Positions 1 to 64,000 of a stretch of DNA of 64,000 nt are shown here, one piece after another. Origin of the DNA: Clostridiales bacterium (GTDB lineage: Bacteria > Bacillota > Clostridia > Caldicoprobacterales > DTU083); NCBI GenBank assembly GCA_012842605.1, contig DUSN01000062.1:33542-97541 (forward strand), written 5' to 3'. Below the pieces are notes generated by a model. The model had not been told where the DNA came from. It did not search any database and saw nothing but the letters and a program-made list of their open reading frames with translations. The first letter of the stretch is position 1; every line of letters begins with the position of its first letter. The position numbers and the translations under genes were made by a program.

Positions 1-30
1 GAGGCAGAGGCAGATAGCATATCAGAATAG
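1..30 (+). CDS. possible 3' end of a truncated upstream gene
   Basis: Reading from base 1 in frame 1 gives nine residues (E-A-E-A-D-S-I-S-E) and a TAG at 28-30, followed 24 bases later by a strong terminator hairpin. That arrangement fits the C-terminus of a plus-strand gene entering from outside the window. Nine codons are too few to be sure; the frame may be chance. Confidence 0.25.
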   Translation, partial: EAEADSISE

Positions 31-53
31 CTTAGTAGCAAATTCATTAAACT

Positions 54-95
54 AAAAAAGAGAGACCACTTAACTTGTGTCTCTCTTTTTAATTT
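54..95. terminator. bidirectional intrinsic terminator
   Basis: A perfect 12-bp stem (55-66 with 79-90) has A-rich and T-rich ends, so it gives a U-tract in both directions. It lies about 100 bases beyond the stop of spoVAE on the minus strand and just after a possible plus-strand gene end, so it probably separates two convergent units and closes the spoVA operon. Confidence 0.8.
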
Positions 96-185
96 ACTTT
101 TTATCAGTATCACATGTAATTTGCTGCTTGAAGCTTTAGAGTGGTTTCTTTCTGGCTCTTTTAACTCTATCTATAATAACCATTT

Positions 186-755
186 TTAGCTATTGTTCTT
201 TTCATTTGCTGACAGGATTTCTTTCAAAGCTTTTGTTGTTATCGGTGCTCCTTTGGCAGCATCATCCTGATAGTGCATTTTGCCTGGATCTCCCAGTCCA
301 ATTATTACAGGAATATTCATTTGCTTTAATATGCTCAAAGTATCACCTTTTACTTTTTTCGAAGATTTAGGAGCACCATGCTTGTCAACTCCTCTGTCAA
401 CCACATTTCCATCTTTTGTAACCGACTTGGTTACTTCTATTTCTTCTTCTCCTTCAGCATTGGATGCTACAGCGACAACACCCAAAACATCTATATCAGG
501 GTGCCTGGCAATATTCATCAGCATCTCTTCTCCGGAACCAATGCCGGCATGCCCACAGTCATCCACCATAACTATTACAGGATCACCGTCTGATTCCCTA
601 ATAAGCTGAATAGCTGATTCTGCATCCATAGGAGTCGGATTCCCTGCCAGCCCGGATATCACCCGGCCGCCGATATTTCGCGCTGCTGCTTCAACGGCAT
701 TCTTAGCAAAGTCATCACCGTCTGTAACAAATATAACTCTTTTTTTCAATAGCAC
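186..755 (-). CDS. spoVAE: stage V sporulation protein AE (SpoVAE, Toprim-like form)
   Basis: Recognised as the soluble SpoVAE (SpoVAEa) family: about 187 residues, an N-terminal Rossmann/Toprim-like start (K-K-R-V-I-F-V-T-D-G), the acidic run V-M-V-D-D-C-G-H-A-G-I-G-S-G, and a lysine-rich middle. SpoVA proteins move Ca-dipicolinic acid into the forespore and out at germination; this soluble member is accessory and its biochemical role is unsettled. The frame allows GTG at 755 or TTG at 749. TTG at 749 has a GGGG seven bases upstream and begins like other family members, so it is the more likely start. It follows spoVAA-spoVAB, but spoVAC, spoVAD and the membrane spoVAE(b) are not in the window, so the spoVA set is split. 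Confidence 0.85.
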   Translation of the reverse strand: MLLKKRVIFVTDGDDFAKNAVEAAARNIGGRVISGLAGNPTPMDAESAIQLIRESDGDPVIVMVDDCGHAGIGSGEEMLMNIARHPDIDVLGVVAVASNAEGEEEIEVTKSVTKDGNVVDRGVDKHGAPKSSKKVKGDTLSILKQMNIPVIIGLGDPGKMHYQDDAAKGAPITTKALKEILSANEKNNS

Positions 756-762
756 ACCCCAT

Positions 763-933
763 TCATTTTTTTTCTGTCTCTTCTGCCTTTTTGTTGTTTT
801 GATATACCTGCCTTATATCCTTATCTGCATTTATTATGAACTGCTCAGGATGACGAACTTCATTCTCAAAAGGGTTATTGCCTTCCGGTACTGCTTGTTT
901 TAATTTATGATAGCTGACTATCCTGATAAAGCC
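763..933 (-). CDS. small conserved-looking frame between spoVAB and spoVAE, no canonical start
   Basis: Between spoVAB and spoVAE an open frame in the spoVAB phase, 12 bases after its stop, runs 56 codons to a TGA at 763-765. Its translation looks like a genuine hydrophilic protein: H-K-L-K-Q-A-V-P-E-G-N-N-P-F-E-N-E, then a charged tail ending E-E-T-E-K-K. No ATG, GTG or TTG lies at its head. An AGAGGTGAGG Shine-Dalgarno sits four bases before an ATC at 927-925, with an ATA at 921-919. It may start at a rare ATC/ATA codon, be the remnant of a gene that lost its start, or be a noncoding gap. I do not recognise the family. Confidence 0.4.
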   Translation of the reverse strand, partial: GFIRIVSYHKLKQAVPEGNNPFENEVRHPEQFIINADKDIRQVYQNNKKAEETEKK

Positions 934-945
934 TCACCTCTGATC

Positions 946-1365
946 TTAAAAAAATCCGGGAATAAGAAAAAATAGTAATGATCCAACTACTTTTCCTAAA
1001 AGTGTAACTACAACAATTAGATAAATCCAGCGGACGATATTTAGTTTTTTTGCAGCTACTGTGATAATATCCAGCGTCTCAGTCAGCGCAGCCGCCAGCA
1101 TCCCTACGAAAATACCCATCATGAAGCCCAGTGGTATAATAATTATCTGAAGGTGCTTCAAAGTAAGGCCAGAAAAATAAATAAAGCATGAAACTAAAGC
1201 ACCTAAAACTATACTGCACTGATACAGCAGTGTATATTCTTTTTTTCTGCTCCATTCAATAATTTTTACAGTGACACCGATAACCGTAAAAAATGCTGTA
1301 ACACTGGCCCCGACTGCAAGTCCTCCTGATACACCGGTCACAATGGTAATAACTGCTTTTATCAA
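946..1365 (-). CDS. spoVAB: stage V sporulation protein AB
   Basis: A 139-residue membrane protein, close to the usual SpoVAB length of about 140. Four hydrophobic segments are visible (roughly 3-28, 44-66, 70-90 and 112-137), beginning with a Gly/Ala/Val-rich helix (G-V-S-G-G-L-A-V-G-A) typical of the family. It acts in the forespore inner membrane in Ca-dipicolinate handling. The start is a TTG at 1365 that overlaps the TGA stop of spoVAA, so translation is probably coupled. Order spoVAA-spoVAB is as in Bacillus, but the next known gene is spoVAE instead of spoVAC. Confidence 0.85.
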   Translation of the reverse strand: MIKAVITIVTGVSGGLAVGASVTAFFTVIGVTVKIIEWSRKKEYTLLYQCSIVLGALVSCFIYFSGLTLKHLQIIIIPLGFMMGIFVGMLAAALTETLDIITVAAKKLNIVRWIYLIVVVTLLGKVVGSLLFFLIPGFF

Positions 1366-1970
1366 TTCTGTTTTTTCCCTTCCTGATCTCTCAGATATTC
1401 CCTTAGTTCCTTTTCTGACTGGTGCATTTCCAATTCCAGCGGTCCTGGGTTCTCTTTGTTTTTCATTTTTGCAAATATATCCAGAAAGATAGCTATCCCC
1501 ATTCCAATTCCCAGGGAATAAGAAACAGTAAACAATACAGGATTGTCAACCTTCTCTCCGGTAATAAAATAGTATATTATCTGGTGGGCCTTGTTCATAT
1601 CAACATCCGAATGGAAATACATTATAGCCAGAGCAGCACCAATAAAAAGAAGCACCATGGAAAATGCTACTCGTAAAAACAATAAAACCGGATTTTCTTT
1701 GCTTCGTTGTTTAGGCTCATAAAGGGCAGATGATTCACCAATTGGTATAACGGCAATTCCAGGAACTTCCTGCTGAATCAACTGCACAATCTGCACTGCC
1801 GTTAAGCGAACCTGGGTATTTATGCCATTGGGAAAGACAATAATGCATTCTATTTTTTCTTTTAAATTTTCAGGACCTGCCAACTCTATGAAATCACCCA
1901 GGAGAGCTTTTTCTCCGGTGTATTTCTTATAGAATGGCTTGAATTGAAAATAAACTTCAGGATTGTCCAT
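1362..1970 (-). CDS. spoVAA: stage V sporulation protein AA
   Basis: SpoVAA family, 202 residues from the chosen start (Bacillus protein about 206). A soluble N-terminal domain (to about residue 105, including E-C-I-I-V-F-P-N-G and I-P-I-G-E-S) precedes two or three membrane helices. SpoVAA contributes to dipicolinic acid uptake during sporulation and release at germination. The frame stays open to an ATG at 2009, but ATG at 1970 has GGAGG eight bases upstream and gives a family-like start (M-D-N-P-E-V-Y-F). That ribosome binding site lies inside a small upstream frame, suggesting coupling. Its stop overlaps the spoVAB start. Confidence 0.85.
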   Translation of the reverse strand: MDNPEVYFQFKPFYKKYTGEKALLGDFIELAGPENLKEKIECIIVFPNGINTQVRLTAVQIVQLIQQEVPGIAVIPIGESSALYEPKQRSKENPVLLFLRVAFSMVLLFIGAALAIMYFHSDVDMNKAHQIIYYFITGEKVDNPVLFTVSYSLGIGMGIAIFLDIFAKMKNKENPGPLELEMHQSEKELREYLRDQEGKKQN

Positions 1971-2127
1971 CAATAGTGCCTCCTGCCGGACATTCAATAT
2001 ACTTGGCACCTGAATATGATCTATTTTGATTGGCCTGCCGGCTTAAGATGGTCCATAAAGATACTACTCCGGCAATGACTATGACTATAAAAAAAATTGT
2101 CCATTTTACAGACTTCTTTTTTTCCAT
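1957..2127 (-). CDS. small single-span membrane protein upstream of spoVAA (candidate)
   Basis: A 56-codon frame begins with ATG at 2127, preceded by AGGAAG at a spacing of seven. It encodes a lysine-rich N-terminus (M-E-K-K-K-S-V-K-W), one hydrophobic span at about residues 9-28 rich in I and V, and a short hydrophilic tail. Its last codons overlap the spoVAA start by 14 bases and contain the spoVAA ribosome binding site. It could be a leader-like small membrane protein of the spoVA operon, translated to open the spoVAA start. I recognise no family. An unrelated chance frame cannot be excluded. Confidence 0.45.
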   Translation of the reverse strand: MEKKKSVKWTIFFIVIVIAGVVSLWTILSRQANQNRSYSGAKYIECPAGGTIDGQS

Positions 2128-2176
2128 ATTCCATCTTCCTTAAACCACAATTACGTGTAATCAGTTAGCTTATGTT

Positions 2177-2206
2177 ATTTTACGCATTCACTGGAATATT
2201 ATTCAA
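2177..2206 (-). promoter_or_regulatory. possible spoVA operon promoter
   Basis: TTGAAT (2201-2206) and TAAAAT (2177-2182) are separated by 18 bases, about 50 bases before the first small frame. Shifted by one base, the upstream hexamer reads TGAATA, which resembles the -35 of forespore sigma factors F and G, though the downstream box is a poor match to CATACTA. The spoVA genes are normally sigma-G dependent, so the sigma type is left open. Confidence 0.3.
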
Positions 2207-2214
2207 AAGATATC

Positions 2215-2264
2215 GGGGACAGTTCTCAATTATCTGATATCTTAAAAAAATGAGAACTGTCCCC
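2215..2264. repeat. inverted pair of the GGGGACAGTTCTCA repeat (REPIN-like hairpin)
   Basis: GGGGACAGTTCTCA at 2215-2228 is followed 22 bases later by its exact reverse complement at 2251-2264, forming a 14-bp perfect stem. It lies just after the sigF terminator and before the spoVA genes. Head-to-head pairing of a short palindrome-like motif is the layout of REPIN elements mobilised by RAYT transposases, and a RAYT gene flanked by the same motif is in this window. Confidence 0.75.
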
Positions 2265-2267
2265 GTT

Positions 2268-2306
2268 AAGAAAAAAAGATGGTGTGGGTTTGGAAACTCA
2301 CACCAT
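2268..2306 (-). terminator. intrinsic terminator of the spoIIA operon
   Basis: A 13-bp stem with one G-T pair (2279-2306, loop of two bases) is followed on the minus strand by a run of T. It begins 46 bases past the sigF stop, so it ends the spoIIAA-spoIIAB-sigF message and leaves the spoVA genes to their own promoter. Confidence 0.8.
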
Positions 2307-2352
2307 AGAAAAGAGTAAGCGGAAGTGCATTAAAGAGTATATTGGGGCAAAG

Positions 2353-3114
2353 CTAAAGCATTTCTCTCATTTTCATCAGAACCTTTTTCTCGATTCTGGA
2401 TACCTGTACCTGGGATATGTTAAGCATCTCTGCAATCTCGCTCTGAGTTTTATCCCGAAAGTACCTCATAATGATTATAGTTCGCTCTCTTTTATCTAAT
2501 TTGGACAACAAATCATTCAATGTGATTCGTTCCATGGCTTCATCTATCTGCGGAGTGTCTTCAGAAACTTTATCTATTAACAGAATGGGATTGTCTTCAT
2601 CCTCGTAAATAACATCATAAATGGATGCAGGCGTGCGGACTGACTCCATTGCATAGACAATTTCTTCAGGAGAGCTGTCTACCGCCTCCGCAATTTCCTG
2701 GATACTGGGATCCCTCCCCAGCTTTCCTTTCAGCTGTTCTCTGGCAACTGCTGACTTATTGACCAGCTCCTTCAGGGAACGACTGACTTTAATCATTCCA
2801 TCGTCCCTTAAGAAGCGTTTGATTTCACCAACTATCATAGGCACAGCATAGGTTGAGAAACGGACATTGAACTTTGGTTCATAGTTCTGAATGGCTTTAA
2901 TCAATCCGATGGATCCAAGCTGAAATAAATCTTCATATTCATAGCCCCTGTTCATAAATTTCTTAACCAGGCTTTTTACCAGAGCTATGTTTTTGCGAAC
3001 CAAAATCTCCTTGGCTTCATTGTCGCCATTCTGTGCTTTTTCTATAAGGGCCAGGGTTTCTTCATGGGTAAGAAGCTGTCTGTCATCTTCCTGATACTCT
3101 GCCATTGTACTCAT
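2353..3114 (-). CDS. sigF: RNA polymerase sigma factor F, forespore-specific
   Basis: A 253-residue group 3 sigma-70 factor. Region 2 shows [17 protein letters not shown] and the -10 binding helix [17 protein letters not shown]; region 3 holds R-D-P-S-I-Q-E-I-A; region 4 has the helix-turn-helix [18 protein letters not shown]. Sigma-F is the first compartment-specific sigma factor, active in the forespore after release from SpoIIAB. Position behind spoIIAA-spoIIAB makes the identity firm. The ATG at 3114 overlaps the spoIIAB stop (ATGA) and has GGAG eight bases upstream. Confidence 0.97.
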
Positions 3115-3563
3115 TCGTCTCTCTCCGTTTCGGCAGTATCATTCCTGATATACTTAACCATTCTAACCTTCGTCCCTTGACCTGGAGCAGAATTCACCTC
3201 CACCTCATCCATAAAAGTTTCCATAACAGTGAATCCCATACCGGAGCGCTCCAACTCAGGTTTAGATGTGTACAGAGGCTGTCGTGCCAGTTCTATATCC
3301 TCTATACCCTTGCCATGGTCTATAACTTCTATTACCACACAATCATCATAAATCTGGGTTATCAACTGCACATATTCGTTTGGATTATCATAGCCGTGTA
3401 TGATTGCATTGGTAACAGCTTCCGAAACTGCTGTTTTGATATCTGCAATTTCTTCCAGGGTGGGATCCAACTGGGCAGCAAAAGCAGCAACTGCTACCCT
3501 GGCAAATGCCTCATTCTGTGACCTGCTGAGGAACTCAAGCCTCATTTCATTTCTTAAATTCAT
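3111..3563 (-). CDS. spoIIAB: anti-sigma F factor and serine kinase SpoIIAB
   Basis: 150 residues with the GHKL (Bergerat) ATP-binding fold: N-box [13 protein letters not shown]1 box D-H-G-K-G-I-E-D, and G2 box R-S-G-M-G-F-T-V-M. SpoIIAB binds and inhibits sigma-F in the predivisional cell and phosphorylates SpoIIAA with ATP. Start ATG at 3563 overlaps the spoIIAA stop by four bases and has a GGGGGAA ribosome binding site. It overlaps sigF by four bases, so the three proteins are probably made in fixed ratio. Confidence 0.97.
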
Positions 3564-3910
3564 ACTGCTTCCCCCCTGATACCGTCAACAGCCTGCTCTA
3601 CGGTATTATATACTTTCAAGATACGGTAAAGGCCGGACACATCAAGAATTCTGGCTAATTGCGGATTTACATTGGTTATGCAGACCTGTCCTCCTCTTTT
3701 GCTGATTGTTTTATAACGGCCAATAAAGACGCCTATGCCTGAACTATCCATAAAATTCAGATTGCGCAAATCCAATATTAAATGCCGAATTGAAGAATCC
3801 TCCAGCAGTTCATCCAAGGATTTCCTGATTTCCTCAGCATGATGATGGTCCAACTCACCTTCCAGCCTGACAATCAGAATATCCTTTTTTCTTTCGTTGC
3901 CCGTCAGCAA
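3560..3910 (-). CDS. spoIIAA: anti-anti-sigma factor SpoIIAA
   Basis: STAS-domain protein that releases sigma-F by binding SpoIIAB. The core reads G-E-L-D-H-H near the start, then F-M-D-S-S-G-I-G-V, in which the first Ser corresponds to the phosphorylated Ser58 of Bacillus. The frame is open to an ATG at 3949, but that codon has no ribosome binding site and lies only a few bases from the predicted transcript start. TTG at 3910 has GGGAGG eight bases upstream and gives exactly 116 residues, the usual length, so it is chosen. First gene of the sigma-F operon. Confidence 0.93.
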
Positions 3911-3958
3911 GTCTACTGCCTCCCTTATCCAAATCATTCCATTGTTCATCTTAATTGT

Positions 3959-3987
3959 ATATTCTTCACCGCCTTCAAATATCCTTC
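3959..3987 (-). promoter_or_regulatory. sigma-H promoter of the spoIIA operon
   Basis: On the minus strand GAAGGATAT (3979-3987) and GAAGAATAT (3959-3967) are 11 bases apart. Both match the sigma-H consensus (RnAGGAwWW, 11-12 bases, RnnGAAT) at every constrained position. In Bacillus the same operon is transcribed by sigma-H with Spo0A, so this placement is expected. A transcript would begin near 3950, which supports the downstream TTG start of spoIIAA. Confidence 0.75.
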
Positions 3988-4025
3988 ATCGAATAATGGG
4001 TGTTTTTGACATTGTTTGGAAAAAT

Positions 4026-4062
4026 AAGCAAAAACCCTCACGACTTTTGTCGTAAGGGTTTT
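4026..4062 (-). terminator. intrinsic terminator
   Basis: A 14-bp stem with one mismatch (4031-4044 with 4049-4062, loop TTTT) is followed on the minus strand by TTTTTGCTTATTTTT. It lies 16 bases after the small gene ending at 4079 and upstream of the spoIIA promoter, insulating the two units. Confidence 0.7.
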
Positions 4063-4078
4063 ATGAAAATATTATTTA

Positions 4079-4300
4079 CTATACTTCTACTTCCTGGACT
4101 TCTACACGAATTGACTGACGCTTGTTGAGATCCTGCAAGATAAGGTTTTCGTCCTGCCAGTCTTTATATTTTTGACGTTCATCTTCCGTCAATATCAATT
4201 TGTCCAATATTTCTCTTCCGGTGAGTTGTTTGTTGCTGACCATGGTTTGCATAATAGGTTTATTTTCAAGAACAGTAAGTACCGCATAAACATATTTCAT
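4079..4300 (-). CDS. hypothetical protein, 73 residues
   Basis: I do not recognise a family. It begins with a beta-strand-like stretch (M-K-Y-V-Y-A-V-L-T-V-L), continues with a charged helical middle (L-T-G-R-E-I-L-D-K-L-I-L-T-E-D-E-R-Q-K-Y-K-D-W-Q) and ends in an acidic strand (V-E-V-Q-E-V-E-V). No signal peptide or membrane segment is visible. The frame extends upstream, but ATG at 4300 has GGGAG eight bases before it and is preferred. It is a single-gene unit between rplY and the spoIIA operon, with its own terminator. Confidence 0.7.
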   Translation of the reverse strand: MKYVYAVLTVLENKPIMQTMVSNKQLTGREILDKLILTEDERQKYKDWQDENLILQDLNKRQSIRVEVQEVEV

Positions 4301-4440
4301 AATCCAAACTCCCTCAAACATATATAATAGCACTTACTAGTTTACAACAAAATGTCCCAAAATTCAACGACTAATGCCATATGGTCAGCTTGATAAAGAG
4401 TGGAAGGGCTCTCAAAAACCGCACACTACAAAACTGCCGG

Positions 4441-5073
4441 CTATTCACCATCTGCAGTGTCGTTCTTCTCACTTTCTCTCTCCGGAACTGGAAGTTTAGC
4501 AGCATCTTCCTCCTCAGCTTCAGCCCTCATGGTAGGCTTAAGTGATGCGGCAATTAACTCATTTGGTGCATCTAATATACTGATTTCTTCTGATATCTCC
4601 AGGTCCTGTACGCGAATATTGTTAGCTTTTTGCAGTTTATGAAGCGGTACCAAAATATAAGGCGGTATATTCTTAGCCAGCCCCTCTACAACAACCGTAT
4701 CCTTTTGATGCTGCAAAATATACCCCCGTTTCTCTACAATATCCTTTCCTTCGAATCGAAGAGGAACTCTGGCATGTATCTTTTTCTCTGTTTCAATGTT
4801 TATCAGGTCCAGGTGTATTATTTCCCTTGATACCGGATCTCTTTGCACTTCCAATATCTTAACAGGATGTATTTCTCCATTTAGTGAAACATCGAATACA
4901 GCTCCCTCTCCTTTTCGCTGAACAAAATTCTCAACACTTTTTTTATCAAAAATAACAGGGACGGTGGTATTGTTAGGTCCATAAAGCACTCCCGGCACAT
5001 ATCCCTGGCGTCTTAACTTCTTTGCCTTTGTCTGCGGAACCCTTTGTGTTACTTGGAGCAACTCGGTGTTCAT
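4441..5073 (-). CDS. rplY: 50S ribosomal protein L25 (general stress protein Ctc)
   Basis: Two-domain Ctc form of L25, 210 residues. The N-terminal 5S rRNA-binding domain contains R-R-Q-G-Y-V-P-G-V-L-Y-G and E-V-Q-R-D-P-V-S-R-E-I-I-H-L-D-L (to about 95); the C-terminal TL5 domain contains V-P-L-R-F-E-G and ends in a low-complexity acidic tail (A-E-A-E-E-E-D-A-A). It binds 5S rRNA in the large subunit; in Bacillus the ctc gene is stress induced. Start ATG at 5073 has AAGGATG upstream. It stands alone, about 110 bases after the aminotransferase-fold gene on the same strand. Confidence 0.93.
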   Translation of the reverse strand: MNTELLQVTQRVPQTKAKKLRRQGYVPGVLYGPNNTTVPVIFDKKSVENFVQRKGEGAVFDVSLNGEIHPVKILEVQRDPVSREIIHLDLINIETEKKIHARVPLRFEGKDIVEKRGYILQHQKDTVVVEGLAKNIPPYILVPLHKLQKANNIRVQDLEISEEISILDAPNELIAASLKPTMRAEAEEEDAAKLPVPERESEKNDTADGE

Positions 5074-5183
5074 TGAATCATCCTTTCAGCTTAAAATTAC
5101 AGTCACTATTGTATCCACAACTGTAAGTTTTAAACATAAAAGGATGATCCTTCTTATTCTACCTCATTAACCGCATTTATCGG

Positions 5184-6473
5184 TTACTCAGCTCCTGCAG
5201 CAATTTCCTCCTGAATACTGCCGTTTCCTATGATGCCGTATTCTTTGCCTAAATACTCCATTGCATTCAATACTTTATCAAGGTGCTCCTTCGTATGCCC
5301 TGCCATAAGGCTGATGCGGATTCTGGAAAGGTTCCTGGAAACTGCAGGATAGAATACCGGATTTACATATATCCCCATCTCATCCAGACGTCTGCCTATT
5401 TCTTTAACTTTCCAGTCATCACCGATTATAATCGGGAATATTGCTGTCTCAGAATGACCCAGATTAAACCCTAAGCTGAGCAGATTCTTCCTGAAGTAGC
5501 GGATGTTTTCCCATAGCTTTTCCCTTAGCTGAGGCTCTTCTACTATTACTTTCATAGCCTCGCAGAGGGATCCTGCTGCCTGGGGCGTCATGGCTGTAGA
5601 GAACATATATCCCCTTGAATAGAACCTTAGATATTCAACCAATTCAGCATTGGATGCAATAAATCCTCCCACAGCACCAAATGCCTTGCTGAATGTTCCC
5701 GCTACAATATCTACTTTGCCTTCCAGATGAAAATGCTCCGGTGTTCCCCGTCCGTGTTCTCCGATTACACCTGTTGCATGAGCTTCATCGACCATAACAT
5801 AAGCTCCATACTTATGCGCCAGCTCCACAATCTCATCCAGAGGAGCAATATCTCCGTCCATGGAATAGACTCCATCTACTACAACCAATTTTGTAACATA
5901 TTCATTCTGAGATTTTTCTAAAATCTTTTTCAGTGCGTCCATGTTGTTATGCCTGAAATATCGGACATTTGTTTTCTGGCAGCCATCTACTATGCTGGCA
6001 TGCACATACTGGTCCAATATGGCAATATCCTGCTTACCTAACAGGGCGAGGAGAGTGTTGCAGTTTGAGCCGAATCCAGAGGTATAAATAATTGCATCCT
6101 CACAGCCTTTGAATGATGCAACATCCTTTTCCAGTTGACGATGAATATCAAGAGTACCCCCTAAAAGAGGAACACTTCCTGCACCAGCGCCATATTTCAT
6201 TAAAGCTTTATAGCCTGCTTCCAATACACGGGGGTGACGTGTCAGGTTCAGATAATCATTTGAGGCCATATATATCATTTCCCTGGGTTTTCCGGTATAG
6301 GTGTCTATCACCTCCATTGTCGGCCCCGAACCGTTCAAGGATACCCTGCGGTATTGATAATGATGCTTTTCCTTTACATCCTCCATATAACTTTGAAATA
6401 TTGATGCTCTTTTCATGATATCAGCATCTTGTATGTACGCAAAGTCTTTCAGGCTGTATTTGGTCGAATCCAT
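5184..6473 (-). CDS. PLP-dependent alpha-oxoamine synthase (Kbl/BioF-like)
   Basis: 429 residues of fold-type I PLP enzyme. Visible are the glycine-rich substrate region G-A-G-A-G-S (95-100), the PLP-facing D-E-A-H-A-T-G (229-235) and the Schiff-base lysine in G-T-F-S-K-A-F-G (Lys263). The family condenses an amino acid with an acyl-CoA and releases CO2 (glycine C-acetyltransferase, 8-amino-7-oxononanoate synthase, 5-aminolevulinate synthase and relatives). No threonine dehydrogenase or biotin gene is adjacent, so the substrate is not known. It is longer than typical Kbl or BioF (about 390-400), with roughly 40 extra residues at the N-terminus. Ribosome binding site AGGAGG precedes ATG 6473. 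Confidence 0.85.
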   Translation of the reverse strand: MDSTKYSLKDFAYIQDADIMKRASIFQSYMEDVKEKHHYQYRRVSLNGSGPTMEVIDTYTGKPREMIYMASNDYLNLTRHPRVLEAGYKALMKYGAGAGSVPLLGGTLDIHRQLEKDVASFKGCEDAIIYTSGFGSNCNTLLALLGKQDIAILDQYVHASIVDGCQKTNVRYFRHNNMDALKKILEKSQNEYVTKLVVVDGVYSMDGDIAPLDEIVELAHKYGAYVMVDEAHATGVIGEHGRGTPEHFHLEGKVDIVAGTFSKAFGAVGGFIASNAELVEYLRFYSRGYMFSTAMTPQAAGSLCEAMKVIVEEPQLREKLWENIRYFRKNLLSLGFNLGHSETAIFPIIIGDDWKVKEIGRRLDEMGIYVNPVFYPAVSRNLSRIRISLMAGHTKEHLDKVLNAMEYLGKEYGIIGNGSIQEEIAAGAE

Positions 6474-6616
6474 TTACTAATCCTCCTTTATTGTGCTCAT
6501 TATGTGCACAACATTATTATACTACTTCTTTCTATGGAAATGCAAACTGTAGAAAAAAAGCAAATGGAAAAACAGAACAGAATGACTGTATTTAATAAAA
6601 GCGGATAAAAGTAAAA

Positions 6617-6650
6617 AAAAGCAGCTTACTGCTGCATTTTTTTATTTTTT
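6617..6650. terminator. bidirectional intrinsic terminator
   Basis: A short GCAGC/GCTGC stem (6621-6635) is flanked by A-tracts and a long T-tract, so it can stop transcription in both directions. On the minus strand it follows the Tyr/Gly-rich gene by about 70 bases. Confidence 0.65.
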
Positions 6651-6717
6651 ACATTTTATAAATTTGGATTTCACATTTACATTTTAGCATTTAATAATAG
6701 CCGACTCCATAATCCGT

Positions 6718-7242
6718 TTAATATCCGGGATTGTAATAGCCATTGTTTCCATAACCATAATTCGGGTCATATCCATAGCCGGGGTTATAGCCAGAACCGT
6801 AATAATATCCCGGATTATAACCATAATCATAACGTCTTCTCCTGCGGAAAAGCTCGCTGATCAGAATAATTGCAATCAAATCTCTTAACAGCGGCCTTCT
6901 CCTGAATTGTGATGCTTCAGCTTCATTTTCCTGCTCTGCTTTGAGATCAGCATATTGTATTAAGTCCGGCATTCCTCTGACACATGCATCATAGCATTCG
7001 TTAATCATACTCTCAACCTGAGCCTCAGAGGGGTAATACATATAAGGGTTATCCATTCGATCGCAGGTTCGATGAACATATGGGTAAATCCTATAGTAAA
7101 TATCCGGATACATAATGGGTTGAACCATCCCGTTGTCTATAACAGGCTCAAGGGATGGATACATATATCCATATCTATAATGATAATCGATTGGATACAT
7201 AAATTCCTGCGCGGGAGTCATACCCCATCCTTGATAATTCAT
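6718..7242 (-). CDS. Tyr/Gly-rich protein, probable spore or coat component
   Basis: 174 residues from ATG 7242, which has AAGGAGG seven bases upstream. The N-terminal half is rich in Tyr, Met and Pro; the middle has an acidic helix followed by R-R-R-P-L-L-R-D-L-I-A-I-I-L-I-S-E-L-F-R-R-R, a short amphipathic or membrane-touching segment bounded by arginines; the tail is a Y-G-Y-N-P-G-Y type repeat. Similar arginine-bounded segments and Tyr/Gly tails are common in small clostridial proteins of unknown function. A spore surface role is an inference from composition. It lies 73 bases after the FtsH-like gene and may be cotranscribed with it. Confidence 0.6.
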   Translation of the reverse strand: MNYQGWGMTPAQEFMYPIDYHYRYGYMYPSLEPVIDNGMVQPIMYPDIYYRIYPYVHRTCDRMDNPYMYYPSEAQVESMINECYDACVRGMPDLIQYADLKAEQENEAEASQFRRRPLLRDLIAIILISELFRRRRRYDYGYNPGYYYGSGYNPGYGYDPNYGYGNNGYYNPGY

Positions 7243-7314
7243 AGAATCGCCTCCTTCATACCTATCGCTACATATATCCACACCAATATCATATGAAGGA
7301 TGCAATAAAAGCGT

Positions 7315-9078
7315 TCACCCTGCTTTTCTAAACGCTTGTATAATTAAATCAAGTTCCTTTTCGTCAAGTGTCTCAAGGGAAAGCAAGCTTTCCGCAACAG
7401 CTTCCAATATCTTTATATTTTTCGCGAGAAGCTCTTTTACTTCGTTATAAAGCATATCCATCCGGGCTTTGCATTCTTCAAGTATTTCATTCTGAACCTG
7501 ATGGAAACCATTGTTATATAAAACATCATAGTTAAGCAAGCCTGATTTTGAATTCATGCCAAAGCGCCTTATCATGTTAAGAAGCGTCTCTGTAGCCTTT
7601 TCCAAATCATTGGAAGCGCCTGTGGTAATGTTTTCTTCACCAAAAATCAACTCTTCTGCGGCACGGCCTGCTAAAGCAATCTTAATGCTGTTTTCCATGT
7701 CCTTTTTCTTATGATACATGCGGTCAGGGGGTATGTTCATGCTAAATCCCCCGGCACCTTTAGTACTGGGTATTATGGTAACACGAGACACTCTATTTTC
7801 AGGAGAGATAAATTTTGTAACCAAGGCGTGGCCTGCTTCATGAAATGCAGTCAGCCTGCGGTCCTGTTCAGAAATTGTGCTCCGGTCCTTCTTTTCTGCA
7901 CCTGCTATTACAGTATAGAAAGCCCTATCAATATCATCAGCATTTATATATCCGCTGCTTCGCTTGGCAGCCAAAATGGCAGCTTCATTCAGAAGGTTTT
8001 CCAGTTTGGCACCGCTGAAATATACTGTCTGCTGTGCAAGCTTTTCCAGGCTGACTCCTTTGTCTATCGGCTTGTTACGTGCATGAAGCTCTAAAATTCT
8101 CAGGCGGCTTTTAACATCAGGCAGCTGAATCTCAATATGGCGATCAAATCGGCCGGGTCTCAGCAGCGCTTCATCCAAAATATCCAGCCTGTTGGTAGCT
8201 GCAATTACTACTATGCCTTCATTATCCTGGAAACCGGACATCTCGGACAGAAGAGCATTCAGGGTCTGATCCCTTTCATCGTTGCCCCCGCCGTCTGCTC
8301 CGTCCCTCTTCTTTCCCAGTGCATCTATTTCATCAATAAATATAACGCATTTCCCATAGCTTCTGGCTTTTTTAAACAAGTCGCGTATTCGGCTGGCTCC
8401 TACTCCTACATAAACCTGCACAAAATCCGAACCAGATACGGCTATGAAAGGCACACCGGATTCACCGGCTACTGCTTTTGCCATTAAAGTCTTACCTGTC
8501 CCCGGTGCCCCGTAGAAGATCACTCCCCGCGGCAGGCGAGCGCCATAGCGTGTGTATTTTTCAGGGTTTTTGATAAAATCAACCAGTTCCTGTACGCTTT
8601 CTTTTGCTTCTTCATTACCGGCAACATTGCTGAAATTCACATTTACATTCTCCGGCAATACAGCATTAAAAAAAGATTTTCCGACATTTCCCTGTTTCTG
8701 CTTAGAAACATTTCTGTTGACAACAAATATCAATACCCCGAACACACCCAAGGTAAAAACCATGCTGAGAAGCTGTTCTCCCTGGATGCTTTCAGTCATT
8801 TCCTCCACTTCTATATCCTTCATCAACAAGAATTCTTTAAGATCTTCCTTGCGGGGATTGTCGGTTACGAAGGTCTTGCCGTTCTTGTATTCACCTTTTA
8901 TCAAATCGGAATTTCCTAAATAAACATTTCCTATATTTCCATATTCCACAGCCTGCAAAAATTGATTATAAGTAATCTTTTCAGGCTCAGGCGACCGATT
9001 GGCAAAAAGAATACCTGCTATAACAGCACTTATGACTAATACAACTGCAATAATATGAATCTTCTTGACCTTCTTCAT
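7315..9078 (-). CDS. FtsH-family AAA+ membrane zinc protease
   Basis: 587 residues. Two membrane segments (about 8-26 and 104-121) bracket a short external domain. The AAA module has Walker A G-A-P-G-T-G-K-T (190-197), Walker B V-I-F-I-D-E (245-250), and the second region of homology around A-T-N-R-L-D-I-L-D-E-A-L-L-R-P-G-R-F-D-R. The M41 zinc motif H-E-A-G-H is at 413-417. FtsH degrades membrane and regulatory proteins by ATP-driven unfolding. The pore loop reads V-Y-V-G where FtsH usually has M-F-V-G, and the C-terminal extension is short, so this may be a specialised paralogue and not the housekeeping ftsH. Start ATG 9078 has AAAGGAGGG. Confidence 0.9.
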   Translation of the reverse strand: MKKVKKIHIIAVVLVISAVIAGILFANRSPEPEKITYNQFLQAVEYGNIGNVYLGNSDLIKGEYKNGKTFVTDNPRKEDLKEFLLMKDIEVEEMTESIQGEQLLSMVFTLGVFGVLIFVVNRNVSKQKQGNVGKSFFNAVLPENVNVNFSNVAGNEEAKESVQELVDFIKNPEKYTRYGARLPRGVIFYGAPGTGKTLMAKAVAGESGVPFIAVSGSDFVQVYVGVGASRIRDLFKKARSYGKCVIFIDEIDALGKKRDGADGGGNDERDQTLNALLSEMSGFQDNEGIVVIAATNRLDILDEALLRPGRFDRHIEIQLPDVKSRLRILELHARNKPIDKGVSLEKLAQQTVYFSGAKLENLLNEAAILAAKRSSGYINADDIDRAFYTVIAGAEKKDRSTISEQDRRLTAFHEAGHALVTKFISPENRVSRVTIIPSTKGAGGFSMNIPPDRMYHKKKDMENSIKIALAGRAAEELIFGEENITTGASNDLEKATETLLNMIRRFGMNSKSGLLNYDVLYNNGFHQVQNEILEECKARMDMLYNEVKELLAKNIKILEAVAESLLSLETLDEKELDLIIQAFRKAG

Positions 9079-9132
9079 AGCAATCCCTCCTTTCTAAATC
9101 AAACGTATATGTTCTTCGGCCTTTTAGTTTAC

Positions 9133-9161
9133 ATAATATCCGACTGTATGCTATTATACAA
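9133..9161 (-). promoter_or_regulatory. possible promoter of the FtsH-like gene
   Basis: TTGTAT (9156-9161) and TATTAT (9133-9138) are 17 bases apart on the minus strand, 55 bases before the start codon. The spacer includes CATACAGT, which equals the sigma-E -10 consensus CATACANT, but I see no sigma-E -35 at the right distance. Confidence 0.4.
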
Positions 9162-9243
9162 TAGATCATGGTATAAGTCCACCCTAACATCACTCCATGC
9201 AGGCATCTTGATTTACGGCTTCAAATGTTATCATGAAATAATA

Positions 9244-9546
9244 CTTGCTTAGCAATATTCCAGCTATGCATCTTAATGGTTCTCGCTTACCAGCTTGTAC
9301 TCATGAAAACGACTCTTGTTTAGTAAATTTCCTATAGCTCAGCTTCCTGGTTCTTGCCTGCTTTTTAACATGAAGCAACTCTTTTTGCAAAAAACTGCTA
9401 CTTATCTTCCTTTCTCTTGTCTGCCAGCATTGACCATAAACACACACTTGTTCAGCAATATTTTTATTGCCATTCTCCTGGTTCTCGTTTTTCTTTCTCA
9501 GCCGTAAGCACAACCCTTGTTTAGCAATAATGCGATTGGGCAAAAT
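9244..9546. repeat. degenerate tandem repeat, five units of about 67 bp
   Basis: Unit starts are at 9244, 9314, 9381, 9447 and 9515 (steps of 70, 67, 66 and 68; the last unit is partial). Each opens with a version of CTTGTTTAGCAATATT, has a central TCTTCCTGGTTCTCG, and ends near a CATGAAGCACAACT-like stretch. The third unit is the most diverged. An 80-codon minus-strand frame across it has no credible start or homology. The 780-base gap between the FtsH-like and PBP genes otherwise holds only promoter-like sites. Confidence 0.65.
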
Positions 9547-9670
9547 ATGAAAATGAAGATAATAAGTAAATTTATGGATTAAAAAGTTTTATTGATATAT
9601 TCATTATGATGGAATATTTTTGAGGAATTGTAATCTATATTGCATTATATACTTACTATCAAAGGTATCC

Positions 9671-9699
9671 TTGATTTGATAACCAAAAGAATGTATGGT
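9671..9699 (+). promoter_or_regulatory. possible promoter of the penicillin-binding protein gene
   Basis: TTGATT (9671-9676) and TATGGT (9694-9699) are separated by 17 bases, about 160 bases before the gene start. The spacing is good and the -10 box moderate. The long leader has no clear regulatory structure. Confidence 0.35.
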
Positions 9700-9859
9700 A
9701 AACTGTTGAAAATATAAACCGCGGTAACCGGTAGTGCAGCGGCAGATGCAGGTAATAGACTTTAAGTTAGTTTAGCTGGGTGTAAAGCAGCAGGTATTTG
9801 TCAGCTGTCAGATGTTATAACTAATTATGATCAGATGATTATGCCAAGGAAGTGATAAA

Positions 9860-12370
9860 ATGACGGATTCGTCTAAAAATAGCAGAGTGAATAGAAAAAG
9901 AGGCAAAGGTGCCGGCAAGAATAAAAAAGGGCTTGCTATATTGAAAAAAATATTTGCTGTTATCGGGATTTTAGGTGCATTATCTGTTTTGGCTGTAACA
10001 ATATACCTGTTTACCATTATTGGCACACTGGATGATTTTGATCCTGAGAAACTGGTTGACTATGAGCAAACCTCACTGGTATATGACAGAAATGACAACT
10101 TGATTTCCAGCATACACGGCATAGAAAACAGGATTTATGTTCCACTGAGCAATATACCAAAACATGTGCAAAACGCTTTTATTGCTGTTGAAGATGTTCG
10201 TTTTCGAAAGCATCCGGGATTTGATATCCGGAGGATGTTCGGTTCTCTGCTGCAAAATATAAAAGCCCGGGATATAGTAGCAGGTGCAGGCACTATAACT
10301 CAGCAGGTTATACGCAACACTGTACTCTCCCAGGAACAAACCATCGACCGCAAAGTAAAAGAGATATTGCTTGCATGGCAGCTGGAACAAAAATATTCCA
10401 AAGATCAAATATTGGAAATGTACTTAAATATTATATATTTTGCCAAGGGGGCATATGGAATAGAAGCTGCTGCAAAAACCTATTTTGGTAAAACTGCCAG
10501 TGAGCTGACGGTTGCAGAAGGCGCTTTGCTTGCCGGAATAATCAAGAATCCGCACCGCAACTCGCCGTTTATTGACAAAGAACGTGCACTGGAAAGAAAA
10601 AATCTGTCAATAGACCTAATGGTTAAGAATGGTTATTTGACCGAAGAAGAAGGCGAAGCTGCTAAGAAGGAAGAAATTAAATTTGCAGAAGATGTAAAAC
10701 CGGCTTATACCCATGGATATTTTATGGACATGGTGCTGGAGGAAGCAGCAGCCTTATTGAAAATTAAACCGGAAGAGCTTTATACCGGCGGATACAGAAT
10801 TTACACAACAATGGATAATGATCTGCAGGAATATATTGAAGAACTGTATTCCCAGGATGATTTATTCCCAAAAAGCCCGGTCTCAGGAGAAACCTGTGAA
10901 TCCGCACTGGTTATTATGGATAATAATACCGGTGAAGTGCGTGCTGTTTTAGGGGGCCGAAGTTACCCTGAAGGCGAGAGATATGTACTGAACCGGGCAG
11001 AAACCAGACGCCAGCCAGGGTCGGCCATCAAGCCTCTGGTTGTGTATTCACCTGCAATAGAGGTCTTCAATTATACACCTGTCAGCTTTATTAAAGATGA
11101 GCCTGTTACATTTGGTAAATATACTCCGCGCAATGCCGGGGGCAAGTTTTACGGCGATGTAACTTTGCGAATGGCGCTAGCAAAATCGATAAACATACCT
11201 GCTGTCAAAATTCTTAATGAGATTGGTATTGATACCGGCATTTCCCTGGCGGAAAAATTGGGAATTCCTTTTACGGAATCAGATCGCAACAACCTGGCTG
11301 TAGCATTAGGTGGTATGGAAAAAGGCGTCACTCCTCTGGAACTTGCAAGAGCATATGCTACACTGGGCAACAGAGGAAGCTACAAAGATTATACTACTAT
11401 CAGAAGAATTGAAGACTCCTTTGGAAAAACCTTGTATGAATACAAGCCTTCTAAAAAACAGGTTATATCTGAAGAAACAGCGTTTCTTGTGAGCAATATA
11501 CTCCAGTCAGCTGCAAGTAAGGGTGGAACTGCCAGCAGGCTGGCCGGCATGAAATTAGCAGCCAAAACAGGAACCGTGCAATTACCGGATACAGGGGAAT
11601 TCGCAAACATAGATGGTACCAACGATGCATGGATCGCGGCTTATAATCCGGAATATACGGTTGTAGTCTGGATGGGGTTTGACAGAAGAACCAGGGAGAA
11701 TTACCTGCCTCCGGGTGCATCCGGCGGATCCTTCCCTGCTGAAATTGCAAAGCAAGTTTTTGAATACTTATACAGGAATAAAGATACACCCAATTTTCAA
11801 AAACCATTAGGGGTCAATGAAGTTAAACTGGATGGCAAGGCATTGTGGGAGCATAATCGTGTATTGCTTGCATCTGCCCTGACACCTGATGACTATGTCG
11901 TTAAAGAATACTTTAAACAAGGAACTGAGCCGACTGAACAAACAGATTATTGGGTTGTACCTAATGCTCCGTATAATTTCAGTGTGACATTAAATGATGA
12001 TGAGAAACCTGTTATTTCATTTACACCAAGTAATACATTTGCTGCCTACAATATTATGAGAACAGCCGGAGAACAAGGATCTCCCATCCTCGTACAACAG
12101 ATTAGGACAGGTGCTTTGGATCCTGTTGAATGGACCGATACACAAGTAAATCCAGGTGAAACATATGGTTACTTCATTGTGCCTATACACCCTGAAATGA
12201 AACTGGAAGGAGAGCCGGTTCAAGGTCCTCAGACAAGTGTTATCTATATAGATATTCCCGCACCCCAAATCCCCGATAATGATATTTGGGACAATATTCT
12301 TGATTGGCTGCTTCCGGGAAACAATCAGGAAGATGAAAATAATGAAGGCGGCCAGGACAGCGGCGATTAA
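9860..12370 (+). CDS. ponA: class A penicillin-binding protein (PBP1A family)
   Basis: 836 residues: a basic cytoplasmic tail, one membrane anchor (about 31-53), a GT51 glycosyltransferase domain with catalytic Glu111 in V-E-D-V-R-F, and a transpeptidase domain with S388-A-I-K, S443-I-N and K569-T-G. It polymerises lipid II into glycan and cross-links peptides outside the membrane. After about residue 680 comes a fibronectin III-like region and an acidic, Asn/Gly/Asp-rich tail. The transpeptidase S-x-x-K reads S-A-I-K where S-T-F/I-K is common; Ser and Lys are intact. Ribosome binding site AAGGAAG precedes ATG 9860. It is the first plus-strand gene of the window and stands alone. Confidence 0.93.
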   Translation: MTDSSKNSRVNRKRGKGAGKNKKGLAILKKIFAVIGILGALSVLAVTIYLFTIIGTLDDFDPEKLVDYEQTSLVYDRNDNLISSIHGIENRIYVPLSNIPKHVQNAFIAVEDVRFRKHPGFDIRRMFGSLLQNIKARDIVAGAGTITQQVIRNTVLSQEQTIDRKVKEILLAWQLEQKYSKDQILEMYLNIIYFAKGAYGIEAAAKTYFGKTASELTVAEGALLAGIIKNPHRNSPFIDKERALERKNLSIDLMVKNGYLTEEEGEAAKKEEIKFAEDVKPAYTHGYFMDMVLEEAAALLKIKPEELYTGGYRIYTTMDNDLQEYIEELYSQDDLFPKSPVSGETCESALVIMDNNTGEVRAVLGGRSYPEGERYVLNRAETRRQPGSAIKPLVVYSPAIEVFNYTPVSFIKDEPVTFGKYTPRNAGGKFYGDVTLRMALAKSINIPAVKILNEIGIDTGISLAEKLGIPFTESDRNNLAVALGGMEKGVTPLELARAYATLGNRGSYKDYTTIRRIEDSFGKTLYEYKPSKKQVISEETAFLVSNILQSAASKGGTASRLAGMKLAAKTGTVQLPDTGEFANIDGTNDAWIAAYNPEYTVVVWMGFDRRTRENYLPPGASGGSFPAEIAKQVFEYLYRNKDTPNFQKPLGVNEVKLDGKALWEHNRVLLASALTPDDYVVKEYFKQGTEPTEQTDYWVVPNAPYNFSVTLNDDEKPVISFTPSNTFAAYNIMRTAGEQGSPILVQQIRTGALDPVEWTDTQVNPGETYGYFIVPIHPEMKLEGEPVQGPQTSVIYIDIPAPQIPDNDIWDNILDWLLPGNNQEDENNEGGQDSGD

Positions 12371-12371
12371 T

Positions 12372-12402
12372 GGGGACAGTTAATGGGGACAGTTCTCAAT
12401 TA
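12372..12402 (+). repeat. GGGGACAGTTCTCAA repeat after the PBP stop codon
   Basis: A partial copy (GGGGACAGT, 12372-12380) and a full copy (GGGGACAGTTCTCAATTA, 12385-12402) begin one base after the TAA. Same motif as the RAYT-flanking repeats. Confidence 0.75.
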
Positions 12403-12410
12403 TATGATCA

Positions 12411-12441
12411 AAAAAGGTGTACCCAAGGTACACCTTTTCTT
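12411..12441. terminator. bidirectional intrinsic terminator
   Basis: Perfect stem GGTGTACC (12416-12423) with GGTACACC (12427-12434), loop CAA, extended by A4/T4. It lies between the convergent PBP and TPR genes and serves both. Confidence 0.85.
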
Positions 12442-12499
12442 ATCTTTAGCTTACAGCCGTTTGATCAGCTGCTTAATTTATACATCTATAGGCCGGATA

Positions 12500-13186
12500 T
12501 CAGCCCAGTTCTTTCAGCTTTTCTTCTATTTTTTCACGACTAATAGTGCTCAAAGCAGATATATTGCATTCCAATGCCTTTTCCAGCATTTCCCTGGCTT
12601 TTTCCAATTCTCCCCGCTGTTTATAAATATCCCCAAGATAATACAAAGTAACTGCCTGATCTCCCTTTTGCTCATAAGCTTTTTGGAAATATAAAAATGC
12701 ATTGTCCATATCACCCATGCGATAATAGGTCTGCCCTATATTATCCAACACAACCGGATCAGTGTCATCATATTCCAATGCGTTCAGGTTGAATTTCAAA
12801 GCTTCTTCATAGTCTCCCTTTTCTATGAGCAAATAACCCAATGTACCGTAAGTTCTGGAGTTTTTCAGTTTGTTGTGGAGTTCCCTCATTCTTTCTATGG
12901 CTGCATCCAGATCACCTAACTTCCAGTAAACAAGGGACAAGTTTATTTTTGCATTGTTTTTTACACTCTCATTTCTTGGGTAAAACACCAATATTTTGTC
13001 AAAGATTGCCCTTGCCTCCTCAAAATAACCTGAGCGCAGCAGCAGAACTCCATGTGCCATTCGATAATTAGGATTGGATACATCATTTTTTTCTGCTTTC
13101 TTATACCAATCTAAAGCTTTGTCAAGTTTACCTCTGGAATGATTATAATAGCCTAGAAAGCCATAAATATTACCTTTTAACCCCAT
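12500..13186 (-). CDS. tetratricopeptide repeat protein
   Basis: 228 residues built almost entirely of about six TPR units (for example Y-N-H-S-R-G-K-L-D-K-A-L-D-W-Y-K-K-A and Y-R-M-G-D-M-D-N-A-F-L-Y-F-Q-K-A). TPR solenoids bind protein partners; no enzymatic domain is visible and there is no signal peptide. Its start overlaps the end of the yprB-like nuclease gene by ten bases, so it is translationally coupled to the yprA-yprB repair pair. A partner role in that repair system is inferred from this linkage alone. Confidence 0.85.
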   Translation of the reverse strand: MGLKGNIYGFLGYYNHSRGKLDKALDWYKKAEKNDVSNPNYRMAHGVLLLRSGYFEEARAIFDKILVFYPRNESVKNNAKINLSLVYWKLGDLDAAIERMRELHNKLKNSRTYGTLGYLLIEKGDYEEALKFNLNALEYDDTDPVVLDNIGQTYYRMGDMDNAFLYFQKAYEQKGDQAVTLYYLGDIYKQRGELEKAREMLEKALECNISALSTISREKIEEKLKELG

Positions 13187-14547
13187 TGTTCAATACTCCT
13201 TTCAATCTTCTTTAACAGACGTCTTTTTCTTGTAAACAGTTCATCTCTCAGTTTAGATGAACCGTTATTATAGTCACCGTTGTTCCGAAGCCTGCTCGCC
13301 AGCTGTATGGCTCTTTCTGTACACTCAAGTGCTTTTTTATAGTCCTTTTTGCCATGTTCCAGGTACTTGGCCATCTCAACAAGAGGAAATATCAGCATGC
13401 TGCCCTCTTCCCCCGCCAATTCCTCCCACAGATTCATGGCTTCTTCAGGCCCGTCATGCCTCTTTCTTAAATAAGCAAATCGCTTTTTTGCATCTACCTT
13501 AAGTGAATGTATCACAGCAGTATCAATGCAGCATTTATAGCACTCCGAAGCTTCTTGAATTCTATGGTTTCTTTCCAGTTCTTTTGCTATACTCAATAAC
13601 TCATGGGGATTTGCATAGCCAATCGGATTTTTGTACAATTTGCTTATATGTATCAGCAAAGCAGCCAAAGCCGCAATATCCCATTCGTTATGTTTTATTA
13701 CCTGCTTCATAGCATCAGTTTTTCTTGTTTCCAGATAATCAAAATAAATCTTTGGTATCAATTGTCCCGGAATGTCATTTTTCCTTTGCTGTTTAAGAAT
13801 TTTATCCTCGATAGAAACAAGGGAACAGCTCTCTAAAAAATTTCCCCATAACCGCCTTGCTACATGCAGCAAATCCAGGTGCGAATCCTCCCAGTACAAA
13901 GGCCGGAGCCTGGAATATACAAAACGGCTCTCCAGCAACGGCCAGTCAAAGGCTTTTCCATTAAATGTAACAAGTACTCGAAAATTTTTCAGTACATCCA
14001 GGACTGCTAATAACATAGGATATTCTTCGTCAAAGTCACGCATCAGATACTGCTCTATCACTAACCCGTTGTCCGTAAAATAGCCTATTCCTATTAAGAA
14101 CGGGTAAGTACCTGTTCCACCCGCCAAGCCGGTAGTTTCAGTATCTAACAACACTATATCCTGAATACAAATATCGCGGTCTAATCTTGTCCACCATCTA
14201 TTATCACTAAAGCTGGATGCCCACAGATCGGACAAATTAACTGAACCATATATTGTACTCTTACCATATATCGTTCGTTTCCTGATAAATGACCCATATG
14301 CTCCTATGATTGCCTGCCCGCCGAAATCCTCCATCCTTTCATTGCAGCCGACTGTTTTTCTGTCCGTATCAACTTTATTTCCATTGTTTATGGATTTATA
14401 TATGGGCTCATATGTGTCCAGGCTGCCATCATTTTCCGTGTAAGCAGTTTGTTCATGAACAGGCCGCTCTAAATTTCCGGCATCCGGATTATGCAAAGGG
14501 GAGTTGGATGACATTGCCTTGAGCTTGTTCTTCAAATTGGGTATCAC
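13177..14547 (-). CDS. yprB: DEDDh exonuclease YprB (MrfB-like)
   Basis: 456 residues from GTG 14547. The RNase H-like nuclease core shows L-L-D-T-E-T-T-G-L (D-x-E), V-T-F-N-G-K-A-F-D-W-P-L-L (second acidic motif) and H-N-E-W-D-I-A-A-L (His and Asp), followed by a helical TPR-like C-terminus. In Bacillus, YprB (MrfB) works with helicase YprA (MrfA) to repair mitomycin C damage. The frame opens farther upstream (to 14634), but GGGAGG eight bases before GTG 14547 and the family-like start I-P-N-L-K-N-K-L support this choice. It overlaps the helicase gene by 59 bases, unusually far, implying tight coupling. Confidence 0.85.
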   Translation of the reverse strand: MIPNLKNKLKAMSSNSPLHNPDAGNLERPVHEQTAYTENDGSLDTYEPIYKSINNGNKVDTDRKTVGCNERMEDFGGQAIIGAYGSFIRKRTIYGKSTIYGSVNLSDLWASSFSDNRWWTRLDRDICIQDIVLLDTETTGLAGGTGTYPFLIGIGYFTDNGLVIEQYLMRDFDEEYPMLLAVLDVLKNFRVLVTFNGKAFDWPLLESRFVYSRLRPLYWEDSHLDLLHVARRLWGNFLESCSLVSIEDKILKQQRKNDIPGQLIPKIYFDYLETRKTDAMKQVIKHNEWDIAALAALLIHISKLYKNPIGYANPHELLSIAKELERNHRIQEASECYKCCIDTAVIHSLKVDAKKRFAYLRKRHDGPEEAMNLWEELAGEEGSMLIFPLVEMAKYLEHGKKDYKKALECTERAIQLASRLRNNGDYNNGSSKLRDELFTRKRRLLKKIERSIEQWG

Positions 14548-16804
14548 CAAGTATTCCTCCCAGAATTTTTTGTGCCATATATTTGCCATTAGCTGATACC
14601 TCAGCAGCAGGTCCGACACAAGCTGGACAACCACTTTCGCAATAGCAGTTCGATATTACCTCATATGCTTTTTTAAACAACTCCAGATGAATCTCATAAA
14701 GCCGCTCACTGAAACCAATACCGCCAGGACAGCTGTCATAGATATAGATTGTGGGTTTATGAGTAAAAGGAGATTTAACATGATATACAACATGGATATC
14801 ACGGGGATCACACATCAGGTAAAGCGGTGCTATATGTCCTAAGACATTGGCTATTCCCATCAATCCGTTCTGCAAATCATCCTGGCTTTCGATGCCTTTC
14901 GGAATATCATTCAATGTCATCCAATAGGCTGTTGTCTGCAGTTCCATTTCCGGTAAACGAACAGGCCCCCAGCCCAGGTTCTCATGTGTATCAAACTTTA
15001 TCTTCTTGAACATGGTAACGAGAGATGTTACCATGACATCACCCCAGCTTCTGCCTGTCTTCCCCTCATCCTTTGTGCTAAATACATCCAAAACCTTTAA
15101 AGTAACTGCCAGGTTGGCATCAGTATAATAATCCACATCCACTTTTCTTACATATGCCTTCTTTTCCTCAAAATCCAGTTTTTCAACCTGATACTGGACA
15201 CCTTCATGAATGTAAATGGCTTCCTCATGGAGCAGCTGTGGTGCACTGAAGCGATCCATTTCACCAATTACCCGGTGCTGTGGAGTGGTTATATCTATAA
15301 TGATAAAGTTTTCATTGGCAGCTGTACGAAGGCTGACTGAATCAGCCGGAAAATTGTCCGCTGTCCAGTACCAGCGGCTGCCTACATGCCGCAGCACCTT
15401 TTCCTCTTCCAGAAACTCCAGTATTTGATCTAATGAATCAACTCCGAAGGTTTCTCCGTCTTCAAACGGCAGCTCGAAAGCAGCACATTTGATATGGGAC
15501 ATTAGAATATACAGGTTATTGGGATTGATTAGTCCGTGTTCAGGACTGGATTCAAGGAAAAATTCAGGATGCTGTATAATATATTGATCCAGCGGATTGC
15601 TGCTGGCAACTATCATTGCAAGAGCTGTATCATTTCTGCGCCCTGCCCGGCCGGCCTGCTGCCATGTGCTTGCTATAGTACCGGGATAACCGCACATTAT
15701 GCATGCCTGCAGCCTTCCTATGTCAATGCCCAGCTCAAGCGCATTGGTGCTGACTACACCTAATATATTGCCTGATCTGAGCCCTTGTTCAATTTCACGC
15801 CTCTGGCTTGGCAGATAGCCGCCGCGATATCCTCTGACACTGTTGGATTTGCCCAGCTTATCCTGTACCAATTGCTTCAGATAGGTGACCAGAACTTCCA
15901 CAGTAAGACGGCTTTTGGCAAATAAAATAGTTTGTATTCCATTAAGTATAAAATTGGTGGCAAGCCTTCTTGTTTCTAAAAGAGAGCTTCTCCTAATGCC
16001 TAATTGCTTGTTCACTACAGGTGGATTGTAGAATATCATATGTTTTTTGCCGGACGGAGCACCGTTTTCATCTATTAGTTCCACTTCCTGCCCAATAATG
16101 CGCTCAGTCAGTTCTTTGGGGTTTGCTATAGTTGCTGAGCAGCAGATGAATTGCGGATCAGATCCATAGAATTTGCAAATACGGTGCAATCGGCGAAGGA
16201 CATTGGCTAAATGGCTTCCGAATATCCCCCTATAAGAATGAATCTCATCTATTACAACAAACTTAAGATTCTCAAACAATTTAACCCATTTTGTATGATG
16301 AGGCATTATCCCGGAATGAAGCATATCAGGATTGGTAACAACAATATGGCCGGCTTGGCGGATTGCCTTCCTGGCGCTGACTGGTGTATCTCCATCATAT
16401 GTATATGTCTTGATAGGATGGCCCAGCAAGTCCATAATTTCATGCAGCTCACTCACCTGATCCTGGGACAGCGCTTTTGTTGGGAACAAATACAATGCTC
16501 TTGCATCGTCGTTATTCAGTATTTCATTAATAACAGGAAGATTATAACAGAGTGTCTTTCCTGATGCAGTAGGAGTTACTACAACTATATTTTTTCGCTG
16601 GAATACCAATTCAACTGCTTTGGACTGATGTGAGTACAGCTGATGTATGCCTTTCTTTTTTAGTACTATTTCCAGCTCAGGTCGCAGCCCTTTGGGAAAT
16701 GAGCCATACACCGCACTCTTGGATTCCATTTCTTTCCAATATGTAATATTTTGCATGATTTCCGGGCTGCTGCGTATATGATCTACCAGTTGATCAATAT
16801 TCAT
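14489..16804 (-). CDS. yprA: DEAD/DEAH-box helicase YprA (MrfA-like, DUF1998)
   Basis: 771-residue superfamily 2 helicase. Motif I is T-P-T-A-S-G-K-T (77-84), motif II V-V-I-D-E-I-H-S-Y, motif III C-S-A-T-I-A, and motif VI Q-A-G-R-A-G-R. The C-terminal DUF1998 region carries the four-cysteine cluster C-Y-C-E-S-G-C-P-A-C, as in MrfA, where it binds zinc. Bacillus MrfA is a 3'-5' helicase acting in UvrABC-independent repair of mitomycin C crosslinks and adducts. First gene of a three-gene unit (yprA-yprB-TPR). No LexA box is seen in the 300 bases upstream; instead there are two copies of the RAYT-type repeat. Confidence 0.9.
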   Translation of the reverse strand: MNIDQLVDHIRSSPEIMQNITYWKEMESKSAVYGSFPKGLRPELEIVLKKKGIHQLYSHQSKAVELVFQRKNIVVVTPTASGKTLCYNLPVINEILNNDDARALYLFPTKALSQDQVSELHEIMDLLGHPIKTYTYDGDTPVSARKAIRQAGHIVVTNPDMLHSGIMPHHTKWVKLFENLKFVVIDEIHSYRGIFGSHLANVLRRLHRICKFYGSDPQFICCSATIANPKELTERIIGQEVELIDENGAPSGKKHMIFYNPPVVNKQLGIRRSSLLETRRLATNFILNGIQTILFAKSRLTVEVLVTYLKQLVQDKLGKSNSVRGYRGGYLPSQRREIEQGLRSGNILGVVSTNALELGIDIGRLQACIMCGYPGTIASTWQQAGRAGRRNDTALAMIVASSNPLDQYIIQHPEFFLESSPEHGLINPNNLYILMSHIKCAAFELPFEDGETFGVDSLDQILEFLEEEKVLRHVGSRWYWTADNFPADSVSLRTAANENFIIIDITTPQHRVIGEMDRFSAPQLLHEEAIYIHEGVQYQVEKLDFEEKKAYVRKVDVDYYTDANLAVTLKVLDVFSTKDEGKTGRSWGDVMVTSLVTMFKKIKFDTHENLGWGPVRLPEMELQTTAYWMTLNDIPKGIESQDDLQNGLMGIANVLGHIAPLYLMCDPRDIHVVYHVKSPFTHKPTIYIYDSCPGGIGFSERLYEIHLELFKKAYEVISNCYCESGCPACVGPAAEVSANGKYMAQKILGGILGDTQFEEQAQGNVIQLPFA

Positions 16805-16870
16805 TAAACCATTCCCCTTACTAATCTCTTTCCTATTAATTATATCTATTTTCCCCCTTAATGTCTATGT

Positions 16871-16909
16871 GGGGACGTTTCTCAATTTTCCTGTGGGGAC
16901 ATTTCTCAG
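16871..16909 (+). repeat. two diverged GGGGAC(A/G)TTTCTCA repeats, RAYT downstream flank
   Basis: GGGGACGTTTCTCAA (16871-16885) and GGGGACATTTCTCAG (16895-16909) are direct repeats at a 24-base step. They lie between the yprA start and the RAYT gene, in inverted orientation to the copy on the other side of the RAYT. The rest of the 16805-17111 gap is AT-rich; a 12-bp imperfect stem at about 17083-17118 covers the RAYT stop codon. Confidence 0.7.
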
Positions 16910-17111
16910 TTATTACTTAATAAAAACGGCAAACTCATTTTGGGACAGCTAATAAAGTAATTACATAAAAAAGAAAGCCAATACTAATCTTTTCACAAAG
17001 GATAGCATGGCTTAAAAAATATGTGCGACTTGGAGATAATGGGGCTTGTTGGGCTTATATACTTATAAAAATATAACTTAACACTGCATAAAATACAGTA
17101 TCTATTATGTA

Positions 17112-18047
17112 TTATGCAGCATTTTTCAGAAGTTCACTAAAAATCTGCGAATATAAGGTGTGTCCGCTATTTATAAGTTCATACCCCCTATCACATAATT
17201 GTGAACAACAGGCTATAGTTATAGAAGGTATTATACGACATATTTCTCTATAACTTAATCCTGCTAAAACTCTCAGGACATATGCACAGAACGCCCTGTA
17301 ATTAATCAGTTCCCTTTTAGCCTTCCATGCAATATTTATAATATTATCATGCGCAGAGCCTGTCAGTTTACTGGATACGTAACTTACCACATTATCGGGT
17401 GAAATGCTTCTCAATATTATGCTTCTACCACTGATATATTCATTTTCAGCAGCAGTAGAAAATTGCTCATCATAATCCTTTAAATTATCTGTTTTATTTT
17501 GATACTTGACAAATTCATAGTATTTCTTTATAAAGCTCTCTCCATCAGCATGAAAAAGCTCCATTATAAAGCTCTTATCTATAATCTTATGGGTGTCTTC
17601 CCGTTTGCCTATATAGATTCCATATGAAGAATAGGGATAATCCTCTTCCCTGCCGTTATATTCGGGAATATCCTTAGGATTGTTGTGTATATAAGCAGAT
17701 ACTGCTAAGTTATACCGTTCTGAAGATAATATCCTGCTTTGAAATCTATCCTGGAATAAATGCCCGTGCCTATTATATTTTGTATTGTAATATCTAACAT
17801 AAGCCGTATTCAAACTGTGCATAAATTTCGACACATCAAAACCTTTAGGATCCAGATGAATATGAACATGGTTATTCATCAAGCAGTATGCATATACACT
17901 AGCTTGGTATTTATCTGTATAACGTTTGAGCAAAGCCAAATAGTAGTCCTTGTCCTCATTTTCCCTAAACAGAAGTATTTCTGAGGAACTTCTGCTCATA
18001 ATGTGATAGATAGCCAGTTCATGCTTTTGCCGTGCTCTTCTGGGCAT
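17112..18047 (-). CDS. REP-associated tyrosine transposase (RAYT, Y1_Tnp family)
   Basis: 311 residues from ATG 18047, which has AGGTGG eight bases upstream. The Y1 HUH nuclease core is visible: M-P-R-R-A-R at the start, the HUH-type motif N-N-H-V-H-I-H-L, G-H-L-F-Q-D-R-F-Q-S, and the catalytic tyrosine context V-S-A-Y-I-H-N-N-P. A C-terminal region with G-L-S-Y-R-E-I-C resembles a helix-turn-helix tail seen in longer RAYTs. RAYTs cut and move short palindromic repeats in trans and are usually single-copy domesticated genes, not insertion sequences. Here GGGGACAGTTCTCAA-type repeats flank it on both sides and recur through the window. The promoter carries a LexA box. Confidence 0.88.
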   Translation of the reverse strand: MPRRARQKHELAIYHIMSRSSSEILLFRENEDKDYYLALLKRYTDKYQASVYAYCLMNNHVHIHLDPKGFDVSKFMHSLNTAYVRYYNTKYNRHGHLFQDRFQSRILSSERYNLAVSAYIHNNPKDIPEYNGREEDYPYSSYGIYIGKREDTHKIIDKSFIMELFHADGESFIKKYYEFVKYQNKTDNLKDYDEQFSTAAENEYISGRSIILRSISPDNVVSYVSSKLTGSAHDNIINIAWKAKRELINYRAFCAYVLRVLAGLSYREICRIIPSITIACCSQLCDRGYELINSGHTLYSQIFSELLKNAA

Positions 18048-18105
18048 AACAATAACCACCTATCAAAGGTAATTAACTAAAGGATAGATTTATAAGTTTA
18101 ATTAT

Positions 18106-18135
18106 ATTTTACCATAGAACACATGTTCGTGTAAA
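18106..18135 (-). promoter_or_regulatory. LexA box within the RAYT promoter
   Basis: GAACACATGTTC (18117-18128) matches the Firmicute SOS operator GAAC-N4-GTTC. It lies between TTTACA (18130-18135) and TAAAAT (18106-18111), where bound LexA would block RNA polymerase. The surrounding sequence is nearly the same as in the Y-family polymerase promoter at 26835-26864. The box is 70 bases before the RAYT start. Confidence 0.75.
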
Positions 18136-18245
18136 GCGTTAATAAATTTTTTTCTTAAAATTTTTGATAGTATTGTTTATGAAATAATTATAACTTAGTC
18201 ATATTCTGGTACATGATAAAAAGGAATTGATATTGGGAAAAACAA

Positions 18246-18296
18246 AGGGACATTTCACAATAATATTAGTAAGTAATAAAATTGAGAACTGTCCCC
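18246..18296. repeat. inverted pair of the GGGGACAGTTCTCAA repeat, RAYT upstream flank
   Basis: A diverged copy (GGGACATTTCACAAT, 18247-18261) faces a full reverse-complement copy (ATTGAGAACTGTCCCC, 18281-18296). The two can pair with two mismatches around a 19-base loop. The full copy ends six bases after the lpdA stop codon, so this REPIN-like pair occupies the gap between lpdA and the RAYT promoter. Confidence 0.72.
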
Positions 18297-18302
18297 ATTA
18301 TT

Positions 18303-19697
18303 TTATATATGGATAGCCCAGCCTTCTACTGTGCGCATGGATTCCATTACCGCTTCTGATATAGTAGGATGAGCATGTATCATGTTGGCTATATCCTCCG
18401 GCAGCAACTCAGCTGTCTTTGCCAGCAGTATTTCATGAATAATCTCTGTTGCATCAGCACCAATGCAATGGGCTCCTAAAATTTCTTTTGTGTTAGGATC
18501 ATACAGTACCTTTACCATTCCGTCAGGCTGTTCTACGGCAACAGACTTACCAGCTCCTCTGTATGGAAAGCTTGCTTTTTTATATTCTACAGAATCCTGC
18601 TTTGCCCGCCATTCAGAATATCCGAAGCTTGCTACCTGAGGATCACAATAAACAGCACTTGGAATACTCATTGGATCAATTCTCTTCGGAGGATTCAACC
18701 CCGCTATATGCTCAACTGCAATTTCTCCTTCCTTTGACGCTACATGAGCCAATAAAGGAGTATTGATAACATCTCCTATTGCATAAATGCCGGGTACATT
18801 TGTCTCATAGTAGTCTCCAACCTGGATAAAGCCTTTATCTGTTAGCACCCCTACCGATTCCAGCCCAAGCCCCGAGGAGTTGGGTACCCTTCCAACAGCA
18901 ACAAGAATCTGATTTACTGAAATTGTTTTATGTTTCTCATTATTGTCTGCCAAAACTACAGAAACATGGTCTTCTAATTTTTCCATTGATAAGGCCTTGG
19001 TTTTCGTCATTACCTCTATTCCTCTGGCTCTAAATATCCTGGCTAAATAATTAGATATTTCCTCATCCTCAAGGGGCAAAATTCGATCCATTAACTCCAC
19101 CAAAATTACTTTTACTCCGAAAGAATTCATTATATATGCAAACTCGACACCAATTGCTCCGCCGCCTATTATCAGTATCCTTTCCGGAAGTCTCTCCAGC
19201 ATTAACGCACCTGTAGATGAAAGCACATATTTTTCATCAAAAGGAAACCCCGGGACTTCCCTTGGTCTTGAACCTGTAGCAATAATGATATTCTTGCCTG
19301 TAACTTTCCTGCCCGATGAAAGGTTTACCTCATTCTTACCAATAATTGTTCCTGTACCTTCAAACAAATCTACTTTATTTTTCTTCAGCAGATAACTTAC
19401 TCCCTTAGACAGTGTATCCGCTGCTTTTCTTGACTTTTTAAAAACTTTTCCATAATCGAATCCTTTACGATCTATTGATATGCCCAGTTCTTCCATAGCA
19501 GACAAACTGCGATACAGCTCTGCCTGGTGAATCAGTGCTTTAGAAGGGATACAGCCTACATTAAGGCATACGCCGCCCACCTTTTCCTTCTCTATTATGG
19601 CAGCCCTTAACCCCAGCTGGGATGCACGGATAGCAGCCACATAACCCCCCGGTCCGCCTCCGATTATAACAACATCATACTCATATGATTGGTTCAT
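18303..19697 (-). CDS. lpdA: dihydrolipoyl dehydrogenase (E3)
   Basis: 464 residues. FAD-binding G-G-G-P-G-G-Y-V-A-A, the redox disulfide G-G-V-C-L-N-V-G-C-I-P-S-K, the NAD fold G-G-G-A-I-G-V-E-F-A, Y-A-I-G-D-V, and the C-terminal catalytic H-A-H-P-T-I-S-E are all present. It reoxidises dihydrolipoamide on E2 and reduces NAD+. An upstream in-frame ATG exists, but ATG 19697 is preceded by GGAGGGGG and matches the family N-terminus. Last gene of the pdhA-pdhB-pdhC-lpdA cluster, 57 bases after pdhC. Confidence 0.95.
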   Translation of the reverse strand: MNQSYEYDVVIIGGGPGGYVAAIRASQLGLRAAIIEKEKVGGVCLNVGCIPSKALIHQAELYRSLSAMEELGISIDRKGFDYGKVFKKSRKAADTLSKGVSYLLKKNKVDLFEGTGTIIGKNEVNLSSGRKVTGKNIIIATGSRPREVPGFPFDEKYVLSSTGALMLERLPERILIIGGGAIGVEFAYIMNSFGVKVILVELMDRILPLEDEEISNYLARIFRARGIEVMTKTKALSMEKLEDHVSVVLADNNEKHKTISVNQILVAVGRVPNSSGLGLESVGVLTDKGFIQVGDYYETNVPGIYAIGDVINTPLLAHVASKEGEIAVEHIAGLNPPKRIDPMSIPSAVYCDPQVASFGYSEWRAKQDSVEYKKASFPYRGAGKSVAVEQPDGMVKVLYDPNTKEILGAHCIGADATEIIHEILLAKTAELLPEDIANMIHAHPTISEAVMESMRTVEGWAIHI

Positions 19698-19754
19698 ATT
19701 TCCCCCTCCAAATTGGCTCAAGTACACTTTTTCATAAGAATAATGTTACTTATG

Positions 19755-21095
19755 TCAGAACAACGCACGAATCGGATCCTCAATAATATCTTTCAAATCT
19801 TTAAGGAAGGCTGCTCCTGCTGCTCCGTCAATTACCCTGTGGTCACATGAAAGAGTCATCTTCATTTGTGTTTGAATTGTAATATTATCGTCCTGATCAA
19901 CTGCCGGAACCTTTTTCATTTCTCCGACAGCTAAAATAGCTGAACCCGGCGGATTAATTACAGCAGTAAACTCTTCAATCCCAAATGAGCCAAGGTTGCT
20001 TATAGTAAATCCTGCATTCTGATATTCATCGGGAGCCAATTTATTGTTTCTGGCCTTTTCTATCAATACCAGAAGTTCCTTATTAATTGCAATTACGCCT
20101 TTATTTCCGCAATCACGGACAACAGGAGTTATCAACCCGTCAGGCTGTGCAACAGCCAACCCAATGTCAACTTGTTTTCTTTGAATAATTGTATCTCCAT
20201 TCCAGGTTGCATTCACCATAGGATGCTTTTTGAGTGCTTCAGCAGCATACTTAATAAAAAATGCATTAAAGGAAACTTTTTCCTGCAGGGATTCATTTAA
20301 TCTCTTTCTGGTTTGAATAAGATTGTCTACATTTACAGAGACAGTCAGATAATAATGAGGTGCGCTGAATTTGGACTCCGACAGACGCTGAGCAATAATT
20401 TTTCTCTTTTGCGATACCGGAATCTCAATATCACCGACAGCTGCGACAACAGCTTGTACCGGCGTTGAAATCTTAAAGGCTTGCTGTTCTTTCCCTTGCT
20501 GAATCTCAATTTTCTGTGCTTCAGTCACATTATATCCTTTAGCCATACTGCTTATTTCAGTCACATTGCTCTTATCAAGTTTATCCTTCATGTATCTTTC
20601 TATATCGGCTTTAACTATGCGGCCAGCCGGACCGCTTCCATTAATATCGCTTAAATCAATTTTATTCATTTCTGCTATTCTACGTGCTAAAGGCGATGCT
20701 TTAATACGAGTATCACCATATGCTTTTATTGATTCATTTTTTATATATATTTGAGAACTGTCCCCAAAGTCATTTTTGCTTAATTCTTGAGAACTGTCCC
20801 CACCATCGATTTTTTGAGAACTGTCCCCATCATCAAGTATTTGAGAAATGTCCCCGAGGTTGTCGCCAATGATGGCAATGACCTCACCTACTGCTGCTTT
20901 TTCACCTTCCTGGACCAGAATTTTAAGCAAAATTCCTTCTGCAGTGGATTCATAGTCCATTGTAGCCTTATCGGTTTCTACTTCACACAATATATCACCG
21001 GCCTCAACCCGGTCTCCTTCTTTTTTATGCCACCTAGCCAAAATTCCTTCTTCCATGGTAGGTGACAAGGCAGTCATAAAAACTTTTTCAGCCAT
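19755..21095 (-). CDS. pdhC: pyruvate dehydrogenase E2, dihydrolipoamide acetyltransferase
   Basis: 446 residues: one lipoyl domain (1-78, lipoylated Lys43 in E-T-D-K-A-T), a linker, a peripheral subunit-binding domain (about 131-168, A-S-P-L-A-R-R-I-A and G-S-G-P-A-G-R-I), a second linker, and the acyltransferase core with H419-R-V-I-D-G. It carries acetyl groups from E1 to CoA and binds E3. The first linker (81-115) is odd: it contains G-D-I-S-Q, G-D-S-S-Q, G-D-S-S-Q, G-D-S-S-Q, the in-frame translation of four copies of the genome's GGGGACAGTTCTCAA repeat. The linker is not the Ala/Pro-rich type usual for E2. Catalytic residues are intact, so the enzyme should be functional. Confidence 0.92.
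   Translation of the reverse strand: MAEKVFMTALSPTMEEGILARWHKKEGDRVEAGDILCEVETDKATMDYESTAEGILLKILVQEGEKAAVGEVIAIIGDNLGDISQILDDGDSSQKIDGGDSSQELSKNDFGDSSQIYIKNESIKAYGDTRIKASPLARRIAEMNKIDLSDINGSGPAGRIVKADIERYMKDKLDKSNVTEISSMAKGYNVTEAQKIEIQQGKEQQAFKISTPVQAVVAAVGDIEIPVSQKRKIIAQRLSESKFSAPHYYLTVSVNVDNLIQTRKRLNESLQEKVSFNAFFIKYAAEALKKHPMVNATWNGDTIIQRKQVDIGLAVAQPDGLITPVVRDCGNKGVIAINKELLVLIEKARNNKLAPDEYQNAGFTISNLGSFGIEEFTAVINPPGSAILAVGEMKKVPAVDQDDNITIQTQMKMTLSCDHRVIDGAAGAAFLKDLKDIIEDPIRALF
20751..20855 (-). repeat. four in-frame GGGGACAGTTCTCAA repeats inside pdhC
   Basis: Copies (written on the minus strand) lie at 20751-20765, 20787-20801, 20814-20828 and 20841-20855. Three match GGGGACAGTTCTCAA exactly; the copy at 20841 has GGGGACATTTCTCAA. 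Steps of 36, 27 and 27 bases are all multiples of three, so every copy is read as G-D-(S/I)-S-Q. Confidence 0.9.
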
Positions 21096-21144
21096 ATATT
21101 ATACCCCCTGTTATTTCTGGGTTTACCACTATAATTATTTCGTT

Positions 21145-22125
21145 TTACCTTATATACATTACTTTCTTTACGGCATCTATAATCTTTTTCACGGTAGGCT
21201 GAACTTCCAGTTCCAAAGTATGATTGTATGGCATGGGAACATCTTCGGAAGTTACCAGCTCAACCGGTGCATCCAAATAATCAAAGCAATTTCTTAATAC
21301 CAGCCATCCGACATGGGAAGCCACACTGGCAAAAGGCCATGTTTCATCCACAATAACACACCTGTTCGTCTTTCTGACTGATCGATAAATAGCTTCCTCA
21401 TCCAGAGGTTTAATGGTACGAAGGTCAATAATCTCAGCATCTACCCCCATCTCTGCCAGCTGCTGGGCAGCCTGTTCCACCAGCCGCAGCGGTTTGGAAT
21501 AGGTTACTATGGTTACATCCCTGCCCTCTCTCTTTACATCAGCCTTGCCGATAGGAATCAGATATTCCTCTTCCGGGACTTCACCTTTCCAGGAATACAT
21601 AAGCTCTGCTTCCAAAAACAATACCGGATTGTCATTTCGGATGCTGGATTTCAAAAGGCCTTTTGCATCATAGGGTGTACCAGGAGCCACGACTATCAAT
21701 CCCGGAACATGAGCATAAATTGACTGCAATGCCTGTGAGTGCTGGGAGCTTAAATATTCTGCAGGCCCGTTCGGACCACGAAAAACGATTGGAATGCTCA
21801 CCTGCCCTCCGGACATATGCCGCATTTTCGCAGCATTATTTACCACCTGGTCATAAGCCAGGAGCGAAAAGTTAAATGTCATCCATTCTACAATAGGCCG
21901 CAGACCAGCCATGGCCGCTCCGATTCCTATACCGCTGAAACTTGCCTCCGTTATGGGTGTGTCAATAACCCGTTTAGGACCATATTTATCTAAAAGGCCT
22001 TGGCTGACCTTATATGCACCATTGTATTCGGCTACTTCTTCTCCCATCAGAAATACCCGTTCATCACGTGCCATTTCCTCATCAATTGCCTGTCTTATTG
22101 CTTCGCGAAAGGTAATTACCGCCAT
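21145..22125 (-). CDS. pdhB: pyruvate dehydrogenase E1 component, beta subunit
   Basis: 326 residues with the transketolase-like fold. Visible are F-L-M-G-E-E-V-A-E-Y-N-G-A-Y-K-V-S, the thiamine-pyrophosphate contact region T-P-I-T-E-A-S-F-S-G-I-G-I-G-A-A, and the C-terminal D-V-P-M-P-Y-N. With PdhA it forms the alpha2beta2 E1 that decarboxylates pyruvate and acetylates E2. Acetoin or branched-chain E1 subunits look similar; the near relatives recalled are pyruvate type. It starts 15 bases after pdhA and is followed by pdhC after 49 bases. Confidence 0.9.
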   Translation of the reverse strand: MAVITFREAIRQAIDEEMARDERVFLMGEEVAEYNGAYKVSQGLLDKYGPKRVIDTPITEASFSGIGIGAAMAGLRPIVEWMTFNFSLLAYDQVVNNAAKMRHMSGGQVSIPIVFRGPNGPAEYLSSQHSQALQSIYAHVPGLIVVAPGTPYDAKGLLKSSIRNDNPVLFLEAELMYSWKGEVPEEEYLIPIGKADVKREGRDVTIVTYSKPLRLVEQAAQQLAEMGVDAEIIDLRTIKPLDEEAIYRSVRKTNRCVIVDETWPFASVASHVGWLVLRNCFDYLDAPVELVTSEDVPMPYNHTLELEVQPTVKKIIDAVKKVMYIR

Positions 22126-22139
22126 TGCTCCACCTCCAT

Positions 22140-23111
22140 TTAAGCGTAGATATCTTCATACATTGCCTCAAGGGAAGGCTCTTCACTTTGTTCCGCATAT
22201 TGCACGGACTCATTAACGATATCTTTTTGTTTTTTATCCAGCAGGGTATATTCGTCTTCTGTAAGCATTCCTGCCTCCATCATCTCAGTTTTAAAAATAA
22301 TTATTGGATCCTTGCTTTTGTATGCTTCCAGTTCTTCCTTGGTTCGATATTTGGCCGGATCGCTCATAGAATGCCCTCGATAGCGATAGGTCTGAATCTC
22401 CAGGAATACCGGAGTGTTCTTTTCTTTAACAAGTTTAATTGCCTTTTTTGTTTCTTCATATACAGTCAGGACATTCATGCCATCAACCTGCCAGGCAGGT
22501 ATTTCATAAGATGCCCCCATAACTGAATAATCATGAACGGAAGAAACCCTCTTGTAATTGGTGCCCATGCCATACTGGTTATTTTCACAAATGAAAATTA
22601 TAGGAAGATTCCAGATTTTTGCCATATTCATGGTTTCATGGAATACACCCTGGTGAATAGCCCCGTCTCCGAAATAGCAAAGAACCACACCGTCTTCCTG
22701 GTTATATTTCAGCTTGAACGCTACTCCTGCGGCAATTGGAATATGGCCTCCTACAATACCATTTCCTCCGTACATATGCTTATCTGCATCAAACATATGC
22801 ATGGATCCGCCTTTTCCCTTTGAACAGCCTGTGGCCTTGCCGAATAATTCCGCCATGGCTGCATTTGGATCCATACCGCATGCTAAAGCATGCCCATGGT
22901 CCCGATAACCAGTTAAGACATAGTCTTTTTTCAAATCCAATGCCGCGATTGATCCTACAGCAACTGCCTCCTGCCCGATATATAAATGACAAAAACCGCC
23001 GATTTTACGCAAGCCGTACATTTGAGCCGACTTTTCCTCAAATCTGCGAATTAATAGCATTTGCTCCAACAAGCCCATTAGAAATGCCTTTTCATATTGA
23101 TTTACTTTCAA
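22140..23111 (-). CDS. pdhA: pyruvate dehydrogenase E1 component, alpha subunit
   Basis: 323 residues from TTG 23111, which has GGGAGGG upstream; an ATG farther up at 23126 lacks such a site. Motifs: R-R-F-E-E-K, G-G-F-C-H-L-Y-I-G-Q-E-A-V-A-V-G, the TPP-binding G-D-G-A-I-H-Q-G-V-F-H-E-T-M-N, and the phospho-loop-like Y-R-Y-R-G-H-S-M-S-D-P. The G-G-F-C-H-L-Y-I-G-Q-E segment resembles the PDH type more than acetoin dehydrogenase, but the substrate is not proven. First gene of the PDH cluster, 81 bases downstream of a split-barrel flavin gene on the same strand. Confidence 0.88.
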   Translation of the reverse strand: MKVNQYEKAFLMGLLEQMLLIRRFEEKSAQMYGLRKIGGFCHLYIGQEAVAVGSIAALDLKKDYVLTGYRDHGHALACGMDPNAAMAELFGKATGCSKGKGGSMHMFDADKHMYGGNGIVGGHIPIAAGVAFKLKYNQEDGVVLCYFGDGAIHQGVFHETMNMAKIWNLPIIFICENNQYGMGTNYKRVSSVHDYSVMGASYEIPAWQVDGMNVLTVYEETKKAIKLVKEKNTPVFLEIQTYRYRGHSMSDPAKYRTKEELEAYKSKDPIIIFKTEMMEAGMLTEDEYTLLDKKQKDIVNESVQYAEQSEEPSLEAMYEDIYA

Positions 23112-23192
23112 CGATATCCCTCCCATTGCCAACAATGCAAAGACTAAGTATCAAGATAACAATATTTTTCAATTTTCTGATATCTGATGGTG

Positions 23193-23633
23193 TTATTTAA
23201 AATCAACAGTATAGTGCAATCCCTTCATTGGTTCGTAATAAACACCTTTCTCAATAACTGTTTCCAATACCACAAAATCCTTCAAGTCTTCGTTGATGCG
23301 CCAGAACATAGTAAGTTTATCTCCTACAGTTTCCAACACCTCCGCCGTTAAGGAGGGTTCATTCAGTACACTAGCTTTTCCATGTATTGTAATAATCTGA
23401 TCCAGAGCACGTGTTTGAATCATCCAGGTTACCTCAGGGTGCTGCTGTATTTGTTTCACCTTATTGGAATTACTGGAGGTAACAGAAAAAATAACGCCTA
23501 TTCTTCCTCTCAAAAGAACCGGCGTCATCCATCTTGTATAGATATTTCTATTCTGATCTATTGTAGAAAGAACTCCTGCGTTGGAATCATCTAAAATTTC
23601 ATCCAGTATATTCATAAATTTTTGTCGATCCAT
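23193..23633 (-). CDS. pyridoxamine 5'-phosphate oxidase-like (FMN split-barrel) protein
   Basis: 146 residues resembling general stress protein 26 / PNPOx-like proteins: G-V-L-S-T-I-D-Q-N-R-N-I-Y-T-R-W-M-T-P, then S-S-N-S-N-K-V-K-Q-I-Q-Q-H-P-E-V-T-W-M-I, and I-T-I-H-G-K-A. Such proteins bind FMN or related cofactors as small dimers; most have no assigned reaction. ATG 23633 has GGAGG eight bases upstream and is chosen over the earlier in-frame codon. It lies just upstream of pdhA and may be cotranscribed. Confidence 0.8.
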   Translation of the reverse strand: MDRQKFMNILDEILDDSNAGVLSTIDQNRNIYTRWMTPVLLRGRIGVIFSVTSSNSNKVKQIQQHPEVTWMIQTRALDQIITIHGKASVLNEPSLTAEVLETVGDKLTMFWRINEDLKDFVVLETVIEKGVYYEPMKGLHYTVDFK

Positions 23634-23729
23634 TTTACCATCCTCCACTGAAGATTGTTACTTAATATATACCCATGAACTTATGCTGCAAAACACCCAG
23701 CAGTCTCGCAGTCCCCGGGGACTTTCCCC

Positions 23730-23747
23730 GGGGACAGTTCTCAATTT
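23730..23747 (+). repeat. GGGGACAGTTCTCAA repeat
   Basis: GGGGACAGTTCTCAATTT at 23730-23747, with a neighbouring GTCCCCGGGGAC palindrome (23711-23722) that may be a rearranged half copy. It stands about 100 bases upstream of the split-barrel gene. The remainder of the 23634-24037 gap is AT-rich. Confidence 0.7.
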
Positions 23748-23934
23748 TTCATGTTTTCATGTATATACTTATCAGATTAACCTTTTGTTAATTTTCTTTA
23801 TTGGTTCTAATGGTTGCAGTTTCCAGCGGCGATTATGACATAATAAATACAGGAATTTGACTTTACACAGTGCTCTCAAATAAATGCACAGATACTAAAA
23901 TCCGAAGCAGACTGCCAATTTATGTATAATTGTA

Positions 23935-23943
23935 TGATATAAT
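23935..23943 (+). promoter_or_regulatory. possible extended -10 promoter of the Sel1 gene
   Basis: TGATATAAT matches the extended -10 form TGnTATAAT, 95 bases before the start. No good -35 hexamer is seen, as is allowed for extended -10 promoters. Confidence 0.4.
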
Positions 23944-24037
23944 TAACATGCATATGTAGCATAATGTGAATCAAACGAAATCAAAAGGGTATCAGCACAT
24001 ATATTGAACTTCTATACGTCTTAAGGGGGAAAATTGC

Positions 24038-24562
24038 ATGGAGGAAAATAAGCTTGAAGCTTTTTGGGATGGTGCAGTCCGTGGAGATGCAGAGGCACAG
24101 TTTCAAATGGCTATGAAGTATATCTATGGTGATGGCGTTGATGAAGATAATGAAAAAGCAGTTGAATTGCTGCATAAAGCATCTATGCAAGGTCATATCG
24201 AAGCGCAGTATAATTTAGGAGTTTGTTATCATTATGGCTATGGCACTAAAGTAGATTACAAGATAGCATTTGAACTGTACAAGAAGTCTGCTTTACAAGG
24301 TTATGCTAAAGGGAAATGTCTTGTTGGTTTCTTTTATTTTCATGGATTATATGTAAAACAAGATTATGCTGAGGCTATAAAGTGGTTTTTAGAAGCCGAA
24401 GAACAGAATGATGCTGCAGCCGAATATTGGCTGGGAGTCTGCTATGCCAATGGGTATGGTGTTACTCAAAATAAAGCAGAGGCAATTAAGTGGTATCAAA
24501 AATCTGCTTCTCAAGGATATCCATATGCTCAAAAAGCATTAGAAGATATTTTAAGAATGTAA
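24038..24562 (+). CDS. Sel1-like repeat protein
   Basis: 174 residues with four SLR units of about 36 residues (A-Q-F-Q-M-A-M-K-Y-I-Y-G-D-G-V, A-Q-Y-N-L-G-V-C-Y-H-Y-G-Y-G-T, a diverged third, and A-E-Y-W-L-G-V-C-Y-A-N-G-Y-G-V). SLR solenoids mediate protein contacts. No signal peptide is present, so it is probably cytoplasmic. AAGGGGG precedes ATG 24038. It is a single plus-strand gene closed by its own terminator; its partner is unknown. Confidence 0.85.
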   Translation: MEENKLEAFWDGAVRGDAEAQFQMAMKYIYGDGVDEDNEKAVELLHKASMQGHIEAQYNLGVCYHYGYGTKVDYKIAFELYKKSALQGYAKGKCLVGFFYFHGLYVKQDYAEAIKWFLEAEEQNDAAAEYWLGVCYANGYGVTQNKAEAIKWYQKSASQGYPYAQKALEDILRM

Positions 24563-24623
24563 TCACACTCTGGTTACGGAAACTCTGCTTAGCAGTCTTG
24601 CATTTTTGCAGACTGAATATGTA

Positions 24624-24659
24624 AAAAAACAGCTTACTTCTTGTGGTAAGCTGCTTTTT
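24624..24659. terminator. bidirectional intrinsic terminator
   Basis: Stem CAGCTTAC (24630-24637) with GTAAGCTG (24646-24653), flanked by A7 and T5. It lies between the convergent Sel1 and membrane-protein genes. Confidence 0.8.
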
Positions 24660-24710
24660 ATGAGCTAACATCTCTAAACAAGTCTGACAGAGACCTATTT
24701 ATAAAAGCAC

Positions 24711-25214
24711 CTAATAAAACCACTTTGTGGGTAATAGAAAAGTCCATGGTAAAGTAGTAACAGCAATAAAAATGGAAACCTTCCATCGCGGCAGTTCTTC
24801 TTCAATCAGCTGGTTAAAAGTATAATTATAATTGAAAAGGATAATGCACAATCCGGATATTAATACAGACAGCAAGATTAAAATAATTGATAAAACATTG
24901 CTGAATGGATCAAAGGATATTCCCCTTATCACTTCATTTGAAAGCCCGAGAAAGTCCTGCAGGCCCACGCAGGCAAACAGAATAACCGCACCAATGATAT
25001 CTGCCAGAAAACCAAATAACCAAACTCTTATAATGCTTTTTTTGTAAAATACCAGCCAATTTAACTCCTTATGTGGACGAAAGAGGAAGTAAGAGGCAAT
25101 TACAATTAGTGAGTCAAAGATAAAGTTACCAGCCAAAGTTATAAAGATAACGGGAGGGAAAAATAATATTAACCATACTGGAAAGATTACATTGTACAGT
25201 TTTATTTGCTTCAT
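24711..25214 (-). CDS. hypothetical integral membrane protein
   Basis: 167 residues with about four hydrophobic segments (roughly 8-45 as a hairpin, 62-85, 108-128, 147-163). No motif is recognised. R-P-H-K-E-L-N-W-L-V-F-Y-K-K-S forms a basic loop after the first hairpin, so that loop is likely cytoplasmic. The gene stands alone. The 340 bases upstream (25215-25554) are very AT-rich and hold nothing I can name. Confidence 0.65.
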   Translation of the reverse strand: MKQIKLYNVIFPVWLILFFPPVIFITLAGNFIFDSLIVIASYFLFRPHKELNWLVFYKKSIIRVWLFGFLADIIGAVILFACVGLQDFLGLSNEVIRGISFDPFSNVLSIILILLSVLISGLCIILFNYNYTFNQLIEEELPRWKVSIFIAVTTLPWTFLLPTKWFY

Positions 25215-25554
25215 ATTAATAGTCTCCCCTTAAGAAATTAAAATGCAAAGCTAAAATTCCAACAAAAGCACATTCTTTTTATAATGAAAAACTGCGTGTA
25301 TAAAATCACAACTTGCAGTTATAAATTTTCTGCTTAAAGTATTAGGCTTATGGAAAATGGAACTATAAAAAAGAAAAAATAATACTGTGTAGATTCACTG
25401 TATTATCTAATTACACTGATTATACTATATTTTTGTTATTTGTACTATAATTTTTTCTTTTTTTTCAATAAGATTTCATAGAAAAGAAACAAAGACAAAA
25501 TTTAAATATTAATAATTTCCAGTAGAGTAAATATTCACTACATTAAAAATATAT

Positions 25555-26814
25555 CTACAAAATACTGGTCATAACCGGGTAGGAAGCGTCATCGCTCAGT
25601 CCGCCCTCCAATGGGGCAAGGCCGCTCCAGAGAAAGTTGGAGCGAAAAATGGAACCAGGACCGAATTTCATTCGTATCTGATCTACCGCCCGGTCTACCT
25701 TCTTCTGCTTTTCCCAATCCCTTTCAAACATGGAAAGCTGGACATTACTGGCCGGAGACAAATCACTGACTCGTACGCCAAGATGACGAATGGGTTCTCC
25801 TTTCCAGGCCTCATCAAATAATTGCTTGCAATACCCGTAAATGGCAGTGGTGCTGTCAATGGGTGACTGGATTTTCAGTTGATGGCTGTATAATGTCAGA
25901 TCCTCTGCCCTCTTGATGGAAACTGAAATCACCCGGCAGCACAGGCCTTCAAAGCGCAGGCGCATGCCAACTGTTTCTACCAGGGACAGTAGAACCTGGT
26001 ACGCTGTTTCTTTGTCCTCCACATCAAAATGAATGGTCGTAGAATTTCCCATCCCTTTTATTACTTCCCTTGACGAGAGAGAAACCGGAGAGTCCTCAAT
26101 TCCGTTGGCATAATTCCAAATAAGCTCTCCCCAGCTTTTGAACTTATATTTCAGCAACTCCGGATCACAATTGGCAAGGCTGCCAATGGTATCAATGCCC
26201 ATTTTACGCAGCTTATACGATGTGGCACGCCCAACCATATACAGTTCCTCCACAGGCAGGGGCCACATCTTTTCAGGAATTTCCGGGGGGAATAATGTGG
26301 AAACCGCATCCGGCTTTTTGAGATCCGAAGCCATCTTGGCCAGCAGCTTATTGGTGCTGATTCCTATGCTGACGGTAAAACCCAGCTCTTTCTTAATACA
26401 CTCCCTAACCTTGTTGGCCGCTTCTATTGATTGACTTTCTTCGATAATCCCGGACATGTCCATGAAGCATTCGTCTATGCTGAAAACCTGTACCTTGTCA
26501 GTAAAACTTTTCAGCAATTCTACCAAAGAATGATGGCAGCACATGTAAAGGGCATAATTGGGCGGAATAGTGACAAGATGAGGGCATTTCCGTTTTGCCT
26601 CCCAAACGGCCTCACCTGTTTTTACTCCGTATTTTTTGGTGGGAGCGCTTTTAGCTAAAATAATCCCGTGTCTTGTAGCCTGGGAACCAGCCACCGCAGA
26701 AGGGATGTCCCGCAAATCCACCTTCGCCCCGTGCTGAAGCCGATAAACCGCTTCAAATGACAAAAAAGCTGAGTTGACATCCACATGAAAAATAAGTTTT
26801 TCTTCGTTATTCAT
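25555..26814 (-). CDS. dinB: Y-family DNA polymerase (DNA polymerase IV)
   Basis: About 419 residues. The palm domain has H-V-D-V-N-S-A-F-L-S-F-E-A-V and the catalytic S-I-D-E-C-F-M-D; a helix-hairpin-helix thumb region follows (G-I-D-T-I-G-S-L-A-N), then a little-finger domain with G-V-R-V-S-D-L. Y-family polymerases copy damaged templates. The middle part, with W-E-A-K-R-K-C-P-H-L-V, is like the longer Firmicute DinB/YqjH group. Start candidates are GTG 26826, ATG 26823 and ATG 26814; only the last has a usable AGGTG upstream. The LexA box in its promoter makes it an SOS gene. Confidence 0.9.
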   Translation of the reverse strand: MNNEEKLIFHVDVNSAFLSFEAVYRLQHGAKVDLRDIPSAVAGSQATRHGIILAKSAPTKKYGVKTGEAVWEAKRKCPHLVTIPPNYALYMCCHHSLVELLKSFTDKVQVFSIDECFMDMSGIIEESQSIEAANKVRECIKKELGFTVSIGISTNKLLAKMASDLKKPDAVSTLFPPEIPEKMWPLPVEELYMVGRATSYKLRKMGIDTIGSLANCDPELLKYKFKSWGELIWNYANGIEDSPVSLSSREVIKGMGNSTTIHFDVEDKETAYQVLLSLVETVGMRLRFEGLCCRVISVSIKRAEDLTLYSHQLKIQSPIDSTTAIYGYCKQLFDEAWKGEPIRHLGVRVSDLSPASNVQLSMFERDWEKQKKVDRAVDQIRMKFGPGSIFRSNFLWSGLAPLEGGLSDDASYPVMTSIL

Positions 26815-26834
26815 ATCCTGCATCACCTATATAT

Positions 26835-26864
26835 ATTGTATTATAGAACATATGTTCGTGTAAA
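26835..26864 (-). promoter_or_regulatory. LexA box and promoter of dinB
   Basis: GAACATATGTTC (26846-26857), a perfect palindrome, lies between TTTACA (26859-26864) and TACAAT (26835-26840). It matches the Firmicute LexA operator. The predicted transcript start is within a few bases of the first in-frame start codons. Confidence 0.85.
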
Positions 26865-27092
26865 GTAGTGTTTGCCGAACAAATCAAATATATGCGTTAG
26901 TTCAAGACGCTGAATTTAAAAGTAAATCCAAGATTTCAAGTTTAATCTGCAGATAAATTTTTGAGAGTTTCCTTGAAACATAAGATTTTGCATAGCTTCA
27001 TTCAGGCAGAAAAAATTACTAAAATTAAATTATTATATTGACCTGAATTACTTTATATGGTATTTTTGAATTTGTTAACTTTACAAAAATGA

Positions 27093-27284
27093 TTAATATG
27101 GAAGGATGGTTTGGATGACTGCAAGCTCTGTAAAGGTGAGGTTCAACTTAATATAGTTGCTTGGGTCTATAGCAATATTGAGTGTTGAATACAGGTCATT
27201 GGCCTGTTTATTTGCTGTGCCCAAAAAGACTGCCCTTACAGATGCTTCGGCATAACCATCTTTATAAGCATATTGGTTGTATCA
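27093..27284 (-). pseudogene. possible gene remnant, 62 codons without a start
   Basis: A minus-strand frame bounded by TGA (27284-27282) and TAA (27095-27093) encodes a protein-like sequence with E-A-S-V-R-A-V-F-L-G-T-A-N-K-Q-A-N-D-L-Y and I-A-I-D-P-S-N-Y-I-K-L. It has no start codon at its head and no ribosome binding site. It may be the C-terminal scrap of a deleted gene. No family was recognised and a chance frame is possible. Confidence 0.3.
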
Positions 27285-27369
27285 TAAAGCAAGAGTGAGC
27301 CGGTGAGCAGATTCACCGGTTTTATTTTGGGAGAATGAAAAGCGGTACTCTTCTTGCTTTCCATGATAC
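27279..27369. repeat. 91-bp inverted-repeat element with an internal terminator-like hairpin
   Basis: The ends GTATCAT-AAAGCAAGA (27279-27294) pair with TCTTGCTTT-cc-ATGATAC (27352-27369): 16 base pairs interrupted by a two-base bulge. Inside is CCGGTGA...TCACCGG followed by TTTTATTTT, a plus-strand terminator. It may be a small nonautonomous element or a regulatory RNA structure ahead of the ABC exporter genes. Confidence 0.55.
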
Positions 27370-27412
27370 AGTCGTGATTCTCGTGATTCTACAATTTTTG
27401 GAAGAATCAGGC

Positions 27413-27470
27413 CCGCAGGAGCATTCTGCCCATTACAGGCAGGGTATGTCTTGCGGGTTTTCTGTTTTTA
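27413..27470 (+). terminator. terminator-like hairpin just before the ABC exporter operon
   Basis: An imperfect long stem running from CCCGCAGG through TCTGCC, loop CATTACA, back to GGCAGG and CTTGCGGG is followed by TTTTCTGTTTTT. It ends 38 bases before the start of the ATPase gene, with no plus-strand gene upstream to terminate, so it could be an attenuator. Confidence 0.55.
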
Positions 27471-27507
27471 AAATTTACATAAATTTAGAAAAGAAAGAGG
27501 TCAAGCA

Positions 27508-28506
27508 ATGGTAGTCATTAAAACCGAAAATTTAACTAAAATCTATACCCGTTTTGAAAAGGAAGCGGGATTGAAAGGCAGCATCAAAAGCCTGTTTCAT
27601 AGAGAAAAAATAACAAAGACGGCGCTGAACCGGTTTGATCTGAAGATTGAGGAAGGAGAATTCGTTGGACTGATAGGACCAAACGGAGCAGGCAAGACCA
27701 CTCTTATGAAAATCCTGACCGGGATTATCTCCCCTACCGCCGGGAATGTATCCGTACTGGGGTACGTTCCAAGTGAGTTGAAAAACGCGTATAAAAAGCA
27801 ATTTGCCATAGTCATGGGCCAAAAAAGCCAGCTGTTTCAGGAATTATCGGCAGCGGATACATTTCTGCTTCTTAAGGAAATTTATGATATACCGGATACG
27901 GAATACCGCAAAAGCCTGGATTATTTCATTGATCTGTTTTCCGTTTCTGAATACCTGAATGTCCAGGTGCGCACATTGTCCCTGGGTGAGCGAATGAAAA
28001 TGGAGCTCATCGCTGCCCTGCTGCACAATCCAAAAATTCTGTTTCTGGATGAACCGACAATCGGCCTGGATGCGGTAGCACAAAAGCAGATTCGCAGTTT
28101 CCTGAAAGAGGTTAACCGTGACAAGGGAACAACCATCCTTCTAACCAGCCATTACATGGATGACATCAAAAGCTTGTGCAAGCGATGTGTTGTAATAAAC
28201 AGAGGCTGCAAGATTTATGACGGCAGCCTGGACATGCTTTTCGAGCGATATCAGACCCACAAGCTGATTACCGTTTCCTTTAGTGAAGCGACTGATTATA
28301 TCCCCCATTTCAATGCAGTAATTGTAGAACAAAATCCTTTTAAGCTCTCACTGATGGTGCATAGCAAAGACGCACGCTGCATATTGACAGAAATGCTGCG
28401 GGAATGCGAGATAAGCGATATCTCAATTGAGGCTGAGGATATAGGCAACGTGGTAGAGCGGATCTATAGCGACAAGGGAGGTATTCTGTATGAGGAAGTA
28501 CATTGA
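27508..28506 (+). CDS. ABC-2 type exporter, ATP-binding subunit
   Basis: 332 residues: Walker A G-P-N-G-A-G-K-T (57-64), signature L-S-L-G-E-R-M-K-M-E-L, Walker B I-L-F-L-D-E-P-T-I-G-L-D, and an H-loop S-H-Y. The extended N-terminus (about 20 extra residues before the usual strand) and C-terminal domain fit the COG4586 group that pairs with two COG4587/COG3694 permeases. The substrate is unknown; relatives are often called daunorubicin or antibiotic exporters. AAAGAGG precedes ATG 27508. Its end overlaps the next gene by 17 bases. Confidence 0.9.
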   Translation: MVVIKTENLTKIYTRFEKEAGLKGSIKSLFHREKITKTALNRFDLKIEEGEFVGLIGPNGAGKTTLMKILTGIISPTAGNVSVLGYVPSELKNAYKKQFAIVMGQKSQLFQELSAADTFLLLKEIYDIPDTEYRKSLDYFIDLFSVSEYLNVQVRTLSLGERMKMELIAALLHNPKILFLDEPTIGLDAVAQKQIRSFLKEVNRDKGTTILLTSHYMDDIKSLCKRCVVINRGCKIYDGSLDMLFERYQTHKLITVSFSEATDYIPHFNAVIVEQNPFKLSLMVHSKDARCILTEMLRECEISDISIEAEDIGNVVERIYSDKGGILYEEVH

Positions 28507-29284
28507 AACGGCAAAGGTTCTGTTTAAGGCCCAGCTTGTATACCATTTTGACATCCTGCTCACCGTAGTATTCACAATTTCTAAAATTCTACTGGCTCAT
28601 GTCCTGTGGGGGGCGATCTTTGAAAATCAGGATACGGTATCAGGATTTACCTATCCCTCCATGCTTTCTTACTACATCATAAGCTCCTTTATCACCCAAC
28701 TGGATCAGTCGGCAGGCACGGGCGGCCAGATTGCTGCAGAAATCCGGAGCGGCCGGTTTTCCAAGTATATCGTGAAGCCAATGAGCATATTCTGGTATTT
28801 TACTGCTCAAACAGCAGGGGTCTCGGCTTTTCTCCTGTCCTTCAACCTGCTTGCTGCTTTGGCCTGGATTTTCATCTTCAGGGTTGATTTTACCATTACA
28901 GTTGATATTGCGGTAATACTTTCAGCCCTAATCCTGATTTTGCTCGGGCTTTTATTCATGATGCAGATGAATTACTATATCGGTATACTGGCATTTAAGT
29001 TTTTGGATACCAGCGTATTCTCTATGATAAAAGATAATGTTGTCCGTTTTGTAACCGGTTCTCTTATTCCACTGGCATTGCTGCCCGCTGGCATTGTGGA
29101 AATCATGAGGCTGTTCCCATTTTATTATGTTTCTTATTTGCCTTCCATGCTGCTGATTGGAAAAAATGAAAGCGAAGCCCTGGCAGGAATAATTATACTG
29201 GCTTGCTGGAATGCTGCCTTTGGTATACTGAATGCGGCAACATACAAAAATCTGAAAATGAAATATGACGGGGTGGGAATATGA
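28490..29284 (+). CDS. ABC-2 type exporter, permease subunit 1
   Basis: 264 residues with about six membrane segments, a cytoplasmic N-terminus (M-R-K-Y-I-E-T-A-K-V-L-F-K), and the conserved-looking G-G-Q-I-A-A-E-I-R-S-G-R-F-S-K-Y-I-V-K-P after the second helix, typical of COG4587/DUF990 permeases. It forms the membrane channel with the next gene product. GGGAGG sits inside the end of the ATPase gene. Confidence 0.85.
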   Translation: MRKYIETAKVLFKAQLVYHFDILLTVVFTISKILLAHVLWGAIFENQDTVSGFTYPSMLSYYIISSFITQLDQSAGTGGQIAAEIRSGRFSKYIVKPMSIFWYFTAQTAGVSAFLLSFNLLAALAWIFIFRVDFTITVDIAVILSALILILLGLLFMMQMNYYIGILAFKFLDTSVFSMIKDNVVRFVTGSLIPLALLPAGIVEIMRLFPFYYVSYLPSMLLIGKNESEALAGIIILACWNAAFGILNAATYKNLKMKYDGVGI

Positions 29285-30078
29285 ACATATACAAGCATTT
29301 AAAAATCATATGGATGCTGTTAAAAATGAAGCTGGCCAGAACAATGGCCTTCCGGTTCACCTTTTTCGGTGCCTTCTTTGTAGACGGATCCATGTTCCTT
29401 ATACAGATCCTGATGTTTAATGCGATTTACTCCCAAACAGGCAGTATAGGCGGATGGGACAAGCAGCAAATGCTGCTGTTTATTGGAACCTTCTCCCTCA
29501 TCAATGCTGTAAATATGGCAATTTACTTTTTTGGAGTGATCACTATCCCATGGAAGATTAAGTCAGGTGATTTGGATTTGTATATAACGAAGCCAGTGAA
29601 CACCTTGTTCCATATATCCTTTGAAAACATCGATATTGGTTCTGTTCCGCTGATATTCGCCAGCTTGGGAATTATTGCCTATGCCGTTTCCGGAATGAAT
29701 GTACAGATTACATTTTGGAGAGTATCAGGATATTTTTTGCTGGTAGGCATGATGCTGATCCTTTACTATGACATGGAAGTAATCATGAGAACAATACCAT
29801 TCTTTGTGATCCAGGCTTCCTCCATCGAGCGTTTTGAAGGAGAAGCCGTCACCCTATGCATGAAAATTCCGGGAACACTGTTCAAAGGAGCGTTCAAAGT
29901 CCTGTTCTATCTGGTGCTGCCCTATGGCATCATGGCAACGGTACCTGCACAGTTCTTTGCGGGTACACTAACACCTGCAGGGTTTCTCTATTCTATGTGC
30001 ATAGTGGCAGCCTTTACAGCATTTACTTTGGCATTCTGGAAACTTGGATTAAAACACTACAAGAGTGCAAGCAGTTAG
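29281..30078 (+). CDS. ABC-2 type exporter, permease subunit 2
   Basis: 265 residues, six predicted membrane segments, COG3694-like. I-K-S-G-D-L-D-L-Y-I-T-K-P-V-N corresponds to the conserved loop of its partner. The ATG overlaps the stop of permease 1 (ATGA), so the three genes form one tight operon. The 276 bases that follow hold no recognisable terminator or gene. Confidence 0.85.
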   Translation: MNIYKHLKIIWMLLKMKLARTMAFRFTFFGAFFVDGSMFLIQILMFNAIYSQTGSIGGWDKQQMLLFIGTFSLINAVNMAIYFFGVITIPWKIKSGDLDLYITKPVNTLFHISFENIDIGSVPLIFASLGIIAYAVSGMNVQITFWRVSGYFLLVGMMLILYYDMEVIMRTIPFFVIQASSIERFEGEAVTLCMKIPGTLFKGAFKVLFYLVLPYGIMATVPAQFFAGTLTPAGFLYSMCIVAAFTAFTLAFWKLGLKHYKSASS

Positions 30079-30354
30079 ACGGGAATATAGGGAGAGTGGG
30101 AATATGAGGAAAGCAAGAATTTGAAAAATCGTAAGTATGAGGAGAATGCTTAAGGCCGGTATCAGTCAAAAATTATAAGCATTTCGACCATTCCGGTTTA
30201 AAACTGGGTATAATAAAAGCACCGAGTTATAGACAAGAATTGTATGTAAAACAGTAATATGCTAAATTAACATTTATGGCAAGTAAATGTATTAGATTAA
30301 ACTTGTTTAAAGACTAAAGACTTGATTGAGTTTTTAAAATGGGAGAAATGCTGA

Positions 30355-31050
30355 ATGTACAACAAGACCGGTTGTCTTTTGATACATGGCTTTGGAGGCG
30401 ACCCAAGCGACGTTGAACCTCTTGCAGATTTTTTGCATCAAAAAGGCATTTTAGTACTATGTCCCACTCTTAAAGGCCATACTGGAAAAAGAAGGGATCT
30501 GAGAGGTGTATCCTACCGCCAATGGATTCAATCCGCAGAAGAAGGTTTGAAGGCACTGAGCAATCAGTGTGACAATCTGGTGCTAATAGGCTTCTCCATG
30601 GGAGGATTGATATCGGTCAGCCTGCCCCATTCAAACCAGGTTAGGGGTATTGTATTGCTCAATACCCCTATTTACCCCTGGAATCTGAAGCAAATCGGCC
30701 TTAACATCATCACGGACCTGAGAAAAAGATCCTATGAACATATAAGATATTATACATCCTCTATTAAAAAAATACCCATATCAGCCACAATAGAATTTCT
30801 TAAATTTTTGAACACAGCAAAACATAATTTTAAGCAGCAGAAATACCCCTTATTTATTGGTCAGGCTTTGGCAGATGACACTGTCCAACCCAGAAGTGCG
30901 GAGTATATCTACCACAGCTGCCCTATTGCCGATAAATCCCTGTACTATTACGGCACTTCGAATCATCTTATCTGTCACAGTAAGGCAGCACCTGAATTAT
31001 TTAAAGATATTCTTATGTTTATAGAAAACTGCTGTGTGCGAAATTTATAA
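30355..31050 (+). CDS. alpha/beta hydrolase (carboxylesterase-like)
   Basis: 231 residues. The oxyanion region reads L-I-H-G-F-G-G, the nucleophile elbow G-F-S-M-G-G, the acid A-D-D-T-V-Q-P and the histidine S-N-H-L-I. The size and the G-F-G-G-D-P-S-D-V-E-P-L-A start match the Est30/monoacylglycerol-lipase-like carboxylesterases. It should be cytoplasmic, with no signal peptide. GGGAG lies nine bases before ATG 30355. Single-gene unit with its own terminator; the natural ester is unknown. Confidence 0.88.
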   Translation: MYNKTGCLLIHGFGGDPSDVEPLADFLHQKGILVLCPTLKGHTGKRRDLRGVSYRQWIQSAEEGLKALSNQCDNLVLIGFSMGGLISVSLPHSNQVRGIVLLNTPIYPWNLKQIGLNIITDLRKRSYEHIRYYTSSIKKIPISATIEFLKFLNTAKHNFKQQKYPLFIGQALADDTVQPRSAEYIYHSCPIADKSLYYYGTSNHLICHSKAAPELFKDILMFIENCCVRNL

Positions 31051-31055
31051 TAATA

Positions 31056-31101
31056 AATACCGGGGTGTCTGCACTGATTATCCCGGTATTACTTATTTTT
31101 A
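31056..31101 (+). terminator. intrinsic terminator of the hydrolase gene
   Basis: AATACCGGG (31056-31064) pairs with CCCGGTATT (31082-31090), followed by ACTTATTTTT. The loop is 17 bases. Confidence 0.7.
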
Positions 31102-31238
31102 ACCTTTACCCAGTTGATACTTTTGCTAAGCCCAACACCATTCATCCTCTCCTTAGCAGGAAGGTTTCCATGATGGTCAAGCCCTGCTTTACAACCAGAA
31201 AAACTATGCCCCATTTGCCGGGCAGCAGTAAAAAGCAA
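31089..31238 (-). pseudogene. possible gene remnant beside a RAYT-type repeat
   Basis: A minus-strand frame from just after a TAA at 31241 to a TAA at 31089-31091 reads through T-A-A-R-Q-M-G-H-S-F-S-G-C-K-A-G-L-D-H-H and ends L-S-K-S-I-N-W-V-K-V-K-N-K. The sequence looks protein-like but has only a TTG as possible start, no ribosome binding site, and overlaps the hydrolase terminator. The upstream end abuts a GAACTGTCCCC repeat. It may be the scrap of a lost gene. Confidence 0.25.
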
Positions 31239-31244
31239 TAAAAT

Positions 31245-31258
31245 TTAGAACTGTCCCC
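31245..31258 (-). repeat. GGGGACAGTTCT repeat, partial
   Basis: TTAGAACTGTCCCC (31245-31258) is the reverse complement of the dispersed motif with the TCA end altered. It lies between the hydrolase and the duplicated gene pair. Confidence 0.65.
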
Positions 31259-31331
31259 ATTATGCATTCACCTATCAAATCATATATATCATACTATATA
31301 TTACAGCGCTGTTATATTTACGGAGGTGAAT

Positions 31332-32045
31332 GTGCAAATGGTAATTTTTACGCCATATAAAAGAATTACCAGCGGTATAGACACCCAGACCGATGCAGGC
31401 AGTCGTGAAGAAGCTGTAAAGAAGGCCATCAGAAAACAGACCGGCGGTGTTCCAACCCAGGATGCCGTTGAAATCGGCAATTTGCCAGGTGGAATGTGGC
31501 CTATACTGGAGCCATACACAAATGACAACAGCGGAGGGTTATTATCTCCTTTACCCGGAGTACCTGCACCAAAATTTATTTGGGATGACTTAACAATGGA
31601 ACCGGGTGAAACCCGTTATTTTGCACATGCAGTAGAATTAACCGGTAATCCGGAGGATACTGATTTCGTTATATTCATTGCAACCTTTGCCGATGATGCA
31701 CACCGCCTTTTCCTGGAAGAATGGACACCGGAAGGAGAATTTGTATTCGCATTCAACTTCGATGGTGGCGAGGTGGATGGCAATATGTCACCTACAACTT
31801 TCATGGGCGAACTGTGCCCTCCCTATAACTGGCAGATAATAAGATATTTCTCCATGGATGGGATATATGTTGAGCAGGAAGGCAATTTTCTCGTTCTGTC
31901 TTATGAAGTAGTAAACTACAATTCCATAGGAGCAGTCAATCCTGCCGGCCTGGCTTATGTCATGGATGTTTATAAGGAAGTTGAAACAGAAAACGGTAAT
32001 GGAAACGGCAACGGTGATGGCAATGGCAATGGCAATGGAGATTAA
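31332..32045 (+). CDS. unknown protein, first of a duplicated pair, Asn-Gly-rich tail
   Basis: About 237 residues, family not recognised. Composition is Asp/Glu/Gly/Pro-rich with beta-type segments: E-I-G-N-L-P-G-G-M-W-P-I-L-E-P-Y, P-G-E-T-R-Y-F-A-H-A-V-E-L, F-A-D-D-A-H-R-L-F-L-E-E. It ends in a repeat of N-G and D-G pairs. No signal peptide or membrane segment is visible. GTG 31332 has GGAGG five bases upstream; ATG 31338 is the alternative. It shares about half its residues over most of its length with the next frame, 17 bases downstream, so the two are a tandem duplication. A spore or surface role is possible but unsupported. Confidence 0.7.
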   Translation: MQMVIFTPYKRITSGIDTQTDAGSREEAVKKAIRKQTGGVPTQDAVEIGNLPGGMWPILEPYTNDNSGGLLSPLPGVPAPKFIWDDLTMEPGETRYFAHAVELTGNPEDTDFVIFIATFADDAHRLFLEEWTPEGEFVFAFNFDGGEVDGNMSPTTFMGELCPPYNWQIIRYFSMDGIYVEQEGNFLVLSYEVVNYNSIGAVNPAGLAYVMDVYKEVETENGNGNGNGDGNGNGNGD

Positions 32046-32062
32046 GAATAGGAGGGAACAAA

Positions 32063-32679
32063 ATGGGATTTCTGGATGTTGAAAGAATAACCAGCAGCAG
32101 CGATACTCAGGTTGATGCGGTTTCACGGCAAAACGCTGTCCTGAAGGCCATAAACAAGGAAAACGGCGATGATCCGATTCAGGACGCTGTTGTTTTAGGC
32201 AACATGCCACACGGAATATGGCCCATCCTTGAACCTTACAAAACCGATCCGTCCTTTGCATCAACTCTCGCTCTACCTCCGGATTTCATTTGGGACAGCA
32301 CAGAGGCATCACCAGGTGAAGTACGGTATTTCGCCGTTGCGCGTCCTATTGATACAGCGGATTCAGTGACAATATTCATACTAACCTTTTCGGATGATGC
32401 TCACCGGCTTTACGTTGAAGAATGCGATGCTAACGGTAATGTTGTACAGTCTATAACTCCTGATAATGACGGTCTTATAGACAGCCCGCTCGAGCCGATT
32501 CTGGGCCGGCAGCATTTCCCTACAACTGGCAGCGTATTCGTTATTGGTCTACAAGCTTTGCCCCCATGTTGGAAGAAAGCTTCCTGGTGATTTCCTGGCA
32601 GGTAGTCAATTATAACCCTATCGACTCAATTAACCCTGCAAGTCTGGCATTTGTAGTGGACATTTTTGACGCACTTTAG
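32063..32679 (+). pseudogene. second copy of the duplicated unknown gene, frameshifted
   Basis: It opens with M-G-F-L-D-V-E-R-I-T-S and parallels the first copy (G-N-M-P-H-G-I-W-P-I-L-E-P-Y, F-S-D-D-A-H-R-L-Y-V-E-E). Near 32545 the homologous frame shifts by one base: the original frame stops at 32588-32590, while the adjoining frame continues with S-F-L-V-I-S-W-Q-V-V-N-Y-N-P and ends at TAG 32677-32679, matching the end of copy one (F-L-V-L-S-Y-E-V-V-N-Y-N). A single-base deletion explains it; a sequencing error is equally possible. GGAGGG precedes ATG 32063. It lacks the Asn-Gly tail. Confidence 0.75.
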
Positions 32680-32782
32680 CTGTAATAATCTGAGATGCAC
32701 TTAATATAAAACCAAAGCAAATGCTATTAGCTGATTGCCTGACATAATTAAGAACTTACTATGTAATGCACTCAAATATGGT

Positions 32783-32820
32783 AAAGCAAGGGACAGCCTA
32801 TTTGCTGCCCCTTGCTTTAT
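32783..32820. terminator. bidirectional intrinsic terminator
   Basis: AAAGCAAGGG (32783-32792) pairs with CCCTTGCTTT (32809-32818), with further pairing CAGC/GCTG inside. It lies between the convergent duplicated pair and the DUF362 gene. Confidence 0.8.
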
Positions 32821-32832
32821 AATTATAACTTA

Positions 32833-33912
32833 TCAAAATGTCTCTTCAATAGTATATTCCTGTGTACCCAGTCCCCTCTTCTCCAGCTCATCCAGTTGAA
32901 TATATGGGCTCTTCCCATGGAGTCTCTGGAACAGATGTCCTTCTGTGCCAAGTTCCATTCCCTTTGGCACGCCAGCAAGATTCAGGTTCTCAAACTTAAT
33001 GGCATCTATGCATGCTCTTTCAATTGCAACGATATCCTGAGAAGCCATAATTCCGATATCAGGAACCAGCGCAGGCGTTGACAAGCCCCAGCAATCGCAT
33101 AACGCGGTGATGTTTGTAAGGAAGTTTATGTAGAATACATGTCCGGGCTCGAATGTTTTCAATACCTGCTCAGTGCAGATTGCCATTCCGGTTTGAAAAT
33201 CCTGATACTGGTTATTTGTCATACGAATTGCTCCTACCGGACAGACCTTTACACAATGGGTACAGAGCGTGCAATGATGGAAATTGACAGTGTACTTGTT
33301 TTCTATAAATGTGTTTGCATCATGATTGCAGCTGTTAATACAGAGCTCGCAATGTGTACAAAGATCCTCGTCCCATTCCAGGCCGCCCTCGAGGCCGTGT
33401 ATCTGCTGCCTGGTCCGATCCGTTACACAGCCCATGGCAATATTTTTGCATGCGCCGCCGTACCCGCAGACTCCATGGCCTTTTACATGTGAGAGATCAA
33501 TCATTACGTCAGCATCATGAATATACCCGCCGATATCTACATTCTTGAATGTTCTGAAATCTACATACTTTTCATAAAAGTACTTTCCTGTTATACCGCA
33601 AACAGGAGCAATCGGCACTCCCAAGTATTCTTCCGTATAGCCCCTTACCCGGGCTCCTTCCGTTACCTGGTCAGTGATATATACCCTGGCACCAAATTCC
33701 TTCAGCTTGTCAACCAGTATTTTGACAAACAGCGGGTGGATTGTAGTATAACCGATGCCGCGGCCCAGGTGCATCTTTATAACAGTAAGCTTATCCTTCA
33801 CAACCTTTTCCATTCCCAAATGATCCAGCATCCTGTTGAACTTAGCCGGAAGAGTAGCACTTGCATCATATTTGTCGTACTCAACCGATGTGAACAAAAC
33901 CTTCGAACCCAT
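32833..33912 (-). CDS. DUF362 domain protein with two 4Fe-4S clusters
   Basis: 359 residues. The DUF362 part (about 1-185) includes L-T-V-I-K-M-H-L-G-R-G, D-L-S-H-V-K-G-H-G-V-C-G-Y-G-G-A, and is followed by two ferredoxin motifs, C-T-H-C-E-L-C-I-N-S-C and C-T-L-C-T-H-C-V-K-V-C-P-V-G. Such proteins are widespread in anaerobes and presumed to pass electrons; no reaction is established. No signal peptide, so cytoplasmic. The gene stands alone with a good promoter upstream. Confidence 0.88.
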   Translation of the reverse strand: MGSKVLFTSVEYDKYDASATLPAKFNRMLDHLGMEKVVKDKLTVIKMHLGRGIGYTTIHPLFVKILVDKLKEFGARVYITDQVTEGARVRGYTEEYLGVPIAPVCGITGKYFYEKYVDFRTFKNVDIGGYIHDADVMIDLSHVKGHGVCGYGGACKNIAMGCVTDRTRQQIHGLEGGLEWDEDLCTHCELCINSCNHDANTFIENKYTVNFHHCTLCTHCVKVCPVGAIRMTNNQYQDFQTGMAICTEQVLKTFEPGHVFYINFLTNITALCDCWGLSTPALVPDIGIMASQDIVAIERACIDAIKFENLNLAGVPKGMELGTEGHLFQRLHGKSPYIQLDELEKRGLGTQEYTIEETF

Positions 33913-33955
33913 CCGTGATCTCTCCTTTGACCTTTGTTGTTTATTACCATTTCAT

Positions 33956-33984
33956 ATCATATAGAATTGTGTTCAAAAAGTAAA
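33956..33984 (-). promoter_or_regulatory. promoter of the DUF362 gene
   Basis: TTTACT (33979-33984) and TATGAT (33956-33961) at a 17-base spacing, 45 bases before the start codon. Confidence 0.55.
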
Positions 33985-34023
33985 GCCTGCAAACTCTTTA
34001 AGGATAATATAAGAAGCATTATA

Positions 34024-34165
34024 TTGCAATTTTGGATGCGAATGGTATAGAATTGACTAAAAAGGAGGGTTGTACAACATTATGGTAATTGGCAAAAAGT
34101 CAGGCATCTATGGCTCATCCGTAAACAAATTCCTTGATTCCTTCAAGTTCGAAACTCAAGAATAG
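34024..34165 (+). other. promoter, ribosome binding site and 27-codon frame: likely truncated gene head
   Basis: TTGCAA (34024-34029) and TATAGA (34046-34051) are 16 bases apart; AAAGGAGGG follows, then ATG 34082 opens a 27-residue frame (M-V-I-G-K-K-S-G-I-Y-G-S) stopping at TAG 34163-34165. Such complete expression signals ahead of a short, protein-like start suggest the 5' end of a gene whose body was deleted, next to a decayed DeoR regulator. A short functional peptide is less likely. Confidence 0.35.
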
Positions 34166-34180
34166 CTTAAATTTAACAAG

Positions 34181-34546
34181 TTACTCATGCATACTGTTTT
34201 CTACTACTATCACCTGTATACCCAGATCCTCAATTTTTGACAGTTCATCCTCTACTGCATCTCAATCTGTTATCAGTATATCGATTTTTCTTGCATTAAT
34301 ATCTTTCAGGAATGAATTATGGCCAATCTTATGATTAGGAAACAATGCTATGTTTTTTCTGGAGTTTTCCGCAATAGCTCTTTGAAATGCAGAGGTTTCA
34401 GGTGTGCTGTTGGAAATGCCGAACTCAGCAGAAAATCCTGCTCCGGTGAGAAAACTGACATCAAAGCGCATATTCCTGACAAACTCCTTGGCAAAGGCAT
34501 CTATTATTCTCTGAAGACCTGTCAATGCAGTAAAATTATGATTGAT
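34181..34546 (-). pseudogene. DeoR-family regulator, C-terminal remnant
   Basis: The frame contains the DeoR sugar-phosphate sensor core: A-L-T-G-L-Q-R-I-I-D, then F-D-V-S-F-L-T-G-A-G-F-S-A-E-F-G-I-S-N-S-T-P-E, and D-I-L-I-T-D. There an in-frame TGA (34261-34259) replaces an expected Trp codon, after which the family pattern resumes and ends at TAA 34181. The N-terminal helix-turn-helix half is absent and a stop lies just upstream. The gene is therefore 5'-truncated and interrupted. Confidence 0.8.
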
Positions 34547-34590
34547 TCAGTATAGTGCCAAGCCAACAATTAAAGGAAATCTGTTAATAA

Positions 34591-34632
34591 TTGAGCACTG
34601 TACCCATGATTTAAAAATTGAGAACTGTCCCC
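34591..34632 (-). repeat. two GGGGACAGTTCTCAA repeats after the L,D-transpeptidase stop
   Basis: A diverged copy (TTGAGCACTGTACCC, 34591-34605) and a full copy (ATTGAGAACTGTCCCC, 34617-34632) lie at a 27-base step, the same period as in pdhC. The full copy ends two bases after the stop codon of the next gene. Confidence 0.75.
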
Positions 34633-34634
34633 AA

Positions 34635-35396
34635 TTATTCAAAGGGGAATATTCCTAAAGCCTTGTATGTAGCCCAGTCCACATAATGAGTGAGCGGGAG
34701 ATTGTTGTCTTTCTTAAATTTAAGCAACGCAGCTTTCATGCCCTCACCATAAATGCCGTCAATAGCACCTGTATAGTATCCTAACTTCTGCAGACGTTTC
34801 TGCACCTCTGCCACTTGTGATTTTCTGTCTCCAGGCTCCAGCTTGTCAAAAGTGCTGCCCATATTGCCATAAGGTCCCCCATATACAATAACCCGCGTCT
34901 TAAAGGGTACGATACTGTACAGCTCTTCCACATCCCGATTTCTCATTCTGAAGCAGCCATGGGAAGCCCGATTGCCTATGGAGCTGGGCCTGTTTGTGCC
35001 ATGTATTCCATATGTACCCCAAGGTACATTCAATCCCATCCATCGCGTACCAAACCCGCCGCCCCAGTTCCTGGCTTTATTGACAATATACCATACCCCT
35101 ATAGGTGACGGTGTCTCAGGTTTACCCTGGGCTACCGGGTATTTCTTTATAAGTTTGTTGTTTTCAAACAAATAAAGCATGGATTCAGTCAGATCTATGA
35201 GAATATCATATTGACTTTCAGTTTTATTGTTAGGTTCTTTTGTAACATGCTCCACAGCAGCATCTTCACTTGTTCCATACACAGGCAGGTGCTGCTCCAG
35301 GTTTATTATTTGCTGATCCAAAGCTGCATATAGAAGAGCGATAAGCAAAACATAAACAATAGCCTGTATTTGCCTCAAACTTGTTTTCTTGAACAT
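34635..35396 (-). CDS. L,D-transpeptidase with peptidoglycan-binding domain
   Basis: 253 residues from ATG 35396, which has GGAGG eight bases upstream. A membrane anchor or uncleaved signal (about 9-27) is followed by a YkuD domain with Y-G-I-H-G-T-N and the catalytic S-H-G-C-F-R-M-R-N, then a C-terminal peptidoglycan-binding repeat (V-Q-K-R-L-Q-K-L-G-Y-Y-T-G-A-I-D-G-I-Y-G). It makes 3-3 cross-links or anchors proteins in the wall, outside the membrane. Domain order (catalytic first, binding last) is the reverse of some relatives. It follows the sugar-binding lipoprotein gene by 68 bases. Confidence 0.9.
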   Translation of the reverse strand: MFKKTSLRQIQAIVYVLLIALLYAALDQQIINLEQHLPVYGTSEDAAVEHVTKEPNNKTESQYDILIDLTESMLYLFENNKLIKKYPVAQGKPETPSPIGVWYIVNKARNWGGGFGTRWMGLNVPWGTYGIHGTNRPSSIGNRASHGCFRMRNRDVEELYSIVPFKTRVIVYGGPYGNMGSTFDKLEPGDRKSQVAEVQKRLQKLGYYTGAIDGIYGEGMKAALLKFKKDNNLPLTHYVDWATYKALGIFPFE

Positions 35397-35464
35397 GCCC
35401 AACACCTCCACTGCTATGTAAAATATATTCTTGCACATAGCGGTGTTAGAACACATTCTCTTTT

Positions 35465-36385
35465 CTATTTTTGAGACATACTGTACATCGTTCTGACTTC
35501 ACAACCTGTATCTATCCGGTCAGGCACAGCTTGACCAGAGATAATATTCAGCGCAGTCTCCACTGCCTCATAGCCAATCTTGTAAGAGTTTTGACTTACA
35601 TAACCAAATATTTGACCTTTGCGTAAGAGTTCAGAGGTTTCTTCAGTAAAATCAAAACCCACAATTTTTACTTCCTGTTTCCATTGTGATAAAGCTGCAG
35701 CGGTTCCGGCAGCAATTTCCGGACAAGCAGCAAACACTCCGTTAATTTCGGGAAATGCAGCAAGGATATCATTAAGGGTCTTCTGGGTATTTTCTTTACT
35801 GCCATTGCAGTCAAATATGTTAATAATGCTTATTTGCTGGTATTCCTCCATAGCCTTGCAAAACCCGTTTTGTCTTTCCAGGGCTTTCGGGTCATCCGAT
35901 GAAATATTCAGCATAACTGCCTTTCCCCTGTGTTTCATGCCTTCCGCTAACATCTGCCCTGCTTTTTCGGCTGCCAATTCGTTGTCAGAATATATGTATG
36001 TACCGGGGATATCATCTGGACCCTCTGAATCCAGATAAATCAGGTGAATGCCTTTTTCCCGGGCTCTTTCCAATTGCTTGTACAGCTGCTGATTTTCAGC
36101 AGGAGTTATAATAATAGCCTTAGTGGTTCTGCGGACAGCTTTTTTTATTAAATTTATGCTGCTCTCCTCATCATCCGTCAAATTTATGTTGTAAACTTCC
36201 AAGTTTGCATTATATAAATCAGCAGCATCTTTAATTCCATCAATAATCAGCCTTCTGTGCTCGCTGCCATCAGAAGAAATAAAAGCATAAACTTCAGCAT
36301 AGTCATGATTTGCTGTTAAAACCACATTACAACCAGCCAACACTAAAATTAATAATAATGTACAGATGACAGCAATGACCCTCAT
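35465..36385 (-). CDS. sugar-binding lipoprotein (periplasmic-binding protein, RbsB/MglB-like)
   Basis: 306 residues. A lipoprotein signal ends at L-A-G-C with the lipidated Cys19. The two-lobed type I binding fold shows Y-A-F-I-S-S-D-G, A-I-I-I-T-P-A-E-N, I-Y-L-D-S-E-G-P, G-V-F-A-A-C-P-E-I-A-A-G and I-V-G-F-D-F-T. Such proteins feed sugar ABC importers or sense sugars for two-component systems. No ABC ATPase or permease gene is near, so it may serve as a sensor or work with a transporter elsewhere. Confidence 0.82.
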   Translation of the reverse strand: MRVIAVICTLLLILVLAGCNVVLTANHDYAEVYAFISSDGSEHRRLIIDGIKDAADLYNANLEVYNINLTDDEESSINLIKKAVRRTTKAIIITPAENQQLYKQLERAREKGIHLIYLDSEGPDDIPGTYIYSDNELAAEKAGQMLAEGMKHRGKAVMLNISSDDPKALERQNGFCKAMEEYQQISIINIFDCNGSKENTQKTLNDILAAFPEINGVFAACPEIAAGTAAALSQWKQEVKIVGFDFTEETSELLRKGQIFGYVSQNSYKIGYEAVETALNIISGQAVPDRIDTGCEVRTMYSMSQK

Positions 36386-36415
36386 AAACCCCTTGTACCT
36401 TCCTCCCAGGCAATA

Positions 36416-36793
36416 TTATTTCAGTGCAGCCAGAACACAGTCCTTAACATATTGCATGCCCTTTTCTTCTATGCTCTGCACTATTTCTGCATTATGTGTC
36501 CCCGGCTGAAGCCAGATGTACTGAATGCCCAATGAAGCAGCTTCTTCAATCACCTTGATTCCTATGCGGGGATTGACCACCATATCAATTACCTCAGGTC
36601 TTTCCGGAAGCTCAGACAGACTGTGGTAACATTTGTCACCGTCAATTTCATCATGACCGGGGTTTACCGGATATACCCTATAACCATGGTCTTTTAGCTT
36701 TTTATAAATCTTATATCCAAATTTATCAGGATGAATGCTGGCACCTACAACAGCCCATGTTTTGCATTTCAGCATTTCTTGCGAAAGACTCAT
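36416..36793 (-). CDS. CoA-binding domain protein (YccU-like)
   Basis: 125 residues with the Rossmann-type CoA-binding fold of succinyl-CoA synthetase alpha: W-A-V-V-G-A-S, G-Y-K-I-Y-K-K-L, V-Y-P-V-N-P, and Q-Y-I-W-L-Q-P-G-T-H. Function of the family is not established. The frame extends upstream, but ATG 36793 with GGGAGG six bases before it is chosen. It lies about 110 bases downstream of thiI on the same strand. Confidence 0.88.
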   Translation of the reverse strand: MSLSQEMLKCKTWAVVGASIHPDKFGYKIYKKLKDHGYRVYPVNPGHDEIDGDKCYHSLSELPERPEVIDMVVNPRIGIKVIEEAASLGIQYIWLQPGTHNAEIVQSIEEKGMQYVKDCVLAALK

Positions 36794-36902
36794 ATATACC
36801 TCCCTTTCCGCTTGGCAGTTTACATGGTCAAGCCCTGCAATAGTATATATAACAAGCAGAATTTCATCTGCCTGAAATTTAATAATCATGCAATCCGGCA
36901 TA

Positions 36903-38069
36903 CTATAATTCTATGACTTCTATATTCTCCAGCGCTTCTTTAATCAATACCTCTTCATCGATCAATTGCTCAGATTTTATAATTTTCTCCAGCCGGGGGT
37001 GTGTTGCCGGGTGCCTGGGTGTAAAAACAGTGCAGCAATCTTCGTAAGGCAGTATTGAGGTCTCATATGTACCTATATTGCTGGCAATGTTCATTATATC
37101 AATCTTATCAAAGCCAATCAGCGGGCGAAACACCGGCATTGCAACTGCAGCATTGGTAACCACCAGGCTGTCCACAGTCTGGCTTGCCACCTGCCCGATG
37201 CTTTCTCCGGTAATCAAGGCAGCAGCTCCTTCCCGTTTGGCTACTTCCTGTGCTATTTTCATCATGCTGCGCCTCATAAGAATGGTGAGCTGTTCATCAG
37301 GGCATTTTTCATACAATTCCTGCTGAATACGGGTAAAAGGTACCACATGTAGGCGGATAGAGCCGCAATAACGAGTCAGAATCCTTGCAAGCTCTATTAC
37401 TTTTTCCTTGGATCTGTCACTTGTATATGGGAAACTATGGAAATGCACCGCGGTAAGTGCAACTCCCCTCTTGGCTATCATCCAGCCTGCTACCGGGCTG
37501 TCTATTCCCCCTGACAGAAGAAGTGCAGCCTTGCCGTTTGTACCCACAGGCATTCCTCCGGCACAGGGTATCATTTCATGATAAATATAGGTGTATTCCC
37601 GCACTTCAACATTCAGTACCATATCCGGGTTATGAACATCAACCTTTAATTCCGGGAATTGTCTCAAAAGCCTGCCGCCTAATTCCCTGCTGATGGTCAT
37701 GGAATCCATGGGAAACTTTTTGTCTGCCCGCCTGGACTCCACTTTGAATGTCAAAACATCTTTCTGCGAATTGGCAATAAAATCCTTCATTATCATTTGA
37801 GCATACTGGGTTATAGTATCAAAATCCTTATCCAATTTATAAGCCGGACTTATTGATACTATGCCAAAAACACGGGTTAGTGCATCAACAACAGCCGCTT
37901 CATCAGAATAATTCTCCACATAAAACCTTCCCTGCGCCTTTAGAACCTTAACCCCGCTTATATCCTTCAATGCTCTCTTGATGTTGTTGAGCAATACTCT
38001 TTCAAAATACGGCCTGTTTTGGCCTTTTAGGTGAATTTCGCCGTAGCGTATCAGTATAACTTTTTCCAT
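36903..38069 (-). CDS. thiI: tRNA 4-thiouridine synthase ThiI
   Basis: 388 residues. The N-terminal ferredoxin-like and THUMP domains (to about 170) precede a PP-loop ATPase with L-L-S-G-G-I-D-S-P-V-A-G-W. It adenylates tRNA uridine 8 for sulfur insertion. The C-terminal rhodanese domain of the Enterobacterial protein is missing, as is usual in Firmicutes, where the adjoining cysteine desulfurase supplies sulfur directly. Start ATG 38069 is two bases after the nifS-type gene, so the pair is cotranscribed. Confidence 0.95.
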   Translation of the reverse strand: MEKVILIRYGEIHLKGQNRPYFERVLLNNIKRALKDISGVKVLKAQGRFYVENYSDEAAVVDALTRVFGIVSISPAYKLDKDFDTITQYAQMIMKDFIANSQKDVLTFKVESRRADKKFPMDSMTISRELGGRLLRQFPELKVDVHNPDMVLNVEVREYTYIYHEMIPCAGGMPVGTNGKAALLLSGGIDSPVAGWMIAKRGVALTAVHFHSFPYTSDRSKEKVIELARILTRYCGSIRLHVVPFTRIQQELYEKCPDEQLTILMRRSMMKIAQEVAKREGAAALITGESIGQVASQTVDSLVVTNAAVAMPVFRPLIGFDKIDIMNIASNIGTYETSILPYEDCCTVFTPRHPATHPRLEKIIKSEQLIDEEVLIKEALENIEVIEL

Positions 38070-38071
38070 TC

Positions 38072-39229
38072 TTACCTCCTGGTGAACCTTTCTATTCTGC
38101 TGACTGCGCGAACCAGAGTGGGAATAAATTCATCTATCTCTTCTGTAGTTGTCAAATAGGAAATACTTATGCGTATGGAGCCTTCAGCCGTCCTGTTATC
38201 CAGTCCCATAGCCTTTAATACATGGCTGAGCTTTCTTTCCCTGCTGGAGCAGGCCGAACCGGTGCTTACATACACCCCTTCTTCCTCCAGGGCATGCAGC
38301 AAAATCTCACCTTTTAGCCCAGGAAATCCAACATTCAGTATATGAGGGGCACTCTCACCTACACTTCCGTTTATTACCGCATTAAGCAAAGCCTCCTGTA
38401 TACCTTTAATCAGCTTATCCTTCAGACGCTTGAGATAAGAACTGTCATCTGCCAGTTTTTGTGCCACCCATTTAGCGCCCTCCCCCATACCTACAATGCC
38501 GGGAATATTTTCTGTGCCGCTGCGTAACCCGCCTTGTTGATTTCCGCCGAACAAAATAGGCTGGATCCTTACGTCCTTTCTCTTATATAATGCACCAACG
38601 CCCTTGGGTGCATGGATTTTATGCCCACTCATTGAAAGCAGGTCTATTCCCCACCTGTCCGGGAATAGAGGAACCTTGCCAAAGGCCTGGATGCCATCCA
38701 CGTGGAATACAGGTTTACGTTCCAGCCCCTCAAGCAGTGCACCGATCTCATGAATCGGCTGAATAGAGCCGGTTTCATTGTTAACATGCATGATGCTTAT
38801 CAGAATAGTGTCCCGCCGCAGGTTAGCTTTCAACTCGTCCAAAGATATTATACCGTTTTTATCAACAGTCAGGTAGGTTACTTCAAATCCTTGTTTTTCC
38901 AGATGTTTAAAAGCCTGTAAAACAGACGGATGTTCAATAGCTGTTGTAATACAGTGCATACCGCTGCGTTTTTTATCATAAGCCGTTCCCAGAATGGCCA
39001 TATTATTGGCTTCGGTACCGCCGGATGTAAATATGATTTCATCAGGGGATGTCTTAAGCAGACTGCTTATGTGGTTCTTAGCCTCCTTAATTCGTTTTTC
39101 CGCTTGAATGCCTAAACGATGCATCGATGATGGATTGCCAAAATCATTTTTCAAGCAGTCTGTCACTGCATCCACTACTTCAGGAACGACAGGTGTGGTT
39201 GCTGCATAATCCAAATAAATCTGTTTCAT
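38072..39229 (-). CDS. cysteine desulfurase (NifS/IscS family, NifZ-type partner of ThiI)
   Basis: 385 residues of PLP enzyme: Y-L-D-Y-A-A-T-T-P at the start, S-G-G-T-E-A-N-N, H-V-N-N-E-T-G, the PLP lysine in S-G-H-K-I-H-A-P-K-G, and the catalytic loop cysteine S-T-G-S-A-C-S-S. The short catalytic loop fits the group-I desulfurases. It mobilises cysteine sulfur as a persulfide; coupling to thiI points to tRNA thiolation, though thiamine or Fe-S supply is possible. Confidence 0.93.
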   Translation of the reverse strand: MKQIYLDYAATTPVVPEVVDAVTDCLKNDFGNPSSMHRLGIQAEKRIKEAKNHISSLLKTSPDEIIFTSGGTEANNMAILGTAYDKKRSGMHCITTAIEHPSVLQAFKHLEKQGFEVTYLTVDKNGIISLDELKANLRRDTILISIMHVNNETGSIQPIHEIGALLEGLERKPVFHVDGIQAFGKVPLFPDRWGIDLLSMSGHKIHAPKGVGALYKRKDVRIQPILFGGNQQGGLRSGTENIPGIVGMGEGAKWVAQKLADDSSYLKRLKDKLIKGIQEALLNAVINGSVGESAPHILNVGFPGLKGEILLHALEEEGVYVSTGSACSSRERKLSHVLKAMGLDNRTAEGSIRISISYLTTTEEIDEFIPTLVRAVSRIERFTRR

Positions 39230-39344
39230 ATCCCGCTCCCTGTTCTATTCTAATAAAATCCTGTCTGATAATAGTCTCTACAAGTATAGGTTAACCTTTA
39301 CAATTGTTTTGTAATCGAAGTGGCAAGACAAAAGCTTTTACTAT

Positions 39345-39366
39345 AAAAAAGCCCCCTGTTGGGAGC
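39345..39366 (-). terminator. intrinsic terminator
   Basis: GCTCCC pairs with GGGGGC (39351-39366, loop of four), followed on the minus strand by T6. It begins six bases after the stop of the membrane-protein gene at 39372. Confidence 0.75.
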
Positions 39367-39371
39367 ATTCC

Positions 39372-39914
39372 TTAGTTTATTTTCACATTCCTGGGATTTA
39401 CCAATTTGAACATTTTGAGCATCTCTTCACTTGGTTCAAATACCAGGATGGATTTGTCTCCATTATGAGTAAATATGCCATAGTATAAACCGCCGCCCCG
39501 GTTAAGGAAATAATTGAATTTTTTAATGCCCGGATACTGCAGCATTTTCATAAATCCATCGTCGCTTGCAGGAGCTATTATTTCAAATTCTTTAATATTG
39601 GCACTAAGAAGTTTTTTTCGCCGGGAATTATTGATTACCTTGGCTATATCCAGTATACCGTTGGTAAAGGTATAGTCATACTCGATTCTCTGATTGTTGC
39701 GGACTGTAAAGCAAAGAAAGGTAAGCCCTCCGAAGAAAACAAACATTATAAGCCCCAGTAAATTAAATGAGCCCTGAAATATTTGATTGAAAAATACCTG
39801 AAATGAAAAGATTGTAAGAATGCCAAAGAAAATCATTCCAATCCAAGCCAGCACATAAACAACTGTGCTTAAACCCGTATTTACCTTGTGCACGGATTCT
39901 TCCCGAAACAGATC
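39372..39914 (-). CDS. hypothetical membrane protein (DUF6106-like)
   Basis: 180 residues from ATG 39914, which has GGGAG nine bases upstream (the frame continues to 39962). Two adjacent membrane segments (about 18-42 and 53-72) are followed by a soluble domain with I-E-Y-D-Y-T-F-T-N-G-I-L-D-I-A-K-V, R-R-K-K-L-L-S, and a tail ending in L-V-N-P-R-N-V-K. The pattern resembles a clostridial family of unknown function seen next to housekeeping genes. It is a single-gene unit. Confidence 0.65.
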   Translation of the reverse strand, partial: DLFREESVHKVNTGLSTVVYVLAWIGMIFFGILTIFSFQVFFNQIFQGSFNLLGLIMFVFFGGLTFLCFTVRNNQRIEYDYTFTNGILDIAKVINNSRRKKLLSANIKEFEIIAPASDDGFMKMLQYPGIKKFNYFLNRGGGLYYGIFTHNGDKSILVFEPSEEMLKMFKLVNPRNVKIN

Positions 39915-40176
39915 CATATTCTTCAACTCCCTGTTGTCTTTCTTAAAAAAACTCGCTATCATCAGTATTGCTTATATTTTATCATGATTTTGCACCTTAT
40001 GGTACATTATTTTGTCCAAAATTCAAAAAATCATTGATTTATAAGTCAAATGAACAAAAATCATCGGATTAACTGCTGCAAACAAGAAGGAAAAGCCTGT
40101 CCGATTTAGAATTATATTATATAAGACATAATCATTATCTTTCTACTCTACTAAAGCAACAAGAAGGAGGGAGGCT

Positions 40177-41679
40177 ATGATTTGCCCGTCCTGCGGCACC
40201 AAAAACAACTACTACCATAAATTTTGTTATAATTGCGGTGCCAGTCTTACTGCTGATGTCCAGGAAACAAAAAGAGATTCACTGTTTGTTACGGAACAGG
40301 ATATTAATAATGTCCAGCCAGAAACTGATATATTTGCATTTGAGCCTTACGACGATCTACTTGTAAAAGAACAGACTGATAAAGAACCGGAGTTTAGTAT
40401 TCAGAGTCAGCTTCCTCTGAGACGGTATCGCAAGGAAGAAAAATCCGGAGACAGACTGCAGAAATTTATTAAGGCATGCATTTCCATTATCCTTATTGCT
40501 TTGATAGGTTTTCTCTGTTATATGGGATATGATCAGCTCCTGCGAAATCCCACAGACAACCAGCCTGCTTTAAAACGTATTGACCTGGAGTATTTCGTTG
40601 AGGAAACCTTATTAGACGGTGAATCAGCCAGAAAAGTCACTATTTTGTCCGACATAGGTGAACAGGTCAGGCTGCTTGACAAAAAATTCGCCGTAGTAAA
40701 TGGCCAGGCTGAGATCATCATCCCGGACAAGGAATTTTCCCTTAATGATTATGAAAAAATGAATGGCTCGCTGCAGGTAAACCTTCCTGTCACCATTCTG
40801 GCCGACGGTTATCCGGAACGAAATGAAGAAATCAGGTTTGAGGTGCCAGTAAAATCCGCTGCTTTAGAAGTTATTTCTCCATCTGATAAAGAAGCTGTTG
40901 TAGACGGTGATACCTACAAATTAATGCTAAAAGTTGAACCGGGGTCGGAAGTCTTTATAAACAACAATAATTATACCCATTTGCTCGACCAGCAGGGCCA
41001 GCTCTCTTTGCAGCTTAAACTGCCCGATCAGGCTGAAACCAAATATGAAATACGTGTTTCTGCCAAAGGATATGAAGACACTATCGATACGGTAATCTTA
41101 AAGAAAAGACAGATGGAATTCCCGCTGACAGTAGACCAAAGCGTGCCTATTCAGGCCACTGAAGGTGAATGGGTGAAGATAACAGGCAATACTCATCCTG
41201 AGGCTGTATTGTCAACCAATTTGCAGGTGCGTGAAGAACCCAGTCAGGATCCTGATACCGGTGATTTTAAGTTATATGTAAAAGCAACAGCCAAGGGCTA
41301 TACACCTTTTGTGCTTACAGCCAGTCTTGAAGGCAAGGAAGACTCTGTGCTGGACTTGGTAATCGAACGGCCGGTCAGCGAACGTGAATATACCACTTCA
41401 GCCTGGGCGCCTGAATATAATGAGCTAAAGGAGTATCCACATCTTCACAATGGAATCATCTTTCTATTCACCGGTAAAGTAACTCAGATTCAATCAACCG
41501 GCACCAAAACCACGCTGATAGTTAATGTTGCTGATGATGGTCAGCCAGAACAGCTAATATGCGTAGACTACTGGGGAACAGCAAGTTTCGGACCTGGTCA
41601 AAAGATACGGATATTCGGAAACCGCTGGGGCAATAAAAATGACATGCCTTATATAATGGCTCCATATATATACAGATAA
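40177..41679 (+). CDS. zinc-ribbon membrane protein with a large extracellular region
   Basis: 500 residues. An N-terminal zinc ribbon (Cys3, Cys6, Cys17, Cys20) and an acidic linker lead to one membrane span (about 98-117). The remaining 380 residues should lie outside the cell and appear to be three or four beta-sandwich-like repeats (for example V-K-V-E-P-G-S-E-V-F-I-N and V-K-I-T-G-N-T-H-P-E-A), ending in an OB-like segment near the C-terminus. The architecture recalls YvbJ/TcaA-type zinc-ribbon proteins of Firmicutes, whose roles are poorly defined. AAGGAGGGAGG precedes ATG 40177. Divergent from the DUF6106-like gene. Confidence 0.7.
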   Translation: MICPSCGTKNNYYHKFCYNCGASLTADVQETKRDSLFVTEQDINNVQPETDIFAFEPYDDLLVKEQTDKEPEFSIQSQLPLRRYRKEEKSGDRLQKFIKACISIILIALIGFLCYMGYDQLLRNPTDNQPALKRIDLEYFVEETLLDGESARKVTILSDIGEQVRLLDKKFAVVNGQAEIIIPDKEFSLNDYEKMNGSLQVNLPVTILADGYPERNEEIRFEVPVKSAALEVISPSDKEAVVDGDTYKLMLKVEPGSEVFINNNNYTHLLDQQGQLSLQLKLPDQAETKYEIRVSAKGYEDTIDTVILKKRQMEFPLTVDQSVPIQATEGEWVKITGNTHPEAVLSTNLQVREEPSQDPDTGDFKLYVKATAKGYTPFVLTASLEGKEDSVLDLVIERPVSEREYTTSAWAPEYNELKEYPHLHNGIIFLFTGKVTQIQSTGTKTTLIVNVADDGQPEQLICVDYWGTASFGPGQKIRIFGNRWGNKNDMPYIMAPYIYR

Positions 41680-41725
41680 GACTATAAACCATCATGCTAA
41701 AAGCTACCCATATACCTATAAAGCA

Positions 41726-41759
41726 ACCAGCGTCACTCTAACAATGGCGCTGGTTTTTT
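41726..41759 (+). terminator. intrinsic terminator of the zinc-ribbon gene
   Basis: ACCAGCG (41726-41732) with CGCTGGT (41748-41754) and a run of T. The stretch between here and 41960 holds no frame or structure that I can name. Confidence 0.8.
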
Positions 41760-41960
41760 AATATTTATATTAACAGTAACATGATTATTTTCTTGTAAGT
41801 TCACTACGATCAAAGTCGGGTACTCGCAACATACTTCTTCTCGTTCTAGGCTGGAACCATTGGCAGCCTATCTTACTCTAAGCATCAGGAGCTGCTCCCG
41901 TTTGAGAAAATAATGCTTAACACGCTTAAACGGTCAACAGTCAGGTTGTTCAGGCAATAT

Positions 41961-41995
41961 AAAACAACCCAGACAAGCCAATACTCGTCTGGGTT
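41961..41995 (-). terminator. intrinsic terminator of the htrA unit
   Basis: AACCCAGAC (41966-41974) pairs with GTCTGGGTT (41987-41995), followed on the minus strand by GTTTTAT. It lies about 75 bases after the htrA stop. Confidence 0.7.
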
Positions 41996-42069
41996 AATAT
42001 TATCATAACAAAGGAATTCGGTGAACATCTCTGATCCTTTGTCTAAGGAGGAGTTATATTACAAGTATA

Positions 42070-43290
42070 TTAATCATAGACATCTATGCCGCCAAGTTTT
42101 ACCTTTAGTACAAAGTCGTTGCCGTTTCTCCACAGGCTGACATCAATAACGTCACCTACTTCAAAGCTTTCCAGGGTAGATTTCAGTTCGTCTATTTTTT
42201 CAATCTTCTTGCCGTTAATACCGGTAATAACGTCACCGGGCTTAATTCCTGCTTCCAGGGCCGGGCTGTCTTTGGTTACATCAGTAATCAATATTCCTAC
42301 GGGGTATCCAAATTCTTCGGATGCTTCCTTGTTTATCTCTGTAATATATACTCCCAGCCATGGCTTCTGCGGATAGGAAACCTTACCGGTTTCTATAATT
42401 TCCTGGGCAATTGGCTTAAATACATTTGACGGAATTGCAAATCCAAGACCTTCTACCAGATCACCGCCAAACTTTATGGTGTTCATTCCAATAACTTCGC
42501 CTTTCATATTGAACAACGCTCCGCCGCTGTTGCCCCTGTTAATAGCTGCATCGGTCTGCAGCAGAGTCATTTTTCTTCCATCCAGCTGCAGTGTTCTGTT
42601 GACCGCGCTGATTACTCCAAAGTTTACAGTACCGGCCAGTTCATGTCCTAATGGGTTACCTATGGCAATTGCAAAATCTCCTTTTCGGACCTTGTCAGAA
42701 TCCCCTATCTTTGCTACAGTCAAATCGTCATGTTTAATTTTTAATACTGCCACATCGCTTTGGGGATCAGACCCTATCAGTTCAGCTTCCACCTTTTCAC
42801 CGTCATAGAGAATAACAAATAGCTGTTTTGCTCCGTCAATCACGTGATGGTTGGTGAGGATATGCCCTTCCTTGCTGATAATTATACCAGAACCGTAGCC
42901 TTCAACTTCCTGTGATCTGGATTCATTAAAGAAGAAGAAATCCGGTATAACCACTTCAGAACGATTGGTGATGCCCACCACTGCCTTTTCAACCTGTTCT
43001 ACAATATCCGCTACCGGATTGTCCGGACGTATGATAAGGTCTGCGGTACTGCCAAGGACAACCCTGTTCTCCTTATCTGCTGCTGTTGTATCTTTGCTGT
43101 TATTTGACAGACCTGATTTATTATCCATAACCTGCCTATCCTGTGACCCATTGGCACCGGGCAGATAAGGGGATATAGCATAAACAGCCAGACCGCCAAT
43201 CAAAGCAAAAATCAATGCTACTATGATATAGCTTTTGACTGTATTTCTTCTTTGATAGCGTTCCTCATCAAATTCATAAAATTCCCTCAT
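42070..43290 (-). CDS. htrA: HtrA/DegP-like serine protease with PDZ domain
   Basis: 406 residues. Membrane anchor at about 21-40, Ser/Asn/Asp-rich linker, trypsin-like S1C domain with catalytic His149 (T-N-H-H-V), Asp179 (S-D-V-A-V) and Ser255 (G-N-S-G-G), and one C-terminal PDZ domain (about 305-400, G-I-L-I-T-D-V, G-D-V-I-T-G-I-N-G). It degrades or refolds damaged proteins outside the membrane. GGAGGTG precedes ATG 43290. It follows a response regulator-kinase pair on the same strand, a layout like the Firmicute WalRK-HtrA neighbourhood. Confidence 0.95.
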   Translation of the reverse strand: MREFYEFDEERYQRRNTVKSYIIVALIFALIGGLAVYAISPYLPGANGSQDRQVMDNKSGLSNNSKDTTAADKENRVVLGSTADLIIRPDNPVADIVEQVEKAVVGITNRSEVVIPDFFFFNESRSQEVEGYGSGIIISKEGHILTNHHVIDGAKQLFVILYDGEKVEAELIGSDPQSDVAVLKIKHDDLTVAKIGDSDKVRKGDFAIAIGNPLGHELAGTVNFGVISAVNRTLQLDGRKMTLLQTDAAINRGNSGGALFNMKGEVIGMNTIKFGGDLVEGLGFAIPSNVFKPIAQEIIETGKVSYPQKPWLGVYITEINKEASEEFGYPVGILITDVTKDSPALEAGIKPGDVITGINGKKIEKIDELKSTLESFEVGDVIDVSLWRNGNDFVLKVKLGGIDVYD

Positions 43291-43406
43291 TTATTACACC
43301 TCCGATATTTATCAAAGAAAGCTTCTCCTGTTTTCTGATTTTATTATAAACCAGCTTTTTGAATAAAATATGAACATGGTGTAAACAAAAGCTAATCTTA
43401 AATATC

Positions 43407-44831
43407 TTATTGCTTTCTTACTGCTTTGAGGGAAAATATAAACGCTGATCCTTTGCCTACTTCACTGTTCAACCATATATTCTGGCCGTGACCTTCTATT
43501 ATTTTCTTAACTATGGACAAGCCCAGCCCGGTGCCTCCTTTTCCGCTTCTTGACTTGTCTATCTGATAAAACGGTTCCCAAATATGCGCAATTTCCTCCT
43601 TAGGTATGCCTGGACCCTGGTCTGCGATTTTAACAAAAACATTATCCTTATGTGTCCATGTTTTAATAGAAATCAGGCCGCCTTCCCTGTTAAATTTAAT
43701 GGCATTGTCCAGCAGATTTATTATAACCTGCTGCAGCCGGTCAGGATCACCTTCAACCAGGCAGACATCCTTTTCAAAGTCCACTTCCACATCCATGCCT
43801 CTTTCATTAATACGATCTTCTCTTGCGATAAGAACTCTTCTGATGGTTTCGTTGATATCCACCGTCTTCATTTCCATAGAAAACTGTCCTGTCTGTATCC
43901 GGGACAAATCCAGCAATTCATTGATCAGGCGATTCATTCTTTCAGTCTCATCCAGGGCAATTTTCAGGTACTTGTTTTGATCTTCAGGAGGAATGGTATT
44001 GTCCAATACTCCCTGGATATAGCCGCGCATAGAAGTCAGTGGGGACTTTAATTCATGTGATACATTGGCTACAAAGCTTCTCCTCATTAACTCAAGCTGC
44101 TCCAATGCGTCAGCCATAGCATTAAAGTTCATAGCCAGCTGCCCCACTTCATCTTTTGTCTTAACCTTAACCCGCCTTTTAAAATTTCCGGTTGCTATTT
44201 CTCTGGAAATAATGTTCATTTCAGTAAGAGGCCTTGAAAACCGTCTTGAGATGATATACAGCAATAGCATGGACAGAATGGAAGACAGGATAGCCGAACG
44301 CCAAATGCTTTCATAAGTATCCCTGAGTGTCCGGTTGATGCCCTGTATTGGAGAATGCAGAAAAACAGTTCCCTGTATTTTATTATTAATAATTAGGGGC
44401 ATGCCTACAGTTAATACAGGCACTGCAAAGCTTTCTCCAAAACGCCCGATGCGGGTGATGGTATTGCCTTCCAGCACCTGAACGAATTCATCTACTGTCA
44501 GTTTATGGTTTTCCCAGTCTACCTCATCCAATTGGGAGGAATTATGGCTGCTCCATATATATCCCCGTTCATTGGTAACCCATATAGTGGCTCCCAGGAA
44601 TCTATCAATTACCTGATATTGATATCTCAGCGTCAGGGAGTCTATCAGGCCCAGTGAATACAGCTCTATATACTGAGAAATTGCCTTACCCTCTCTGAGA
44701 AGCTCTTCCTTACGGGTATCCATGATATAATCCTGAAAAAATGAGGATAACAGAATTCCCAGAGTCAACAGTGCTGACAGTATGATGACAAAATAAGTCA
44801 CCATTAATCTAACAAATAGTGACCTGAACAT
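43407..44831 (-). CDS. sensor histidine kinase
   Basis: 474 residues: two membrane helices (about 8-30 and 178-195) flank an extracellular sensor domain of about 145 residues, then HAMP (196-248), HisKA with phospho-acceptor His259 (F-V-A-N-V-S-H-E-L-K-S-P) and HATPase_c with N-L-L-D-N-A-I-K-F, D-Q-G-P-G-I-P and G-G-T-G-L-G-L-S-I-V. There is no cytoplasmic PAS domain, unlike WalK. It phosphorylates the regulator encoded directly upstream. The stop of the regulator gene abuts its ATG. Confidence 0.93.
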   Translation of the reverse strand: MFRSLFVRLMVTYFVIILSALLTLGILLSSFFQDYIMDTRKEELLREGKAISQYIELYSLGLIDSLTLRYQYQVIDRFLGATIWVTNERGYIWSSHNSSQLDEVDWENHKLTVDEFVQVLEGNTITRIGRFGESFAVPVLTVGMPLIINNKIQGTVFLHSPIQGINRTLRDTYESIWRSAILSSILSMLLLYIISRRFSRPLTEMNIISREIATGNFKRRVKVKTKDEVGQLAMNFNAMADALEQLELMRRSFVANVSHELKSPLTSMRGYIQGVLDNTIPPEDQNKYLKIALDETERMNRLINELLDLSRIQTGQFSMEMKTVDINETIRRVLIAREDRINERGMDVEVDFEKDVCLVEGDPDRLQQVIINLLDNAIKFNREGGLISIKTWTHKDNVFVKIADQGPGIPKEEIAHIWEPFYQIDKSRSGKGGTGLGLSIVKKIIEGHGQNIWLNSEVGKGSAFIFSLKAVRKQ

Positions 44832-45515
44832 TTATTTCACCTCAAATTTGTAACCCACGCCCCAAACAGTCTTTATCTGCCAGTTGTCACTTTCCTTATT
44901 CAGCTTTTCCCGTATTCGCTTAATGTGAACATCCACAGTTCTGGAATCGCCAAAGAAATCAAATCCCCATACCTGTTCCAACAACTGTTCCCGGGTGAAT
45001 ACCTTGTTTGGATTGGAAGCCAGGTAATATAAAAGCTCCAGTTCTCTGGGCGGAAATTCAATATTTTTGCCATGGTAGGTCACAGTATAATCAGACAAGC
45101 TTACAGTTAAATTGGGGTATGATATCTGCCTTGAATCTATCTTTTGCGGCTTATGCCTTCTTAAAACGGCTTTGATTCTGGCTATCAGCTCTTTTGGATC
45201 AAAGGGTTTGACTATATAATCATCAGCACCAAGCTCTAACCCCAGCACCTTGTCAAAGGTTTCTCCCTTGGCTGTCAGCATAATGATCGGGATATCGCTT
45301 ATTTTCCGTATCTCCCTGCAAATATCCCAGCCATCCAGCCCCGGAAGCATCAGGTCAAGAACCACCAGATCCGGCGGGTTTTCCTTAAAAGCTTTCAAAG
45401 CCTTATAGCCGTCCTGGAAGGGTTCCACCCGGAACCCTTCCTTTTCCAGATACAATTTTATCAACTGGTTGATGTTAAAGTCGTCATCCACCACCATGAT
45501 GCGGTTTTCGCTCAT
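44832..45515 (-). CDS. OmpR/PhoB-family response regulator
   Basis: 227 residues. Receiver domain with acidic pocket D10-D11, phospho-acceptor Asp54 (V-V-L-D-L-M-L-P-G), the conserved T-A-K and K-P-F, followed by a winged-helix DNA-binding domain (E-F-P-P-R-E-L-E-L-L-Y-Y-L, V-D-V-H-I-K-R-I-R-E-K-L). It controls transcription on a signal from the adjoining kinase; htrA, just downstream, is a natural target candidate by location. Confidence 0.95.
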   Translation of the reverse strand: MSENRIMVVDDDFNINQLIKLYLEKEGFRVEPFQDGYKALKAFKENPPDLVVLDLMLPGLDGWDICREIRKISDIPIIMLTAKGETFDKVLGLELGADDYIVKPFDPKELIARIKAVLRRHKPQKIDSRQISYPNLTVSLSDYTVTYHGKNIEFPPRELELLYYLASNPNKVFTREQLLEQVWGFDFFGDSRTVDVHIKRIREKLNKESDNWQIKTVWGVGYKFEVK

Positions 45516-45576
45516 ATTTTTCTATCCCCCGTATTCTATGCTATGCCAGGCAGCAATCAAAACGGCAGAATCATCT

Positions 45577-47103
45577 TTATCTGCTGATGTCAGCCAGTTT
45601 CTGATAACTGTCCTTTAATGCATAATAGAGGCCGCCATATACCTCATAGTACTTTTCATATACAGGTATATTATCTTCAATGGGATTTTGTACTTTCACT
45701 ACTTTAATGGCTGCGTCACATGCTTCAGCTGCATTTTTATAAACACCGGTTCCGATTCCGGCCAGCAGCGCTACTCCCAGGGCAGGTCCTTCCTTGGAGT
45801 TGGTAACGGCTATGGGGGTCTGGAACACATCTGCCATCATCTGTCTCCACAGCGGGCTCTTTCCGCCGCCGCCGGAAGCGCGTACTTCATGTACCGGAAC
45901 GTCCATTTGACGGATAATCTCAAGACAATCCCGCAGGCTGTATGCTACACCCTCCATTACCGAACGAATCATTTCGCACCTGCCGTGCCTTGCCGTTAAA
46001 CCAAAGAATACTCCTCTGGCATAGGGGTCTAAATGAGGTGCCCTCTCTCCCATCAAATAGGGCAGGTAAATCAAGCCTTCACAGCCCGGTTTTGCCTTCT
46101 CAGCTTCCTTGTCCATTAGTTCATAAGGATCAACCCCCATAAACCCGGCCAGTTCCTTCTCCATTCCTCCAAACTGGTTTCTCATCCATTGCAGAGAAAG
46201 GCCTGCTGCCTGTGTTACTCCCATTACATGCCAGGTGTTGGGTACGGCATGGCAGAATGTCTGAGTTCTTCCCTTGGGATCTATTTTGACCTGGTCCATT
46301 GAAGCAAATACAACACCGGATGTTCCTATGGTGGAGGATATTACTCCGGGTTTTATTATTCCGTTGCCCACTGCACCGGCAGCCTGGTCACCGCCGCCTC
46401 CCACTACCGGTGTACCCTGGGGCAGCCCTGTCAGGCGGGCAGCTTCTGCTGATATGTATCCGCTTACCTCATGGGATTCGTATACCTTTGGCAACCAGTC
46501 AGGTGAAATACCAAGCTTGTTCAAAACCTCGCTGCTCCATTGACGTTTGGGGATATCCAGGAATTGAGTACCGCTGGCATCTGAAACCTCTGTTGCAAAT
46601 ACGCCGGTCAGCCTGTACCTTATGTAGTCCTTAGGCAGCAATATTTTGTCGATCTTCTGGAAAATATCGCTCTGGTGGTTCTTAACCCACATGACCTTGG
46701 AAGCAGTAAAACCTGTTAAGGCAGGATTTGCTGTTATTTCCATCAGTTTTTCCCTGCCGATTATCTCGGTTATCTGATCGCATTCGTTTTGGGTTCTCTG
46801 ATCACACCAGATAATAGAGGACCTAAGAACATTGCCTTCCTTATCCAGCAGCACCATTCCATGCATCTGGCCTGACAATCCTAAGCCCTTAATATCCTTT
46901 GGATTTACTCCGCTGGATTTTATAACCTGGGCTATAGTATCAACGACCGCTTTCCACCAATCCTCCGGATCCTGTTCAGCCCATCCGATATGCGGCTGAT
47001 ACAGCGGATACTCGCCCAATGCACTGGCTATGGTATTGCCTTCCACATCAAACAATACTGTTTTTGTGCCTGACGTACCTATATCTACTCCCAGCAAATA
47101 CAT
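45577..47103 (-). CDS. xylB: xylulokinase
   Basis: 508-residue FGGY-family sugar kinase. Phosphate-1 motif L-L-G-V-D-I-G-T-S-G-T-K-T at the start, Q-M-H-G-M-V-L-L-D (xylulokinase-typical), catalytic Asp in G-G-G-D-Q-A-A-G-A-V-G, and R-A-S-G-G-G-G-K-S-P-L-W-R-Q. It phosphorylates D-xylulose for the pentose phosphate pathway. No xylose isomerase or transporter gene is adjacent; it lies alone between mutS2 and the two-component genes. Confidence 0.92.
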   Translation of the reverse strand: MYLLGVDIGTSGTKTVLFDVEGNTIASALGEYPLYQPHIGWAEQDPEDWWKAVVDTIAQVIKSSGVNPKDIKGLGLSGQMHGMVLLDKEGNVLRSSIIWCDQRTQNECDQITEIIGREKLMEITANPALTGFTASKVMWVKNHQSDIFQKIDKILLPKDYIRYRLTGVFATEVSDASGTQFLDIPKRQWSSEVLNKLGISPDWLPKVYESHEVSGYISAEAARLTGLPQGTPVVGGGGDQAAGAVGNGIIKPGVISSTIGTSGVVFASMDQVKIDPKGRTQTFCHAVPNTWHVMGVTQAAGLSLQWMRNQFGGMEKELAGFMGVDPYELMDKEAEKAKPGCEGLIYLPYLMGERAPHLDPYARGVFFGLTARHGRCEMIRSVMEGVAYSLRDCLEIIRQMDVPVHEVRASGGGGKSPLWRQMMADVFQTPIAVTNSKEGPALGVALLAGIGTGVYKNAAEACDAAIKVVKVQNPIEDNIPVYEKYYEVYGGLYYALKDSYQKLADISR

Positions 47104-47126
47104 AACGTTATATTCCTCCTTTATAT

Positions 47127-49493
47127 TTATTTTATTTCTACCACGGTAACCCCTGTTTCTCCCTCACCAAACTTGCCCAATCGATAGGATTTTACATGGG
47201 GATGCTTTTTGAGCAGCTGGTGAATTGAGTTTCTAAGAATGCCTGTGCCCTTGCCATGGATGATAGTTACCTCATTAAGTCCGGCCAAAAAGGCATTGTC
47301 CAGGTAAATGTCAGTTTCTGCCATAGCTTCTTCTGAATTCATTCCTCTCAAATCCAGCTCAGAAGAAACCGAAGTTGTTCTTGGTGTAATCTTCCTGCCT
47401 GATTTTACTGAAACTGCTGTATCTTCTTCAGCTTGACGCAAGTCGGATATATTGGCATTAACCTTCATAATTCCCACTTGCACCAATAAATTACCCTCCT
47501 CATCAGGCATGCTGAGCACCTGCCCTTTTTGATCCAAAGAGGCAAGGTATACTGTCTGTCCCAACTGCAGGTTTCTAAGGGGCATTCTTGGAGACAGGGC
47601 AGTTTTATGCCGGGCATCTCCTTCCAGGCGTTCAAAGGTATTCTTAAGTTTTTTGCGGGCTTCTTCTATAGCACGGTTTCTTTCTTTTTCCTCAGTTTCC
47701 CGTGCCAGCTTCTGTAGTTCCTTAATTATTTCATCAGCCTCTGCCCTGGCATTCTGTATCAGCTTTCTGGCTTCCTCCCTGGCTTTGTTTAAAAGCTTGG
47801 CCTTTTGCTGCTCAAATTCCATTAGTTCCTTTTCATGTTTTTCCTTAATTGCCTCAATTTCTGCAAGATAAGCTTTGGACTGCTGCCGTTCCTGCTCAGC
47901 TGCAATACGGTTTCTTTCTATGTCACCCATTATGTCTTCAAAACGCACATTCTCCTGGCTCAAGTATTCCCTTGCTCCGTCTATCAGGGACTCATCCAGC
48001 CCCAGCCTGCGGGAGATTTCAAAGGCATTGCTTTTGCCGGGTACACCAATTAAAAGGCGGTAAGTAGGCCGCAGGGTTTCAACATCAAATTCAACGGATG
48101 CGTTTTCCACGCCTTCCCTTTTGATGGCATATACCTTAAGCTCACTGTAGTGGGTGGTTGCCATAGTCCTGATATTTCTATTATGCAGGTGATCCAGGAT
48201 AGACATGGCCAGAGCGGCGCCTTCAGTTGGATCCGTACCGGCTCCCAGCTCGTCAAAGAGTACAAGGTCATAGGGATTCACATTCCGCAGAATCTGCACT
48301 ATATTGGACATATGTGATGAAAAGGTGCTCAAGCTTTGCTCTATGCTCTGCTCATCCCCAATATCGGCATAAACATTGTTGAATACTCCAAGTGCAGTAC
48401 CATAATCAGCGGGCAGGTGCAGCCCTGCCTGAGCCATAAGAACAAAAAGTCCTGTGGTTTTCAATGTAACGGTTTTCCCGCCTGTATTAGGCCCGGTAAT
48501 AACAAGTGTAGTAAATCTCCTGCCCAGTTCCAATGTAATGGGCACTACAACATTCGGATCGATAAGCGGATGCCTTCCGTTTTTTATATAAAGTGAAGGC
48601 GTATCTGCAATTGACGGCCGAACTCCTCGGATTGATATGCTGAAGGCACCCTTTGCAAAAATGAAATCCAGGCGGATCAATATCTCGAAAGCTGACAGGA
48701 TTTCCTCTCCCGCCGCTCCAACCTGAGCAGTCAGGTCTGCTAATATTCGTTCAACTTCATCTGCTTCCTTAATCATCAGCTGCCTGATTTCGTTGTTTGC
48801 CTCAACCACAGACATGGGTTCTATAAACAGAGTTGCACCGCTGGATGACTGGTCATGCACAATGCCGGGCATCTGGGACCGGTATTCCTGCTTAACCGGC
48901 AGGACATAACGGCCGTTCCGCATGGTTATAATAGGCTCCTGCAGAAATTTCAGCATCTGTGGAGAATGCAAATAACTGTTGAGCCGTTCCCTTACCCTTT
49001 CGTTTGCCCTGTTTATCTGCCTGCGAATATTGGCAAGTTCGGGACTTGCATGGTCATACAAGGTGTCTTCGGTCTCTATGCACCTGCGGATACTATCCAA
49101 TAACACCCTTTGAGTCTGCATTGCCGCGACCATGGAGGGTATCCATTTTAACTCAGCTTTAGCCTTGTGCTCATTCATTCTGATCTTTACTGAACTGATC
49201 AGTGAGAGTACCTGAGCTATTTGCAGCAGTTCCTTAGGACTCAAAACTGAACCTATTATGGCTTTCCTGATATGCTGCCTTATATTTGGGAAGGATGACA
49301 GAAAACCGCTTCCTTCTACAGCAAGAATGGACTCCGCTTCAGAGGTTTCTTCCTGCCATTGTTCTATTGTCATTCGGTCTGAAACGGGTTTCAGCTGAAG
49401 GACAAGCTCGCGTCCTGAGTCGGACTGTGCAAACCCGGCCAGTTTTTCTATGATCTTATGGTATTCCAGTACCCTTAATGTTTTTTCGTTCAT
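47127..49493 (-). CDS. mutS2: endonuclease MutS2
   Basis: 788 residues. The MutS core and clamp (to about 310) lead to the ATPase with Walker A G-P-N-T-G-G-K-T, D-E-L-G-A-G-T-D-P-T-E-G and T-T-H-Y-S-E-L-K, a long charged coiled coil (about 515-620), a KOW-like segment, and a C-terminal Smr nuclease domain (E-L-D-L-R-G-M-N, H-G-K-G-T-G-I-L-R). MutS2 lacks the mismatch-recognition domain; it suppresses recombination in some bacteria and rescues collided ribosomes in Bacillus. It follows the U32 gene by 30 bases. Confidence 0.95.
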   Translation of the reverse strand: MNEKTLRVLEYHKIIEKLAGFAQSDSGRELVLQLKPVSDRMTIEQWQEETSEAESILAVEGSGFLSSFPNIRQHIRKAIIGSVLSPKELLQIAQVLSLISSVKIRMNEHKAKAELKWIPSMVAAMQTQRVLLDSIRRCIETEDTLYDHASPELANIRRQINRANERVRERLNSYLHSPQMLKFLQEPIITMRNGRYVLPVKQEYRSQMPGIVHDQSSSGATLFIEPMSVVEANNEIRQLMIKEADEVERILADLTAQVGAAGEEILSAFEILIRLDFIFAKGAFSISIRGVRPSIADTPSLYIKNGRHPLIDPNVVVPITLELGRRFTTLVITGPNTGGKTVTLKTTGLFVLMAQAGLHLPADYGTALGVFNNVYADIGDEQSIEQSLSTFSSHMSNIVQILRNVNPYDLVLFDELGAGTDPTEGAALAMSILDHLHNRNIRTMATTHYSELKVYAIKREGVENASVEFDVETLRPTYRLLIGVPGKSNAFEISRRLGLDESLIDGAREYLSQENVRFEDIMGDIERNRIAAEQERQQSKAYLAEIEAIKEKHEKELMEFEQQKAKLLNKAREEARKLIQNARAEADEIIKELQKLARETEEKERNRAIEEARKKLKNTFERLEGDARHKTALSPRMPLRNLQLGQTVYLASLDQKGQVLSMPDEEGNLLVQVGIMKVNANISDLRQAEEDTAVSVKSGRKITPRTTSVSSELDLRGMNSEEAMAETDIYLDNAFLAGLNEVTIIHGKGTGILRNSIHQLLKKHPHVKSYRLGKFGEGETGVTVVEIK

Positions 49494-49523
49494 TGTGTCT
49501 CCTCATTCATTTACGGCCTTTTC

Positions 49524-52004
49524 TTATTCAACGCCCCGGAAGAAGTGGCCTTTGGTAAATCCGTTTCTTTTTAATTCCTGCACATAAGCAGACAGTTCTT
49601 CAGGCAGGCCGGTCCCCGGATTATCCAGTGCAAACCGGTAGGCCTTGATTACAGGCATAAACTCCTCCGGTCTCAGGCCTTCCAGTTTCAGTCCCCAGAC
49701 AGAGGCTGAAAGCTTGTGTATTGCCTCCATATTATCTGCAAGAAAAATAGGCTGGCTGTTCAATATTTCACTATAGCAATGTGCAATTCTTTTTTTTCTG
49801 ACCGTAAAATCATAACCCAGCCGGTCAGTCAGTGTATGTTCTCCCAAAAATCTGCAGTTGCTGCAGCTGTCGTTCCCGTCGGCCTGGGGACAATATTCCA
49901 GCGTCATGAGAGTTATGCGTCCATACACCAATATTTCACATGGTAATGAACTTCCATTTATTATATCACGGATTTCAGCTATTGTTAACTCCGGGGAAAG
50001 CACGACACCCTTCAAGCCGAAATCATGCAGCTGATCTATAGTTAAAGTGTTAAATACGTTCAGGGTATGTGCACCAAAGTAATTGCTTATCCCCTTTTCA
50101 TGCATCAGCTTCAATTGTCCAAGGTTAGAAAACTGATAACCGTCAAACATATTCCAGAACTGATCCGGGAGACTGCGCAGCAAAGTCATGTCATACATTC
50201 TGGTTATAGTGGGCAGCAGTAAATGCAGTTCAATACCGGCTTCTTTAATGCTTTGTACCTGTTCCTGCATCAACTCCCATTTAAAAGCAAAAGATGCGGG
50301 CGAAAAGGTTACCCTGTCCAATCCTTCAAGAACCCGGGGGTTAAAATCAAGGCGGTCTAAGTATCCATTAAGGATCGGACGAGCAGGCGGGCTGTACACC
50401 GGGAACTGCCTGCCCCTCTCATCAGCAGCGGACTTTGCAGCTGTTGCTTCTGATTTCAATGCCCTGTCATTATAGTATGCAATCCTTTTTTTCATTAGTT
50501 CATCTGCTGCATCCCGCCGCAGCTGGTTAATTGCCGAAACAGGCAGAAATATTTCATTCTCGCATTCCAGATCAGCTGACAGCAATTCGAACGGGGTATC
50601 CCCCAGCTTGCCAAGGTGCTGCAGCAGAATATCCTTGTCCATCGCTCTATTTACAGCTTTCTGTACCTCGAAGCTGCCTTCCGCTCTTCCCTCTATGCCG
50701 TTTGGATCCCGAAGAATCAGCACCGGGTTATTCCCGATTTCAAATTTAGCCTTTGCAGTAACCGGTATCTTACGGCCATATATATTGCTGTATGATTCAC
50801 CGGCAGATTTCAACTGAGATGCCTTTAAAGTACGGTAAACCTTAGTTCCCGGCTTAGGCCGTATGGATGATGGTATTCCGGCCAGCTGGCCCCGAAGCCC
50901 GCGGTTGGCCTTCTTACCGTTGATTATTATGCTGCTTACTGTCTGTCCTGTATTTCCCTCACTGCTCATCCAAAACTCAATGCTGTCGCCTGTTTCTATA
51001 TCCTCTTCCAGGGCTATCCATACTATGCCTTTTTCCTGCTTTACTGTTTTTCCCAGGTATATACCCCAGTGGCTGGGCTTCTCACGGGCAAACAGGCTGC
51101 CATGACTGGTGCCGTAATAGTAGCCCTTGGTAAAGCTTCCGCGGTTGAATATTTGCTCCAGCTCCTCATAAGCTGACCGGTCTGGAATATATCGTCCTGT
51201 TTTCAGGATACTATCCAGTGCTTTCCGGTATTCCCTTGTAACTACCGCTACATATTCCGGTCTTTTCATCCTGCCTTCTATCTTTAGGCTTGTTACCCCT
51301 GCAGATAATATTTCATCCAGAAAATCCAGAGTAGAGAGATCTTTCATGCTTATATGATAAGCCGGCTGACTTTGTTTACCTTTTTGCTTGTCCAATGTAT
51401 ATGCCAAACGGCATGGCTGTGCACACATCCCGCGATTTCCGCTCCTTCCGCCCAGCATGCTGCTCATAAGGCACTGGCCGGAATAGGAAACACAAAGCGC
51501 ACCATGAATGAATGTTTCCAGCTCTATGGAGCTGTTGTCAGAAATATGCGCCAGTTCCTCCAAGGTCAGTTCCCGGGCAAGTACAACACGGTCAAAGCCC
51601 ATTTCCTCCAATACCCTGACTCCCTCTAACTGGTGTATTGTCATCTGAGTACTGGCATGCAGGGAAAGTCTTGAGTGGTGCCTTTCTATCCAGCGGGCGG
51701 TTCCTAAGTCCTGGACTATTACACCGTCTACCTTAAGCTCTTCCAGCAAGGGCAGAAAGGATATCAGCTCTTCCAGTTCCTTCTGCTTTATAAGAATGTT
51801 AAGGGTAATATATATCCTTACACCATACAGGTGCGCATACTCTACAGCCTTCTTAAGCGTGTCATTGTCAAAATTAGCTGCCTGTCTTCTGGCATTAAAT
51901 TTCGTACCGCCTACATAGACTGCATCTGCACCGTTTTGTACAGCTGCCACTAAGGCTTCCCAACTGCCTGCCGGTGCAAGCAGTTCCGGCAGATTTTTCT
52001 TCAA
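49524..52004 (-). CDS. U32 family peptidase with DUF3656
   Basis: 826 residues. The N-terminal U32 domain shows L-L-A-P-A-G-S-W-E-A-L-V-A-A and the family signature E-T-F-I-H-G-A-L-C-V-S-Y-S-G-Q-C, with C-A-Q-P-C nearby. DUF3656 (about 390-510) and a second barrel-like region with cysteines (C-P-Q-A-D-G-N-D-S-C-S-N-C) follow. The long form resembles RlhA, which hydroxylates 23S rRNA C2501; the older collagenase annotation is doubtful. The cysteines probably bind an Fe-S cluster. It sits in the pheST-zapA-U32-mutS2 order common in Clostridia. Confidence 0.9.
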   Translation of the reverse strand: MKKNLPELLAPAGSWEALVAAVQNGADAVYVGGTKFNARRQAANFDNDTLKKAVEYAHLYGVRIYITLNILIKQKELEELISFLPLLEELKVDGVIVQDLGTARWIERHHSRLSLHASTQMTIHQLEGVRVLEEMGFDRVVLARELTLEELAHISDNSSIELETFIHGALCVSYSGQCLMSSMLGGRSGNRGMCAQPCRLAYTLDKQKGKQSQPAYHISMKDLSTLDFLDEILSAGVTSLKIEGRMKRPEYVAVVTREYRKALDSILKTGRYIPDRSAYEELEQIFNRGSFTKGYYYGTSHGSLFAREKPSHWGIYLGKTVKQEKGIVWIALEEDIETGDSIEFWMSSEGNTGQTVSSIIINGKKANRGLRGQLAGIPSSIRPKPGTKVYRTLKASQLKSAGESYSNIYGRKIPVTAKAKFEIGNNPVLILRDPNGIEGRAEGSFEVQKAVNRAMDKDILLQHLGKLGDTPFELLSADLECENEIFLPVSAINQLRRDAADELMKKRIAYYNDRALKSEATAAKSAADERGRQFPVYSPPARPILNGYLDRLDFNPRVLEGLDRVTFSPASFAFKWELMQEQVQSIKEAGIELHLLLPTITRMYDMTLLRSLPDQFWNMFDGYQFSNLGQLKLMHEKGISNYFGAHTLNVFNTLTIDQLHDFGLKGVVLSPELTIAEIRDIINGSSLPCEILVYGRITLMTLEYCPQADGNDSCSNCRFLGEHTLTDRLGYDFTVRKKRIAHCYSEILNSQPIFLADNMEAIHKLSASVWGLKLEGLRPEEFMPVIKAYRFALDNPGTGLPEELSAYVQELKRNGFTKGHFFRGVE

Positions 52005-52065
52005 GTTATCATCTCCTTTGCCTCTTATTATACTATCTGCACTTGAAAAAGGAACTATTTGCTAT

Positions 52066-52098
52066 ACAAAAAAATACCGGACACTAAGTCCGGTTTTC
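52066..52098 (-). terminator. intrinsic terminator
   Basis: ACCGGAC pairs with GTCCGGT (52076-52094), followed on the minus strand by ATTTTTTTG. It terminates the small gene ending at 52139. Confidence 0.75.
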
Positions 52099-52138
52099 TA
52101 AATTTAAAATCTAATTTTATTATGAATCAGTTTAGCAG

Positions 52139-52345
52139 CTATTTGTTCAGGCATTTCTTAAGAGTTTTATAAATGCTTATGAGTTCAAATCCGACAGCAA
52201 CATCATTCTTTGAATATCCATATTGCAGGTAACGACTATAATCGATGTCGCTGACAGAACTTTCATTAACCAGCATGGATAGTATGGGGCTCTCATCAAT
52301 ATGCTTGTTTATTTGGTCCCAAGAAGAATCCAATTGCTTTTGCAT
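52139..52345 (-). CDS. hypothetical protein, 68 residues
   Basis: No family recognised. It is soluble and helical-looking, with D-S-S-W-D-Q-I-N-K-H-I-D-E-S-P-I-L-S-M-L and a Tyr-rich stretch D-Y-S-R-Y-L-Q-Y-G-Y-S. ATG 52345 has AGGAGGG at a good distance and is preferred over the upstream in-frame codon. Single-gene unit between zapA and the U32 gene. Confidence 0.65.
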   Translation of the reverse strand: MQKQLDSSWDQINKHIDESPILSMLVNESSVSDIDYSRYLQYGYSKNDVAVGFELISIYKTLKKCLNK

Positions 52346-52496
52346 ATGTACCCTCCTAAGCAAATTTCAGAATTCCATACCATATCCAAAGCCTGATTAT
52401 ATAATACATATATTATCCATATAAACATGATTATCTTTATTAAAACAAAGAATAAGTGAATTATTTAATAATTTTATCCTATTTTTTCAGCTGATA

Positions 52497-52530
52497 CGGA
52501 AAAAGCATAAAATGAAATAAGAACAGCATT
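52497..52530 (-). terminator. probable terminator of the pheST-zapA unit
   Basis: AAGAACAG pairs with CTGTTCTT around a nine-base loop, with a weak T-rich tail (ATTTCATTTT). About 35 bases past the zapA stop. Confidence 0.5.
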
Positions 52531-52562
52531 ATCAACTGTTCTTATTCCAATAATTTATATAT

Positions 52563-52901
52563 TTACTGTCGCTTTCCTTTACGAGAGACATCGTAGATAG
52601 CAGGAGCAGATGAATCACCGCCAGGGATAACTGTCACCTTTCCGTATGCCTCCTTCAGTTCATTAACCTGGGATCTGAGGGATTCCACTTCATCCTTGAG
52701 TTTGAGGACTTCATCGCCTAAGTTTATAGCGGTCAATATTGCCGCCATGGCAGTGCTTAGGCCGGGTTGCGCATTGGTGATCTCTTCCATTTTTCGGTTC
52801 ACATAAATCGCTACCCGATGGATATATTCTTCGGTATCAAAAGCTCGGATCGTATACTCCCGGCCGGCTATTCTCACTACAGCCTTTACCTTATCTACCA
52901 T
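52563..52901 (-). CDS. zapA: cell division protein ZapA
   Basis: 112 residues. An N-terminal strand-rich domain (V-R-I-A-G-R-E-Y-T-I-R-A) and a long C-terminal coiled coil (about 60-92) match ZapA, which bundles FtsZ filaments at the division site. The tail is basic (R-K-G-K-R-Q). It lies 113 bases after pheT, as in many Firmicutes. Confidence 0.9.
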   Translation of the reverse strand: MVDKVKAVVRIAGREYTIRAFDTEEYIHRVAIYVNRKMEEITNAQPGLSTAMAAILTAINLGDEVLKLKDEVESLRSQVNELKEAYGKVTVIPGGDSSAPAIYDVSRKGKRQ

Positions 52902-53014
52902 CTACGAACAACCCCTATTATCTTATATTATTTGATAACATTATACACTACTTTCCAATTTTATACAACAACTTTTGTCGAAACTAAATCTTATCCTTAT
53001 AGCACTGAATGCAG

Positions 53015-55405
53015 TTACCTTAATCTGGCGTTCAGTTCTTCTTCCAGCAATCCTATTATTCTTTGATGAGCCCTGTTCACTTCATCATCCGTAAGGGTGC
53101 GGTCCGAGGCTCTGTATGTCAGTGAATAGGCCATGCTTTTGCAGCCTTCCGGAATCTGACTGCCTTCATATATGTCAAACAAGGATACTTCCTCCAGAAT
53201 ATTTCCGCCGCCCTTGCATATCAGATCCAGTATCTGAGCAGCCTGAATTCTTTTTTCCACAATGAATGCCAGGTCTCTTGTTACAGCCGGGTACTTAGGC
53301 AGGGCTTTATACTTCCTTACGGTATCGGCATTTTCCAGCAAGGCCTGCAGATTCAACTCTGCCATTATTACCCTGGTGTTCAACTCGTAGTTTTCAGCTG
53401 TTCTTGGATGTACTTCTCCGAAAATGCCTGCCGATTTACCGTCAACCAGCACTTCTGCTGTCCTGCCCGGGTGGAGAGCCGGATGAACGGCCTTCTGATA
53501 ATCTGTTCTCTTGCTTAATCCCAGCAAGGAAATCAATGCCTCTATTTTACCCTTGAGGGTATAGAAATCAACACCGTCTCCATACTCACCCATGGCCAGG
53601 GTAAGAACTTCATCAGGAAGATCGGTGAGAGGCAGTGCTTTGGGCAGAAATACCGGGTTGATCTCAAAAATGCTGCAGCTTTCTATGCGGCGGTTGTAAT
53701 TGCGGGATAATACCTCCAGGATATTTGGCATTAAAGTTGTCCGCATTATGCTTTGGTCCTCTCCCAGGGGATTGGCTATCCTTACTGTTTCAGGCACCAT
53801 ATCGACGGTAATGCCTATCGATTCATATACGCGGGGACTGGTGAATGAATAGGTGATTACCTCATACATTCCCATACCGGTTAAAGCAAGCTTTATCGAA
53901 TCCACCAGTTTTTGATTTTCTGTCCTGATGCCTTTGGCAGCAGAGCCTTCCATTAAGGTCATGGGAATGCGGTCATATCCGTATATACGGGCAACTTCTT
54001 CAGCCAGGTCAGCTTCTCCCTCTATATCGTTCCTATAGGTTGGAACCAGTGTTGTTATGCTCTCGCCATCCACTGAAGTCTCCAGTCCAAGATCATTTAG
54101 AATATCCGCAATTTCATCAGCTGTTAAATTCAGTCCCAGCAGTTGATTGATGCGGTTCCATTTAGCAGTTAATTTCCTGTTGTCAGTTGAAGCGTTCAGC
54201 ACATCAATACGGCCTTCCACCACTGTGCCTGCGCCAAGTTCCTGTACCAGCTGAACAGCCCGGTCTATTGCAGTAAGTGTCATATTAATGTCCAGGCCTT
54301 TCTCAAACCGGCTGGAAGACTCGCTTCTCAAACCTAATGCCTTTGAGGTCAAGCGTACGCTGGTACCATTGAATAATGCGCTTTCAAAAACTATATGTTT
54401 GGTATCAGCACTGATTTCACTGTTGGCACCGCCCATGACACCCGCAACGGCTATGGGCTTGCTGGCATCTGCTATAACCAGCATGTCAGGTGTAAGGCTT
54501 CTTTGCTTATCATCTAAGGTTACTATGGATTCTCCCGGTTTGGCTGTACGTACTACTATTTTTCTGCCTTCAATTTTATCATAGTCGAACGCATGCATGG
54601 GCTGGCCCAGTTCCAGCATGACATAATTGGTTATATCCACTATATTGTTGATGGGACGTATTCCTGCTGCAGCCAGGCGGCGGCGCATCCACTGGGGAGA
54701 AGGGCCTATCTTGACATCCTTGACTATCCTGGCAATATATCTTGGACAAAGATCAGGATTCTCCACTACTACCTGCAGCTCGTCTTTAACATTTCCTATA
54801 CTCGGCATAACATCTATTTTAGGCATGCGCCATGATTTGCCTGTGGATACTGCAATTTCCCTTGCCATGCCTACCATGCTGAGACAGTCAGGGCGATTGG
54901 AGGTAATCTCCAGATCAACTACCTGTCCGTTAAGATCAAGAGCTTCCTTGATATCCATCCCCAAGGGATATTCCTCCTGCAGGATAAGAATCCCGTCAAC
55001 CTCAGCCCCGGGATAATCGCTGTCTTTGAGTTCCAGCTCCTCACCGGAACACATCATGCCGTGTGACTCCACTCCTCTCAGTTTACCCTTCTTTATAGTC
55101 ACACCTCCGGGAAGCTTGGCTCCATGAAGTGCAACGGGAACCAGCTGCCCCGGTGCTACATTGCTGGCACCGGTTACTATTTGTATAACTTCAGTACCTA
55201 CGTCTACATTGCATACTACCAGCTTGTCGGCATTGGGGTGCTGTTCCACGGATATAATCCTGCCGACTACCACATTCGAAATGTTTTCCCTGAGAGTAAT
55301 TACTTCCTCTACCTTGGAACCGGTCATTGTCAGCTTGTCGGCCAGTTCCCGTATGTCCATATCTATTTCTACATAATCTTTTACCCAGTTTATCGGCATC
55401 AACAT
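53015..55405 (-). CDS. pheT: phenylalanyl-tRNA synthetase beta subunit
   Basis: 796 residues: an N-terminal tRNA-binding OB fold (V-G-R-I-I-S-V-E-Q-H-P-N-A-D-K-L), B3/B4 editing region, B5 DNA-binding-like domain, a catalytic-like core, and a C-terminal anticodon-binding FDX-ACB domain (K-Y-P-A-V-T-R-D-L-A-F). It forms the alpha2beta2 enzyme with PheS and proofreads misacylated tRNA-Phe. TAGGAGGAG precedes ATG 55405, 12 bases after pheS. Confidence 0.97.
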   Translation of the reverse strand: MLMPINWVKDYVEIDMDIRELADKLTMTGSKVEEVITLRENISNVVVGRIISVEQHPNADKLVVCNVDVGTEVIQIVTGASNVAPGQLVPVALHGAKLPGGVTIKKGKLRGVESHGMMCSGEELELKDSDYPGAEVDGILILQEEYPLGMDIKEALDLNGQVVDLEITSNRPDCLSMVGMAREIAVSTGKSWRMPKIDVMPSIGNVKDELQVVVENPDLCPRYIARIVKDVKIGPSPQWMRRRLAAAGIRPINNIVDITNYVMLELGQPMHAFDYDKIEGRKIVVRTAKPGESIVTLDDKQRSLTPDMLVIADASKPIAVAGVMGGANSEISADTKHIVFESALFNGTSVRLTSKALGLRSESSSRFEKGLDINMTLTAIDRAVQLVQELGAGTVVEGRIDVLNASTDNRKLTAKWNRINQLLGLNLTADEIADILNDLGLETSVDGESITTLVPTYRNDIEGEADLAEEVARIYGYDRIPMTLMEGSAAKGIRTENQKLVDSIKLALTGMGMYEVITYSFTSPRVYESIGITVDMVPETVRIANPLGEDQSIMRTTLMPNILEVLSRNYNRRIESCSIFEINPVFLPKALPLTDLPDEVLTLAMGEYGDGVDFYTLKGKIEALISLLGLSKRTDYQKAVHPALHPGRTAEVLVDGKSAGIFGEVHPRTAENYELNTRVIMAELNLQALLENADTVRKYKALPKYPAVTRDLAFIVEKRIQAAQILDLICKGGGNILEEVSLFDIYEGSQIPEGCKSMAYSLTYRASDRTLTDDEVNRAHQRIIGLLEEELNARLR

Positions 55406-55417
55406 ATTGATCTCCTC

Positions 55418-56437
55418 CTAGAACTGCTTCAGGAACCGGATATCATTTTCAAACAAAAGCCGTATATCATCGATTCCATATTTCAAATTAGTTATTCTGT
55501 CCAGCCCCATTCCAAATGCAAAGCCGCTGTATTCCTGCGGATCAATCCCGCAGTACGCAAGAACCTTGGGGTGTACCATGCCTGCTCCCAGGATTTCAAT
55601 CCATCCTGTATAGGAGCATACCCGGCAGCCTGAACCATGGCATATGGCACAGGTTACATCCACTTCTGCACTGGGCTCTGTAAATGGAAAATGATGAGGC
55701 CGGAACTTGGTCTTGGTTTCCGGACCGAATACCTGTTTAGCAAAGACATCCAATACACCTTTCAAATCTCCCATGGTAATATTTTTATCTACTACCAGGC
55801 CTTCTATCTGATGGAATATGGGTGAATGAGTAGCATCTATGGCATCGGACCGGTAAACCCGTCCCGGGCAGATAACCTTAATAGGAGGTTTCTTCTTCAG
55901 CATTGTTCGGATTTGAACCGGCGAAGTATGGGTGCGGAGCAGAATATTCTCATTGATATAGAACGTATCCTGCACATCCCTGGCCGGATGATTTTTCGGT
56001 ATGTTAAGGGCTTCGAAATTATAGCTGTCCCATTCTACCTCAGGGCCTTCAGCTACATCAAAACCCATTCCCAGGAATATATCTTTCAGTTCGTTCAGAA
56101 CCTTGGTAACCGGATGCAGCTTGCCAAGAGCAGGAACCTTTCCAGGTACTGTAACGTCTATGGCTTCTTCAGCCAGACGTTTTTCCAGAGCTGCATTCTT
56201 CAGCTCCGCTGTTTTTTTGCTCAGCTCATTCTCAAGGTAAGACCTTATTTCATTAGCCAGCTGTCCAATGACCGGCCGCTCTTCAGGGGGAAGTTTTCCC
56301 ATTTCCCGCAGGACCAGGGTAAGCTCTCCCTTTTTGCCCAATGTCTTGACCCTGAACTCTTCCAGCTGGTCCAAGTTATTCAGGCTGTCCATGGCTTCCA
56401 TTGCCTTTCTTTTTATTTGCTCTAACTTGTCCCTCAT
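55418..56437 (-). CDS. pheS: phenylalanyl-tRNA synthetase alpha subunit
   Basis: 339 residues. An N-terminal coiled coil (about 1-85) is followed by the class II catalytic core with motif 2 ([30 protein letters not shown]) and motif 3 (G-M-G-L-D-R-I). A cysteine pair set [12 protein letters not shown] lies before motif 3. AAAGGAG lies upstream of ATG 56437, which matches the family start better than the codon at 56461. Transcription is controlled by the T-box leader upstream. Confidence 0.97.
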
Positions 56438-56501
56438 TGACTGTAACATCTCCTTTCGCATTGCTGCGCTCTTTGCTGTAAATATGTATATCTGTTAATA
56501 C

Positions 56502-56745
56502 AAAAAAGCCTCCGCCCGCATAATGGGACGAAGGCTGTTTACCACGTGGTACCACCCAATTTCATTTCATAAAGAAATCTCTTCAGCGTTAACGGACCTT
56601 TCCCCGGCAGGACCTACTGCTGTTTCAGCCCTGCGGCTCCGGAGCGAACTTCAATTCAGGATTCAGAGGAATGCTTTCAGCCGGTGACATTCCCTCTCTG
56701 ACTAAACCCGGACGAATCTACTCTTCTCCTTCATAGCCTTTATTT
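56502..56745 (-). ncRNA. T-box leader controlling pheST (Phe specifier)
   Basis: On the minus strand the order is: stem I start with GAAGGAGAAGAGTAGA, AGAGAG distal-loop element, specifier region TTGAAGTTCGCTCC with UUC (Phe) at 56648-56646, the T-box GGGTGGTACCACGTGG (56542-56557), and a terminator stem made of GCCTTCGTCCC and GGGCGGAGGC followed by T6 (56502-56507). Uncharged tRNA-Phe should stabilise the antiterminator and turn on pheST. Confidence 0.92.
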
Positions 56746-56863
56746 TGTCAGAACCAATCTTCTGTACATTATATATGCTGTTACTGAACCTGTGGTTTCA
56801 AAGATCCTCCAGAAAAACTCGGATACCATGGGGACCGGACTCCTTTACAGGTTATTTTACATA

Positions 56864-56892
56864 ATTATAGCATAGCAAATTTACCTGTTCAA
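56864..56892 (-). promoter_or_regulatory. promoter of the T-box-pheST unit
   Basis: TTGAAC (56887-56892) and TATAAT (56864-56869) are 17 bases apart, about 110 bases before the first T-box helix and five bases past the stop of the rRNA methyltransferase gene. Confidence 0.75.
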
Positions 56893-56896
56893 GGTA

Positions 56897-57727
56897 TTAC
56901 ATGTCCAAAATAATCCCTTTTCGGAAAATTTCGTAAATCAGAATTCCTGCTGCTACCGAAGCGTTCAGTGATTCAGCACCGCCAACCATAGGAATTTTAA
57001 TAAGACTGTGTGCCTTTTGCTTTACCGTCAGGCTGATTCCGTGAGACTCGCTCCCGATAACAAGAGCAGTCTTGCTGTATCCTCCTGCCCATGTAAAAAC
57101 ATTGCTTCCATCCAGATGACTGGCAGCAATATGATAGCCTTCACGGGACAAATCATCCAGCAATCCTTCTGTGTCATCTGCCTGATAAACTGGCACCCGG
57201 AAGATTGAACCCATAGTAGACCTGACAGCTTTGGGGTTATATGGATCCACACAGTCATTTATCAAAACAACACCATTTCCTCCGGCTGCATCCACCGTGC
57301 GGATAATGGTTCCCAGGTTCCCGGGATCTTTCACTCCATCCAGTATTACCAGAAAACTGCGGTCTTTTCCGATTTCCTCTTTCAGGTCAAAACTCTTTTG
57401 CTTAATCACAGCCAAAATGCCCTGCGGGGTCTGTGTATCAGAAAGCGATCCAAAGAGGCTGTCTTTAACCACAAGTCGTCTTACAGCCCGGTCTTCAGTT
57501 TCTATGGGAAGTAGTTCAGAAAAGCTTTCCGAAAAAACCAGCAGCTCTACTTCATAGTCTGACAACAGCGCTTCTGCAACCATTTTCCTTCCCTCTGCAA
57601 TAAACAGCTTTTCTGAATCACGGAATTTTTTCATCATTAAGCTCTTAATGCGCTTTATATTGCTATTGGAAGGACTGGTTATAATCTCTGCTTTCTCCGC
57701 AGTTTTATTTCCGGTTTGATTTTTCAT
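56897..57727 (-). CDS. TrmH/SpoU-family RNA 2'-O-methyltransferase (RlmB-like)
   Basis: 276 residues with an N-terminal substrate-binding domain (K-R-I-K-S-L-M-M-K-K-F-R, F-I-A-E-G-R-K) and a SPOUT knot: D-G-V-K-D-P-G-N-L-G-T-I-I-R-T, then I-G-S-E-S-H-G-I-S and A-E-S-L-N-A-S-V-A-A-G. It methylates a ribose in rRNA or tRNA using SAM; the exact site is unknown. AGGAGAAAT precedes ATG 57727, which lies 23 bases inside the ktrA gene end, so they are coupled. Confidence 0.9.
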   Translation of the reverse strand: MKNQTGNKTAEKAEIITSPSNSNIKRIKSLMMKKFRDSEKLFIAEGRKMVAEALLSDYEVELLVFSESFSELLPIETEDRAVRRLVVKDSLFGSLSDTQTPQGILAVIKQKSFDLKEEIGKDRSFLVILDGVKDPGNLGTIIRTVDAAGGNGVVLINDCVDPYNPKAVRSTMGSIFRVPVYQADDTEGLLDDLSREGYHIAASHLDGSNVFTWAGGYSKTALVIGSESHGISLTVKQKAHSLIKIPMVGGAESLNASVAAGILIYEIFRKGIILDM

Positions 57728-58376
57728 TGGATTTCTCCTGAAACCTTTCTATTTCGTCTGCCTCGCCCAGTACTACAAGGACATCGCCCTCCTGGATAGT
57801 ATCCGTACCGGCTGGGGATATATTAATATGTTCACCGCGTTTAATTGCCATTACATTTATACCATACTTTGCCCTGATATCCAATTCTTTTAATGTGCGA
57901 TTTTCCCATGCAGGCACGGCTTCCAGTTCTACAAGACTATAATGGGGTGTCAGCTGAATGTAATCCAGAATGTTTGTGGATACCAGGCTTTGGGCAACCC
58001 TTATTCCCATATCCCTCTCGGGGAAGACTACCTTGTCAGCACCTATCTTGTAAAGTACCTTGGAGTGAAGCTCATTTCTTGCCTTGGCCAATACATAGCT
58101 TACTCCGGCTTCCTTGCACAGCAGTGTAATCAGAATGCTTGCCTGTATATCTTCCCCAATAGCCACCACTGCAGCATCAAAATTGCGTATGCCTATAGCC
58201 TTCAGTGTATTCTCATCGGTTGCATCAGCCTGAATGGCATGGGTTACCTTATCCGATATATATTGTACCCTTTCTTCATTTTTGTCAACAGCCAGAACAT
58301 CATGTCCCATATTATACAGAGTAGTAGCAATGCTTGCACCAAACCTGCCTATTCCAAATATCACAAACTGCTTCAT
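57705..58376 (-). CDS. ktrA: potassium uptake regulatory subunit KtrA/TrkA
   Basis: 223 residues. An RCK_N Rossmann domain (F-G-I-G-R-F-G-A-S-I-A, D-K-N-E-E-R-V, V-V-A-I-G-E-D) and an RCK_C domain (about 140-218, L-K-E-L-D-I-R-A-K-Y-G-I-N-V-M-A-I-K-R) match KtrA, the nucleotide-binding ring that gates KtrB. Gap to ktrB is 16 bases. Confidence 0.93.
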   Translation of the reverse strand: MKQFVIFGIGRFGASIATTLYNMGHDVLAVDKNEERVQYISDKVTHAIQADATDENTLKAIGIRNFDAAVVAIGEDIQASILITLLCKEAGVSYVLAKARNELHSKVLYKIGADKVVFPERDMGIRVAQSLVSTNILDYIQLTPHYSLVELEAVPAWENRTLKELDIRAKYGINVMAIKRGEHINISPAGTDTIQEGDVLVVLGEADEIERFQEKSNEKSNRK

Positions 58377-58392
58377 GAATTTTCATGCTCCT

Positions 58393-59742
58393 TTAACCTA
58401 CCATAATGCGTTCTTCCGGATAGTGAATACTATTTGATGACAGGGACTGTTTTTTTGCAAAAGCAAGTGTCAGAGAAAGAGGTCCTACTCGTCCCATGAA
58501 CATGGATAGTACAAGTATCATTTTGCTTATATTAAGCATTCCGGCAATATCCATAACAGAAAGACCTACTGTTCCAAGTGCCGAGGCTGCCTGGAACATA
58601 ATATCCATAAATGGGGCAGATTCTAATAAAGAAAGAACAGAGATGACAACTGATAAGGCCAGCAAGGAAATCAATGCAATAGCCAATGCCCTTAAAGCAA
58701 TTGAAATGGGGATGCACTTTTTGAAAACAACTATGTCTTCCTTTCCCTTAATCACACTCCACACCATAAGCAGGATAACGCTGAAGGTGGTAGTCTTGAT
58801 ACCCCCGCCCATGGAGGACGGAGACCCGCCTATGAACATCAGAAGCATCATCAGGAATTTGGATGCATTGGTCAATACACCAATGCTGATGGTGTTCATT
58901 CCTGCTGTTTTAGAGCCGGCTGATAAAAATAAGGACGCCAGGATCTTGTTACCAAGGGAAAGATGCCCCATGGTATCCGGATTATTGTATTCAACTAAGA
59001 AAAAGAATATGGAACCTGACAATGCAAGCGCAGCAGTCGCAAATACAACTATTTTAGTATGCAATGTCCATTTTCTTATATGAAATCCATGGCGGCCCAA
59101 GTCCATAATAACCGTAAAACCCAGGCTTCCTAATACTATCAATCCAAGAATAATAAAGTTAATAATTACATCCCCGGTAAAACCTGTCAGGCTGGAATAG
59201 TGACCCATCAAATCAAACCCGGCATTGCAGAATGCGGATATGGAATGAAAAATACTGAAATAAATGCCGGTTCCCCACCCGAATACAGGTATAAACCGCA
59301 AGGCCAGCAAAAAAGCACCTGCAGCTTCTATAAGAAAGGTAATAAGTAATATTCGCCGTGTAAGCCGTACAACTCCCTGCAGGTTATGCAGGTTAAGGGC
59401 TTCCATTATTAACAGCCTTTCCCGCAGAGTTATTCTCTTGCCCAGCAGCATAAAAACAAGAGTACTCATAGTCATAATACCCAGTCCTCCAGTTTGAACC
59501 AGGAATAATATGACCAACTGCCCCAGCAGGCTTAATTGGGTACCGGTATCTACTACCACCAGGCCGGTTACACACACTGCAGATGTGGCAGTAAAAAGGG
59601 CATCCATAAATCCCATGCTTTGTCCCTGAACAGAAGCAGCAGGAAGAAGCAGCAAAGCCGTTCCCAGTATGATAGTTAACAGGAAGCTCAGTGCAAGAAC
59701 TCTCGCCGGCGACATATAATTATGTTTTCTTTTTATATTCAT
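58393..59742 (-). CDS. ktrB: potassium uptake membrane subunit KtrB/TrkH
   Basis: 449 residues, eight to ten membrane segments in the four-fold TM1-P-TM2 layout. Filter loops are seen as T-A-T-S-A-V-C-V-T-G-L, F-H-S-I-S-A-F-C-N-A-G-F-D, S-A-G-S-K-T-A-G-M-N-T and A-A-S-A-L-G-T-V-G-L-S. It imports K+ with Na+ or H+ in complex with KtrA. First gene of the ktrB-ktrA-methyltransferase unit. Confidence 0.93.
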   Translation of the reverse strand: MNIKRKHNYMSPARVLALSFLLTIILGTALLLLPAASVQGQSMGFMDALFTATSAVCVTGLVVVDTGTQLSLLGQLVILFLVQTGGLGIMTMSTLVFMLLGKRITLRERLLIMEALNLHNLQGVVRLTRRILLITFLIEAAGAFLLALRFIPVFGWGTGIYFSIFHSISAFCNAGFDLMGHYSSLTGFTGDVIINFIILGLIVLGSLGFTVIMDLGRHGFHIRKWTLHTKIVVFATAALALSGSIFFFLVEYNNPDTMGHLSLGNKILASLFLSAGSKTAGMNTISIGVLTNASKFLMMLLMFIGGSPSSMGGGIKTTTFSVILLMVWSVIKGKEDIVVFKKCIPISIALRALAIALISLLALSVVISVLSLLESAPFMDIMFQAASALGTVGLSVMDIAGMLNISKMILVLSMFMGRVGPLSLTLAFAKKQSLSSNSIHYPEERIMVG

Positions 59743-59891
59743 AAAATCTCAACCTTATATGCTCAATAAGGAAACTTCGCATTAGCTTATTTCTATTATG
59801 GCAAATTATCATCAACATATATTCTGCCTGCAGCTTTTTACCATACAGGTTTCCTTTAAGAAGAAAAATCGCTGCTTTCTTCTGATTATTA

Positions 59892-60872
59892 TTATTTGCT
59901 GTATACCGGTGCTATCCTGTCTATTCTGTTTGTCCAGATACCGCCTTTATAGTTCTTCGGAAGCTCATCAAGCGACTCTACTGTGTCAAAACCCTCCGAC
60001 CATTCACCGCTGCCTGCAACCAGTACAAATATGGTACCGTTGTTTTTCATTCTCTCGACAAACCTGTCAGGCCAGCCCCATAGTACTCTTGCATATTTTT
60101 CAGGCAAGTAGAAGAAAGTATTTTTCATGGAATCCGGTACATAGCCCGTCCATCCTAACAGCATATATTGTACTAGCATTCGTTTAACAGACGCCTTTGA
60201 CATAACCTTTAGGTCAGGCAGTTCCTGCTTCAGCACTCTCATGGGCTCATCTCCTCCATAGGCAGCCAGGCTGCCTATCCTTTCTGAAGGCAGCTTTTTC
60301 AGGTATTCGGCCAATGCTTGTCCTTCTGCAGGGTCATTGCTTTTTATATGAAGCAAAAGTCTTTTGCCGGGAAAGCTCTCAAACACCTCATCCAGGGATG
60401 GCATAAGGCCTACACCCTTGCCGCGAAAGGGATAAGTTTTTCCGTCGTCGGCTGTATAACCATAGCCTACATCTAGCTTTTTCAGCTCTTCCATTGTATA
60501 GTCTCTAATGCTGCCCTGCCCATCGGTGCGATATTCAAGAACAGCATCATGGAAAACCGCGAACTGCCCGTCCTTTGTGAGCTGCACGTCAAGCTCCACC
60601 ATATCTGCCCCTAATTCAAAGGCTGCCTTCATGGACGGTATTGTATTTTCCAGATAAGGGTGCTCAGGCTCATATATTATCCTCGCAGTATTTGTATCCC
60701 CTGTAATGCCTTCCATGGAAAAGGTCTGAGCAAGGCCTCGGTGAGCCAGAAGAAATGGCCTTTCGTCCTCGTCACGCACCAGAAGCGAGCTGTTATTTAT
60801 GTAGATAAATGCCAGCAGGATTATGAAGAACCATAGCAGTTTGCTTTTAAATAGTTTTTTTCGTTTTCTCAT
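59892..60872 (-). CDS. glycerophosphodiester phosphodiesterase family protein
   Basis: 326 residues. An N-terminal membrane anchor (about 11-27) is followed by a GDPD TIM barrel: L-A-H-R-G-L, E-N-T-I-P-S-M-K-A-A-F-E-L-G-A-D-M-V-E-L-D-V-Q-L split around the metal ligands, and F-A-V-F-H-D-A. The H-R, E-N-T, E-L-D and H-D residues needed for Ca binding and catalysis are all present. It likely acts outside the membrane on phospholipid head groups. About 30 extra residues lie between H-R-G and E-N-T. Confidence 0.87.
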   Translation of the reverse strand: MRKRKKLFKSKLLWFFIILLAFIYINNSSLLVRDEDERPFLLAHRGLAQTFSMEGITGDTNTARIIYEPEHPYLENTIPSMKAAFELGADMVELDVQLTKDGQFAVFHDAVLEYRTDGQGSIRDYTMEELKKLDVGYGYTADDGKTYPFRGKGVGLMPSLDEVFESFPGKRLLLHIKSNDPAEGQALAEYLKKLPSERIGSLAAYGGDEPMRVLKQELPDLKVMSKASVKRMLVQYMLLGWTGYVPDSMKNTFFYLPEKYARVLWGWPDRFVERMKNNGTIFVLVAGSGEWSEGFDTVESLDELPKNYKGGIWTNRIDRIAPVYSK

Positions 60873-61080
60873 CCATATATCTCCTTAATATTCTCAGTAC
60901 CCGGCTATGCCAAAATCATAGTAATACAACCCCTATTATACTGGTATTTAAATTATTATACAACTTGTATTGACTTATCTCATGCTGTGATGTGCCTTGC
61001 TGTTTTAAGAGGCAGGAGACTTCTGATATATGTTAATAAACCAGCAGCACATTATATTTTAAAAATACTCTGTTTTTCAT

Positions 61081-61108
61081 TGAACCGTTTGCCGCTTTTG
61101 TGCGACTA
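61081..61108 (+). promoter_or_regulatory. ECF-type promoter of the sigma operon
   Basis: TGAACC (61081-61086) and CGACTA (61103-61108) with a 16-base spacer. The AAC -35 core and CGnC-type -10 are the hallmarks of ECF sigma promoters, so the operon is probably autoregulated by its own sigma factor. Confidence 0.6.
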
Positions 61109-61137
61109 TATACATGAAAGGCGATGGAGTGATTAAA

Positions 61138-61623
61138 ATGGATTTTACAGAGCTTTACGACATTTATGCAGATACAGTATACTCGTATATCCGATTCAGG
61201 ATTAAGGATAAATACCTTGCTGAAGATATTTTTCAGGATACTTTTTTATCTGTTTATCAAAAAGCAACTGAACTTAAAAAGGTGCGCTCTGTAAAAGCCT
61301 GGCTGTTAAAAATCGCTCACAACAAAATGGTTGACAGGCTGCGAAAAAATAAGGATGAACTGCTGTCAGACCATCCTGCCGGGAAGGAAACTTCCTGTAT
61401 GCATGGTCAGGATCAGCTGATTGACGGTATTTTCATTAATGAGCTTCTCAATCAGCTTGATGAAACATCAAGGGAGATTATATACGGCATATATGCTGAA
61501 CAGCTTAGCTGCAAGGATATGGCTGAAATATTGGGCCTGCCCGAAGGCACGGTCAAAAGCAGGTCCTATTATGCCAGAGCCAGGCTGAGAGAGTGGCTTA
61601 AGGAGGCTAAAGATAATGATTAA
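61138..61623 (+). CDS. ECF sigma-70 family RNA polymerase sigma factor
   Basis: 161 residues from ATG 61138 (GGAG eight bases upstream; an earlier in-frame ATG at 61114 is less likely). Region 2 has F-T-E-L-Y-D-I-Y-A-D-T-V-Y-S-Y-I-R, A-E-D-I-F-Q-D-T-F-L-S-V, A-W-L-L-K-I-A-H-N; region 4 has the helix-turn-helix L-S-C-K-D-M-A-E-I-L-G-L-P-E-G-T-V-K-S-R. It overlaps the next gene by eight bases. An ECF-like promoter lies 30 bases upstream. The signal it answers is unknown. Confidence 0.92.
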   Translation: MDFTELYDIYADTVYSYIRFRIKDKYLAEDIFQDTFLSVYQKATELKKVRSVKAWLLKIAHNKMVDRLRKNKDELLSDHPAGKETSCMHGQDQLIDGIFINELLNQLDETSREIIYGIYAEQLSCKDMAEILGLPEGTVKSRSYYARARLREWLKEAKDND

Positions 61624-61960
61624 TGATTTCAAGCTGGAATTGATAGATGCTTACATCAACAAGGAGCTTAACAGCAAGCAAAAAATTGCTTTCTATGAGC
61701 TTCTAAAAACAGACAGCGATTTCAAGATGCTCTTCATGCAGGAATTTGAACTGCACAAGCAGCTTAAGCAGCTAAAGACTCAAATTGACGATGCGACAAA
61801 AGCAAGAGTCCTGCAGAACATATACAGGCAAAACAGGTCGCAGGCAGAGGTGGTAAATGCTGTAAAGAATTACTTTATAAACTGGTCCCTGAGGATGGCT
61901 GTCCCAAGCCCGATATTACCATATATCAATAATAATATATTAAGGAGATGTTTACAATGA
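61616..61960 (+). CDS. putative anti-sigma factor or sigma-linked small protein
   Basis: 114 residues. The first half resembles the N-terminal helical part of anti-sigma factors (L-E-L-I-D-A-Y-I-N-K-E-L, then F-Y-E-L-L-K-T-D-S-D-F-K), without the zinc-binding H-x3-C-x2-C. A weak hydrophobic stretch near 88-100 might touch the membrane but is short. AAGGAGG lies nine bases before ATG 61616. Overlap with the sigma gene supports a regulatory partnership, though no direct family match is claimed. Confidence 0.6.
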   Translation: MINDFKLELIDAYINKELNSKQKIAFYELLKTDSDFKMLFMQEFELHKQLKQLKTQIDDATKARVLQNIYRQNRSQAEVVNAVKNYFINWSLRMAVPSPILPYINNNILRRCLQ

Positions 61961-62229
61961 GTAATGACCGTAATGATATACCTGAAATTCCGGTTAAGGA
62001 AATTAGCGAAATCCTGGATGTTGTATCAACCAAGGTGCCAAAATTGATTTCAGACCTGATGAAAACTCTTTATTCAGAGGAAACAGGCAGACAGATGGGC
62101 AAGGCAGTAGGTGCATTATACAAAGAGATAGTAGATGCAGGACTGCCTAAGGAAGATGCTCTGGAAATGGCTAAGGATTATATGAATACACTGAAAAACT
62201 TCTCACCCGAAAAAATTATAAACAAATAG
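61957..62229 (+). CDS. hypothetical protein of the ECF operon
   Basis: 90 residues from ATG 61957, with AAGGAG nine bases upstream. It is soluble and helical (V-S-T-K-V-P-K-L-I-S-D-L-M-K-T-L-Y, A-L-Y-K-E-I-V-D-A-G-L-P-K-E-D-A-L-E-M-A-K). Not recognised. It overlaps the stop of the previous gene, so it belongs to the sigma operon. Confidence 0.7.
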   Translation: MSNDRNDIPEIPVKEISEILDVVSTKVPKLISDLMKTLYSEETGRQMGKAVGALYKEIVDAGLPKEDALEMAKDYMNTLKNFSPEKIINK

Positions 62230-62240
62230 CAGGATATGAT

Positions 62241-62468
62241 ATGAAGGCTTTACGAATAGTAATAGGGGTCTTTAGATTAATCGGCAGCTTGTCGCTGTGT
62301 TTTCCAAGGCTGTTCATTAATAGAAGAAAAGGAGCAGCCGCTTTTAAAGAGCAGTTGATCGGGCTTGATCTGGATGCCGATGTTGTGAGTGAACTTGCAG
62401 AATGCTACCAGGATCTTGGGAAGCTGGATAACTGGATACCAAAGAAGTATAAAAACAAAGCCGGGTAA
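62241..62468 (+). CDS. hypothetical protein of the ECF operon, 75 residues
   Basis: A short hydrophobic N-terminus (about 4-22), then a basic patch (N-R-R-K-G-A-A-A-F) and an acidic helix (L-D-L-D-A-D-V-V-S-E-L-A-E-C-Y). It could be membrane attached. Eleven bases separate it from the previous gene and a terminator follows at once, so it is the last gene of the unit. Family unknown. Confidence 0.6.
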   Translation: MKALRIVIGVFRLIGSLSLCFPRLFINRRKGAAAFKEQLIGLDLDADVVSELAECYQDLGKLDNWIPKKYKNKAG

Positions 62469-62494
62469 GCTTTAAACTTCCCGGCATTTTTTTT
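62460..62494. terminator. bidirectional intrinsic terminator
   Basis: GCCGGG (62460-62465) pairs with CCCGGC (62480-62485), followed by ATTTTTTTT on the plus strand. It lies between the convergent ECF operon and rplT. Confidence 0.8.
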
Positions 62495-62852
62495 ATGCAT
62501 TCAGTTTTTCCTTGGCTATTCCAACCAGCTGTGCAAAACCGGCTGCGTCGTTTACCGCCATATCAGCCAGAATTTTTCTGTCTACCTGGATGTCTGCTTT
62601 TTTCAGACCGTTGATGAATCTGCTGTAGCTCAGGCCGTTCAGCCTTGCAGCAGCATTGATCCTTGCAATCCAAAGCTTTCTGAAATCTCTCTTTCTAAGT
62701 TTTCTTCCTGTATATGCATAAGCCAAGGCTCTCATTACGGCTTGGTTGGCCGGACGGAAGTGCCTTTTGCTTGCACCGAAATAGCCTTTGGCAAGCTTAA
62801 GAATCTTTTTATGTTTTTTCCTGGCGTTTACTGCCTTTTTAACTCTTGCCAT
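62493..62852 (-). CDS. rplT: 50S ribosomal protein L20
   Basis: 119 residues, full length. Basic N-terminal arm ([16 protein letters not shown]) and core with [24 protein letters not shown]. It binds 23S rRNA early in assembly and, in Firmicutes, represses its own operon by binding the infC leader. Last gene of infC-rpmI-rplT. Confidence 0.98.
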
Positions 62853-62873
62853 TTAGTATTACCTCCTTCTGTA

Positions 62874-63071
62874 TTATTTGTAGGGAATCAATTTTCTGAT
62901 GGTCTTTTCTTCCATAGCTGCAACGTATGCACCTTTGCGGAGATTTCTCTTTCTCTTGGAAGACTTCTTAGTCAAAATATGACTCTTATAGGCCTTGGCC
63001 CTCTTTATCTTTCCGGATTTGGTCAAGCTGAATCTCTTGGCCGCTCCGCGGTGAGTTTTCATTTTTGGCAT
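62874..63071 (-). CDS. rpmI: 50S ribosomal protein L35
   Basis: 65 residues, full length, very basic: [14 protein letters not shown] at the start and K-R-K-R-N-L-R-K-G inside. Between infC and rplT as in nearly all Firmicutes. Confidence 0.98.
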
Positions 63072-63091
63072 TATTGTTTCCTCCTCTCAAG

Positions 63092-63610
63092 CTACTCTTT
63101 TGGTGCTAGAATCATTATCATACTCCTGCCTTCTACCTTAGGTTTACGTTCTACTACCATATCGGCAGTCAGCAATGAGTTGAATGTCTCCATAACCTGA
63201 AAACCGATATCACGATGGGTCATTTCACGCCCACGGAAACGGATAGTCACCTTTACCTTATCGCCGGAACGCAGAAACTTGTCTGCACTCCTTGCCTTGA
63301 CAGCCATATCATGCTCTTCAATGGATGCCGACAGGCGGATCTCTTTAACATCAATTACTTTTTGGTTTTTACGTGCTTCCTTTTCCTTTTTTGCAATCTC
63401 AAACTTATATTTCCCGTAATCCATGATTTTACATACAGGCGGATTGCCTGTTGGTGCAACAAGGACAAGATCCAGCTGTTTTTGATCGGCTATTTCCAGC
63501 GCTTTTTTGGTTGGCATGATACCTAACTGTTCACCGTTGCTGTCGATGACTCTAACTTCCTTGACCCTGATCTCTTCATTAATGGAGAGTTCGTGTTTAC
63601 TGATATTCAT
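63092..63610 (-). CDS. infC: translation initiation factor IF-3
   Basis: 172 residues if started at ATG 63610. N-domain with I-N-E-E-I-R-V-K-E-V-R-V-I and C-domain with K-I-M-D-Y-G-K-Y-K-F-E, V-K-V-T-I-R-F-R-G-R-E-M-T-H. It binds the 30S subunit and checks start-codon pairing. GGAGG is only three bases before the ATG, which is short, but nine bases before an in-frame ATC at 63604 (the third codon). A noncanonical start, as in E. coli infC (AUU), is therefore plausible and would give the usual autoregulation. Downstream of an L20-type leader. Confidence 0.97.
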   Translation of the reverse strand: MNISKHELSINEEIRVKEVRVIDSNGEQLGIMPTKKALEIADQKQLDLVLVAPTGNPPVCKIMDYGKYKFEIAKKEKEARKNQKVIDVKEIRLSASIEEHDMAVKARSADKFLRSGDKVKVTIRFRGREMTHRDIGFQVMETFNSLLTADMVVERKPKVEGRSMIMILAPKE

Positions 63611-63679
63611 TCACCTCCGATATTATTGGTGCCGGTATACTCCCCGGCTTAGATGACTATCCCACTCATTTCAATGTAA

Positions 63680-63798
63680 ATAAAAGGAGTGGGTATAATC
63701 TACCCACTCCAAAAATATGCTGATACATATTATTTGCTTAACCTTGCCTGGCGTGAGCCGGAAGGTGAGAAGTGGATAGCTTCTACTTGTCGCGCAAA
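63680..63798 (-). ncRNA. L20-type leader of infC-rpmI-rplT with attenuator
   Basis: After the promoter the minus strand reads through AGAAGCTATCCACTTCTCACC, partly complementary pieces of an L20 leader, and ends in a perfect 10-bp terminator stem (63686-63695 with 63701-63710, GGAGTGGGTA type) followed by TTTTATTT. In Firmicutes L20 binds this leader and favours termination. The CCACTTCTCACC stretch, which could pair with GTGGGTA, is the likely antiterminator arm. Confidence 0.75.
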
Positions 63799-63799
63799 T

Positions 63800-63829
63800 A
63801 TGATATCACAAGGCATACAGGTGTGTCAA
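63800..63829 (-). promoter_or_regulatory. promoter of the infC operon leader
   Basis: Perfect -35 TTGACA (63824-63829) and TATCAT (63800-63805), 18 bases apart, just after the thrS stop. Confidence 0.7.
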
Positions 63830-63845
63830 CAATTTTTGTTCTGTT

Positions 63846-64000
63846 TTAAAAGGCCTTGTCTTTTATTTCCTTCAGCAGGAGAGCTTTAAAGTCTTCCAGT
63901 TTCATGGTGCCCAGATCCCCTTTGCTTCTTGAGCGGACAGCTACAGTGCCGTTTTCCATTTCCTTATCTCCTATGACCAGCATATAGGGAACCTTTTCCA
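63846..64000 (-). CDS. thrS: threonyl-tRNA synthetase, C-terminal end (truncated by window)
   Basis: Fifty-one codons to TAA 63848-63846. [12 protein letters not shown] and N-G-T-V-A-V-R-S-R, then G-D-L-G-T-M, match the C-terminal anticodon-binding domain of ThrS, which ends shortly after. The bulk of the gene lies to the right. thrS-infC-rpmI-rplT is a standard Firmicute order. Confidence 0.92.

What the first reader, a model, noticed from the sequence alone, without database searches (positions are those of the whole stretch)
20751..20855. Four repeat copies translated in frame inside the E2 subunit of pyruvate dehydrogenase
Between the lipoyl and E3-binding domains of PdhC, four copies of GGGGACA(G/T)TTCTCAA are read as G-D-(S/I)-S-Q, with steps of 36, 27 and 27 bases, all multiples of three. 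The E2 linker is normally flexible and Ala/Pro-rich, so it could tolerate insertions. This looks like a mobile repeat turned into protein sequence.
Basis: seen in the sequence. Interest (0 to 1): 0.82.

Follow-up and report, generated by a model that had tools for sequence, protein, structure and literature searches.

The report
Transposase end-repeat written into enzyme genes
A 15-letter DNA word that flanks a predicted transposase gene also lies four times inside a nearby gene for a core metabolic enzyme, where it is in the reading frame and would become protein; related bacteria carry the same word letter-perfect in several genes, a sister species without the transposase gene shows no copy in its draft genome, and the transposase therefore likely spread and preserved it.

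Summary
In detail: four GGGGACA(G/T)TTCTCAA copies, all in one frame, lie between the lipoyl and E3-binding domains of PdhC. The word flanks a Y1 (HUH) transposase gene two genes downstream, which matches the published TIRYT kind (terminal repeats with GGGGWSAS). Five genomes of the family keep this gene between lpd and a helicase-like gene, and all five have in-frame units in PdhC; the four relatives with PdhC but no transposase have none. G006, sister of a carrier, lacks the gene at that place and has no match in its 89%-complete genome. The word is also in frame in AroA, an L,D-transpeptidase and other proteins. In-gene steps are multiples of three (15 of 15; non-coding 19 of 47). Of 752 five-codon windows with identical residues in four carriers, three are identical in DNA, and all three are this word; one is a native site in an HtrA-like protease. 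So the word is conserved as DNA, beyond the protein. Copy 1 in the window overlies native residues; it is not an insertion. Mobility, transposase agency and expression are inferred.

The parts
20841..20855 (-). copy 1, GGGGACATTTCTCAA, read GDISQ; overlies the native GEDISxLL segment without length change
20814..20828 (-). copy 2, GGGGACAGTTCTCAA, read GDSSQ
20787..20801 (-). copy 3, GGGGACAGTTCTCAA, read GDSSQ
20751..20765 (-). copy 4, GGGGACAGTTCTCAA, read GDSSQ
19755..21095 (-). pdhC, E2 dihydrolipoamide acetyltransferase; linker residues 90-128 modelled with pLDDT below 50
   Evidence: Pfam PF00364, PF02817, PF00198; AlphaFold2 model
17112..18059 (-). Y1/HUH tyrosine transposase gene of the TIRYT kind
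   Evidence: Pfam Y1_Tnp; HUH and YIHNNP motifs; best PDB fold match 4er8, REP-associated tyrosine transposase
18282..18296 (-). flanking repeat upstream of the transposase gene (sense orientation)
18246..18260 (+). inverted partner, 2 mismatches
16895..16909 (+). flanking repeat downstream of the transposase gene, 1 mismatch, inverted relative to the upstream one
16871..16885 (+). second downstream flanking copy, 1 mismatch
18303..19727 (-). lpd, dihydrolipoyl dehydrogenase, between pdhC and the transposase gene
   Evidence: TIGR01350
21145..22125 (-). pdhB, E1 beta
22140..23135 (-). pdhA, E1 alpha
14489..16804 (-). helicase-like gene (name from the look of its sequence, not searched in a family library) that follows the transposase gene in five genomes and follows lpd directly in G006
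2215..2264 (.). inverted pair of the word between two genes; pairs lie between the same two orthologous genes in G003 and G010
12385..12399 (+). intergenic copy downstream of o9860; clusters lie at the corresponding place in G001, G003 and G010, none in G012 or G006
23730..23744 (+). copy upstream of the pdh genes
31244..31258 (-). copy with 1 mismatch
34591..34632 (-). two copies, 2 and 0 mismatches

Best explanation
The four GGGGACA(G/T)TTCTCAA copies in the pdhC linker are copies of the word that flanks, in inverted orientation, a predicted Y1 (HUH) tyrosine transposase gene two genes downstream on the same strand; the enzyme likely spread the word and likely still preserves it, and the copies stay in one reading frame, so that they would be translated. 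Shown: sequence identity with the transposase-flanking repeats and with intergenic copies; one frame; unit steps in multiples of three; restriction of the PdhC units, among the nine family genomes with this PdhC, to the five with the transposase; identity of the word across genera at synonymous sites that are otherwise diverged; absence of matches in G006. Inferred mechanism: the transposase nicks and rejoins single-stranded DNA at the word, so that new copies arise mostly close to its own gene. Copies that hit disordered linkers or loops in a frame reading GDSSQ (or GQFS) survive selection. Recombination between the 15-bp copies then adds or removes units. Continued action of the transposase, or a host use of its sites, would keep the 15 bp identical; after loss of the gene the word erodes while any needed peptide stays.
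For: Word = flanking word: copies on both sides of the transposase gene here and of homologues in other families; in L126 and L131-L134 both ends carry the same variant, GGGGACGCTTCTCAA. Association: 5 of 5 family genomes with both genes have units in PdhC (G000, G001, G003, G010, G012), 0 of 4 with PdhC and no transposase (G002, G004, G006, G009). Vertical inheritance: same position lpd-transposase-helicase in five genomes; the transposase tree keeps the family together (100) and joins G001 with G010 (98). Loss: G006 is sister of G010 (99.8/99), has about 187 nt between lpd and the helicase gene and 0 matches at up to 1 mismatch in its genome against 34 in G010. Frame: 15 of 15 in-gene steps are multiples of three against 19 of 47 non-coding (Fisher P 3.5e-5). 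DNA-level conservation: 3 of 752 windows identical, all this word, 0.25 expected; with G006 in place of G010, 0 of 753. Other hosts: AroA units in G012 and G008 and not in 9 other orthologues; L,D-transpeptidase units in G012 and G008 and not in 11 others.
Against: No transposition event was observed and no biochemistry exists here. G000 has the transposase, yet its HtrA site is not the word (GGTGACAGCTCCCAG), so the enzyme does not convert every near match. G008 has 13 matches of the word but no detected transposase (71% complete; its PdhC was not found either). G012 has no copy at the o9860 junction where four carriers have one. The 27-nt step shared by G000, G003, G010 and G012 and near-identical spacers in the G012 L,D-transpeptidase fit plain duplication or loss of units without transposition. 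The coding set of 36 sites was picked by open frame and Pfam match, so the frame test is partly circular. HtrA was found because it carries the word, so its P value (8e-4 for four genomes) is post hoc. Windows overlap, and four of the eight test genes (HtrA, PdhC, AroA, L,D-transpeptidase) were chosen because they carry the word in some genome; the other four are neighbours. The branch that orders G000 and G004 has 74-76 support, so a loss in G004 or a later gain are both open; G000 and G012 are weakly placed in the transposase tree.
Confidence: 0.72

Rival explanations
1. One ancient insertion followed by ordinary duplication and deletion between direct repeats made the array; the transposase did nothing after the first event.
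For: 27-nt step kept in G000, G003, G010 and G012; P0006/P0007 lack one 9-residue unit present in P0012/P0014; 24-nt spacers with 2 differences in the G012 L,D-transpeptidase gene.
Against: Does not explain 15-bp identity across genera at synonymous sites, the separate arrays in AroA, L,D-transpeptidase and between genes, or the absence of all matches in G006.
Confidence: 0.3
2. The word is a host-selected site (for example a binding site through which the transposase or another protein acts on DNA or mRNA), and its presence in pdhC and htrA is regulatory.
For: Synonymous-site identity in coding sequence; conserved positions between the same genes; vertical inheritance of the transposase.
Against: Copy number and place vary between genera; G006 and G004 keep pdh and htrA genes without it; G000 htrA lacks it. 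No tested function.
Confidence: 0.3
3. GDSSQ is a protein-level linker motif that evolved by selection on the peptide; the DNA likeness is secondary.
For: The PdhC copies use the same frame, and copies 2-4 of the window protein sit in a stretch predicted to be disordered.
Against: The same DNA lies in many intergenic places and, in the L,D-transpeptidase, in another frame (GQFS); 13 of 14 GDSSQ peptides in PdhC use one of 576 possible codon sets; four relatives do without it.
Confidence: 0.04
4. Chance or assembly artefact.
For: G000 and the carriers are draft assemblies; some one-mismatch sites inside genes may be chance.
Against: 0 of 100 shuffles; the same arrangement in five draft genomes.
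Confidence: 0.01

Closest known systems
TIRYT / TIRtron (Di Nocera et al. 2013, PMC3733652; TnpAY1 subclass 2.1 of Quentin et al. 2018, PMC6006769)
   Same: RAYT-like Y1 transposase flanked by inverted repeats with GGGGWSAS; TIR words sometimes dispersed singly, in dimers or in groups.
   Different: In the parts of the two papers that I read, TIR words inside host genes, their synonymous-site conservation and their absence after transposase loss are not described.
Intragenic REPs and Rickettsia palindromic elements (RPE) (as told in PMC3733652)
   Same: A dispersed repeat inside reading frames without breaking them, in many unrelated proteins.
   Different: RPE and REP inserts are palindromes, more than half dimers or groups encoding 20-30 residues; here the unit is a 15-bp direct repeat of 5 residues without predicted hairpin, with its transposase gene close by.
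REP/REPIN with RAYT (PMC8049555, PMC6006769)
   Same: Vertically inherited Y1 transposase with a dispersed non-autonomous sequence population.
   Different: No GT[AG]G tag and no predicted hairpin in the 15-mer; the word clusters close to the gene and also lies inside protein genes.
REP insertions inside tnpAREP genes of subclass 2.4 (PMC6006769)
   Same: In-frame insertion of the repeat in a coding gene.
   Different: There the host gene is the transposase itself and the repeat is a REP.

Membership tests
TIRYT / TnpAY1 subclass 2.1 | HUH plus Y---NP motifs of class 2 | tested here: met
   H-[VF]-H-I-H and YIHNNP in all six aligned proteins
TIRYT / TnpAY1 subclass 2.1 | gene flanked by inverted repeats containing GGGGWSAS | tested here: met
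   GGGGACAG upstream; inverted one-mismatch copies GGGGACATTTCTCAG and GGGGACGTTTCTCAA downstream, which depart from the consensus at its last or last two letters; inverted pairs in L126 and L131-L134
TIRYT / TnpAY1 subclass 2.1 | C-terminal Bac_DnaA_C or HTH domain | tested here: inconclusive
   no C-terminal hit for the window protein at E 0.001; Bac_DnaA_C E 0.0095 in L066 and 3.6e-7 (30.5 bits, cut-off 31.5) in L068; C-terminal region modelled as helices
RAYT with REP | GT[AG]G-tagged palindrome next to the gene | tested here: not met
   15-mer without GTAG and without predicted DNA hairpin; NCBIfam NF047646 43.1 bits, cut-off 80; the flanks were not scanned for other tagged palindromes
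Y1 transposase fold | structure like IS200/RAYT | tested here: met
   top match 4er8_A, E 4e-5, TM 0.71 on target; IS608, IS200 and ISDra2 follow
[quoted passage not shown]
RPE-like coding repeat | palindromic unit | tested here: not met
   neighbouring coding-set copies up to 60 nt apart are all direct repeats (15 of 15); no hairpin predicted in the 15-mer
active mobile element | transposition observed | not testable with these tools
   no strains or time series held

The most novel reading that the evidence does not exclude
A vertically inherited HUH transposase writes and keeps its 15-bp recognition word inside conserved core genes, even over native codons without changing length (htrA in five genomes, pdhC copy 1 here), so that a transposase dictates stretches of host coding DNA; when the gene is lost the word fades synonymously while the peptide can stay, as in the htrA of G006.
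Probability: 0.3. Interest if true: 0.88.

Novelty: new variant of a known kind. Interest (0 to 1): 0.72.

Why it matters
What RAYT-like enzymes do for their hosts is an open question (PMC8049555 calls the RAYT's exact function unknown). Here a natural experiment exists: sister lineages with and without the gene, and a word that can be followed through synonymous sites of conserved genes. It makes transposase-dependent maintenance of a sequence population testable, and suggests a short mobile word becoming protein in several enzymes.

Tried and rejected
Hairpin idea: GGGGA-CAG-TTCTC looked like a wobble hairpin, but DNA folding of the 15-mer gave no structure; dropped. Tetranucleotide-tagged REP: rejected (no GTAG in the word). 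Origin of the word in the native HtrA site: rejected because transposases of other families carry the same or a sister word at their ends. Some sites in large reading frames (e.g. L246 solute-binding protein, L260 histidine kinase, L258 helicase-like frame) were left out of the coding set as likely native, antisense or chance, and so were sites in frames without family support (e.g. L206, L219, L220, L238, L243); sites upstream of ribosomal proteins S7 and L14 (L205, L253) were left out as probably untranslated. DegV, Oxidored_FMN, P-type ATPase, RNase_H_2 and DUF1614 sites were kept in the coding set of 36 without comparison with unit-free orthologues. In-gene sites outside the family: only reading-frame overlaps in single loci, not pursued. 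A search for direct doubles in a sample of the class found 3 of 391 genomes, all of this family. A mixed control set (G000, G004, G006, G010) gave 2 of 561 identical windows; they overlap and hold GGAGGGAATG near the 5' end of the htrA frame, which I read as the ribosome-binding site (reading by recall). One PDB sequence search with the transposase profile found nothing.

Full report
Four copies of GGGGACA(G/T)TTCTCAA lie on the minus strand at 20751-20855 with steps of 36, 27 and 27. They are in one frame of a 446-residue E2 between the lipoyl and E3-binding domains. The window holds 15 matches at up to two mismatches against 0.32 expected. The 3.28-Mb draft genome holds 20 matches at up to one mismatch, 17 of them on the window's 97.5-kb contig.

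What the word is. Directly downstream of lpd lies a gene for a Y1 (HUH) transposase of 315 residues (Pfam Y1_Tnp; HUH and YIHNNP motifs). Its AlphaFold2 model (mean pLDDT 79.9) matches first the REP-associated tyrosine transposase 4er8 and then IS200-type transposases. The word flanks this gene in inverted orientation (18282 minus strand, exact; 16895 and 16871 plus strand, one mismatch each). Homologues in other families have sister words: GGGGACGCTTCTCAA in inverted pairs in L126 and L131-L134; GGGGACATTTCTCAA upstream of the Anaerobacterium chartisolvens genes L127-L129, with weaker inverted matches downstream. This fits the published TIRYT kind, defined by terminal inverted repeats, many with GGGGWSAS (PMC3733652: abstract, passages and section 15 read) and placed mostly in TnpAY1 subclass 2.1 (PMC6006769: abstract, sections 11, 12 and first part of 15 read). 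The C-terminal DnaA-like domain of that subclass is only weakly seen.

Distribution. The family is held with 13 genomes. Of the nine that have this PdhC, five have the transposase (G000, G001, G003, G010, G012) and all five have units in the PdhC linker; four (G002, G004, G006, G009) have neither. G008 has 13 word matches but neither PdhC nor transposase was found in its 71% complete assembly. Among the 120 listed of 8000 scored E2 homologues, 14 have unit-like peptides (12 a full unit, P0008 only GDSSK, P0010 only DSSQ), all within P0001-P0016; P0083 has an unrelated DSSQ. In a sample of the class, 3 of 391 genomes have close direct doubles, all in this family (G008, G010 and G012 were not in the draw).

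History. The order pdhA-pdhB-pdhC-lpd-transposase-helicase is kept in the five carriers (the G012 contig ends within pdhA), and copies or clusters of the word sit beside the same neighbour gene (o9860) in G000, G001, G003 and G010, though not in G012. The transposase tree keeps the family together (100) and joins G001 with G010 (98); the other family branches are weak (38-77). In an eight-gene tree, G006 is the sister of G010 (99.8/99); other branches are weaker (G003 with G008/G012 23/49; G004 75.7/74). In G006, lpd and the helicase gene are about 187 nt apart, no transposase lies between, and the 89% complete genome has no match at up to one mismatch, against 34 in G010. Loss of the gene together with the words is the simplest reading; it is inferred.

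In other proteins. I mapped 161 sites (up to one mismatch) in 62 stretches, the same number as the matches of the six genomes G000, G001, G003, G008, G010 and G012. Besides PdhC and HtrA the word is in frame in AroA (G012, G008), an L,D-transpeptidase (G012 three, G008 two, frame GQFS), a metal P-type ATPase (G008, G012), an Oxidored_FMN enzyme, DegV, an RNase_H_2 protein (G012) and the C-terminus of a DUF1614 protein (G003). For AroA and the L,D-transpeptidase I compared orthologues: units only in G012 and G008, not in 9 and 11 others. The rest were not compared and may include native matches. Same-orientation steps up to 60 nt inside genes are multiples of three in 15 of 15 cases, outside genes in 19 of 47 (Fisher P 3.5e-5). 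Four further steps between a coding-set copy and a neighbouring copy outside the set are multiples of three as well. The coding set was chosen by frame and Pfam match, so this test is partly circular.

Conservation as DNA. In four carriers (G001, G003, G010, G012) I aligned eight genes by codon. Of 752 five-codon windows with identical residues, three are identical in DNA, with 0.25 expected from per-residue codon identity; all three are GGGGACAGTTCTCAA (two in PdhC, one in an HtrA-like protease, Trypsin_2 plus PDZ). With G000 added, 2 of 652 (both PdhC). With G006 in place of G010, 0 of 753. A mixed set (G000, G004, G006, G010) gave 2 of 561, overlapping, at a likely ribosome-binding site. 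The HtrA site is native: all 13 family members have L-G-[DEN]-S there; five have exactly the word, while G000, G004 and G006 encode GDSSQ or GDSSK with other codons. Codon frequencies make the exact word improbable for GDSSQ (5.9e-4). Caveats: HtrA was noticed because it carries the word; windows overlap; four of the eight genes were chosen for carrying the word; G000 has the transposase but not this HtrA word.

Copy 1 in the window, GDISQ, lies without gap on the conserved GEDISxLL segment of E2, so it too is an in-place word, whereas copies 2-4 lie in or at the edge of the disordered linker (residues 90-128, pLDDT below 50). The linker of G000 (56) and G012 (55) is no longer than that of the unit-free relatives (57-61); those of G010, G003 and G001 are 66, 71 and 74.

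Mechanism. Shown: identity with the word flanking the transposase gene, frame keeping, association and DNA-level conservation. Inferred: that the transposase spreads the word by single-strand cutting and joining, mostly near its own gene (64 of 148 matches in the five carriers lie on the transposase contigs, about 226 kb of 13.3 Mb: counts, contig lengths; assembly sizes partly rounded), that recombination between copies changes unit number, and that translation occurs. Whether the identity is kept by renewed copying, by conversion or by host use of the site is open; I favour transposase-dependent renewal, with host use as the main rival.

What is known. REPs within genes and Rickettsia RPEs in frame are known (PMC3733652); REPs inside tnpAREP genes keep the frame (PMC6006769); RAYTs are vertically inherited and their exact function is unknown (PMC8049555, passages). 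PMC2635572 was looked at in passages only and adds nothing on mechanism. A search for TIRYT found only two papers. The listings of searches showed no report of a TIR word conserved in host coding genes, in this open-access library only; most of the listed papers were not opened.

Noticed in passing
G000:C72, G003:C38, G010:C80, G001:C125, G012:C508: The word is strongly clustered near the transposase gene: 17 of 20, 14 of 35, 13 of 34, 9 of 26 and 11 of 33 matches on that contig, as if copies arise in cis.
   Followed up: partly
L126, L127-L129, L131-L134, L149, L160: Flanking words differ between transposase lineages mainly at positions 7-8 (GC, AT, AG) or 11-12, and in L126 and L131-L134 the same variant stands at both ends, suggesting co-evolution of enzyme and word.
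   Followed up: partly
L127, L128, L129, L134, L138: Anaerobacterium chartisolvens DSM 27016, a named strain, has at least five related transposase loci; three are near-identical in the tree and could be tested for activity.
   Followed up: no
window 12372-12399 and 23717-23744: A truncated word (GGGGACAGTTAAT; GGGGACTTTCCCC) directly precedes a full copy, as if formed by partial copying.
   Followed up: no
L254:2281-2373: Three 39-nt-spaced units in an L,D-transpeptidase gene with near-identical spacers look like a recent tandem duplication.
   Followed up: partly
L149: A Caloramator quimbayensis locus has 13 matches (up to 2 mismatches) in 21 kb, 10 of them the sister word (A/G)GGGACAGTTCACAA.
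   Followed up: no
non-coding copies in six genomes: Non-coding copies share a T-rich tail (T at +16 to +20 in 85, 102, 68, 94 and 87 of 139), weaker in in-gene copies except at +20 (28 of 36).
   Followed up: partly
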